The position numbers were made by a program, and so were the translations under genes. From a virus, in IMG/VR virus record IMGVR_UViG_3300013093_000132, positions 1 through 35,161 of that record: a stretch of DNA of 35,161 bases. One strand, written 5' to 3'. The notes below the pieces were generated by a model. The model searched no databases. It saw only the letters and a list, made by a program, of their open reading frames with translations, and was not told where the DNA came from. Positions 1-35,161 of this stretch are shown in pieces; position 1 is the first letter of the stretch, and each line of letters starts with the position of its first letter.

Positions 1-456
1 ATGGGTACACAAGCCTATACTATGGAATGTTGGTTCTATTTAAATAGTACTTCATTTAGCCCTAACTTTTATCCTTTTATTGGTCCATCAACAAATTCTG
101 CAAGTGCACTTAATATCAGAATAGGAAGTACTACAGTCATACGTATAGACGCTAATAATTCTTCTGGTACTGACTTTACTCTACCTGTAACTTTAACAAC
201 CGGTGTTTGGTATCATGTGGCGGTTACAAGAGATGCTGCAGGTAATTGTAATGTGTGGTTAAATGGTGTGTGTTCAACTACAGGCAACCAAGTGATATCA
301 ACTAACTATACCGGCACAACTAATACAATTGGATATGTTAATGGTTCACCAAGTGCATTCTTTAACGGTTATATTGATGAATTTAGATTAACTATAGGTT
401 ATGCTCGTTATACAGCTAACTTCACACCACAAACTACCGAGTTCTTTAATAACTAA
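1..456 (+). CDS. Tail fibre/structural protein, C-terminal LamG (concanavalin-like) domain, 5' partial
   Basis: The frame is open from the first base of the window to a TAA at 454-456. The 151 visible residues read as a LamG/laminin-G-3 jelly-roll domain: a 'YTMECWFYL' strand near the start, a 'GVWYHVAVTRD' segment around residues 68-78, 'NVWLNGV' after it, and the ending 'GYIDEFRLTIGYARYTANFTP'. In this family the first strand normally follows an upstream glycine-rich segment, so the ATG at base 1 is probably an internal methionine of a longer fibre protein whose start lies outside the window. LamG domains bind sugars or act as structural modules at phage fibre tips. A role in surface recognition is inferred from the domain and the fibre genes that follow. 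Confidence 0.7.
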   Translation: MGTQAYTMECWFYLNSTSFSPNFYPFIGPSTNSASALNIRIGSTTVIRIDANNSSGTDFTLPVTLTTGVWYHVAVTRDAAGNCNVWLNGVCSTTGNQVISTNYTGTTNTIGYVNGSPSAFFNGYIDEFRLTIGYARYTANFTPQTTEFFNN

Positions 457-484
457 TAAATACAATAAACAGAGATAGGCCATC

Positions 485-946
485 ATGTCAAATCAGCTAA
501 TACATCCAGGTTATATTTCAAGTGATGGATCTACCAGTGGTCAGGTCCTAACCTCGAATGGTACCTATGTGTCATGGCAATCAGTATCTGCGACTATTAA
601 TGCTGCAGCAACATATTCATTTACCAATACTGTTAATATAACAGGTGGAGCCGCAGCCACTACCGGCACTGGTGCATTTTCTGTATCTAATACTATTATA
701 TTCATTGGTAATAACGCAACTAACTCTACACTAACTGCTACTGCATTATCTGTTGTTGCTGGTGCAAATACGACAGGTACAGGTGGAGCCTATCTAACGG
801 GTACATCTTTATCACTCGGTAATAACACGGCAAACGCCGTTATAAATACAACCGGTGTCTATGTTGGTGGAACATCAGTAAGTGGTAGTAGTAACACTAC
901 GATTAACAAGAGAGCATTTGGCTATGCAGCTATATTCGGAGTATAA
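485..946 (+). CDS. Small fibre-like structural protein (hypothetical)
   Basis: 153 residues, rich in Thr, Asn, Ser, Gly and Ala, with no Cys. It begins with 'SSDGSTSGQVLTSNGTYVSWQ' in the residue 13-33 region, a pattern common at the start of phage fibre repeats. A run of short beta-type repeats with 'NTTG' and 'IGNN' signatures follows. The same vocabulary recurs in the 1340-residue fibre at 3784, so it looks like a short fibre or fibre-associated protein. Start is the ATG after a weak purine-rich GAGATAGG. No catalytic motif is visible and the exact role is unknown. Confidence 0.6.
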   Translation: MSNQLIHPGYISSDGSTSGQVLTSNGTYVSWQSVSATINAAATYSFTNTVNITGGAAATTGTGAFSVSNTIIFIGNNATNSTLTATALSVVAGANTTGTGGAYLTGTSLSLGNNTANAVINTTGVYVGGTSVSGSSNTTINKRAFGYAAIFGV

Positions 947-949
947 TAA

Positions 950-1306
950 ATGACAGCGCCTAATATATTAAACTTAACTACAGCGACAGGTACAACACTA
1001 ACCGCTCCGCTGACAACAGTCTTAACAACTAACGTTATTACAGGTACGACTAACCAAGTATACAAGATAAACAGTATTATCGTATCTAATATCAACGGTA
1101 CGACAAACTATGACGCTTACTTTAGTTACTTTGACGGTACTAACGACAGAAGCTTCTGTTATGCCGTGACAGTTCCTGCCAAGTCTATCTTGTCAGTTAT
1201 CGATAAGGCAAACTGTATATATGTCACAGAAATTAGCTCTATCAGAGGTGGTGCTTCTGCAAACAGTATGTTAAATGCACTTATAAGCTATGAGATAATG
1301 TCGTAA
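950..1306 (+). CDS. Small beta-rich virion structural protein (hypothetical)
   Basis: 118 residues starting 3 bases after the previous stop, with CGGAG about 9 bases upstream of the ATG. The core 'VYKINSIIVSNINGTTNYDAY' near residues 42-62, followed by 'VPAKSILSVIDKANCIYVTE', fits a small beta-sandwich protein that recurs in marine T4-like phages as an unassigned virion protein. Its stop shares one base with the next start (TAATG). It is in the fibre cluster, so a fibre or baseplate accessory role is likely but not shown. Confidence 0.6.
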   Translation: MTAPNILNLTTATGTTLTAPLTTVLTTNVITGTTNQVYKINSIIVSNINGTTNYDAYFSYFDGTNDRSFCYAVTVPAKSILSVIDKANCIYVTEISSIRGGASANSMLNALISYEIMS

Positions 1307-2463
1307 TGGTTAAACATAATGGAAGTGTGATTGGTGTACAGAATCTTACTACTGGCATCAGTGCTATAGGAAACTTTGGTATTAGAGAGCAACACTATAA
1401 GCAGTTAAAAAATCTCTGGCCAGGTACTAGTTTTACGCAGTTCTTAATGGTAGGTCACGCTTCTAACCCTTGTGTATCTTCTTATCCATGGACACAAGGA
1501 ACAGGTTTTGGTAGTAAGTACACAGATCCATCCCCATCAATTACAACTTTAGGAAGAGCTGTTGCGTCTACTAGAATTAACGGCGAAGCCATGTTTATGG
1601 GCACTACTAACGGCCCACCATATCTCTACTCTTATCAGTTCTCTTCAGCAGGCTTTGGTACAGCTTACTCTGCACCAGTATCAGCTATGCCTGGACCAGG
1701 AAACGATGTAAAGATCAATGCGGCTGGTACAGATGTTTTAGTCGCAACCAACATCTCATCATGGGTTGTTGCTTATCAGTGGACATATGCCAGTGGATGG
1801 GGCACTAAATATACTGCTATGTCTTCACCTGGTCTTTCTGCTGCTGCAACAGGTGTAAGATTTAATGCCGCAGGAACTGCAATGGCAGTTGGCTATCAGG
1901 CATCACCATATCTTAGAACTTATCCGTTTACTTCAGGTTCAGGCTATGGTACAGGCTATACTAGTCCAACAACTCTCCCTGCAGGTAACGGTGCAGGTGT
2001 TGACTTTATGTATGATGACTCGGCAGTTATTGTCGCACATACGACCACTCCGTTTATTGCAGCTTATGTGTGGAATAACACTACTGGATTTGGTACTAAA
2101 TACAGTAACCCAGGTACACTTCCTGCTGCTAACGGTACATATTTAAACTTTCATCCAGCAGGAACAGAGATAACTTTTGTATCTGGTACTTCACCATATG
2201 TACAAACATGGAAGTGGTCACCAGCTGGATTCGGTACTATCTACTCTAATCCGGGAACACTTCCAGCCGGAGCACCAGTTCAAGTGACATTCGGACCAGT
2301 AAGTACAACCGGTGTCGACTTAGCGGTAGCACACGTCACTACACCGTTTGTTACAGTATATCCATTTGTTTCTGGTACTGGTTACGGAAGCAAATATTCA
2401 GATCCAGGGACACTCCCAACCGGAAACGCCGGTGGTGTCGTAATAGGAAATCATTCAGTATAA
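1306..2463 (+). CDS. Predicted seven-bladed beta-propeller fibre protein
   Basis: 385 residues. After a ~45-residue N-terminal segment the protein is built of repeats carrying a G-[FYW]-G turn followed by a Tyr-containing strand ('GFGTKYSNPGTLP' type). The turns fall near residues 67, 116, 164, 213, 261, 308 and 359, a period of 47-51. Each unit has the order 'P[YF]xxxYxW', GFG turn, 'LPxG', 'VxFxxxGT'. The first unit lacks its first strand and the last unit ends just after it, the usual way a propeller ring is closed. Propellers are WD40-like binding platforms, so a receptor-binding or glycan-binding role is inferred from shape and position among fibre genes. No enzymatic residues are recognisable. 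Confidence 0.65.
   Translation: MVKHNGSVIGVQNLTTGISAIGNFGIREQHYKQLKNLWPGTSFTQFLMVGHASNPCVSSYPWTQGTGFGSKYTDPSPSITTLGRAVASTRINGEAMFMGTTNGPPYLYSYQFSSAGFGTAYSAPVSAMPGPGNDVKINAAGTDVLVATNISSWVVAYQWTYASGWGTKYTAMSSPGLSAAATGVRFNAAGTAMAVGYQASPYLRTYPFTSGSGYGTGYTSPTTLPAGNGAGVDFMYDDSAVIVAHTTTPFIAAYVWNNTTGFGTKYSNPGTLPAANGTYLNFHPAGTEITFVSGTSPYVQTWKWSPAGFGTIYSNPGTLPAGAPVQVTFGPVSTTGVDLAVAHVTTPFVTVYPFVSGTGYGSKYSDPGTLPTGNAGGVVIGNHSV
1435..2460 (+). repeat. Seven tandem ~48-codon propeller repeats
   Basis: In-frame repeats in the propeller gene, each about 144 bases. They are divergent at DNA level, so this is an old duplication series kept by structure rather than a recent amplification. The protein signatures GFG/GYG/GWG and 'YS(N/D)PGTLP' mark each unit, and the last three are most alike. 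Confidence 0.65.
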
Positions 2464-2478
2464 CAGGAGACTTATAAT

Positions 2479-2847
2479 ATGGCATTCTATTCAATTACAG
2501 ACGAACAAATGCAAGCTACACTCGTTGCAGCACTCATTCACCGTGAGCGTGAGATTCATAGCTATGATGTTAACATAACAAACTATGAGACCATCTTGAC
2601 AACCATGCCTACGGGCGAGTGGCCAGACCTTATTGCTTCCTATAAGGGAATGCCTATCGAGAATGTTCCAGAAGACCTACAAGACAATGTTACTACATAC
2701 TCTTTCAGAGATAGAGTCAAGGGTCTTCTTGCTACCGAGAGAGTTGAGAGAAGTAAGTCAGCAAAGGTGTATGATGCAATTGTAGCTCAATTACCAGCTG
2801 ATCAGATTCCTACTCTTGTTGCACAGGCACTCGCAGCTGGAATCTAA
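2479..2847 (+). CDS. Hypothetical protein, helical, in fibre cluster
   Basis: 122 residues with a good AGGAGA site about 8 bases before the ATG. Predicted to be mostly helical and fairly acidic: 'DEQMQATLVAALIHREREIHSYD' region near the start and a C-terminal 'LPADQIPTLVAQALAAGI'. I do not recognise a family. Position between fibre genes allows a fibre assembly or chaperone role, but nothing in the sequence proves it. Confidence 0.55.
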   Translation: MAFYSITDEQMQATLVAALIHREREIHSYDVNITNYETILTTMPTGEWPDLIASYKGMPIENVPEDLQDNVTTYSFRDRVKGLLATERVERSKSAKVYDAIVAQLPADQIPTLVAQALAAGI

Positions 2848-2874
2848 TAAACTTTTTATATTATGGAGTAAACA

Positions 2875-3504
2875 ATGAGTGACACGGTCATAGAATCATT
2901 TCTATATTTTCCGTCTGTTCTTTACACAGTAGAAAAACCTGAGTTTTTAGATAAAGCTAAAGAAGCATCTCTTGAATATTTAAGAGATGCCAGAAAGAAT
3001 CCAGACTTTAATAAAATATACCCTCTATATAATACTGATGATCTCAGGAATGATGATAGAGTAGAAGATCTAGCTAGATTTATTCTTGATACTTCTTGGC
3101 ATATCCTTGATAGTCAAGGTTATAATATGGATGGTTTTGTTACCGTGTTAAATGACTTTTGGTGCCAAGAACATCTTAAGACGTCTGGCCACGAGAGACA
3201 CATGCATCACTCTATAGTTACCGGATTCTATTTTTTAGATTGTCCAGATAGATGCTGTAAGTTATCAATACATGATCCAAGAAACATTAAAGAGTTTCTA
3301 AATCTTCCTGAAAAGGATATGATGGAAGTCACACATGCTACTAATAGAATTGAATTTGTTCCTAAACCTGGAACTTTAATTTTTAGTAACTCTTGGCTCC
3401 CTCATTCATTTACAAGAAATGAATCCGATCAGCCATTTAGGTTTATACATTTTAATGTTGCAATACAGACAGCCGAGCACCAACATACTGCTGAAGTAAT
3501 ATGA
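2875..3504 (+). CDS. 2OG-Fe(II) oxygenase-like protein
   Basis: 209 residues, GGAG 7 bases before the ATG. The C-terminal half fits the putative 2OG-Fe(II) oxygenase family of the PF13759 type. A His-rich 'HERHMHHS' (residues 106-113) is followed by 'TGFYFLDCPD', then 'PKPGTLIFSNSWLPHSFTRN' (163-182), and 'RFIHFNV' (189-195). By family pattern, His109/His111 and His177 would be metal ligands and Arg189 would contact 2-oxoglutarate; the assignment of the first ligand is uncertain. Such proteins are frequent in cyanophages and marine T4-like phages with unknown substrates, possibly hydroxylating a virion or host protein. It overlaps the next gene by an ATGA junction. Confidence 0.65.
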   Translation: MSDTVIESFLYFPSVLYTVEKPEFLDKAKEASLEYLRDARKNPDFNKIYPLYNTDDLRNDDRVEDLARFILDTSWHILDSQGYNMDGFVTVLNDFWCQEHLKTSGHERHMHHSIVTGFYFLDCPDRCCKLSIHDPRNIKEFLNLPEKDMMEVTHATNRIEFVPKPGTLIFSNSWLPHSFTRNESDQPFRFIHFNVAIQTAEHQHTAEVI

Positions 3505-3743
3505 AGAAGTATCTTATAAGGTTTAATAAGTCAAGGGGAAAGCCCGGCCGTGGAACTAAAGACCATGTATGGAGAGTGTTTGAAGATGGAAAGGAATACA
3601 TTTTTAAACACGTCAATATAAATGTCCCTGTACATGACGAAGTGTCTGGGGATGGTATGGGAAATGACGACTGGAACTTTTGTTGTCATGGGATTATGAC
3701 TATAGACAGGGAAACATCTACGGCTATCATTAACGCAGAATAA
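3501..3743 (+). CDS. Hypothetical 80-residue protein
   Basis: Starts within the stop of the oxygenase gene (ATGA overlap), so it is translationally coupled to it. It has a basic N-terminus ('RFNKSRGKPGRGTK') and an acidic, Asp/Gly-rich middle with two adjacent Cys and a His ('NFCCHG', residues 59-64). No family is recognised. The tight coupling suggests co-function with the oxygenase, which is only inference. Confidence 0.5.
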   Translation: MKKYLIRFNKSRGKPGRGTKDHVWRVFEDGKEYIFKHVNINVPVHDEVSGDGMGNDDWNFCCHGIMTIDRETSTAIINAE

Positions 3744-3744
3744 T

Positions 3745-3752
3745 TATAAATA
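3745..3752 (+). promoter_or_regulatory. T4-type late promoter TATAAATA before large fibre gene
   Basis: Exact match to the T4 late consensus, 31 bases before the fibre ATG at 3784 and just past the previous stop. The gp55 sigma factor that recognises this sequence in T4 has a homologue in this window. Confidence 0.7.
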
Positions 3753-3783
3753 GTCAAAATAATTCTGTGGGAAAGGGAACCAG

Positions 3784-6700
3784 ATGTCAGATAAAGATTT
3801 TGTCGTTAAGAATGGCCTAGTAGTAAACACAACCTTTACGGCCAACTCGACAGAGGTTCATATTGGTAATGCCACTGTTAATGCAGTCTTTACCTCACCT
3901 AACACAAACATCCTAACATTAACTTTATCTAACTCGTCTGTTACGGGAACACTGACATCTGCCAACTATACCGGCACTGCTGCAAACTCGCAGCTCTTAA
4001 ATAATCAGCCGGGTTCTTACTATACAAATGCCACAAATATCAATGCCGGCAAACTAGCCTGGGCATATCAAGCAGCTAATACTGTAAACACTACCGGTAA
4101 CTTTACAATGACCGGTAACCTTAACTTTACAGCTGCAAATAACTATTTTGGCAACTCTACAGTTAGTCCAACGGTTTATATCAATACTATTAACTCTACT
4201 GCTAATGGTGTTACAGTCAACAATAGTCTTATTGTTATTGGTAATTCTTCTGTTAATGTTCAGATTAACTCAACTGTTATTAGCGCTACAGCAAATAATG
4301 CTTTAAATCTTGGTGGAAATCCTCCAAGTTATTATACAAATGCATCTAATATAAATGCTGGTACTCTACCTTGGGCATATCAAGCACTTAACACAGTCAA
4401 TACGACTGGTGTCTTTACTATGGCAAATCTAACAGTGAATTCAACCTTTACTGTTACTAATGGTAGTGTTGCTACAGTAGCTAACTCTTCTGGTCTATAT
4501 GCCATATCCGGAAACGTTAAGACTTCATATATTGAGACAACAGGACTAGCTAACTTAGCTTGGGCTAATATCTCTGGTAACGTTTATATTGGTGGAAATG
4601 TCTTTATTAGTGGTAATCTTACAGCTACTGGTTCTGCTACAATAGTTAATACTGTAAGCATATCAACAAAAGATCACACTATTATATTAGCAGACGGTTC
4701 TACAAGCGCATCTGCAGCTGATGGATCAGGTATTGTTATCGCAAATACTGACGTAACTACCGGTGCACTTGGTACAACTTATGCCAACTTCCTGTATAAT
4801 GCTGCTAACAATGCTTGGATGCCTAGCATTAATGTTGTTCCACAAACTAGTGATACACAAAGTCTTGGTAGCGCCACACAGCTATGGCATAATCTGTACG
4901 GTAATAATATATACGGAACTCTACAGACAAACTCCCAGCCTAATATAGTAGCTGGTGATTCCCTTAAGCTTAGTGGTGTCTTAGCTGCCTTTTATGTACA
5001 AAATACTGATAGTCGTGTCTTATCCGGTAATCTTAACTTTACTGGAGCAAACGTATTCTTTGGTAATGCTACACTTCAAGGTGCAGTATATTTTGGTAAC
5101 TCGACAGTAACTAATACTGTTGTTAATGCTTCTGCTGTCACGCTTGGTGGAACTGGAACTTCTCTAGGTAACGTATCAGTTTCGTACTCTGGATTTATTG
5201 CTGGTAATACAACTGTTGCATCAAATGCTGTATTACTAATATCAAATACTTCTGGTGTTACAAGAGTTGGAGCTAATGGTGCTTCTATTGGTGGTAACAC
5301 ATTACAAGTAGGTACTACACTATATGTAACACTTGCAGGTAATACAGGCCATGGAACTTCAAACCCTGCTGCGTTTGTCGAGATAGATACTCCATTTGGA
5401 ACAACTACTTCCAATAATTTATTTTTATATCAAAATTCTGCAACTGTTACTTCAGCCACATGGAACTCGTATCGCTATATAACAACTGGATCTGCAAATA
5501 CTACAGCATACCAGTTTAGACAGTTTAATGTCGGTCCTGGTGGTATCGGTATAGGATATACTCCACCAACATCTGCTAGAGCTGCAACGGATGCTCTATA
5601 TGTTGCGGGTAATACAGGATTTAATACTCAGACTCCTGGAGCTCTAGTAGATATTAATGGTACACTAAACGTAACTGGTATGTCTAATATTGGCGGTCCA
5701 ATTAGTGTTAACGGCGATGTGTCAGTAGGTTGGAGCAACGGTGTTATCAACTCGATATTTACATCTACCGGTGCTACTACTCCATATTGGTCAAGTAACG
5801 CATTTCTTAATGTTGTAAATGCTGTATCAATTGGATCAAATACAGTAACAACTATTACTCCACCTGCAACATTTACATTCTCTGGTAATGCTACTGCTCT
5901 TACAGGAAACGTGAGCATATACTCTGCTACAGCGTGGACTGGTGCCGTTACTGCGGGAGCTGGAACTATAACAATTCCAAGCGGTACTGCGTCTGTCACA
6001 GGATCTGGAACACAATTTACTAACTATATTCCTGGTACAGTTATTACATTAACTAATAATGCTAATACTGCATTAAATACATACTATGCTATTAAGTCGA
6101 TAACAAATAATACGTTTATGACTCTAAATAGTATAGTTCCTGCTCCCGGTGCTACTAGCGTGTCATTCTGGACTGGTGGTCTAGATCTTAGAAACAGAAT
6201 ATTTGTTCCTGGAATCGCTAATCTCTTACAGACCGGAGACAAGGTAGTTTATAACGTAGGTGTCAATAATACAGCCATAACTGGTTTAACTAATGCAACT
6301 ACATATTCGGTTCTGTGGGGTAATGCTACATCTATAGCTCTAGCTAATCCAACAATCGATGCACTATCACCAGTAAGTCTTCTTGCAGTCACCGCTACAC
6401 CACAGCCTGGTCATAGTCTTGCTATAAACTATCAGTCTTCAGTCTCGATTAGTAATAATGGTGCAGGCGCAGCTGTAATTGTCATTGGTAACTCTACAGT
6501 TAATACTACTGTTAACTCTAGCTCATTTAGTGGTAATTCATATAATATCACACAGTTTCCTCTAAATCAGAGCGTTAATACTTCTGGATCACCTACATTT
6601 GCTAATATAACATCTAGCACATCGATGAGAATTGGTGGATCATCTTCTGGCTCTACACTTTATTTTGGAACTACAGCCGCAACAACCGCTAATCTATCAT

Positions 6701-7806
6701 GGTCGACAGGTGGAGGTGTAGACACTCTTAATTTTGGATCTAGCCAAGCTGCAGTGATGACAATCAATGGTACAGCTACTGTACTAACAAGTTTAAATTA
6801 CGGTACCTTTATAAGTTTTGCATGGGCTAATATTACTGGTAAGCCAACTGTTGTTAGCTATTTTACAAATGATAATTCATATGCTAATAGTACTAATTCT
6901 CTTGGTATTAATGGTAATGCTTCAACCGCATCCGCTGTTCCATGGACTGGTGTCACAGGAAGACCTACTGCATTAAGTGGATTAACAAATGACGTTGCAT
7001 TTGCAAATAGTACTAATAGTTTAGGTATCAACGGTAATGCTAGCACTGCAACACTAGCTACAAAAGCTTCTACACTATCTTCGGGTGGTGGTAATGGAAC
7101 TGCAATGACATTTAATTGGTCAGGTCAGTCAGGTCAACCATCGTGGCTATGGGGTGGTAATGATGGAACAAACATGTATGTTTATAATCCATCAAACTTT
7201 ACTGTTGCTTATGCTGCACAATTAACTGGTGTTCAGCAAACATATCCTGTTTTTGGATCACAATCTTCTCTTTCAATGTCTCAAGATTCCGGTGCTACAC
7301 GCGGAAGCTTTACAGCTAGAGCTACTGGAACTGGAGATGCTAACTTAGCTGGTATGACTTTCTGGAATGACGTGTATGCTATTAAGATGGGTATACGTGC
7401 GGATGGTTATTTTGGTCTAGGTGGATGGTCTCGCCCAGCTTGGTCTTGGTACTCGGATCCATCGGGTAACATGGTTGCAGCAGGTAACGTTATTGCATAT
7501 TCTGATCCAAAGCTTAAAGAAAATATCACTCCTATTGCTAATGCTATGGATATGATACAGAAGCTTGACGGTGTGAACTTTACCTGGAAAGAGGGTTTTG
7601 TTCATACTGAATATAAAGCTGGTAAAAAAGATATTGGTGTTCTAGCAGATCAAGTAGAAGCTATTTTACCTGAAATTGTATCAGACTCAATTGATCTAGA
7701 TGGATCTAAGTTTAAGATGGTAGCTTATGACAAGTTAATACCTGTTCTAATTGAGGCGATCAAAGAACTTAAGGCTGAAGTTGAAGAACTTAAAAGGAAT
7801 AGATAA
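3784..7806 (+). CDS. Large tail fibre with C-terminal S74 intramolecular chaperone
   Basis: 1340 residues, the longest gene here, with a strong Asn/Thr/Ser/Gly bias typical of trimeric beta-structured fibres. A segment 'STKDHTIILADGSTS' lies near residues 296-310. The last ~101 residues are a chaperone-of-endosialidase (S74) domain: 'YSDPKLKENI' at 1239-1248, 'KDIGVLADQVEAILPE' and a coiled-coil ending 'YDKLIPVLIEAIKELKAE'. In known S74 proteins the trimer cuts itself just before the Ser of this motif, using a Lys five residues on. Ser1240 and Lys1245 fit exactly, so release of the chaperone after trimer folding is predicted. A late promoter lies directly upstream. The stop shares one base with the next start. 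Confidence 0.9.
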   Translation: MSDKDFVVKNGLVVNTTFTANSTEVHIGNATVNAVFTSPNTNILTLTLSNSSVTGTLTSANYTGTAANSQLLNNQPGSYYTNATNINAGKLAWAYQAANTVNTTGNFTMTGNLNFTAANNYFGNSTVSPTVYINTINSTANGVTVNNSLIVIGNSSVNVQINSTVISATANNALNLGGNPPSYYTNASNINAGTLPWAYQALNTVNTTGVFTMANLTVNSTFTVTNGSVATVANSSGLYAISGNVKTSYIETTGLANLAWANISGNVYIGGNVFISGNLTATGSATIVNTVSISTKDHTIILADGSTSASAADGSGIVIANTDVTTGALGTTYANFLYNAANNAWMPSINVVPQTSDTQSLGSATQLWHNLYGNNIYGTLQTNSQPNIVAGDSLKLSGVLAAFYVQNTDSRVLSGNLNFTGANVFFGNATLQGAVYFGNSTVTNTVVNASAVTLGGTGTSLGNVSVSYSGFIAGNTTVASNAVLLISNTSGVTRVGANGASIGGNTLQVGTTLYVTLAGNTGHGTSNPAAFVEIDTPFGTTTSNNLFLYQNSATVTSATWNSYRYITTGSANTTAYQFRQFNVGPGGIGIGYTPPTSARAATDALYVAGNTGFNTQTPGALVDINGTLNVTGMSNIGGPISVNGDVSVGWSNGVINSIFTSTGATTPYWSSNAFLNVVNAVSIGSNTVTTITPPATFTFSGNATALTGNVSIYSATAWTGAVTAGAGTITIPSGTASVTGSGTQFTNYIPGTVITLTNNANTALNTYYAIKSITNNTFMTLNSIVPAPGATSVSFWTGGLDLRNRIFVPGIANLLQTGDKVVYNVGVNNTAITGLTNATTYSVLWGNATSIALANPTIDALSPVSLLAVTATPQPGHSLAINYQSSVSISNNGAGAAVIVIGNSTVNTTVNSSSFSGNSYNITQFPLNQSVNTSGSPTFANITSSTSMRIGGSSSGSTLYFGTTAATTANLSWSTGGGVDTLNFGSSQAAVMTINGTATVLTSLNYGTFISFAWANITGKPTVVSYFTNDNSYANSTNSLGINGNASTASAVPWTGVTGRPTALSGLTNDVAFANSTNSLGINGNASTATLATKASTLSSGGGNGTAMTFNWSGQSGQPSWLWGGNDGTNMYVYNPSNFTVAYAAQLTGVQQTYPVFGSQSSLSMSQDSGATRGSFTARATGTGDANLAGMTFWNDVYAIKMGIRADGYFGLGGWSRPAWSWYSDPSGNMVAAGNVIAYSDPKLKENITPIANAMDMIQKLDGVNFTWKEGFVHTEYKAGKKDIGVLADQVEAILPEIVSDSIDLDGSKFKMVAYDKLIPVLIEAIKELKAEVEELKRNR
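4018..4098 (+). repeat. Fibre repeat A, copy 1
   Basis: 27 codons reading 'YYTNATNINAGKLAWAYQ...NTVNTTG'. A second copy of equal length lies at 4330-4410 and differs at a few residues (A/S, KLA/TLP, A/L). It is a protein-level repeat of the fibre shaft. Confidence 0.7.
4330..4410 (+). repeat. Fibre repeat A, copy 2
   Basis: Matches repeat A copy 1 over 27 codons ('YYTNASNINAGTLPWAYQ...NTVNTTG'). The distance between copies is 312 bases. Confidence 0.7.
6880..6930 (+). repeat. Fibre repeat B, copy 1
   Basis: 17 codons reading 'YANSTNSLGINGNASTA', preceded by 'TND'. The second copy lies exactly 120 bases downstream at 7000-7050. Confidence 0.7.
7000..7050 (+). repeat. Fibre repeat B, copy 2
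   Basis: 17 codons reading 'FANSTNSLGINGNASTA'. Protein identity to copy 1 is complete after the first residue, while several codons differ at DNA level. Confidence 0.7.
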
Positions 7807-8696
7807 TGGCCAGCGTAATACAATCTTCCGGTCCTATTAATATTAATGATATAAAAAATGGCTTTCCTAATATTAATGCAAATGACTTAAATAGTTATAG
7901 AGGAAAGGGTTGGTTAATACCAGCAACATCTACTACCGGTACATTTAGTACCGGTACAATTAGCTATAACTGTTTTTATGGTAAAGTCTATAATACTCTC
8001 ACATATAATGTTGTTTCAAATACTTATAACTTAAATGTTAAAAGTTTAATTGGAGGAAACTATATAACTGGAAAGACAGGCGCTACTATAATTATTAACT
8101 CTGGCGTTTATATTGGTAGTACTTCTGCTGGAAATCCTTCACTTGTTATTAATGGATTTAGTACAGGCGATATTATCACAATTATTAATAATGGTTACAT
8201 ATATGGTGCTGGTGGTAATGGTGCAGGCGGCGGTGGTTATGGCAGTAGTGGTACTCCAGGAAATCCTGGTGGAAATGCTATATGCGTTGCTGCTCCTGCT
8301 GGAATTGCTACGATTGTTAACAATGGAACTATTGCTGGTGGCGGTGGCGGTGGTGCAGGTGGTGGAGGATTCTGCTGCTTTAATTCCAGTTGGTTCGGTA
8401 GTCATACGGGTGTTGGTGGTGCTGGTGGCGGCGGTGGTGCTGGCTATAATCCTGGATCAGGTGCAGGTGGAGCTAGTGGAACAGGCGGAAATGGTACTCT
8501 GACTTGCGGCGGCCATAATGCAGGTGGACCTAACTCTGGAAGTTGTACAAGAAGTGGCGCCGGTGGTGCTCTTGGTCAACCCGGTGGTAATGCCGCGCAA
8601 GGTGCTCAAGGCGGTGCTGCTGGTAAGTGGATAAGTGGATTAAATAACTTAAAGAGTACAACAGTTGGCGGAACAAAAATAGGACCAAGCGCATGA
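7806..8696 (+). CDS. Glycine-rich gp38-like tail-fibre adhesin
   Basis: 296 residues, starting on the last base of the fibre stop codon. The N-terminus 'SSGPININDIKNGF' (7-20) and 'GTISYNCFYGK' (about 49-59) match a motif pair found at the head of many phage virion proteins ('ISLxDF/FYG' type). Then come hydrophobic 'TIINNGYIYGAGG'-like strands and, from about residue 136 on, glycine-rich runs such as 'GGGGGGAGGGG' separated by short non-Gly loops, several with Cys. T2/S16-type gp38 adhesins bind the end of gp37 and use polyglycine-II helices to present receptor-binding loops. Position directly after the long fibre supports the same job. Homology to gp38 itself is not proven and it could be a separate glycine-rich baseplate or fibre-tip protein. 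Confidence 0.65.
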   Translation: MASVIQSSGPININDIKNGFPNINANDLNSYRGKGWLIPATSTTGTFSTGTISYNCFYGKVYNTLTYNVVSNTYNLNVKSLIGGNYITGKTGATIIINSGVYIGSTSAGNPSLVINGFSTGDIITIINNGYIYGAGGNGAGGGGYGSSGTPGNPGGNAICVAAPAGIATIVNNGTIAGGGGGGAGGGGFCCFNSSWFGSHTGVGGAGGGGGAGYNPGSGAGGASGTGGNGTLTCGGHNAGGPNSGSCTRSGAGGALGQPGGNAAQGAQGGAAGKWISGLNNLKSTTVGGTKIGPSA

Positions 8697-9091
8697 AGCA
8701 ATTAAATTTAAATCTAAGTAATTATGATGAGGAAACACATACTGTAACGGTTAATTATTCCTCAGATGATTCAACAGACGCGTATCCTCCGATGTATATT
8801 GATATATCTAATTTTTCTGCTTCTAATGCAGAAGACTTAATATTTCAGATTGCTGTTCGCGCAAAAGATTCTCTTCAAAGACAGATAGCTAAGAAAAACT
8901 ATACGTCTAACAATAAAGATACTGTCGATTCATTTAAGGAATATATTGGAAAACCTGTAAATCTTGAAGCCAATTCACTAAATGTTCTTCAAAATACCGT
9001 ATCTTTCTCAAATACAGAGATATGGAATTATGGTGAATGGAATAGTAATAATGGAATAAGTCCAAATAATTATACATTGGTTATAACATAA
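8693..9091 (+). CDS. Hypothetical protein downstream of adhesin
   Basis: 132 residues, coupled to the adhesin by an ATGA overlap. The N-terminal half looks like beta strands ('EETHTVTVNYSSDDSTD' near 14-30) and the middle is a charged helix ('IAVRAKDSLQRQIAKK'). The N-terminal 'MKQLNLNLSNYD' and the 'YIDISNFSASNAEDL' segment do not place it in a family I know. By position it may be a fibre or neck accessory protein. Confidence 0.5.
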   Translation: MKQLNLNLSNYDEETHTVTVNYSSDDSTDAYPPMYIDISNFSASNAEDLIFQIAVRAKDSLQRQIAKKNYTSNNKDTVDSFKEYIGKPVNLEANSLNVLQNTVSFSNTEIWNYGEWNSNNGISPNNYTLVIT

Positions 9092-9092
9092 T

Positions 9093-9722
9093 ATGCCTAA
9101 TATTGCTGAAGCTAACACTATAAAGTCAGGGCAATCTATAAAGCTCGCAACAAGCGGACTTTTTTGCTCTAGCTTATATTTTGGTGAAAATGATACTTAT
9201 GATATTGTTTTCGAGGATAGTGTAAATGCTTTGACATATCATAATAGACATATAGTTATTTCTGGCAATATGAAAATAAGATATTATGATACTGACAAAA
9301 AACAAGATGTTATAATAGATCATCCAAATGATGCTATATTTCCTGATGACACAGTAAATATGTCAAATGTGTCTTTTACCTCATTATCACCTGATGCAGA
9401 ACTAATTACAATATCTACCGTTAATTGGTTACAAAATATAGCTAATCCATACAGATTTAATGTTGATATAAGTCAAGTACGTGATAGTGTCGACACATTA
9501 AATATAGCTGTAGACTATAAGATAAAAAAAGGTAATCTATATTATATAAATGTGCCATATATAGTTAATGGATATACTAGAAATCCTATGACACTAGTGG
9601 CTTGTGAATATGAAGATAGCTTTATTACACCAATGGGTAATGGTAAAATATTTAGAATCTTTGAAAAAAGAGTACCAGATAATAAGTTAAATTACAATCC
9701 AGAAACGGGGTTAATATCATAA
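9093..9722 (+). CDS. Hypothetical protein before the neck genes
   Basis: 209 residues, AT-rich, begins 2 bases after the previous stop and ends 1 base before gp13. It looks largely beta-stranded ('YDIVFEDSVNALTYHNRHIVI' region, 'GNMKIRYYDTDKK'). No recognised domain and no signal peptide. Its base composition matches the fibre region rather than the neck genes, so it probably belongs to the fibre cluster. Confidence 0.5.
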   Translation: MPNIAEANTIKSGQSIKLATSGLFCSSLYFGENDTYDIVFEDSVNALTYHNRHIVISGNMKIRYYDTDKKQDVIIDHPNDAIFPDDTVNMSNVSFTSLSPDAELITISTVNWLQNIANPYRFNVDISQVRDSVDTLNIAVDYKIKKGNLYYINVPYIVNGYTRNPMTLVACEYEDSFITPMGNGKIFRIFEKRVPDNKLNYNPETGLIS

Positions 9723-9723
9723 A

Positions 9724-10464
9724 ATGACAGTTCCAACTTCTAGAGCAGCATTTGCTGAATTTTGCCTTCGTAAACTAGGTAAGCCAGTTATTGAGATCAA
9801 TATCGATCCAGACCAAGTCGATGATCGTATCGACGAGGCTCTTCGCTATTACTGGGACTACCACTTTGATGGTGCTGATAAAACATATTACAAGTATATA
9901 GTACAGGAAGGTGACGCACAAAATAGATATATTCCTCTTCCTGAGAATATTATTGGAGCGGTGAGCATATTCCCAATAGGTCAGGCACTTAATACAAACA
10001 ATCTGTTTAACATAAGATACCAGATTGCTCTTAATGACTTATATACGCTAACATCTGTATCCATGGTGCCATATTATATGGCCCTAACACATATTCAATT
10101 CTTAGAGCAGATGCTCGTTGGACAGCAACCAGTTAGATATAATCGCCATATTGGAAATCTATATATTGATATGGACTGGAGTATAGTTAATGTTGGCGAC
10201 TATATTGTTGTTGAGGCTTATCAGATCGTAGACCCAGAAGTATACTCTAGCGTATGGTCAGATCGCTGGCTTCAGAGATATGCATCGTGCTTGATTAAGC
10301 AGCAGTGGGGAAATAACATTAAGAAATATAATGGTATGCAATTACCTGGTGGGGTTAGCTTCAATGGTCAAGCTATATTTGATGAAGCCACAGAAGAGCG
10401 TAAAGAACTAGAGCAAGAGATGATCTTTACCTACAGCTTGCCTGTAGCTGATATGATCGGATAA
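9724..10464 (+). CDS. gp13: Neck protein gp13 (head completion)
   Basis: 246 residues. 'FAEFCLRKLGKPVIEINIDP' near the start, 'DDRIDEALRYYWDYHFDGAD' (32-51) and 'IPLPENIIGAVSIFPIG' are typical of the T4 gp13 family. Gp13 and gp14 form the neck that seals the filled head and receives the tail. It opens the conserved run gp13-14-15-16-17 and is followed after 3 bases by gp14, which makes the call strong even though T4 gp13 itself is rather distant. Confidence 0.85.
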   Translation: MTVPTSRAAFAEFCLRKLGKPVIEINIDPDQVDDRIDEALRYYWDYHFDGADKTYYKYIVQEGDAQNRYIPLPENIIGAVSIFPIGQALNTNNLFNIRYQIALNDLYTLTSVSMVPYYMALTHIQFLEQMLVGQQPVRYNRHIGNLYIDMDWSIVNVGDYIVVEAYQIVDPEVYSSVWSDRWLQRYASCLIKQQWGNNIKKYNGMQLPGGVSFNGQAIFDEATEERKELEQEMIFTYSLPVADMIG

Positions 10465-10467
10465 TTC

Positions 10468-11211
10468 ATGGGTACTAATTTCTACTTTAATAACTTTGCT
10501 ACCAGTGAAGAGCAACTTCTTATAGAAGATCTCATCATTGAGTCTATACGTATCTATGGCCAGGATATGTTATATATTCCACGTAATCTTGGCAACTATG
10601 ATAGTCTCTATATGGCAGACGATCAGTCATACTACAATCAGTCATACTCTGTTGAGATGTATATTAAGTCTGTTGATGGATTCGGTGGTGATGGTAGCTT
10701 TATGTCTAAGTTTGGCTTAGAGGTAAGAGATCAAGTAGTCTTATCAATGGCTCAAAAAGTATTTAATGATGAAATTGGTGTTTGGACAAACATCGTGCGT
10801 CCAAGAGAAGGTGATCTTATATTCTTCCCACTAAACGGAAGAATATTCCAGATTAAGTATGTCAATAAGTTTGAGATGTTCTATCAGTTAAATGCCCTAC
10901 AGACTTGGGAAATGACATGTGAGGTGTTTGAGTACTCAGACGAGTTCTTTGATACCGGAATTGATGATATCGATTCTATACAACAAAACTACAGCACCAA
11001 CGTACTCAATTGGGGTATTCTCTCAGAGGATGGATATTATCTCATAGATGAGGGAAATAATAACTATCTAGTATTAGAAAGTTATGCTGATTTTAATCTT
11101 CCTGGACAGATTAACCAAGAGCTTAAAGATGGATCGAATAATTATCCAACAGGATCTAGTTCATTCATTGACTTCTCTGCAGTAGATCCATTTAGTGATG
11201 GTGTAGTATAA
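10468..11211 (+). CDS. gp14: Neck protein gp14
   Basis: 247 residues, close to the T4 gp14 length. Features include 'DLIIESIRIYGQDMLYIPR' (22-40) and 'REGDLIFFPLNGRIFQIKYVN' (about 113-133), both family hallmarks. It works with gp13 as the neck connecting portal and tail. Its stop shares a base with the gp15 start (TAATG). The region after residue 165 is acidic and less conserved in appearance. Confidence 0.85.
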   Translation: MGTNFYFNNFATSEEQLLIEDLIIESIRIYGQDMLYIPRNLGNYDSLYMADDQSYYNQSYSVEMYIKSVDGFGGDGSFMSKFGLEVRDQVVLSMAQKVFNDEIGVWTNIVRPREGDLIFFPLNGRIFQIKYVNKFEMFYQLNALQTWEMTCEVFEYSDEFFDTGIDDIDSIQQNYSTNVLNWGILSEDGYYLIDEGNNNYLVLESYADFNLPGQINQELKDGSNNYPTGSSSFIDFSAVDPFSDGVV

Positions 11212-12041
11212 TGTTTCAGCAGACTTTTTACTTCTCACTCATAAGAAAATATGTTACTCTTTTTGGTACATTATTTGCTGATGTATCTATAACAAGAACA
11301 GATGGTAGTGGCACTATTACACAATTTATTAAAGTACCTATTACCTATGCTCAAAAGGATAAGATGCTTGCCAGGGTCTTACAAGATCCAAATATTCAAA
11401 AGCAGTCTGCTACAATTACTATGCCTGTCATGTCATTTGAGATGACAGGATTATCATATGACTCAAACAGAAAACTACCGACTGTTAAGAGAGTAGCGGT
11501 AACAGATCCATCTAATGCTAATAACTTTAAGTATCAGTATAGTCCTGTCCCATATAATTTTAATTTCAGACTTTATATAGCAGTAAAGAACGTAGAGGAT
11601 GGCACAAAAATAGTTGAGCAAATACTTCCATTCTTTACTCCTGATTGGACAACTACCGTTGAGCTTATTCCAGAGATGGATATAATTATGGATATACCGG
11701 TCATACTTAACTCAATAAGTCATGAGGATACATTTGATGGATCATTTAGTGAGAGACAGCATATGACTTGGACTTTAGACTTTACTCTTAGAGGATATCT
11801 ATATGGCCCAATTAAGTCTGGTGCAATAATTAAGTTTGCAAACACAAGCATATATGCTCCAGATACAGCTATACCTTCATCTATAGGAAATGTGAATCCA
11901 GCAACAACAACAATAGTTCAACCGGGTCTTACGGCCAATGGCCAACCGACCTCTAATGTAGCAAACAGTATAGATCCTAACTTGATAACTGCAACTACCA
12001 ATTTTGGATTTATATCAAATACAACAGATCTTACAACATGA
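11211..12041 (+). CDS. gp15: Tail terminator / sheath stabiliser gp15
   Basis: 276 residues, near T4 gp15 length. Starts with 'FYFSLIRKYVTLFGTLFADV' (6-25) and has 'VPITYAQKDKMLARVLQDP' and 'ITMPVMSFEMTGLSYDS', the family signature. Gp15 caps the finished tail tube and sheath and docks to the neck. The C-terminal ~50 residues are Asn/Thr/Pro-rich and low in complexity. It overlaps gp16 by an ATGA junction. Confidence 0.85.
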   Translation: MFQQTFYFSLIRKYVTLFGTLFADVSITRTDGSGTITQFIKVPITYAQKDKMLARVLQDPNIQKQSATITMPVMSFEMTGLSYDSNRKLPTVKRVAVTDPSNANNFKYQYSPVPYNFNFRLYIAVKNVEDGTKIVEQILPFFTPDWTTTVELIPEMDIIMDIPVILNSISHEDTFDGSFSERQHMTWTLDFTLRGYLYGPIKSGAIIKFANTSIYAPDTAIPSSIGNVNPATTTIVQPGLTANGQPTSNVANSIDPNLITATTNFGFISNTTDLTT

Positions 12042-12457
12042 CAGACTCAAGTAATAATGATTCAATTGGCAAAGCACTAAATTTAACACCAATGAATGAT
12101 CAAGTGAGACAAATAGTGGCTAAGGCACAAGATGATAGTGCATTGGCTGACTTTAATATTGCCAGAACAAATATTCATGAGATTATGCAGAATGGGACTT
12201 ATGCTATTGAGAAATTATCTCAGATAGCTGACCAGAGTCAACACCCTAGAGCATTTGAAGTATTAGGTGGTCTGTTTAAGACTATGCTAGATGCAAATAA
12301 AGATCTTATTGAACTACATAAGAAAATTAAAGATATACAGGGTGCTGATCAACCACATAATGAAGAAGCTAAAAACATAACAAATAACTTATTTGTTGGA
12401 TCTACTGCCGAGCTTCAAAAAGCCATAGAGAATATGAAAAATGGAACAACAAGTTAA
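12038..12457 (+). CDS. gp16: Small terminase subunit gp16
   Basis: 139 residues, acidic and helical, with a coiled-coil-like centre ('DFNIARTNIHEIMQNGTYAIEK' region, about 38-58, then 'FKTMLDANKDLIELHKKIKDI'). T4 gp16 is 164 residues and forms a ring that recognises DNA and stimulates the gp17 motor. The call rests mostly on position between gp15 and gp17 plus the helical pattern. It overlaps gp17 by 17 bases, as gene 16 overlaps 17 in T4. Confidence 0.8.
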   Translation: MTDSSNNDSIGKALNLTPMNDQVRQIVAKAQDDSALADFNIARTNIHEIMQNGTYAIEKLSQIADQSQHPRAFEVLGGLFKTMLDANKDLIELHKKIKDIQGADQPHNEEAKNITNNLFVGSTAELQKAIENMKNGTTS

Positions 12458-14072
12458 GAGCTATAATGGTAATGCTCTTATAAAGCGTTCCAACCAAAAA
12501 ATACAATTCGATGAACAGATGGTATCCGAGTACATTAAATGTGCTCAGGACCCCATATACTTTACAGAAAAGTATATGAAGATTATTAACGTCGATCACG
12601 GTCTCATGAGTTTTAAACTCTATGATTATCAGAAAAAGATGTTATTATCTATGAAAGAAAATAGATTTAACATTATAGCTACTGCTCGACAGGCCGGTAA
12701 GTCTACAACCACCTGTGCTTTTATTTTATGGTATATCTTATTCCAGGCTGATAAGACTGTTGCATTGCTCGCAAATAAGGGTGAGACAGCCAGAGAAATT
12801 CTTGGTCGTATTCAGTTAGCATATGAGCATCTACCTAAGTGGCTTCAGCAAGGTATTGTCGAGTGGAATAAAGGTTCATTTGTACTTGAGAATAATTCTA
12901 GAGTTATTGCTTCTGCCACATCAGCCGATGCAATACGTGGTTACTCGATTAATCTACTCTTTATCGATGAGGCTGCATTCATTGAGAACTGGGATCAGTT
13001 CTTTACATCGGTTTATCCTACAATTTCTTCTGGTAAAGATTCTAAGATAGTACTCGTCTCAACACCTAATGGGCTAAATCACTTTTATTCTACTTGGCAG
13101 AATGCTCAAGATGGAAAGAACGGATACAATCCTATTAGGGTTATGTGGTATGATGTTCCTGGTAGAGACGAGAAGTGGAAGCAAGATACCCTATCATCTA
13201 TGAACTTTGACACCGAGAAGTTCGAGCAAGAATATTGTGTCGAGTTTATGGGAAGTTCTGGCACGTTGATTGCCGGCTGGAAGCTAAAGGAACTTGTAGC
13301 CAAAAATCATATACATGATAAGGATGGTCTGACAGTATACACTATGCCTGAAGAAGGCCATATATACTCTATAGTCGCCGATGTATCCAGAGGTAAAGGT
13401 CTAGACTACTCTGCTTTCAGCGTCATAGATGTGACTAAGATGCCATATGAACAGGTCTGTGTATTTAGAAACAATTTTATAACACCAGCTGATTATGCCG
13501 AGTTTATATTCCAGATAGCTAAGAGATATAACAACGCTTCTGTCTTAGTCGAGATCAATGATATCGGGGAACAGGTAGCCCATTCTCTACACTCTGACTT
13601 CGAGTATGATAACCTAGTCTTTACAGAGAATGCTGGTAGAGCTGGTAAGAGAATCACAGCAGGATTTGGTACTAATATTGATAAAGGTGTTAGAACTACT
13701 AAGCCGGTTAAATCGGTTGGTTGCTCTCTTCTAAAATTATTGATAGAACAAAACCAGCTTATTATCAATGACTTTAGTACTATTAAGGAACTTGGTACAT
13801 TCTCTAAGCATCTCAACAGCTATGAGGCAGAACCAGGGCATCATGACGACTTGACCATGGGTCTTGTCCTATTTGCCTGGATGACAGAACAGCAGTATTT
13901 CAAAGAATATACCAACATAAATACACTGATGAAGCTTAGAGATAGAACAGAAGAAGATATAATGAATGATCTAACTCCTTTTGGGTTCGTCGACGATGGG
14001 GACTCATTAGAGGTCATTGTCGATGGTCCGATAAGGAATTGGCTTATGAGTGATGAAAACCAATTTTTATAA
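12441..14072 (+). CDS. gp17: Large terminase subunit gp17 (packaging ATPase/nuclease)
   Basis: 543 residues. Walker A 'ARQAGKST' at 82-89, Walker B 'LLFIDEAAF' at 172-180 with the catalytic Glu at 177, and coupling motif 'LVSTPNG' (205-211). The C-terminal RNase-H-fold nuclease shows 'IVADVSRGKGLDYSAF' with Asp314 as the probable first metal ligand, then 'VEINDIGEQVAHSL' and 'HDDLTMGLVLFAW'. It drives DNA into the prohead through the gp20 portal and makes headful cuts. T4 gp17 is 610 residues; this one is shorter at the N-terminus. No intein or intron is visible. The gp18 late promoter overlaps its stop codon. Confidence 0.95.
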   Translation: MEQQVKSYNGNALIKRSNQKIQFDEQMVSEYIKCAQDPIYFTEKYMKIINVDHGLMSFKLYDYQKKMLLSMKENRFNIIATARQAGKSTTTCAFILWYILFQADKTVALLANKGETAREILGRIQLAYEHLPKWLQQGIVEWNKGSFVLENNSRVIASATSADAIRGYSINLLFIDEAAFIENWDQFFTSVYPTISSGKDSKIVLVSTPNGLNHFYSTWQNAQDGKNGYNPIRVMWYDVPGRDEKWKQDTLSSMNFDTEKFEQEYCVEFMGSSGTLIAGWKLKELVAKNHIHDKDGLTVYTMPEEGHIYSIVADVSRGKGLDYSAFSVIDVTKMPYEQVCVFRNNFITPADYAEFIFQIAKRYNNASVLVEINDIGEQVAHSLHSDFEYDNLVFTENAGRAGKRITAGFGTNIDKGVRTTKPVKSVGCSLLKLLIEQNQLIINDFSTIKELGTFSKHLNSYEAEPGHHDDLTMGLVLFAWMTEQQYFKEYTNINTLMKLRDRTEEDIMNDLTPFGFVDDGDSLEVIVDGPIRNWLMSDENQFL

Positions 14073-14075
14073 ATA
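14068..14075 (+). promoter_or_regulatory. T4-type late promoter TATAAATA before gp18
   Basis: Exact consensus overlapping the gp17 stop codon, 43 bases before the gp18 ATG. A strong GGAAGGAGA ribosome site follows it. Confidence 0.75.
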
Positions 14076-14118
14076 ATAGAAAATAAACTCAAAGCCTTTT
14101 CCATGGAAGGAGACAAAG

Positions 14119-16239
14119 ATGGCATTTCAGCTTAGTCCTGGAGTAAACGTTACCGAGATCGACCTAACATCGATTGTTCCTGCAGTAGCCACCTCAACTG
14201 GTGCTATTGCCGGTATATTCAATTGGGGTCCGGTAAACGAGCGTACTCTTATAGACACCGAGACAAAACTATCGTCAATATTCGGTGCACCGACATCAAC
14301 AAACTATGAGACATGGTTCACGGCAGCCAATTTCCTATCGTATGGAAATAGCCTATATGTTGTTCGTGCAGCAAATACCAGTTCAGCTGAAGCAGCAAAT
14401 ATTGCGGCAAGAAATGCCTATGCAAATATCGGAACGGTATCAACAAATCCAGTCGTATTAAACACAACCGACTTCCAAAGCAAGATTGGTACCTTTGACA
14501 CAAACGTTATGTTTGTTGCCAAGTATCCAGGAGCTATGGGTGATTCTCTTTCGGTATCGATTATCGATAGCCAAAATGTATACTCATCAAATCTATATGC
14601 AAGCGGTCTAGCTTCACCTTCTAATATTGACGTATCTGCAAACCTCTCAATCCAGATTGGTTCAAATACTGCAGTTGTTTACTTTAAAGCTAATACCTCT
14701 GCCAGCGTAACACAAACACAAGCCAATACTTTTGGTGCTGCGTTTGTTGCTAACCTAGCTATTGGTGATTATGTTTCAGTAGGTAATGCTTCAATCGGAA
14801 CACAGCTTCTTCAGGTTGCAACTATCGGAACTCCAGCATTCGTTGTTGGCGGTTCGAGTGACACTGCTTCAGCTAATATCACATTTACAACACCATATAA
14901 GCTATCGACAAACTACAATACAGATGCTGCTACTAACTCGCTAATTAAGCGTTCGTGGCAATTTGCTCCAGTTATTGGAACAAATCTAAAGACATCTGAT
15001 TATCAAGCAACTTATAACCCAAATATAGTTGATGGTGTTCACGTTGTTGTTGTCGATACCAATGGAATGTTCTCTGGATCTCCTGGAACAATCTTAGAAT
15101 CATATACAAATCTATCTAGAGCTACTGATGCAACTACCGTTGGTGGTGCTGGTAATTACTGGAAAGATGTTATCAATCAAACATCTAAGTATGTCTGGGC
15201 TGTTAACGAGACAACTGGTCTAGTTTCAAATACTGCTATGAATCTTGATAGCAGCTCTATGACAAGAGCACTAACACTTAACTTTATTAATGGAACCGAT
15301 GGTTATACAGAGTCTACAGCTCCTCTATCGATCCTTGCAACAGGTTATGATATGTTTGCATCTTCAGAAGATGTTGATGTTTCTATGGTTCTTCAGGGTA
15401 AGCCAACAGGCGGTACTACTGTAGTAAATGATCAAACAGTATCTAACTTCCAGTTAGCTAACTATATCATCGATAATATCGTTGAAGTTAGAAAAGATTG
15501 TATTGCTCTTATCACACCAGATGATAATCTTATCAGATCAAATCCTGGTGCAGAAGCTACATCGATAGTTAACTGGCGTGGTGCTGTTCATGACAGCAGC
15601 TATGCGGTTATGGACTCTGGATACAAGTATATGTATGATCGCTACAATGATACATATCGCTTCGTTCCAACAAACGGTGACATCGCTGGTCTATGCGTAC
15701 GCACTGATAATATCCGTGATCCTTGGTGGTCTCCTGCTGGTTTCAATCGCGGTCAAATCAAGAATCTTGTCAAGCTTCGCTATAATCCTTCGAAGGCTGA
15801 CAGAGATCTTCTATACTCACAAAATGTTAACCCAGTAGTTACATTCCCTGGTCAAGGAACAATCTTGTTCGGTGATAAGACACTTCAGTCTAAGGCTTCA
15901 GCGTTTGACCATATCAACGTTCGTCGTCTCTTCATCGTTCTAGAAAAGGCTATTGCTACTGCAGCTAAGTTCTTCCTGTTCGAGTTCAATGATGACTTTA
16001 CAAGAGCACAGTTTAAGGCACTTGTAAATCCTTATCTAAGAGACATTCAGGGACGTCGTGGTATCACTGATTACTCTGTAGTCTGCGATGCGACAAACAA
16101 TACCGCCGAGGTTATTGATGGTAACAAGTTCATTGGTGATATCTACATCAAGCCAGCTCGTTCTATCAACTACATTCAGCTTAACTTTGTTGCTGTTCGT
16201 ACTGGTGTTCAGTTCTCAGAAATCATCGGCCAGTTCTGA
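14119..16239 (+). CDS. gp18: Contractile tail sheath protein gp18
   Basis: 706 residues. N-terminus 'LSPGVNVTEIDLTSIVPAV' (4-22) and 'GAIAGIFNWGPVNE', and C-terminal 'RRLFIVLEKAIATAAKFFLFE', 'NPYLRDIQGRRGITDYSVVCD' and 'IKPARSINYIQLNFVAVRTGV' are the sheath-family landmarks. The variable Ser/Asn-rich centre is the exposed insertion domain. The late promoter and AGGAGA site upstream fit high late expression. Confidence 0.95.
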   Translation: MAFQLSPGVNVTEIDLTSIVPAVATSTGAIAGIFNWGPVNERTLIDTETKLSSIFGAPTSTNYETWFTAANFLSYGNSLYVVRAANTSSAEAANIAARNAYANIGTVSTNPVVLNTTDFQSKIGTFDTNVMFVAKYPGAMGDSLSVSIIDSQNVYSSNLYASGLASPSNIDVSANLSIQIGSNTAVVYFKANTSASVTQTQANTFGAAFVANLAIGDYVSVGNASIGTQLLQVATIGTPAFVVGGSSDTASANITFTTPYKLSTNYNTDAATNSLIKRSWQFAPVIGTNLKTSDYQATYNPNIVDGVHVVVVDTNGMFSGSPGTILESYTNLSRATDATTVGGAGNYWKDVINQTSKYVWAVNETTGLVSNTAMNLDSSSMTRALTLNFINGTDGYTESTAPLSILATGYDMFASSEDVDVSMVLQGKPTGGTTVVNDQTVSNFQLANYIIDNIVEVRKDCIALITPDDNLIRSNPGAEATSIVNWRGAVHDSSYAVMDSGYKYMYDRYNDTYRFVPTNGDIAGLCVRTDNIRDPWWSPAGFNRGQIKNLVKLRYNPSKADRDLLYSQNVNPVVTFPGQGTILFGDKTLQSKASAFDHINVRRLFIVLEKAIATAAKFFLFEFNDDFTRAQFKALVNPYLRDIQGRRGITDYSVVCDATNNTAEVIDGNKFIGDIYIKPARSINYIQLNFVAVRTGVQFSEIIGQF

Positions 16240-16245
16240 TAAATA
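16238..16245 (+). promoter_or_regulatory. Possible late promoter variant GATAAATA before gp19
   Basis: One base off TATAAATA, overlapping the gp18 stop and 22 bases before the gp19 ATG. The same GATAAATA variant precedes gp3, which raises confidence a little. Confidence 0.4.
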
Positions 16246-16267
16246 AGAATAACAAGGAGAACGACAA

Positions 16268-16864
16268 ATGGCATCAGGTTTTAATATTAGTACCTTTAAG
16301 TCAAGAGGGCTAACATTTGGTGGAACTCGTCCAGCACTTTTCGAGGTATATCTTAATATTCCTGTCGGTGTCGGCGCAGATCAAACATCAGCTGACAAGT
16401 TTAGATTTACCTGCAGGGCAGCTCAGCTCCCTGCAGCAACCATCGGCAATGTAGAGATCCCTTACTTCGGACGTAGGGTCAAGGTTGCTGGTGATAGAAC
16501 ATTCGCAGACTGGACAGTCACGATCATGAACGACGAGGACTTCCTTGTTCGCTCGATGTTTGAAAAGTGGTCCAACTCGATGAATCGTCTTGAGTCAAAC
16601 GTTCGTGACGTATTATATTCTCTTAATGAGAATGCATATAAGACTGACTTAACTGTCATTCAATACGGCAAGGATGGATCTCAGATTCGTGCATACGACA
16701 TCATTGGCGCCTTCCCAACTAACGTTGACGCTATTGCTCTTGATTGGGATTCACAAAATCAGATCGAGACATTCACTACTACATTTACATATGATTATTG
16801 GCTACCTCGTGATGAGACCGTTAATCCTTATCTAGGACAGGCTATCTCTCCTATCTCTACGTAA
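16268..16864 (+). CDS. gp19: Tail tube protein gp19
   Basis: 198 residues. 'FKSRGLTFGGTRPALFEVYLN' early, 'CRAAQLPAATIGNVEIPYFGR' (about 49-69) and 'VKVAGDRTFADWTVTIMNDEDF' are classic gp19 features. It forms the inner tube that the gp18 sheath surrounds. A strong AGGAGA lies about 7 bases before the ATG. Codon use is relatively G+C-rich, as for gp23, fitting high expression. Confidence 0.95.
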   Translation: MASGFNISTFKSRGLTFGGTRPALFEVYLNIPVGVGADQTSADKFRFTCRAAQLPAATIGNVEIPYFGRRVKVAGDRTFADWTVTIMNDEDFLVRSMFEKWSNSMNRLESNVRDVLYSLNENAYKTDLTVIQYGKDGSQIRAYDIIGAFPTNVDAIALDWDSQNQIETFTTTFTYDYWLPRDETVNPYLGQAISPIST

Positions 16865-16900
16865 TAGTAGAGTAGGTTTAGCCTCTTGATATATTATTTC

Positions 16901-16935
16901 AGGAAGGGGCTTGTATAACTAGCCACTTCCTTTTT
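16901..16935 (+). terminator. Hairpin terminator between gp19 and gp20
   Basis: Arms AGGAAGGGGCT (16901-16911) and AGCCACTTCCT (16921-16931) pair over 11 positions with one G-A mismatch around a 9-base loop. T5 follows at 16931-16935. It lies immediately before the GGAGA ribosome site of gp20, so it may lower portal expression relative to tube. Confidence 0.6.
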
Positions 16936-16945
16936 GGAGAACAAT

Positions 16946-18670
16946 ATGGAATTATTCGGTTTCGAGTTTAAGAGAAAATTACCTAACGACCCCATCGCTA
17001 CGTTCGCTCCGAAAGAACAAGACGATGGGGCCGTAGTAGTTGCGGCAGGTGCAAGCTTCGGCACATACATCGATCTAGATGGTACAGTAAGAACAGAAGC
17101 AGAACTAGTTACAAAATATAGAGAAATGTCTCTGCAGCCAGAAGTCGACGCAGCAGTCGATGAAATCGTCAACGAGACGATGGCAGTAGATGAAGATGAT
17201 ATCGTAGCTATTAATCTAGACAATATCGATATCAGCGACGCTCTGAAGAAAGCTATCAGAGAAGAATTTAAAAACATCCTTAATATCTTAGACTTTCAAA
17301 AGCATGCGTATGAGATCTATCGTCGCTGGTATGTAGATGGTAGACTATACTATCACGTTCTTATTGATAAGAATGATCCTACTATGGGAATTAAGGAAGT
17401 AAGATATATTGATCCGCGTAAGATCCGCAAAGTACGCGAGATTCAAAAGCAAAAAGTAAAAGGTGACGTCACCAATGAGTCATACATACAAAAAGTACAG
17501 AACGAGTACTATGTATTCAATGACAAGGGATTTAACTACGGTAATAAGACAGTTGGACCTGCAACATCGGGTCTAAAGATTGCTAAGGATGCAATTCTAC
17601 ATGTTACATCTGGTCTTACTGATACCCAGGGAACTATGGTTCTCTCTTACATGCATAAAGCTATCAAGGCGCTAAACCAGCTGAGGACTCTGGAAGATGC
17701 ACTTGTCATCTACAGACTGGCAAGAGCGCCTGAGCGTCGCGTTTGGTACATTGACGTTGGTAACCTTCCTAAGATGAAGGCTGAGCAGTACCTTAAAGAC
17801 ATCATGACAAAGCATAAGAATCGTCTTATCTATGACGGCGCGACCGGCGAGGTTCGCGACGATCGTAAGTTTATGACTATGTTGGAAGATTACTGGCTAC
17901 CTCGCCGTGAAGGTGGTAGAGGCACAGAAGTAACTACACTTCCTGGTGGTCAGACACTCGGACAGATGGATGACGTTCTATACTTCCAAAAGAAACTATA
18001 TCAGACACTTAACGTTCCTATTAATCGCCTCAATTCAGATGCCTTGTTCTCACTAGGCCGTGCTACAGAGGTGACTAGAGACGAGCTTAAGTTTGATAGA
18101 TTCATCTCACGCCTACGTAATAAGTTTGCTATCCTATTTACCAGAATGCTCGAGAAGCAACTAGTGCTTAAGCAGGTCATGTCTATTGAGGACTTTGATA
18201 ATATCCAACAGGATATTAAGTATGACTTTGCTAAGGACAACTATTTCGCCGAGCTCAAGGATGGCGAGATGATCGAGAACCGTGTGAACCTAGTTCGCAA
18301 CGTTCAAGAGTTCCTAGGTAAGTACTGGTCACATGAGTGGGCACGTAAGAATATCTTGCAGCAGTCTGACGAGGACATCGAGGAGATGGATGAGCAGATT
18401 GACGAGGAAGCTAACTCGGGCGACGATCGCTGGAAGACTCCTATGGAGCAAGAGATGATGATGCAGGGTATGGGTGATCAAAGCCAAGACATGAATGGTC
18501 TTGCCGATGATGAAGCTACCGATGCCACTCCTGAGACTGACCAGCAAAATCAAAAGATAAGAGATGCTGAAGCTACTGTCAAGTTACTAGGTGCTAAGAA
18601 GGCAAATAGATCACTGCAGGATGAAGCTAAATATAAATCAGCAGTTCAAATCTTAGCAAAAAATAAATAA
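16946..18670 (+). CDS. gp20: Portal protein gp20
   Basis: 574 residues from the ATG at 16946, which has GGAGA 5 bases upstream. A TTG 12 bases earlier is in frame but overlaps that ribosome site. Family features: 'LVTKYREMSLQPEVDAAVDEI', 'YEIYRRWYVDGRLYYHVLID' , 'PRKIRKVREI', 'LYQTLNVPINRL' and the acidic, Met-rich C-terminus. Twelve copies form the portal ring that nucleates prohead assembly, receives gp17 during packaging and joins the neck. Confidence 0.95.
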   Translation: MELFGFEFKRKLPNDPIATFAPKEQDDGAVVVAAGASFGTYIDLDGTVRTEAELVTKYREMSLQPEVDAAVDEIVNETMAVDEDDIVAINLDNIDISDALKKAIREEFKNILNILDFQKHAYEIYRRWYVDGRLYYHVLIDKNDPTMGIKEVRYIDPRKIRKVREIQKQKVKGDVTNESYIQKVQNEYYVFNDKGFNYGNKTVGPATSGLKIAKDAILHVTSGLTDTQGTMVLSYMHKAIKALNQLRTLEDALVIYRLARAPERRVWYIDVGNLPKMKAEQYLKDIMTKHKNRLIYDGATGEVRDDRKFMTMLEDYWLPRREGGRGTEVTTLPGGQTLGQMDDVLYFQKKLYQTLNVPINRLNSDALFSLGRATEVTRDELKFDRFISRLRNKFAILFTRMLEKQLVLKQVMSIEDFDNIQQDIKYDFAKDNYFAELKDGEMIENRVNLVRNVQEFLGKYWSHEWARKNILQQSDEDIEEMDEQIDEEANSGDDRWKTPMEQEMMMQGMGDQSQDMNGLADDEATDATPETDQQNQKIRDAEATVKLLGAKKANRSLQDEAKYKSAVQILAKNK

Positions 18671-18682
18671 TTGGAGATTATG

Positions 18683-18871
18683 ATGACAGAATATACAACT
18701 AGCGACTTAGTGAAGTTCTCACTCAATCAGAAGCCTATCGAGTTTGAGGATGCATTTAAGTCGTTACTAACAGATAGAATAGCTATGGCCGTCGATGATA
18801 AAAAGATAGAGATGGCTAAGACAGTTTTTAGCGGACAAGAAGAGGACACAGCCGATGCCGAAGCAGCTTAA
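18683..18871 (+). CDS. gp67: Prohead core protein, gp67-like
   Basis: 62 residues if started at the ATG 6 bases after GGAG; ATG 18680 and TTG 18671 are in-frame alternatives. Small and helical with 'FKSLLTDRIAMAVDDKKIEMA' in the middle and an acidic, Ala-rich tail. T4 has the scaffold-core gene 67 at this place between 20 and 21. The call is by position, size and charge; T4 similarity is not obvious at residue level. Confidence 0.6.
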   Translation: MTEYTTSDLVKFSLNQKPIEFEDAFKSLLTDRIAMAVDDKKIEMAKTVFSGQEEDTADAEAA

Positions 18872-19829
18872 GGACATCCTACAGGGTGTTAAGTCATCTA
18901 AGAAAGGACCTTTATCGACAGGTAAAGATCCAGGCGTCGACTATAAGCCAAAGGCTGGAGACGAAGACAGATTCGTTGCTAAGCACGAGATTGAGGACCA
19001 CGAGGATCGTGTAGGTAACGAGCCTAATGCAGGTACTAAGACTAAGGAAGCTAAGTTTCCTAAGCAGTCTAAGAACGTCTACGAAGCAAAAAAAGCTGAG
19101 GACACGCAGTGTAACCACTCTGCTAAAGGTGTTGCATGTCCAGTACACGGTATGGCAGAGTGCTATGATATGAAGACAATTAAAGAAGATGAACTAGATG
19201 AAGTGTCTTCTGACTCTCTTATGCGTTATAGACACGCAGCTGCTCCTGAGAGACGTGATCCTGAAAAAGGTGAAAAGCGTAAAGCTGGAATGAATCTTGC
19301 TCTAAAGAAAATTCTAGGCGGTGATGAACTCGGTAATAAACCAAAAGTAAAAGCTGCTGGTATGTCTAAGAAAGAAATGGGTGAAGATGTAGAGCTTGAT
19401 GAAGTCTTAACTAAGTCGACAACTGCTGGTGAGACTATTCATGACTTTGTTCACTCAGATAATCCTAAGTTTGCCGGCAAGTCGAAAGAGAAGCGCAAGC
19501 AGATGGCTCTAGCCGCTTACTATAAGAAGCAGAATGAAGAGACAATTCAAGAGGCTGTTCCTCGCGGTGACACTGACGGAGCCGAGGAGATGGTTAAGTC
19601 AGAGCTAAAGGCACTTGCTAATAAGGCAATGCACCTCGCGATGGCTATGCCACAAGGAATGCACGTTGAGCCTTGGGTACAAGCCAAGATTGCTCAAGCA
19701 AAGAGTTACGTGTCTGATGTGCACGACTATATGATCTTTGGTGATCACCCTGATGAGGAAGATGAGCAAGCACCGGCTGACACACCAATGACATTTCCAT
19801 CGTCAACTGTAGACACAGGTAGGATATAA
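18855..19829 (+). CDS. Prohead core/head protein in the gp68 position, with Cys/His cluster
   Basis: 324 residues, strongly charged and rich in Lys/Glu, overlapping the gp67-like gene by 17 bases. A 'CNHSAKGVACPVHGMAEC' cluster at 86-103 offers Cys86, His88, Cys95, His98 and Cys103 as possible zinc ligands. A segment 'HDFVHSDNPKFAGKSKEKR' near 197-215 and 'RYRHAAAPERRDPEKGEKR' near 124-142 recur in head-region proteins of marine T4-like phages. T4 gp68 is only 141 residues, so this is larger. It probably belongs to the scaffold or is packaged in the head; function is not known. Confidence 0.55.
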   Translation: MPKQLKDILQGVKSSKKGPLSTGKDPGVDYKPKAGDEDRFVAKHEIEDHEDRVGNEPNAGTKTKEAKFPKQSKNVYEAKKAEDTQCNHSAKGVACPVHGMAECYDMKTIKEDELDEVSSDSLMRYRHAAAPERRDPEKGEKRKAGMNLALKKILGGDELGNKPKVKAAGMSKKEMGEDVELDEVLTKSTTAGETIHDFVHSDNPKFAGKSKEKRKQMALAAYYKKQNEETIQEAVPRGDTDGAEEMVKSELKALANKAMHLAMAMPQGMHVEPWVQAKIAQAKSYVSDVHDYMIFGDHPDEEDEQAPADTPMTFPSSTVDTGRI

Positions 19830-19831
19830 GC

Positions 19832-20110
19832 ATGACTCATATTTTAAAGCCATTAGCATTAGAAGCAGTATGTAATACTATTACTACTAATACGTATAAC
19901 GCTGCTACTCTAGTTAGAGTCACAAATATTGGATCATCAACTGGTGGTCACCTTGTCACGTGCTACTATGCAAACAACTCAGCTAAATATAGTATTAGTG
20001 TTGTTGGTGGTCAAGAAGTTTTACTTGTAAAGAATCCAACAGATTATCTTTCATCTAATTCAACTGACTCGTCTGTTCAAGTTGTCCCTGTAGCATTTAC
20101 TGGAGCATAA
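19832..20110 (+). CDS. Small beta-rich structural protein (hypothetical)
   Basis: 92 residues, starts 2 bases after the previous stop and ends 1 base before gp21. It is Val/Thr/Ser/Asn-rich: 'AATLVRVTNIGSSTGGHLVTC' (about 24-44), 'YSISVVGGQEVLLVKNPTDYL'. This looks like a compact beta-sandwich similar in style to the protein at 950. Placement inside the head-assembly cluster suggests a capsid decoration or head protein, without proof. Confidence 0.55.
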   Translation: MTHILKPLALEAVCNTITTNTYNAATLVRVTNIGSSTGGHLVTCYYANNSAKYSISVVGGQEVLLVKNPTDYLSSNSTDSSVQVVPVAFTGA

Positions 20111-20111
20111 G

Positions 20112-20780
20112 ATGAAGTTAATCACAGAGTTATTTGAGCAACTAGAGTATATCACTGAGGCTAGAGAGTCTGGTGAGAAAGAACACTATATACATGGCGT
20201 GTTCCTTCAGGCAAATGTTAAGAATCGTAATGGACGTCGCTATCCTGCACACATTATGGAAAATGAAGTTAATCGCTATATGAATGATGTCGTAAAGAAG
20301 TCACGTGCATATGGTGAGCTGGGTCACCCACAGGGTCCCAGCATTAATCTAGATCGCGTGTCTCATATAGTTGTTGATTTACAAAGAGACGGCGATAATT
20401 GGATCGGTAAGGCCAAGTTGACCGACACACCGATGGGTAACATAGCCAAAGGCCTAATGAAGTCAGGCGCAAATCTCGGCGTCTCATCTCGTGGACTTGG
20501 ATCACTAAAGCCATCTAAGGATGGTGTGATGGAAGTACAAGATGATTTTCGTCTTGCTACTGCAGCTGACATTGTCGCTGATCCATCTGCTCCTGATGCC
20601 TATGTTAAGGGTATCATGGAGAATGTAGAGTGGCTTTATGATCCTGTAAAGGATACATGGTTAGAAGAGAAATTAGGCAACACGAAGAAGATGATTCATA
20701 AGATGAGTAAATCAAAACTCGATGAGAGTAAGATGGCGATCTTCGAGGACTATCTGAATTCTTTGGCGTTTAAGAGATAA
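20112..20780 (+). CDS. gp21: Prohead core protease gp21
   Basis: 222 residues, close to T4 gp21 (212). 'FLQANVKNRNGRRYP' (31-45), 'AYGELGHP' with His72, and 'NLGVSSRGLGSL' with Ser125/Ser126 are the S77/herpes-assemblin-like protease signature (His and Ser catalytic). 'FRLATAADIVADPSAPDAY' follows, also conserved. It cleaves scaffold and capsid proteins after Leu/Ile-x-(x-)Glu during head maturation. GGAG lies 6 bases before the ATG. Confidence 0.92.
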   Translation: MKLITELFEQLEYITEARESGEKEHYIHGVFLQANVKNRNGRRYPAHIMENEVNRYMNDVVKKSRAYGELGHPQGPSINLDRVSHIVVDLQRDGDNWIGKAKLTDTPMGNIAKGLMKSGANLGVSSRGLGSLKPSKDGVMEVQDDFRLATAADIVADPSAPDAYVKGIMENVEWLYDPVKDTWLEEKLGNTKKMIHKMSKSKLDESKMAIFEDYLNSLAFKR

Positions 20781-20783
20781 TTT

Positions 20784-20791
20784 TTATAAAT
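20784..20791 (+). promoter_or_regulatory. T4-type late promoter TATAAATA before gp22
   Basis: Exact consensus, 3 bases after the gp21 stop and 28 bases before the gp22 start. AGAAGGAGA ribosome site follows. Confidence 0.75.
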
Positions 20792-20819
20792 AATTACAAA
20801 TTCTAGAAGGAGACCTTAA

Positions 20820-21878
20820 ATGTCTAACGAAAATACAGAAATCGAAGATACCGTTCTCGACGAGGGAACTGCAGCTGCAGATTCTCTACATCCTGGCGCT
20901 CGTTCGATCTCGGACCCTAAGTCTAAGATTGAAGTCATTCAACATGCTATCGGTCACATGCATGCCATGAAGAAGGACGACCTTGTCAAGTGGTATCACG
21001 AGACAATGGCTCAGTTCGGTCCTGGTAAGGATCACGGTGTTGGCAATCATGAAGCAGAGAACGAAGCTTCTATTCGCATGAAGCCTTCACATGCTGTAAG
21101 CTCAAAGGGTCCATCGACAAATATGCCTATGCCAAAGCTTGGCGTTAAGGAAGATGTCGAAGAGATGTTTGCTGGTCAAGATGATCTCTCGGAAGAGTTC
21201 AAGGAAAAGGCTACGACAATCTTCGAAGCTGCTGTTAATGCCCGCGCGACTCTCGAGATTGCACGTCTTGAGGAAGAGTATGAGCTCAGCCTCAATGAAG
21301 CTGTTGAGAGCATCATGGAAGAAGTAACAAACAAGGTAGACACCTATCTCGACTACGTAGTTGAGAACTGGATGAAGGAAAATGAAGTCGCTGTTGAGTC
21401 AACACTCCGCAATGAACTCGTTGCTGACTTCATCGAAGGTATGAAGGGTCTATTTGCAGAACACTATATCGATGTCCCACAAGACAAGGTAGATGTTCTC
21501 GAGACAATGGCCGAGAAGGTCGAAGAGCTCGAGGGCAAGCAAGACGCATTGATCGCCGAGAACGTAGAGCTTAAAAAGGCTTTCGTTGAGGTAGAAAAAG
21601 AGAGACTATTAGACTCCATGATGGAAGACCTAGCTCTCTCGCAGCAAGAGAAGTTTGCCGCTCTCTCAGAGGGTATCGACTTTGACGGTGACTTAGGTAC
21701 ATATCAGAAGAAGCTCTCTATCATCAAGGAGAACTATTTCGGATCTGATAAGAAAGTACATGCTTCTACAAATATCATCGAAGAGTCATTTGAAGGTGAA
21801 ACTTCAGCCGAGACTGTACACTTAGACCCAACAGTCAGTAAGTACGTTCAAGCTATCTCAAGATCAATTAAAAAGTAA
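20820..21878 (+). CDS. gp22: Prohead scaffold (major core) protein gp22
   Basis: 352 residues, highly acidic, with long helical coiled-coil stretches ('FKEKATTIFEAAVNARATLEI' region near 125-145, and 'MAEKVEELEGKQDALIAENVEL' near 230-251). A conserved block 'HPGARSISDPKSKIEVIQ' lies near residue 24. In T4 gp22 is the main internal scaffold that gp21 degrades to peptides. Numerous Leu-x-Glu sites are visible, fitting that fate. It has its own late promoter and sits directly before gp23. Confidence 0.88.
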   Translation: MSNENTEIEDTVLDEGTAAADSLHPGARSISDPKSKIEVIQHAIGHMHAMKKDDLVKWYHETMAQFGPGKDHGVGNHEAENEASIRMKPSHAVSSKGPSTNMPMPKLGVKEDVEEMFAGQDDLSEEFKEKATTIFEAAVNARATLEIARLEEEYELSLNEAVESIMEEVTNKVDTYLDYVVENWMKENEVAVESTLRNELVADFIEGMKGLFAEHYIDVPQDKVDVLETMAEKVEELEGKQDALIAENVELKKAFVEVEKERLLDSMMEDLALSQQEKFAALSEGIDFDGDLGTYQKKLSIIKENYFGSDKKVHASTNIIEESFEGETSAETVHLDPTVSKYVQAISRSIKK

Positions 21879-21884
21879 CACTTA

Positions 21885-21892
21885 TATAAATA
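21885..21892 (+). promoter_or_regulatory. T4-type late promoter TATAAATA before gp23
   Basis: Exact consensus 32 bases before the gp23 ATG; AAAAGGAGA ribosome site follows. Best-supported late promoter here, since gp23 is the most abundant late product in T4-like phages. Confidence 0.8.
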
Positions 21893-21924
21893 AAATACGT
21901 CCTAGATAAGAAAAGGAGACACTA

Positions 21925-23325
21925 ATGTATCTAGCTGAGGAAGTCCAAAAGAAGTGGCAGCCAATTCTGGAGCACGCGGATCTACCAAAGATCCAAGACC
22001 AGACCCGCCGCTCTGTAACTGCAGTAATGCTCGAGAACACCGAGCAAGCCGTTCGTGAAGCAAGTGCTCACGGTGGTTATTCAACTCTTAACGAAACTGT
22101 TTCGTCAACCCCTGTTAACTTCATGGGTACATCGAGCTCGGCGGCTGGCGCTGGTGGTATTGATACCTTCGACCCAGTATTGATCTCGCTCGTACGTCGT
22201 GCAATGCCTAACCTCATTGCTTATGACATCTGCGGCGTTCAGCCAATGACTGGTCCAACCGGCCTTATCTTCGCAATGCGCTCGCGCTATGCTAACCAGA
22301 CTGGTGCAAACGGCTATTCAAACGGTCAGATGCAGGATAACGAAACCTTCTATAACGAAGTTAATACAGCATTCGCTACCGGTACAAACGCTCTATCGGG
22401 TAACTCGACCTTCGGTCAGGGTGCATTCGGTACAATCCCAGGTCAGACAAACACCACCCCAATGGTGAACACTGCTACCTATAACACTGGTTCGGCTATC
22501 CCAACAGCTCTTGCTGAGTCGCTTGGTGTTGACTCTGGTAACAACTTCAACCAGATGGCATTCACAATTGAGAAGGTAACTGTCACTGCTAAGACACGTG
22601 CCCTTAAGGCTGAATACACAATGGAACTTGCACAGGACCTAAAGGCAATCCATGGTCTTGATGCTGAGACAGAACTAACCAACATCCTCTCGTCTGAAAT
22701 CCTTGCGGAAATCAATCGTGAAGTTGTTCGTACAATCAACATCACTGCTGTCTCTGGTGCTCAAGAAAACACAACAACTGCTGGCGTGTTCGATCTTGAT
22801 ACCGATTCTAACGGTCGTTGGTCAGTTGAAAAGTTCAAGGGTCTTATGTTCCAGCTCGAGCGCGAAGCTAACCAAATTGCCAAGCAGACACGTCGTGGTA
22901 AGGGTAACATTGTCATCTGCTCGTCGGACGTTGCTTCGGCTCTTCAGATGGCTGGTGTTCTTGACTACACACCTGCTCTTAACAGTAACAACCTACAAGT
23001 TGACGACACGGGCAACACCTTCGCAGGTGTTCTAAACGGTCGCCTACGTGTTTACATCGATCCATATGCAATCGGTGGCAACTATCTAACAGTTGGTTAT
23101 AAGGGTTCTTCGGCATTCGATGCCGGTCTGTTCTACTGCCCATACGTTCCTCTACAGATGGTACGTGCGGTTGATCAGTCAACCTTCCAGCCAAAGATTG
23201 GCTTCAAGACTCGTTACGGAATGGTTGCAAATCCATTCGCTGAGGGTCTTACCAAGGGTGCTGGCGAGCTTGCTTTCAATACTAACAAGTATTATCGTCG
23301 TATCATTGTTAACAATCTTATGTAA
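21925..23325 (+). CDS. gp23: Major capsid protein gp23
   Basis: 466 residues. 'SAAGAGGIDTFDPVLISLVRRA', 'PNLIAYDICGVQPMTGPTGLIFAMR' and the C-terminal 'RYGMVANPFAEG' are gp23 hallmarks. The N-terminal propeptide contains 'YSTLNE' at 52-57; cutting after Glu57 would satisfy the gp21 rule, comparable to Glu65 in T4. Codon use is clearly more G+C-rich than surrounding genes (about 50% in a sampled line, many TCG serines), as expected for a very highly expressed gene. No gp24 vertex gene follows, as in cyanophage-type T4-likes. Confidence 0.97.
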   Translation: MYLAEEVQKKWQPILEHADLPKIQDQTRRSVTAVMLENTEQAVREASAHGGYSTLNETVSSTPVNFMGTSSSAAGAGGIDTFDPVLISLVRRAMPNLIAYDICGVQPMTGPTGLIFAMRSRYANQTGANGYSNGQMQDNETFYNEVNTAFATGTNALSGNSTFGQGAFGTIPGQTNTTPMVNTATYNTGSAIPTALAESLGVDSGNNFNQMAFTIEKVTVTAKTRALKAEYTMELAQDLKAIHGLDAETELTNILSSEILAEINREVVRTINITAVSGAQENTTTAGVFDLDTDSNGRWSVEKFKGLMFQLEREANQIAKQTRRGKGNIVICSSDVASALQMAGVLDYTPALNSNNLQVDDTGNTFAGVLNGRLRVYIDPYAIGGNYLTVGYKGSSAFDAGLFYCPYVPLQMVRAVDQSTFQPKIGFKTRYGMVANPFAEGLTKGAGELAFNTNKYYRRIIVNNLM

Positions 23326-23362
23326 AATATATATTTTTAGTCAAGTTAATGACTATAAGAAG

Positions 23363-23370
23363 TATAAATA
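23363..23370 (+). promoter_or_regulatory. Late promoter TATAAATA inside the gp23-endonuclease hairpin
   Basis: Exact late consensus. Its last four bases form the start of the 5' arm of the hairpin at 23367-23396. Transcription starting 6-7 bases further on (about 23376-23377) would omit most of that arm, so the late RNA cannot form the hairpin. Confidence 0.7.
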
Positions 23371-23400
23371 CTCCCGAGGGCAACTTCGGGAGTATTCTTT
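23367..23400 (+). terminator. gp23 terminator hairpin that also covers the endonuclease ribosome site
   Basis: Perfect 11-base-pair stem: AATACTCCCGA (23367-23377) with TCGGGAGTATT (23386-23396), 8-base loop, then CTTTT. It can end gp23 transcripts. The 3' arm contains GGGAG (23388-23392), the only ribosome site before the ATG at 23402, so read-through RNA would have that site paired. Confidence 0.8.
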
Positions 23401-23401
23401 T

Positions 23402-24028
23402 ATGAAACAAGAAAAATATGGATTTGTATATATATGGTTAGACAAGAAACACAAGCGCTATTATATTGGATGCCATTGGGGGTCAATAGATGATGGTTAT
23501 ATTTGTTCATCTCCATGGATGATGCAAGCTTATAGAATAAGACCAAATGACTTTAAAAGAAGAATTATTAAAACAAATATATCTTCTAGAGTAGAATTAT
23601 ATGAAGAAGAACAAATTTGGCTTAATTATATAAAAGAAGATGAAATTAAACCTAAAAATTCAAAACCAAGATATTATAATCTACAAATCAAAAATAATAA
23701 TACTTGGCATAAATATGATGAACAATTAAAAAATGTAGGTCAAAAGATCTCAGCTTCTAAGACTGGGAAAAAGACAGGTCCAAGACCTGAAGTTGGTCCA
23801 GCTATCTCTGCTGCTAAGAAGGGTAAACCGCTTACTGAAGAACATAAAGCTGCATTGAGAGGTATCAAAAAGAAGTCTCATACAGACGAGTGGAAACAAC
23901 AGAATTCTAATAGATTTAAAGAACTGTGGGCTGATCCAGAATTTAGGGCTAATCAAACTGAGAAAAGAAAAGCCGCTTGGGTTAAAAGACGCCATGCAAT
24001 AAATAGTACACAAAAAGATCTGGGTTAA
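23402..24028 (+). CDS. GIY-YIG homing endonuclease (free-standing)
   Basis: 208 residues from ATG 23402. 'GFVYIW' at 7-12 and 'YYIGCHWG' at 20-27 form the GIY-YIG core of the nuclease fold. The C-terminal half carries NUMOD-like DNA-binding repeats ('KISASKTGKKTG', 'AISAAKKGKPLTEEHKAALRG') and a basic tail. Such enzymes cut homologous phage DNA lacking the insertion and spread themselves. It lies alone between gp23 and gp3 with its own promoter and terminators. One sampled line is about 23% G+C against about 50% in gp23, a sign of separate origin. The same frame stays open upstream through gp23, but that stretch is an out-of-frame reading of the capsid gene. Confidence 0.85.
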   Translation: MKQEKYGFVYIWLDKKHKRYYIGCHWGSIDDGYICSSPWMMQAYRIRPNDFKRRIIKTNISSRVELYEEEQIWLNYIKEDEIKPKNSKPRYYNLQIKNNNTWHKYDEQLKNVGQKISASKTGKKTGPRPEVGPAISAAKKGKPLTEEHKAALRGIKKKSHTDEWKQQNSNRFKELWADPEFRANQTEKRKAAWVKRRHAINSTQKDLG

Positions 24029-24041
24029 CCAGACACAAATT

Positions 24042-24067
24042 AGGCGGCCTTCGGGCCGCCTTTTTTT
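24042..24067 (+). terminator. Strong UUCG-loop terminator after the endonuclease
   Basis: Stem GGCGGCC (24043-24049), loop TTCG (24050-24053), GGCCGCC (24054-24060), then T7. The flanking A-T pair extends the stem. It is a textbook intrinsic terminator and isolates the endonuclease from gp3. Confidence 0.92.
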
Positions 24068-24068
24068 A

Positions 24069-24096
24069 TGTACATTACCGTAATAGTGTGTATAAT
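24069..24096 (+). promoter_or_regulatory. Candidate sigma70-type promoter before gp3
   Basis: TGTACA at 24069-24074, 16-base spacer, TATAAT at 24091-24096, directly after the terminator. A TGTACA element at similar spacing recurs before uvsY and before the operon at 30591. Confidence 0.45.
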
Positions 24097-24113
24097 AGGT
24101 ATTAAGTCCCTGT

Positions 24114-24121
24114 GATAAATA
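24114..24121 (+). promoter_or_regulatory. Possible late promoter variant GATAAATA before gp3
   Basis: One base off the late consensus, 24 bases before the gp3 ATG. With the sigma70-like element upstream, gp3 may be read both early/middle and late. Confidence 0.45.
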
Positions 24122-24145
24122 GGTATACATTGACTGGAGACAAAT

Positions 24146-24667
24146 ATGTCAGCACTTGACAATACCCCATTAAATAAGAACTTTTTAAGTCCACTTAACT
24201 TTGAGTTCTCATTGCAGAGGGCACCACACCTCAACTTCTTTATACAATCAATTAATCTGCCAGGGGTCTCATTTATGACCCCGATGCAGCCGACACCATT
24301 CTCAAACATTCCTCAGACGGGTGATAGACTATACTTTGACGACTTATCAGTCGTCTATAAGGTTGATGAAGACTTACAGAACTATCTCGAGATCTTTAAC
24401 TGGATAACCGAGTTAGGATTCCCTGCAGACTTTACACAATATCAGGCTATTGCAGCTAATCCAATAGCTTCAGGCGCAGGTATAAGATCTGACATAACTC
24501 TTTTGATACAAAATAGCTTGAAGGTCGCTAACTTCCAGGTTAACTTTAGAGAATGTATTCCTGTCGCAATAGGACCACTACAGTTTAGCTCTACAGATGA
24601 CACAGTTAACTTTATGACATGTAGTGTTACATTCAGGTATATGTTCTACGAGTTAAGTAAAATATAG
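24146..24667 (+). CDS. gp3: Tail completion protein gp3
   Basis: 173 residues (T4 gp3 is 176). 'NFEFSLQRAPHLNFFIQSINLPGVS' region at about 18-42, 'GDRLYFDDLSVVYKVDEDLQNYLEI' at 59-83 and 'MTCSVTFRYMFYEL' at the end resemble the tail-tube fold shared by tube-like proteins. Gp3 stabilises the head-proximal end of the tube and sheath. The order gp23-gp3-uvsY is that of cyanophage-type T4-likes. A tube-like structural paralogue of gp19 is the alternative. GGAGA precedes the ATG. Confidence 0.7.
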   Translation: MSALDNTPLNKNFLSPLNFEFSLQRAPHLNFFIQSINLPGVSFMTPMQPTPFSNIPQTGDRLYFDDLSVVYKVDEDLQNYLEIFNWITELGFPADFTQYQAIAANPIASGAGIRSDITLLIQNSLKVANFQVNFRECIPVAIGPLQFSSTDDTVNFMTCSVTFRYMFYELSKI

Positions 24668-24706
24668 TTGTACATTAATAAAATTGTATGATATAGTGAA
24701 ACTATA
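24668..24706 (+). promoter_or_regulatory. Candidate promoter with palindrome before uvsY
   Basis: TTGTAC (24668-24673), 18-base spacer, then extended -10 TGATATAGT (24689-24697). TATAGT-GAA-ACTATA (24692-24706) is a 6-base inverted repeat that covers the -10 and could be an operator. A second TATAAT lies at 24703-24708. Confidence 0.5.
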
Positions 24707-24738
24707 ATTACATTATGGTTGTCCCGGAGTAGTATAAA

Positions 24739-25173
24739 GTGAAGATTGAAGATATATTTGCATTATGGGAAGCTGATAGCAAGATTGACCGTACAGAGTT
24801 GTCAGATGAGTCTCTAAAGATACCTCAGCTTCATCATAAGTATTATAAGATCTTTACAAATGAGAGACTCCTACTAAGGAAGCTTGAGGCTGACTCGAAG
24901 ATACTAAAATTAGAGAAGTATGAGTTCTACACTCAGGGTCACACGAAAGAGACTCAAGAGAAGGGATGGGAACTTCCTGCAAGAGGAATGATTCTCAAGG
25001 CAGATCTTCCAATGTATATGGAGTCTGATAAAGAGATTATTGAGCTTAACCTTAAGATAGGTTATCAGTTAGAGAAGATAGAATTGTTAGAGAATATTAT
25101 TAAGACTATTTCAAATCGTGGATTCCAGATTAAAAATGCAATTGATTGGAACAAATTTATTCAAGGCGGATAA
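24739..25173 (+). CDS. uvsY: Recombination mediator UvsY
   Basis: 144 residues with a GTG start, CGGAG 9 bases upstream. 'IEDIFALWEADSKIDRTEL' (3-21), 'IPQLHHKYYKIF' and 'KWELP'-like 'KGWELPARGMI' are UvsY features; the body is helical and charged. UvsY loads UvsX recombinase onto gp32-coated single-stranded DNA. T4 UvsY is 137 residues. The stop shares a base with uvsW, so the two are coupled. UvsX itself is not in this window. Confidence 0.9.
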   Translation: MKIEDIFALWEADSKIDRTELSDESLKIPQLHHKYYKIFTNERLLLRKLEADSKILKLEKYEFYTQGHTKETQEKGWELPARGMILKADLPMYMESDKEIIELNLKIGYQLEKIELLENIIKTISNRGFQIKNAIDWNKFIQGG

Positions 25174-26615
25174 TGGAATTAATACAGTTAAAAAAGATCA
25201 ACGAGACTTATAATAAGGTTATATGTGATCCTGGTGTAGCCTATGAGTTACGAGAGCACTTTACGTTTGACGTTCCAGGTGCTAAGTTCATGCCTGCATT
25301 TCGTAATAAGTTGTGGGATGGAAAGATCAGACTATTCAACCATATGTCCTGCCAACTCTACGGTGGATTAAATATCTACCTAGAGAAGTTTTGTCGTGAC
25401 CGTGGATATGAGTTAGAGTTCCTAGACGACTTTGCAGCAGAGAACTTCTCTCTTATGGATGCTCAGCAAGAAGCCGGTAAATTTGCTCTTACTATGGAGC
25501 CTAGAGAGTATCAGCTATCTGCCTTTGCACACGCTGTCAGAAATAGAAGAACTATTCTACTATCACCCACGGGCTCTGGTAAGTCATTCATCATCTATCT
25601 TCTTTTAAGACACTATAACTTAAAGACTCTCATCATTGTGCCGACTACTTCTCTTGTCAGTCAGCTAGCGACGGACTTTAAAGACTATGGATTTGACGCA
25701 GAGGAAGATGTTCACAAGATCTATGCAGGCGAGAGCAAGCAGACAGACAAGTGGGTAACAATCTCGACGTGGCAATCCATCTATAAGCTAGATAAGAACT
25801 TCTTTGGCCAATATGACTTAGTGATTGGAGACGAGGTTCATCTATTTACTGCCAAGTCCCTTCAGTCCATCATGGCAAAGCTCGATCACTGTAAGTATCG
25901 CTTTGGCCTGACAGGAACTCTAGATGGCACTAAGACACATAGGTATGTGCTCGAGGGCCTCTTTGGTCCAGTCAAGAAGGTTACTACAACTACTGAACTT
26001 ATCGAGAACAAGCATTTATCGAACTTTCGAATAAAGGCAATCTTACTACAATATCCACCAACAGCTAGGCAGATATTAAGTAATGCTGACTACCAGACTG
26101 AGATGGACTGGCTTGTCAAGTGTGAGCAGAGAAATACATTTATTAAGAATCTTGCACTTTCTTTGAAGGGTAACACACTTTTACTGTTTCAATATGTCGA
26201 GAAGCATGGTAAGATACTATATGATGACTTAGCCAAGACCGGCCGTAAAGTATTCTATGTTGCCGGAAGTGTCGAGGGCGAGGACAGAGAAGCTATTAGA
26301 AAGCTTGTCGAGTCAGAGGACAACTGCATCATCGTGGCTAGTTACGGTACGTTCTCTACCGGTGTCAATATCAAGAGACTACATAACACCATCTTCGGAT
26401 CACCGTCTAAGTCTAGGGTTAGAAACCTTCAGTCTATCGGCAGGGCATTGAGAACTGCCGAGGATAAAGACATGGCTACTCTATATGACATAGCCGATGA
26501 CTTGACATATAAGAAGAAGCAGAACACCACATTGAAGCACTTTGCCGAGAGAATTAAGATCTATAACGAGGAGCAGTTTAAGTACAAGACGTACACAGTA
26601 AAATTAGAGGTATAA
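25173..26615 (+). CDS. uvsW: Recombination helicase UvsW
   Basis: 480 residues from the ATG overlapping the uvsY stop (TAATG); an upstream in-frame TTG lies inside uvsY and is not needed. Superfamily 2 motifs: Walker A 'SPTGSGKS' (131-138), 'DEVH' (220-223), 'GLTGTLD', and motif VI 'QSIGRALR'. The N-terminal 'WDGKIRLF' belongs to the family's DNA-binding domain. UvsW unwinds R-loops and branched DNA, switching T4 from origin-dependent to recombination-dependent replication. Confidence 0.93.
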   Translation: MELIQLKKINETYNKVICDPGVAYELREHFTFDVPGAKFMPAFRNKLWDGKIRLFNHMSCQLYGGLNIYLEKFCRDRGYELEFLDDFAAENFSLMDAQQEAGKFALTMEPREYQLSAFAHAVRNRRTILLSPTGSGKSFIIYLLLRHYNLKTLIIVPTTSLVSQLATDFKDYGFDAEEDVHKIYAGESKQTDKWVTISTWQSIYKLDKNFFGQYDLVIGDEVHLFTAKSLQSIMAKLDHCKYRFGLTGTLDGTKTHRYVLEGLFGPVKKVTTTTELIENKHLSNFRIKAILLQYPPTARQILSNADYQTEMDWLVKCEQRNTFIKNLALSLKGNTLLLFQYVEKHGKILYDDLAKTGRKVFYVAGSVEGEDREAIRKLVESEDNCIIVASYGTFSTGVNIKRLHNTIFGSPSKSRVRNLQSIGRALRTAEDKDMATLYDIADDLTYKKKQNTTLKHFAERIKIYNEEQFKYKTYTVKLEV

Positions 26616-26618
26616 TAA

Positions 26619-27179
26619 ATGTCAGTTAAAGTAGCTAAACCGAGAAAACACTATGTCAATAACAAGACGATGTACGAGGAGATGGTTAAGTACAAAGAAG
26701 CTTGTAAGTTGGCAGAAGCAGAGGGTCGAAATAGACCACAGATTCCAAGATATATAGGTGAGTGTTTATTGCTCATATGTAAGAAGCTATCCACTAAGCC
26801 TAACTTCATGAACTACTCTTACAGAGATGACATGATATCAGATGGCATTGAGAACTGTGTTGCCTCGGTTAGTAACTTTGATCCAACAAGAACACAAAAC
26901 CCATTTGCTTACTTTACTCAGATTGCTTGGAATGCTTTCATTCGTAGGATCACAATGGAGAAGAAGCAATCTTATATCAAGCATAAGAATTATCAGAATA
27001 CATTCCTCATGGAAGATCATATGGATGGTGCAGTAATGAATACAAACGAGCACACTGATAATGTGATTAGAGCTTTTGAAGATAAGATTGCAGCAGCTAA
27101 ACTTGAGAAGAAAAAGAAGTTGGAGATGGTTAATGAAGGTAGCACTGATAACGGACACACATTGGGGGATTCGCAATGA
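26619..27179 (+). CDS. gp55: Late-transcription sigma factor gp55
   Basis: 186 residues (T4: 185). 'PRYIGECLLLICKKLSTKPNF' (43-63), 'MISDGIENCVASVSNFDP' and 'NPFAYFTQIAWNAFIRRI' form the sigma region-2-like core; the C-terminal part is basic then acidic. Gp55 directs host RNA polymerase to TATAAATA together with gp33 and the gp45 clamp. At least five such promoters lie in this window. Its 3' end overlaps gp47 by 47 bases. Confidence 0.92.
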   Translation: MSVKVAKPRKHYVNNKTMYEEMVKYKEACKLAEAEGRNRPQIPRYIGECLLLICKKLSTKPNFMNYSYRDDMISDGIENCVASVSNFDPTRTQNPFAYFTQIAWNAFIRRITMEKKQSYIKHKNYQNTFLMEDHMDGAVMNTNEHTDNVIRAFEDKIAAAKLEKKKKLEMVNEGSTDNGHTLGDSQ

Positions 27180-28188
27180 CAACATCGCCTTCATCGACAA
27201 CACCAAACGTTTCCTCGATGATATATTCTTCCCTACCCTACTTCGTGATGGGATCAGCGATGTGTGGCATCTGGGCGACTTGGTTGATCGCCGCAAGTAC
27301 ATCAACTTTCTCACAGCTAAACGCCTTAGGGAAGACTTCCTAGAGCCACTCTATAAAAATAATATCAGCATGAAGATAATTGCTGGTAACCATGATGTCT
27401 TTTATAAAAATACAAATGGTGTTAATGCTCTAGACGAGATGCTGGCTGGAAAATATGGAGTAGAGATATATAAAAATCCTACTGAGATAAACTTCCATGG
27501 TACTAAGGTATTATTCTTACCATGGATAAATGATGAGAACCGTGAGGGGTCACTTAATGCCATTAAAACCACGCAAGCAAAAACTGTACTTGGACACTTG
27601 GAGCTACAAGGCTTCGAGATGTTTCGAGGGAGTATTAACTCTCATGGAGATGATCCTACTATTTTTGGGCGGTTCGATCGTGTCTTTAGTGGGCATTATC
27701 ATCATCGTTCTACCGTTGGTAATATTAGCTATCTTGGGAGCCATGCTGAGTTCACGTGGTCTGATTATGATGACCCTCGCGGCTTTCATATATTTGATAC
27801 TGACACAGGCTCACTAGAGTTTATTCAAAACCCATACAATATGTTTACTAAGATATGGTATGATGACAGTAAAGACTTTAAGCCTACTGTTGATATTGAT
27901 AAGATCAAGGGTAGGATCGTTAAGGTTATTGTAAAGAATAAAACTAATCCATATTTGTTTGACGTTATGATATCTAAGATCGATGCAGCTCAGCCTCTTA
28001 ATCTACAGATCGTAGAGGATAATCTAAATCTAGATCTTGAGACTGATGATAATATTGTCAATGAGGCAGAGTCTACAATCGATATCTTTAAGAAATATAT
28101 TGACCAAATAAATTCAGCTGGTGTAAATAAAGCTAGACTAGAGACTACAATTGTTAATCTATACAATGAGGCATTGAATATAGCATGA
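27133..28188 (+). CDS. gp47: Recombination nuclease subunit gp47 (Mre11/SbcD-like)
   Basis: 351 residues from ATG 27133, with GGAG 7 bases upstream. Upstream in-frame ATG 27076 lies deep inside gp55 and would add an unlikely basic extension. Metallophosphatase motifs: 'DTHWG' (8-12), 'HLGDLVDRRK' (46-55), 'AGNHD' (84-88), 'GHYHHRS' later. It pairs with gp46 to process double-strand breaks for recombination-dependent replication. It overlaps gp46 by an ATGA junction. Confidence 0.93.
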   Translation: MKVALITDTHWGIRNDNIAFIDNTKRFLDDIFFPTLLRDGISDVWHLGDLVDRRKYINFLTAKRLREDFLEPLYKNNISMKIIAGNHDVFYKNTNGVNALDEMLAGKYGVEIYKNPTEINFHGTKVLFLPWINDENREGSLNAIKTTQAKTVLGHLELQGFEMFRGSINSHGDDPTIFGRFDRVFSGHYHHRSTVGNISYLGSHAEFTWSDYDDPRGFHIFDTDTGSLEFIQNPYNMFTKIWYDDSKDFKPTVDIDKIKGRIVKVIVKNKTNPYLFDVMISKIDAAQPLNLQIVEDNLNLDLETDDNIVNEAESTIDIFKKYIDQINSAGVNKARLETTIVNLYNEALNIA

Positions 28189-29894
28189 TAGTTTTTAAGA
28201 AGATCCGTTGGAAGAACTTTCTTTCAACAGGTAATGTCTTTAGTGAGATAGAATTTAATAAGAGTAATACTACATTAATTATCGGAGAGAATGGCGCAGG
28301 AAAATCCACCATTCTCGACGCTTTGTCGTTTGCACTCTTTAGTAAGCCATTTCGTAAAGTCAATAAGCCACAACTTGTAAACTCAATCACTAAGAAGGAA
28401 GCTGTTGTCGAGGTGGAATTTGATATTCATCCACATAGCTATAAGATCGTTCGTGGATTAAAGCCTGGATTATTTGAGGTTTATCAGAATGATAATCTCA
28501 TCAACCAGTCTGCGGAGATGAAAGACTATCAAGAGATCTTAGAGAAGCATATTCTCAAGATCAACCATAAGTCTTTTTGTCAAGTAGTTGTTCTTGGGTC
28601 TGCAACATTCCAACCGTTCATGCAGTTACCTGGTGGGCAACGCCGAGAGATCATCGAGGATCTACTTGATCTTCAGATCTTTACAACAATGAACACGCTT
28701 CTTAAAGATAAGATAACTGCAAATAAAGATGCTATAACAGAAGCTAATAGTCAGAAAAGACTTATTACCGAGAAGATGAGTTTGATTAGTGAGCATCTTA
28801 GACAAATACAGAATAGTAATGAGGCCATCATTAAAGATAAAATGGATCGTATAGCAACTACAAACGAGAGTATTGATGTCCTCAATAAACAATATTGGTC
28901 TATAACTGATGATATCAAGACACTACAGGATAGTATAGCCGATGAGCCATCTGTATCTAAAAAGATAAATCAGTTATCAACATTAAAGCAGCGTATTGAA
29001 GCTAACTTAGATATTCTTAATAAAGATGTTAAGTTCTTTCATGAATATGACAACTGTCCAACATGTACTCAACAGATCAACTCGGTGTTTAAAGCAGAGG
29101 CTATCGATACTAAGCAAGCAAAGATCGGTGATATTAAAGAAGGCCTTATACAACTATCACTAGAGTACGATAAAGTTAGTAAAAGAATATCAGAGGTATC
29201 TGAGGTTCATGCTAATATTAGTGACAAGAATCTAGAATGTCATCGTATCAAGACAAAGATTGAGTCACTAAATGCTTATCGTAAAGAGCTTGAGGAAGAG
29301 ATTGAGACTATCGAGAAGACTAACGAGGACATCGATGATAGTAAGCTAGTTGAGTTACAGTCGTCTCTAACCTCTGTCATTAGTGATTTAAAGGATAAAG
29401 AGGAAGAGAAGATCACACTTAATGCTGCAGCTTCCTTGCTTAAGGATGGTGGTATTAAGTCACGTATCATCAAGCAGTATATCCCTGTCATCAATAAGCT
29501 TATCAACAAGTATCTTGCGGCTCTAGAGTTTGTCGTTCAGTTTGAACTAGATGAGGAGTTTAATGAGACTATTAAGTCAAGATTCCGTGATGAGTTTAGC
29601 TATGCCTCTTTCTCAGAGGGTGAGAAGATGCGTATCAATCTTGCTATCTTGTTTACATGGAGAGCTGTAGCTAAACTTCGCAACTCTATCAACACGAATA
29701 TCCTAATCATGGATGAAGTCTTTGACAGCTCGCTTGACTCTACTGGTATTGAGGAGTTTATGAAGATACTAAATCAACTGACTGTTGACACTAATACTTT
29801 TATCATTAGTCATAAGTCAGACCAGATCGGTGATAAGTTTGAGAATGTAATTAAGTTTGAGAAGAACCAGAACTTTAGTAGGATTGCAAAATGA
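28185..29894 (+). CDS. gp46: Recombination ATPase subunit gp46 (Rad50/SbcC-like)
   Basis: 569 residues (T4: 560). Walker A 'GENGAGKS' (34-41), zinc hook 'CPTC' (291-294) at the tip of two long coiled-coil arms, ABC signature 'FSEGEKMRINLAILF' and Walker B 'LIMDEVFDSSLD', then 'FIISHK'. It is the ATPase partner of gp47. All motifs appear intact. Confidence 0.94.
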   Translation: MIVFKKIRWKNFLSTGNVFSEIEFNKSNTTLIIGENGAGKSTILDALSFALFSKPFRKVNKPQLVNSITKKEAVVEVEFDIHPHSYKIVRGLKPGLFEVYQNDNLINQSAEMKDYQEILEKHILKINHKSFCQVVVLGSATFQPFMQLPGGQRREIIEDLLDLQIFTTMNTLLKDKITANKDAITEANSQKRLITEKMSLISEHLRQIQNSNEAIIKDKMDRIATTNESIDVLNKQYWSITDDIKTLQDSIADEPSVSKKINQLSTLKQRIEANLDILNKDVKFFHEYDNCPTCTQQINSVFKAEAIDTKQAKIGDIKEGLIQLSLEYDKVSKRISEVSEVHANISDKNLECHRIKTKIESLNAYRKELEEEIETIEKTNEDIDDSKLVELQSSLTSVISDLKDKEEEKITLNAAASLLKDGGIKSRIIKQYIPVINKLINKYLAALEFVVQFELDEEFNETIKSRFRDEFSYASFSEGEKMRINLAILFTWRAVAKLRNSINTNILIMDEVFDSSLDSTGIEEFMKILNQLTVDTNTFIISHKSDQIGDKFENVIKFEKNQNFSRIAK

Positions 29895-30073
29895 AGAAGA
29901 CATGGTTTACAGACGTGAAGGAAGATGAGAACGGTGAGTTGTTCATCGAGCTGCCAGAAGATCTCTTAAAGGAGATGGGATGGGGAGAGAACACCGCACT
30001 ATGGTGGGAAGTCGACGAGATTAAGAATACAGTTACACTAAGCGCAAAGGATCCTGAAGATGAAATTGGTTGA
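29891..30073 (+). CDS. Small AbrB/MazE-like protein
   Basis: 60 residues, ATGA overlap with gp46 and 14-base overlap with the deformylase. 'GELFIELPEDLLKEMGWGENT' (15-35) then 'LWWEVDEIKNTVTLSA' follows the pattern of the AbrB/SpoVT swapped-hairpin domain (strand, 'P..LL..MGW', strand, strand). These fold families bind DNA or toxins. Similar small genes occur in cyanophages. No toxin partner is visible nearby, and the acidic charge argues against simple DNA binding. Confidence 0.55.
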   Translation: MKKTWFTDVKEDENGELFIELPEDLLKEMGWGENTALWWEVDEIKNTVTLSAKDPEDEIG

Positions 30074-30533
30074 GGAGAATGATCCTATTCTTACTAAGGT
30101 ATGTGAGAAGTTTGACTTTACAGAACCACCGGTGGATCCAATAGAACTTGCACAAGATCTTGTTAGACTCTTGCATGAGAGAAATGGTATAGGTGTGTCT
30201 GCTAATCAGGTCGGTCTTCCGTATCGTGTGTTTGCACTACGAGGTGCACCTGAGAACTTTGTCTGCTTTAATCCCAGAATAGTGGATGTTTCTTCTGAGA
30301 CGAATCTTTTAGAGGAGGGTTGTCTGACATATCCCGGTCTCTTTGTAAAGATAAAGAGACCGAGACACATCAAGGTCAGGTTCCAGACTCCTAATGGTGA
30401 TACTAGGACCGAGACATTTGTGGGCATGTCTGCTAGGGCATTCCAGCACGAGATGGACCATATGGATGGTATTATCTTCTATAACCGGGCAAATAAGTAC
30501 CACCGGGATCTAGCCTTCAAGCGCCGAAAATAA
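30060..30533 (+). CDS. def: Peptide deformylase
   Basis: 157 residues, near the usual ~165. Three signature motifs are present: 'GIGVSANQ' (43-50), 'EEGCLTYPG' with Cys88, and 'QHEMDHMDG' with His130, Glu131 and His134. Cys88 and the two His bind the metal. It removes the formyl group from new proteins. Cyanophages often carry a deformylase, and other phages do too. The product starts within the AbrB-like gene and closes the uvsY-to-deformylase gene train. Confidence 0.93.
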   Translation: MKLVEENDPILTKVCEKFDFTEPPVDPIELAQDLVRLLHERNGIGVSANQVGLPYRVFALRGAPENFVCFNPRIVDVSSETNLLEEGCLTYPGLFVKIKRPRHIKVRFQTPNGDTRTETFVGMSARAFQHEMDHMDGIIFYNRANKYHRDLAFKRRK

Positions 30534-30536
30534 CTG

Positions 30537-30565
30537 TGTACAAATACTGGATCATGTGATACCAT
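30537..30565 (+). promoter_or_regulatory. Weak candidate promoter before the nucleotide-metabolism operon
   Basis: TGTACA (30537-30542), 17-base spacer and TACCAT with an upstream TG (extended -10) at 30557-30565. The -10 is poor; the case rests on the shared TGTACA and on its position just after the deformylase stop. Confidence 0.3.
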
Positions 30566-30580
30566 AGATAATGGAGCACA

Positions 30581-30593
30581 GGAGGCGGCCATT
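30581..30593 (+). promoter_or_regulatory. GGAGG ribosome site deciding an ATT (AUU) start
   Basis: GGAGG at 30581-30585 lies 5 bases before ATT at 30591. In that frame there is no ATG, GTG or TTG between the upstream stop (30531-30533) and ATG 30663, yet the conserved N-terminus of the protein begins exactly at the ATT. Confidence 0.6.
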
Positions 30594-31142
30594 AATATCT
30601 TTTACGTTGATCATGATCCAGTCAAAGCAGCCCAGAGTCTAGTCGACAAGCATGTCGTCAAGATGATACTGGAGTCTGCGCAGCTATTATCCACGGCTCA
30701 CCGTGTACTCGACGGCGAGATGAAAGTCGTTGACAAGTACGTGCAAGGCTCTTTCCCGCCACGCTATCGTAAGACAAAGCAGTGGGCACTACCTGACAAC
30801 CGTGAGGCTATCATGTATAAGTCTACACATGTTAACCACCCATCTGCGATCTGGTGCCGTGAGTCGGTAGAGAACTACACGTGGTTGTCTGACCATTTAT
30901 TTGGTCTACTAGATGAGTACACCTACCGGTATGGCAAGAAGCATAAGTGCTCAGAAATGGCCATAGACCTGCAGTCTCCCCCCTTTAATCTAAAAGCCTG
31001 GGACTGGACACCTATGCCGTCAGCTATGGCTGACGAGTATAAAATTAGCAATGACCCATGTACAAATTATAGAAACTATTATAAGATGGGAAAGTCAAAC
31101 TTACATAAGTGGACTAAGAGGGATAAACCTGAATGGCTATGA
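30591..31142 (+). CDS. Conserved phage protein with apparent AUU start (function unknown)
   Basis: 183 residues if started at ATT 30591; only 159 from the first ATG at 30663. The upstream codons read '(M)NIFYVDHDPVKAAQSLVDKH', which matches my memory of the conserved start of this family in T4-like phages ('MNIFxLDxDP...DKHVVKMI'). Further conserved-looking blocks are 'STHVNHPSAIWCRES' and 'EYTYRYGKKH', with several His and Trp. I do not know the function; the helical His-rich pattern is vaguely like pyrimidine-dimer glycosylases, which I consider weak. It leads a nucleotide-metabolism operon. Confidence 0.65.
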   Translation: MNIFYVDHDPVKAAQSLVDKHVVKMILESAQLLSTAHRVLDGEMKVVDKYVQGSFPPRYRKTKQWALPDNREAIMYKSTHVNHPSAIWCRESVENYTWLSDHLFGLLDEYTYRYGKKHKCSEMAIDLQSPPFNLKAWDWTPMPSAMADEYKISNDPCTNYRNYYKMGKSNLHKWTKRDKPEWL

Positions 31143-31351
31143 CACGAGAGGAAGAACTACACGCTAGGTCTAGGGAGTTATCACAACCTATACACCAGCA
31201 GATTATGATGTGTGATAACGAACAAGATGTGGTGATACTAGCTTCTGCAATGCTTAGTTTCTCGATCCATATATTGGATCAACACTATGGTGTCCAAGCA
31301 AGAAATGAATTATTAAAAACAGTAATGAAAATGGGGTTAAAGAATGTCTAA
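31133..31351 (+). CDS. Hypothetical 72-residue protein
   Basis: Overlaps its upstream neighbour by 10 bases; the second ATG at 31139 would give an ATGA-type overlap. Helical and amphipathic ('EQDVVILASAMLSFSIHILDQ' near 30-50). It overlaps the MazG-like gene by 8 bases. No family recognised. Possibly a small adaptor or regulator in the operon. Confidence 0.5.
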   Translation: MAMTREEELHARSRELSQPIHQQIMMCDNEQDVVILASAMLSFSIHILDQHYGVQARNELLKTVMKMGLKNV

Positions 31352-31742
31352 AGATTGGGCTGCAGATATATTTCGAATGCATAAGCACTATGGTGTGCAC
31401 AAAGTAGTTGACGCTCTAGATAATGAGATGCTTCATAAGTTTCTAGAGTTTCGCTATAGCTTCCTCGATGAGGAGATGAAGGAGCTTCGCTCAGCAGAGA
31501 ATGCTGACGATGCAGTAGACGCCTTGATCGATCTCTGTGTTGTGGCTATTGGAACGCTGGATGCCATGAACGTAGATGCCCATGCAGCATGGGATGCAGT
31601 TCACCAGGCAAACATGAATAAGCAAGTCGGCATCAAGGAGTCGCGTCCTAATCCATTAGGTCTGCCGGATCTTATTAAGCCTGAGGGATGGGTTGCACCA
31701 TCACATGAAAACAATCTAGGATACTTTAAAAAGGTATATTGA
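31344..31742 (+). CDS. MazG-like nucleotide pyrophosphohydrolase
   Basis: 132 residues. The all-alpha NTP-PPase pattern is present: 'FLDEEMKEL' (40-48, Glu43/44/47) and 'DDAVDALIDLCVVAIGTLDAM' (55-75, Asp59/Asp63) supply the metal-binding acid cluster; the tail 'KPEGWVAPSH' is typical of the phage PRA-PH/MazG-like subfamily. Such enzymes hydrolyse (d)NTPs to monophosphates. In a modified-base phage the role would be to clear unwanted dNTPs or feed dNMPs to the synthase downstream; the substrate cannot be read from sequence. Confidence 0.82.
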   Translation: MSKDWAADIFRMHKHYGVHKVVDALDNEMLHKFLEFRYSFLDEEMKELRSAENADDAVDALIDLCVVAIGTLDAMNVDAHAAWDAVHQANMNKQVGIKESRPNPLGLPDLIKPEGWVAPSHENNLGYFKKVY

Positions 31743-31743
31743 T

Positions 31744-32412
31744 ATGACCCTGCAGGATTATGCTAATATACTCTTGACTGGAAAGAGTTTTAAGATTAAT
31801 AAATCTGAAGACTTAATAAATTATATTACTAAAAAGACTGATGACATTTATGCAAATTCTTTTTCTAGAAAGAATCGTACATGGGATCAAGTCTATAAAG
31901 CTACAACCAATATGATTCCAGAGATTGCTATCGCTGAGCAGTTTCCTGATTTTATCAAGACTGAATATGTGTCAGGTGATAAACACACATATGCTTATGA
32001 TTTGAAACATAAGTCAGGTGATACGTTTGAGTTCAAGCGATGGAAGAATGACGATCGTCAGAATTGGTTTTCATATCCCAGTGAAGCGTTAAAGACATTT
32101 AATAAAAATATAGATGTCATTAATTATATGATCTGTGGTAGAATGAAAGAGTATGAAGAGCACTTTGAGATCGGTTTGCATCTTGTAGCCGATGCAAAGA
32201 CATTCTTTAAATACTTCTACGAGTCAAAAAGACCAGGAGCAGATCCATACTACAATCATCACTTTGCTTCTGCAGCCGGTAAATGTGTGTTCACTAATGT
32301 TCAATATGAGGAGTCAGGATATGGAAAATCAAACAGAATCAGTAATTATTCTTCAGGAATGCATCGCCCTTCAGCAGGCGAAGTCACAAGACTATCAGAA
32401 CCCCAACTCTAA
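31744..32412 (+). CDS. Unknown protein, possible PD-(D/E)XK nuclease
   Basis: 222 residues. 'IPEIAIAEQFPDF' (58-70) with Glu60 on a helix, Asp86 in 'AYDLKHK', and 'FEFKRWK' with Glu96-x-Lys98 follow the order E...D...ExK of PD-(D/E)XK nucleases. The strand-turn-strand between Asp86 and Glu96 is short but plausible. No named family is recognised. Its last 92 bases overlap the next gene in another frame. If it is a nuclease it may digest host or unmodified DNA, which is inference. Confidence 0.5.
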   Translation: MTLQDYANILLTGKSFKINKSEDLINYITKKTDDIYANSFSRKNRTWDQVYKATTNMIPEIAIAEQFPDFIKTEYVSGDKHTYAYDLKHKSGDTFEFKRWKNDDRQNWFSYPSEALKTFNKNIDVINYMICGRMKEYEEHFEIGLHLVADAKTFFKYFYESKRPGADPYYNHHFASAAGKCVFTNVQYEESGYGKSNRISNYSSGMHRPSAGEVTRLSEPQL

Positions 32413-32668
32413 TGTGGTTCAAGCTATGCACTATCGTCGTGGTGTAGACTCTATTCATGACATCATGCAAGGCAAGCTCTACCGTGCACAGTCTCTTCTT
32501 GAGTCTGGCCGTGCAGACTCTGCTAACTTTGAGTCTCTTGAGGATACCTATAAAGACCTGATCAACTACGCGTCGTTTGCAGTAGCTTGGCTTCGTGGTG
32601 GTATTCCTGGCCAAGATCTTAATCGTGACATGTTCAATAACAAGGTAGTCACTGATGCACACTCGTAA
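32321..32668 (+). CDS. DUF1599 / nucleotide-modification-associated (Nmad1) protein
   Basis: 115 residues from ATG 32321 with GAGGAG 7 bases upstream; the frame opens earlier but only inside the upstream gene. 'KSQDYQNPNSN' (21-31), 'GVDSIHDIMQGKLYRAQSLL' (41-60) and 'NFESLEDTYKDLINYASF' (69-86) fit DUF1599, named nucleotide modification associated domain 1 because it co-occurs with modified-base synthesis genes. The reaction is not established. It overlaps the dCMP hydroxymethylase-like gene by 14 bases. Confidence 0.75.
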   Translation: MENQTESVIILQECIALQQAKSQDYQNPNSNVVQAMHYRRGVDSIHDIMQGKLYRAQSLLESGRADSANFESLEDTYKDLINYASFAVAWLRGGIPGQDLNRDMFNNKVVTDAHS

Positions 32669-33311
32669 CTATGTAGGTGATATACGCAGGTCTTTTTGGT
32701 CATTAAAAAAACACGAGATGTTTGTTACAGATAAGACTGGCGTCAAGATGCTTGAGATCGTCAATGCGTCATTCATTGCGGACGAGCCTAGTATCTTTGG
32801 CAAAGTCAACTATGACTATGTGATGCGCGAGTTGCAATGGTACGAGTCACAGTCATTAAATGTAAATGATATCCCAGGTGGTGCTCCTGCTATATGGCAA
32901 CAAGTATCTGATCCAGATGGTTGGATTAACTCTAACTATGGTTGGTGTATCTTTTCACCAGATAATGGTGAGCAGTATCACAATGTTCTCGATGAGCTTA
33001 AGCGTAATCCTGACTCTCGACGTGCTACAATGATCTATACAAGACCTAGCATGTGGTCAGACTATAACAAGAATGGCATGTCTGACTTTATGTGCACTAA
33101 TACCGTTCAGTATCTCATACGTAACAACAAACTACATAGTGTTGTACAAATGCGTTCAAATGATGTAGTATATGGATATAAGAACGATTATGCTTGGCAG
33201 CAGACCGTACTAGGAAAGTTGTCTACTGACTTAGGTATTGAGATCGGTGACATTCACTGGAATGTAGGATCTCTTCATGTATATGAGCGACACTTTGACC
33301 TCGTTCTCTGA
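32655..33311 (+). CDS. gp42: Thymidylate-synthase-fold enzyme, probably dCMP hydroxymethylase (gp42-like)
   Basis: 218 residues. 'RRATMIYTRPSMW' (122-134), catalytic Cys147 in 'DFMCTNTVQY', 'MRSNDVVYGYKNDYAW' (166-181) and 'GSLHVYERH' (205-213) align with the thymidylate-synthase core. The position equal to Asn177 of E. coli thymidylate synthase is Asp178 here; in T4 dCMP hydroxymethylase the matching Asp179 selects cytosine, and Asn-to-Asp in the synthase shifts it to dCMP. So the enzyme probably adds a one-carbon group to C5 of dCMP. Hydroxymethyl versus methyl product cannot be decided from this. The dCMP deaminase starts inside its 3' end. Confidence 0.75.
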   Translation: MHTRNYVGDIRRSFWSLKKHEMFVTDKTGVKMLEIVNASFIADEPSIFGKVNYDYVMRELQWYESQSLNVNDIPGGAPAIWQQVSDPDGWINSNYGWCIFSPDNGEQYHNVLDELKRNPDSRRATMIYTRPSMWSDYNKNGMSDFMCTNTVQYLIRNNKLHSVVQMRSNDVVYGYKNDYAWQQTVLGKLSTDLGIEIGDIHWNVGSLHVYERHFDLVL

Positions 33312-33768
33312 GAGTTGGATGAAGAAGTACTTGGATCTAGCCGGTCATATTGCCGGCTGGTCTAAGGACCCGAGCACTAAAGTCGGTGCTGTTGCTGTCG
33401 GTCGTGATGGTCAGATCCTATCACAGGGTTATAATGGTTTCCCTCGCGGTATTAAGGACTCATATGAGCGTCTTATTAATCGCGAGGAGAAGTATAAGTT
33501 TGTTGTTCACGCAGAGATGAACTGTATCTATAATGCCACACTAAACGGTGTAAGTCTTAGAGACGCAGACCTATATGTGTATGGTTTACCAGTCTGCTCT
33601 GAATGTGCTAAGGGAGTTGTGCAAGTTGGAATTAAACGTGTCTTCATGTGTTACCCGGCAGAGATTGGAGAAAAGTGGAATGATTCGTTCAAGATCACAT
33701 CTGCAATCTTCCAAGAAGCTGGAGTGTCAGCGCGTGCTGATAGTGGGGATAAATCCATCTTCGTCTAA
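33277..33768 (+). CDS. cd: dCMP deaminase
   Basis: 163 residues from ATG 33277 (AGGA 7 bases upstream); ATG 33283 and 33319 are alternatives. 'WSKDPSTKVGAVAVG' (28-42), zinc site 'HAEMNC' (78-83) and 'PVCSEC' (105-110) with Cys107 and Cys110. It converts dCMP to dUMP for thymidylate, balancing the pool used by the dCMP-modifying enzyme next door, as cd and gene 42 do in T4. It overlaps its upstream gene by 35 bases and the downstream gene by 35. Confidence 0.9.
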   Translation: MYMSDTLTSFSESWMKKYLDLAGHIAGWSKDPSTKVGAVAVGRDGQILSQGYNGFPRGIKDSYERLINREEKYKFVVHAEMNCIYNATLNGVSLRDADLYVYGLPVCSECAKGVVQVGIKRVFMCYPAEIGEKWNDSFKITSAIFQEAGVSARADSGDKSIFV

Positions 33769-34090
33769 GAAAGCGGATCCAACAATAACACTAAAGAGAC
33801 TATATCAATGGACTGACAGCCTAGGGCTGCAGTTCTTTTCTTTTGTGAATTGTATTAGTAAACCTGGTCCTTATACATACAAAGACATAGACTATGAATT
33901 CTTATCAACATGTACTCAGGGATATGACAAGATAATATCTCTGGGTGCATTTCCTTCTCGTGCGCTAAATAAGCTCGGAATAAAGCATTTTGTTATGCCT
34001 CATCCATCAGGACTAAATAGAAAGCTTAATGACAAACAATATGAGCTCTCTATGTTAGAGCAATTGAAGGAATATCTTAATGAGCATTGA
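33734..34090 (+). CDS. Small uracil-DNA-glycosylase-superfamily-like protein
   Basis: 118 residues from GTG 33734, with GGAG 9 bases upstream inside the dCMP deaminase gene. 'IVGINPSSSKK' at 3-13 is a UDG motif-1 pattern and 'MPHPSGLNR' at 88-96 a motif-3 pattern; 'IISLGAFPSRALNKLGI' lies between. The catalytic residue is not obvious, Asn7 being a candidate. Phage relatives are common and small. It may remove uracil or an odd base, or recognise nucleotides without cutting. The frame extends upstream but only by reading through the deaminase gene. Confidence 0.65.
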   Translation: MLIVGINPSSSKKADPTITLKRLYQWTDSLGLQFFSFVNCISKPGPYTYKDIDYEFLSTCTQGYDKIISLGAFPSRALNKLGIKHFVMPHPSGLNRKLNDKQYELSMLEQLKEYLNEH

Positions 34091-35161
34091 GACGACTCAG
34101 TATTATGATGAGTTCATTCGTTACTTTCATCTCGCGGCTGAGCAGCAAGAGAAGTGTAATACATCTACAAAGCCACCTTACGGAATGATTGAACATGCAG
34201 ACTCTGACATGGGTGATGACTTACTTCACTATGTGACTCTGTATGACGTAGTAGAGCGTAAGCTAGCAGGCTTCTCACAGATAATGAACGACTGCTTCTA
34301 TGGATGGACTGAAGAGCATCCATACTGGAAGAAGATGGAAGCAGGGATGGTAACTAAACAGCGTGATGCTGTAGCAAAGGCATGGACTGGTAAGCACTCT
34401 GACTTCTCACTACCTGAGTGGCTTTATATCTTTATCTTACATCGTGTCACTGGTTCTGCTATTAACTACGCTACTCAGCCATCTGGCTATCACAACACGA
34501 TTCTTCCTGTCTTATGTAATGCTAAGAGCATCGAGGACATGGTTAAGATGCTGAATAACTATGACCGCTCATTCTATACATCAGTTGGTTATCAGTTTCC
34601 TGCATTTCCTAAACCACCTGCTGGCTCTAAGTATAAGCGTGGTGGAGATTATTACCTCTCAGAGTATGCACCACGTCTAGCTCGTGAGTTGGCAGAGTGG
34701 CTTCAAAGATCAAATGCTAAGAAGGATCTGCGCGAGATTGGTGAGTTCATGTTTGATTGGAATAGGCGCAACGGTTTACGTGTCTATCAATTCCAATACG
34801 CAGCTGTACTAGCAGACATTGCTGATTGGTACCCTCAATATGTTAACCTAGACTCAATGTTTTATTATGGCACAAACGCCGTAGAGTGTATTAACTATCT
34901 GGCAGTTCCAACTAAGAAGATGAACCAGATGGAATTCCTAGATAAAGTAATGGAGAAGATATATGACGATACGTCCTCTCTTCCGTACAATGCGGAAGAC
35001 GTCTGCTGCGACTTCATCAGATGGGTCGAAAACTACGTCCGCCCAGGGGCGCACTACGACCATCTGGACTTCGACGGGGTCTGGTCATCGTGTAGGATTA
35101 AGGATCACCCGTACGGAAGACAAAAAGCTATGCTCGACCTTAATCTCGTCAGTACCTTTAA
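34080..35161 (+). CDS. Large protein of unknown function, possible base-hypermodification enzyme, 3' partial
   Basis: At least 360 residues, no stop before the window ends. ATG 34080 has GAAGGA 8 bases upstream and overlaps the previous gene by 11 bases. Conserved-looking blocks: 'HRVTGSAINY' (121-130), 'SGYHNT' (135-140), 'WNRRNGLRVYQFQYAAVLADI' near 227-247, and 'YGTNAVECINYL' (263-274). This layout reminds me of the alpha-glutamyl/putrescinyl-thymine pyrophosphorylase-like (aGPT-Pplase) and related HMUDK helical families, which act on thymine-modification precursors in hypermodified phages. The match is from memory and weak; other explanations are open. Its last ~120 bases are clearly more G+C-rich than the rest. 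Confidence 0.4.
   Translation, partial: MSIETTQYYDEFIRYFHLAAEQQEKCNTSTKPPYGMIEHADSDMGDDLLHYVTLYDVVERKLAGFSQIMNDCFYGWTEEHPYWKKMEAGMVTKQRDAVAKAWTGKHSDFSLPEWLYIFILHRVTGSAINYATQPSGYHNTILPVLCNAKSIEDMVKMLNNYDRSFYTSVGYQFPAFPKPPAGSKYKRGGDYYLSEYAPRLARELAEWLQRSNAKKDLREIGEFMFDWNRRNGLRVYQFQYAAVLADIADWYPQYVNLDSMFYYGTNAVECINYLAVPTKKMNQMEFLDKVMEKIYDDTSSLPYNAEDVCCDFIRWVENYVRPGAHYDHLDFDGVWSSCRIKDHPYGRQKAMLDLNLVSTF

Follow-up and report, generated by a model that had tools for sequence, protein, structure and literature searches.

In the current study, comparative analysis of a 35,161 nucleotide stretch of viral DNA (IMG/VR record IMGVR_UViG_3300013093_000132, hereafter the window) suggests that a mobile endonuclease cassette has inserted immediately downstream of the major capsid protein gene gp23 and that positions 23363–23404 represent its control region. 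A single hairpin carries the late promoter box on its 5′ arm and the Shine-Dalgarno (SD) sequence in its 3′ arm, with a T tract located immediately thereafter, and the comparison of related leaders shows that such a predicted hairpin-locked late promoter is conserved, and mobile, within a large family of endonucleases. The mechanism is already known from T4 I-TevI, segB and gene e and from Aeh1 mobE, and the window belongs to the same kind; its variant features are the T tract, the site behind a strongly expressed late gene and the family-wide conservation, and comparative genetics thus extends the hairpin-locked late promoter from a few T4 genes to this family. The promoter boxes, hairpin elements, terminator and genes assigned below all lie on the plus strand.

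The original prediction placed the late promoter box TATAAATA (23363–23370) across the 5′ arm of a perfect 11 bp hairpin, with GGGAG in the 3′ arm nine nucleotides before the endonuclease ATG (23402–23404), and direct reading of the sequence bears out each of these elements, the box sharing its last four bases with a stem of 11 Watson-Crick pairs (23367–23377/23386–23396). Two further pairs (G23378-U23385 and G23379-C23384) extend the stem to 13 pairs, with a 5′ arm at 23367–23379, a GCAA loop (23380–23383) and a 3′ arm at 23384–23396. The pentamer CTCCC (23371–23375) acts both as the promoter spacer and as an anti-SD to GGGAG (23388–23392), the only SD of the leader, while the GC-rich part of the stem is followed by TTCTTTT (23395–23401), such that the hairpin has the GC stem and U tract of an intrinsic terminator, albeit with a slightly interrupted tract. 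This is the strongest perfect hairpin of the window and the sole stem with at least 11 Watson-Crick pairs (loop of 3–8) in 35 kb, and no such stem arose in 12 whole-window shuffles. Read-through RNA (23340–23430) is predicted to fold with −25.1 kcal/mol as compared to −12.9 ± 2.9 kcal/mol for shuffled sequences (z = −4.2; 0 of 200 shuffles as low). The proposal that the SD is hidden in such RNA is supported by its folding-derived unpaired probability, which is 0.00 in read-through RNA and 0.55–0.75 in RNA starting at 23376–23378; the latter could retain just a 4 bp stem with a GNRA loop (23376–23387). Between the gp23 stop codon and the promoter hairpin, a small A/T-rich stem-loop (TAGTCA-agttaa-TGACTA, 23338–23355) was noted by eye; stem-loops of similar form and differing sequence precede the promoter hairpin in many relatives, as does a recurring (A)TATACTTT motif in most gp23-site loci.

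The assignment of the box as a promoter was based on strand and position. The bare count of TATAAATA was rejected as promoter evidence, as it is not significantly enriched in the window (six copies versus 3.7 expected from shuffles). The core ATAAATA occurs 13 times on the plus strand and is absent from the minus strand of the window, and seven copies lie in intergenic DNA, which makes up 6.7% of the window, and each of these seven ends 22–32 nucleotides upstream of a start codon; because of this strand bias and positioning, rather than its count, the box is a credible late promoter. TATAAATA is also found as the late promoter of gp23 (21885–21892), gp22 is likewise preceded by a late box, and GATAAATA (24114–24121) is assigned as the promoter box of the next, tail-tube-like gene. 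The window also carries, at 26619–27179, the gene for a gp55-type late sigma factor (PHROG family phrog_234, E = 6e-55), the expected reader of these boxes, and CTAAATA, which is the late box of phage Aeh1 (PMC1524935), matches the boxes of many relatives. Applying the geometry of T4, in which late boxes occupy positions −13 to −6 (PMC1524935), the transcription start (+1) is predicted at 23376, directly after the anti-SD CTCCC.

Scans of viral contigs yielded 89 endonuclease hits, some of them overlapping, to which a few more from gp23 loci and from named Rhizobium and Sinorhizobium phages were added, giving approximately 64 distinct related leaders. In the class resembling the window, the five bases between the box and the predicted start are an anti-SD that covaries with the SD, the spacer/SD combinations being CTCCC/GGGAG, CTCCT/AGGAG, CCTCC/GGAGG, CCCTC/GAGGG, CCTCG/CGAGG and CTCTC/GAGAG. 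Across 26 distinct leaders, 97.4% of the helix cells pair, compared to 91.4% upon shuffling and 47–62% when partners are slid by 1–3 columns, and 17 cells carry double changes versus 4.0 ± 1.6 in shuffles (0 of 500 reach 17), although these shuffle figures are not strict probabilities owing to the shared ancestry of the leaders. Among leaders with the same box, the SD-burying feature was observed for 25 of 43 endonuclease genes as opposed to four of 360 other genes, one of these four (L150) being in fact a frameshifted endonuclease. As judged from these comparisons, the promoter-in-hairpin anatomy is real and selected.

The gene controlled by this region (23402–24028) encodes a free-standing GIY-YIG homing endonuclease of 208 aa, its identity as a homing endonuclease having been proposed at the outset and being corroborated here by its PHROG family (phrog_314, E = 2e-16), the Pfam domains of its relatives and its predicted fold. 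The best PDB match of this fold in Foldseek is the catalytic domain of I-TevI, with a probability of 0.99 but an E value of 0.03, and 44 relatives show no variation at Y10, Y21, G23, E70 and N93, residues characteristic of the catalytic domain. Pfam GIY-YIG was matched by five of 13 relatives, and NUMOD3 was also matched among relatives; the window protein itself gave no match in Pfam or NCBIfam, and a profile search against PDB sequences returned nothing relevant.

The upstream gp23 gene (21925–23325; Pfam PF07068, E = 1.5e-149) is one intact frame and the endonuclease gene lies outside any intron. Relatives with an empty site have, in order after gp23, a small hairpin, a terminator, TAAATA and the tail-tube gene, whereas in the window and many relatives the terminator and TAAATA block is positioned 3′ of the endonuclease gene; therefore, insertion seems to have taken place immediately after the stop codon of gp23, the cassette having, as far as the sequences indicate, brought its own hairpin. 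The GC-rich terminator at 24042–24068 is accordingly probably the displaced original gp23 terminator, and the tail-tube-like gene (24146–24667; phrog_45, E = 1e-32) is the one found directly after gp23 in endonuclease-free relatives. The small hairpin is situated directly after the gp23 stop codon and before the terminator in L002–L041 (e.g. AAGACGGtttcaagCCGCAAACT), and it is displaced 3′ of the endonuclease gene in L096 and L100–L113. In the broken gp23-site endonuclease gene of L150 (2633–3001), the full window-type hairpin is retained. A different gene of the window (16268–16864) also matches the tail-tube family phrog_45.

Three leader types were distinguished among the relatives. In type I, represented by the window, the SD is located inside the 3′ arm of the hairpin. 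In type II (L007, L028, L100–L105, L108, L109, L111, L113, L131, L147 and L152–L157, L154 also being listed as type III), the box overlaps a terminator hairpin and a separate SD is exposed downstream, representing a promoter-in-terminator without a ribosome lock, while in type III (L082, L106, L110, L141, L142 and L154) a longer structured leader lies downstream of a terminator hairpin. Types II and III, with a promoter in or next to the terminator hairpin and a separate, exposed SD, make up about half of the gp23-site relatives. The SD-buried class requires at least six changes on the endonuclease tree that are forced by well-supported branches, and the sisters L083 and L106 possess differing leaders; control regions therefore seem to have been exchanged between cassettes.

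Conservation of the SD-burying hairpin extends to other insertion sites, as it is kept at a neck gene (L090, L170, L174 and also L089), at the tail tube gene in Rhizobium phage RHph_I1_18 and at further sites in Sinorhizobium phages phiM12, phiN3 and phiM19. The buried SD of the neck-gene sites and of phiM19 comes with hardly any T tract or with none. A run of at least four T residues accompanies 21 of 22 type I leaders at gp23 sites versus four of ten elsewhere (Fisher p = 0.0014, kinship ignored, with one gp23-site row, L154, being really type III and one row from elsewhere, L150, really a gp23 site). The suggestion that the hairpin doubles as a terminator thus finds support at gp23 sites, where the T tract is nearly universal, and lacks it at most other sites. 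Where gp23 requires a terminator, one is retained in types I and II, and in the window terminator and lock coincide. In the neck-gene-site relatives L168, L169, L151 and L160, other leader folds were observed (e.g. CTATAGGA..TTCTATGGAG).

Based on these findings, we consider it probable that the hairpin combines promoter, terminator and ribosome lock in a manner that insulates the nuclease from capsid transcription. RNA running in from gp23 would carry both arms, so that the hairpin would terminate part of this RNA and mask the ribosome site on whatever leaks past the terminator, while the gp55-type polymerase would start RNA at about 23376; because the latter RNA lacks CTCCC, it would form neither terminator nor lock and would be translated. 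We infer from this scheme that the nuclease would be made late, at the level of its own promoter and insulated from the very strong transcription of the capsid gene. A strict timing switch of the I-TevI type, in which early or middle RNA is silenced by the hairpin and late RNA alone is translated, has the same anatomy in T4 I-TevI, segB and gene e in its favour (PMC2988022, PMC3014915). The early-silencing logic of the original prediction is, however, not supported in the window: gp23, directly upstream, has its own late box at 21885, gp22 has one too, and no early transcription unit or early promoter is evident upstream. As gp23 is preceded by TATAAATA, read-through RNA into the endonuclease gene would itself be late, and the hairpin is therefore likely to uncouple the dosage of the nuclease from capsid transcription, rather than to set apart early and late expression, which makes the timing switch an unlikely alternative.

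Slightly less likely again is that the hairpin merely constitutes the gp23 terminator, overlapping promoter and SD through compactness and exerting no translational regulation. Nearly all endonuclease-free relatives possess a terminator after gp23, and type II relatives display precisely this overlap of promoter and terminator hairpin while leaving the SD exposed; the exposed SD of types II and III also implies that the ribosome lock is dispensable at the gp23 site, which counts against the insulation account, as does the interruption of the window's T tract, and if the terminator is efficient it would leave the lock little to add. Against a terminator-only function, the anti-SD spacer covaries with the SD, an SD-burying hairpin is almost never encountered at ordinary late genes, and this hairpin persists at non-gp23 sites, where the T tract is usually lost; the lock is thus more than a side effect of termination. 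A chance overlap of an A/T-rich promoter-like word with a hairpin would be in keeping with the lack of enrichment of TATAAATA in the window, yet it is refuted by dozens of relatives in which the arrangement recurs and covaries at several sites, by the uniqueness of the stem in the window and by the endonuclease specificity, and its probability is negligible. The insulation of nuclease dosage from capsid transcription remains our preferred reading. It offers a possible explanation of how a selfish gene avoids overexpression in spite of a position downstream of the most strongly expressed phage gene, and of how the capsid gene keeps a terminator despite the insertion. It also provides a base-by-base prediction of the changes that should unlock the endonuclease gene.

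The promoter-in-hairpin arrangement has been described for I-TevI, I-TevII, I-TevIII, the free-standing segB and Aeh1 mobE (PMC2988022, Edgell et al. 2010), and for T4 e, soc and 49 (PMC3014915). The proposed likeness to T4 I-TevI holds with respect to anatomy, since both genes encode GIY-YIG nucleases and have their late promoter embedded in a hairpin by which the SD of read-through RNA is masked, the late I-TevI RNA being devoid of the 5′ arm (PMC2988022). In contrast to the window gene, which is free-standing behind a late gene, I-TevI is encoded in the td intron within early/middle transcription, and its hairpin lacks the T tract. The free-standing setting is not new ground, as segB and mobE, both free-standing endonuclease genes with the same hairpin logic, precede it (PMC2988022), repression having been demonstrated for mobE (according to PMC3014915); unlike the window gene, these two are not located beside gp23, and segB is without a terminator-like tail. 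Direct reading of the T4 segB leader (CATAAATA-CTCTT-agaaat-AGGAG) and of the gene e leader (TATAAATA followed by CCTTC, able to pair with the GGAGG of GGAGG-TATT-ATG) revealed a TAAATA box just before SD-complementary bases in both. The longer RNA of gene e is repressed about 100-fold (PMC3014915); this lysozyme gene differs from the window gene in not encoding an endonuclease, in its two tandem late promoters and in the absence of a T tract. T4 segD is also a GIY-YIG endonuclease gene between gp23 and the next gene, although it is oppositely oriented and no promoter of its own has been found (PMC2988022). In seg43 of Aeromonas phage 25, a stable hairpin just precedes an exposed RBS (PMC2988022), resembling type II relatives and differing from the buried SD of the window.

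With evenly balanced confidence, we propose that the control regions of endonuclease cassettes in aquatic T4-like phages are portable, that they unite late promoter, capsid-gene terminator and ribosome lock in one short sequence and that they are swapped between cassettes, one alternative being an undescribed structured leader RNA near the late +1 that is common to unrelated GIY-YIG and HNH endonucleases. This type III leader RNA, which may represent the newer, side finding of this work, follows the motif GUC-N-GU-CGCGG...CCC-AC-N-GAC-UCUA, then the SD and CAGC-ATG, and a pattern scan located it mostly in the stretch from a TAAATA late box to the start codon of GIY-YIG, HNH or NUMOD endonuclease genes. 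Examples include L082 (5941–6003), L106 (2935–3003), L180 (2185–2248, minus strand), L183 (691–756), L209 (2113–2177) and L223–L242, among others. Among 25 sequences, 96.8% of cells pair and 33 cells carry double changes versus 9.2 ± 2.3 in shuffles, while slid controls pair at 30–44%. A covariance model matched 13 of 15 IMG/VR contigs, the majority of them already known carriers, with 36 matches in total and up to seven per contig, and gave no match in the window, T4, phiM12, phiN3, phiM19 or RHph_I1_18. Twenty of these matches that were outside the training alignment all adjoin TAAATA, and 19 are then followed by an open frame, mostly for endonucleases of GIY-YIG, HNH or NUMOD type as recognised by eye. 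A search of the window and the type III loci against Rfam yielded no family matching these elements, and the work has thus led to a candidate RNA family absent from that database. In L192, L197, L202, L205, L211 and L212, the first codons CUAUUUAU form the complement of the promoter box AUAAAUAG; an outer stem between CUAUUUAU and the box, closing only in read-through RNA, could be another form of the same switch.
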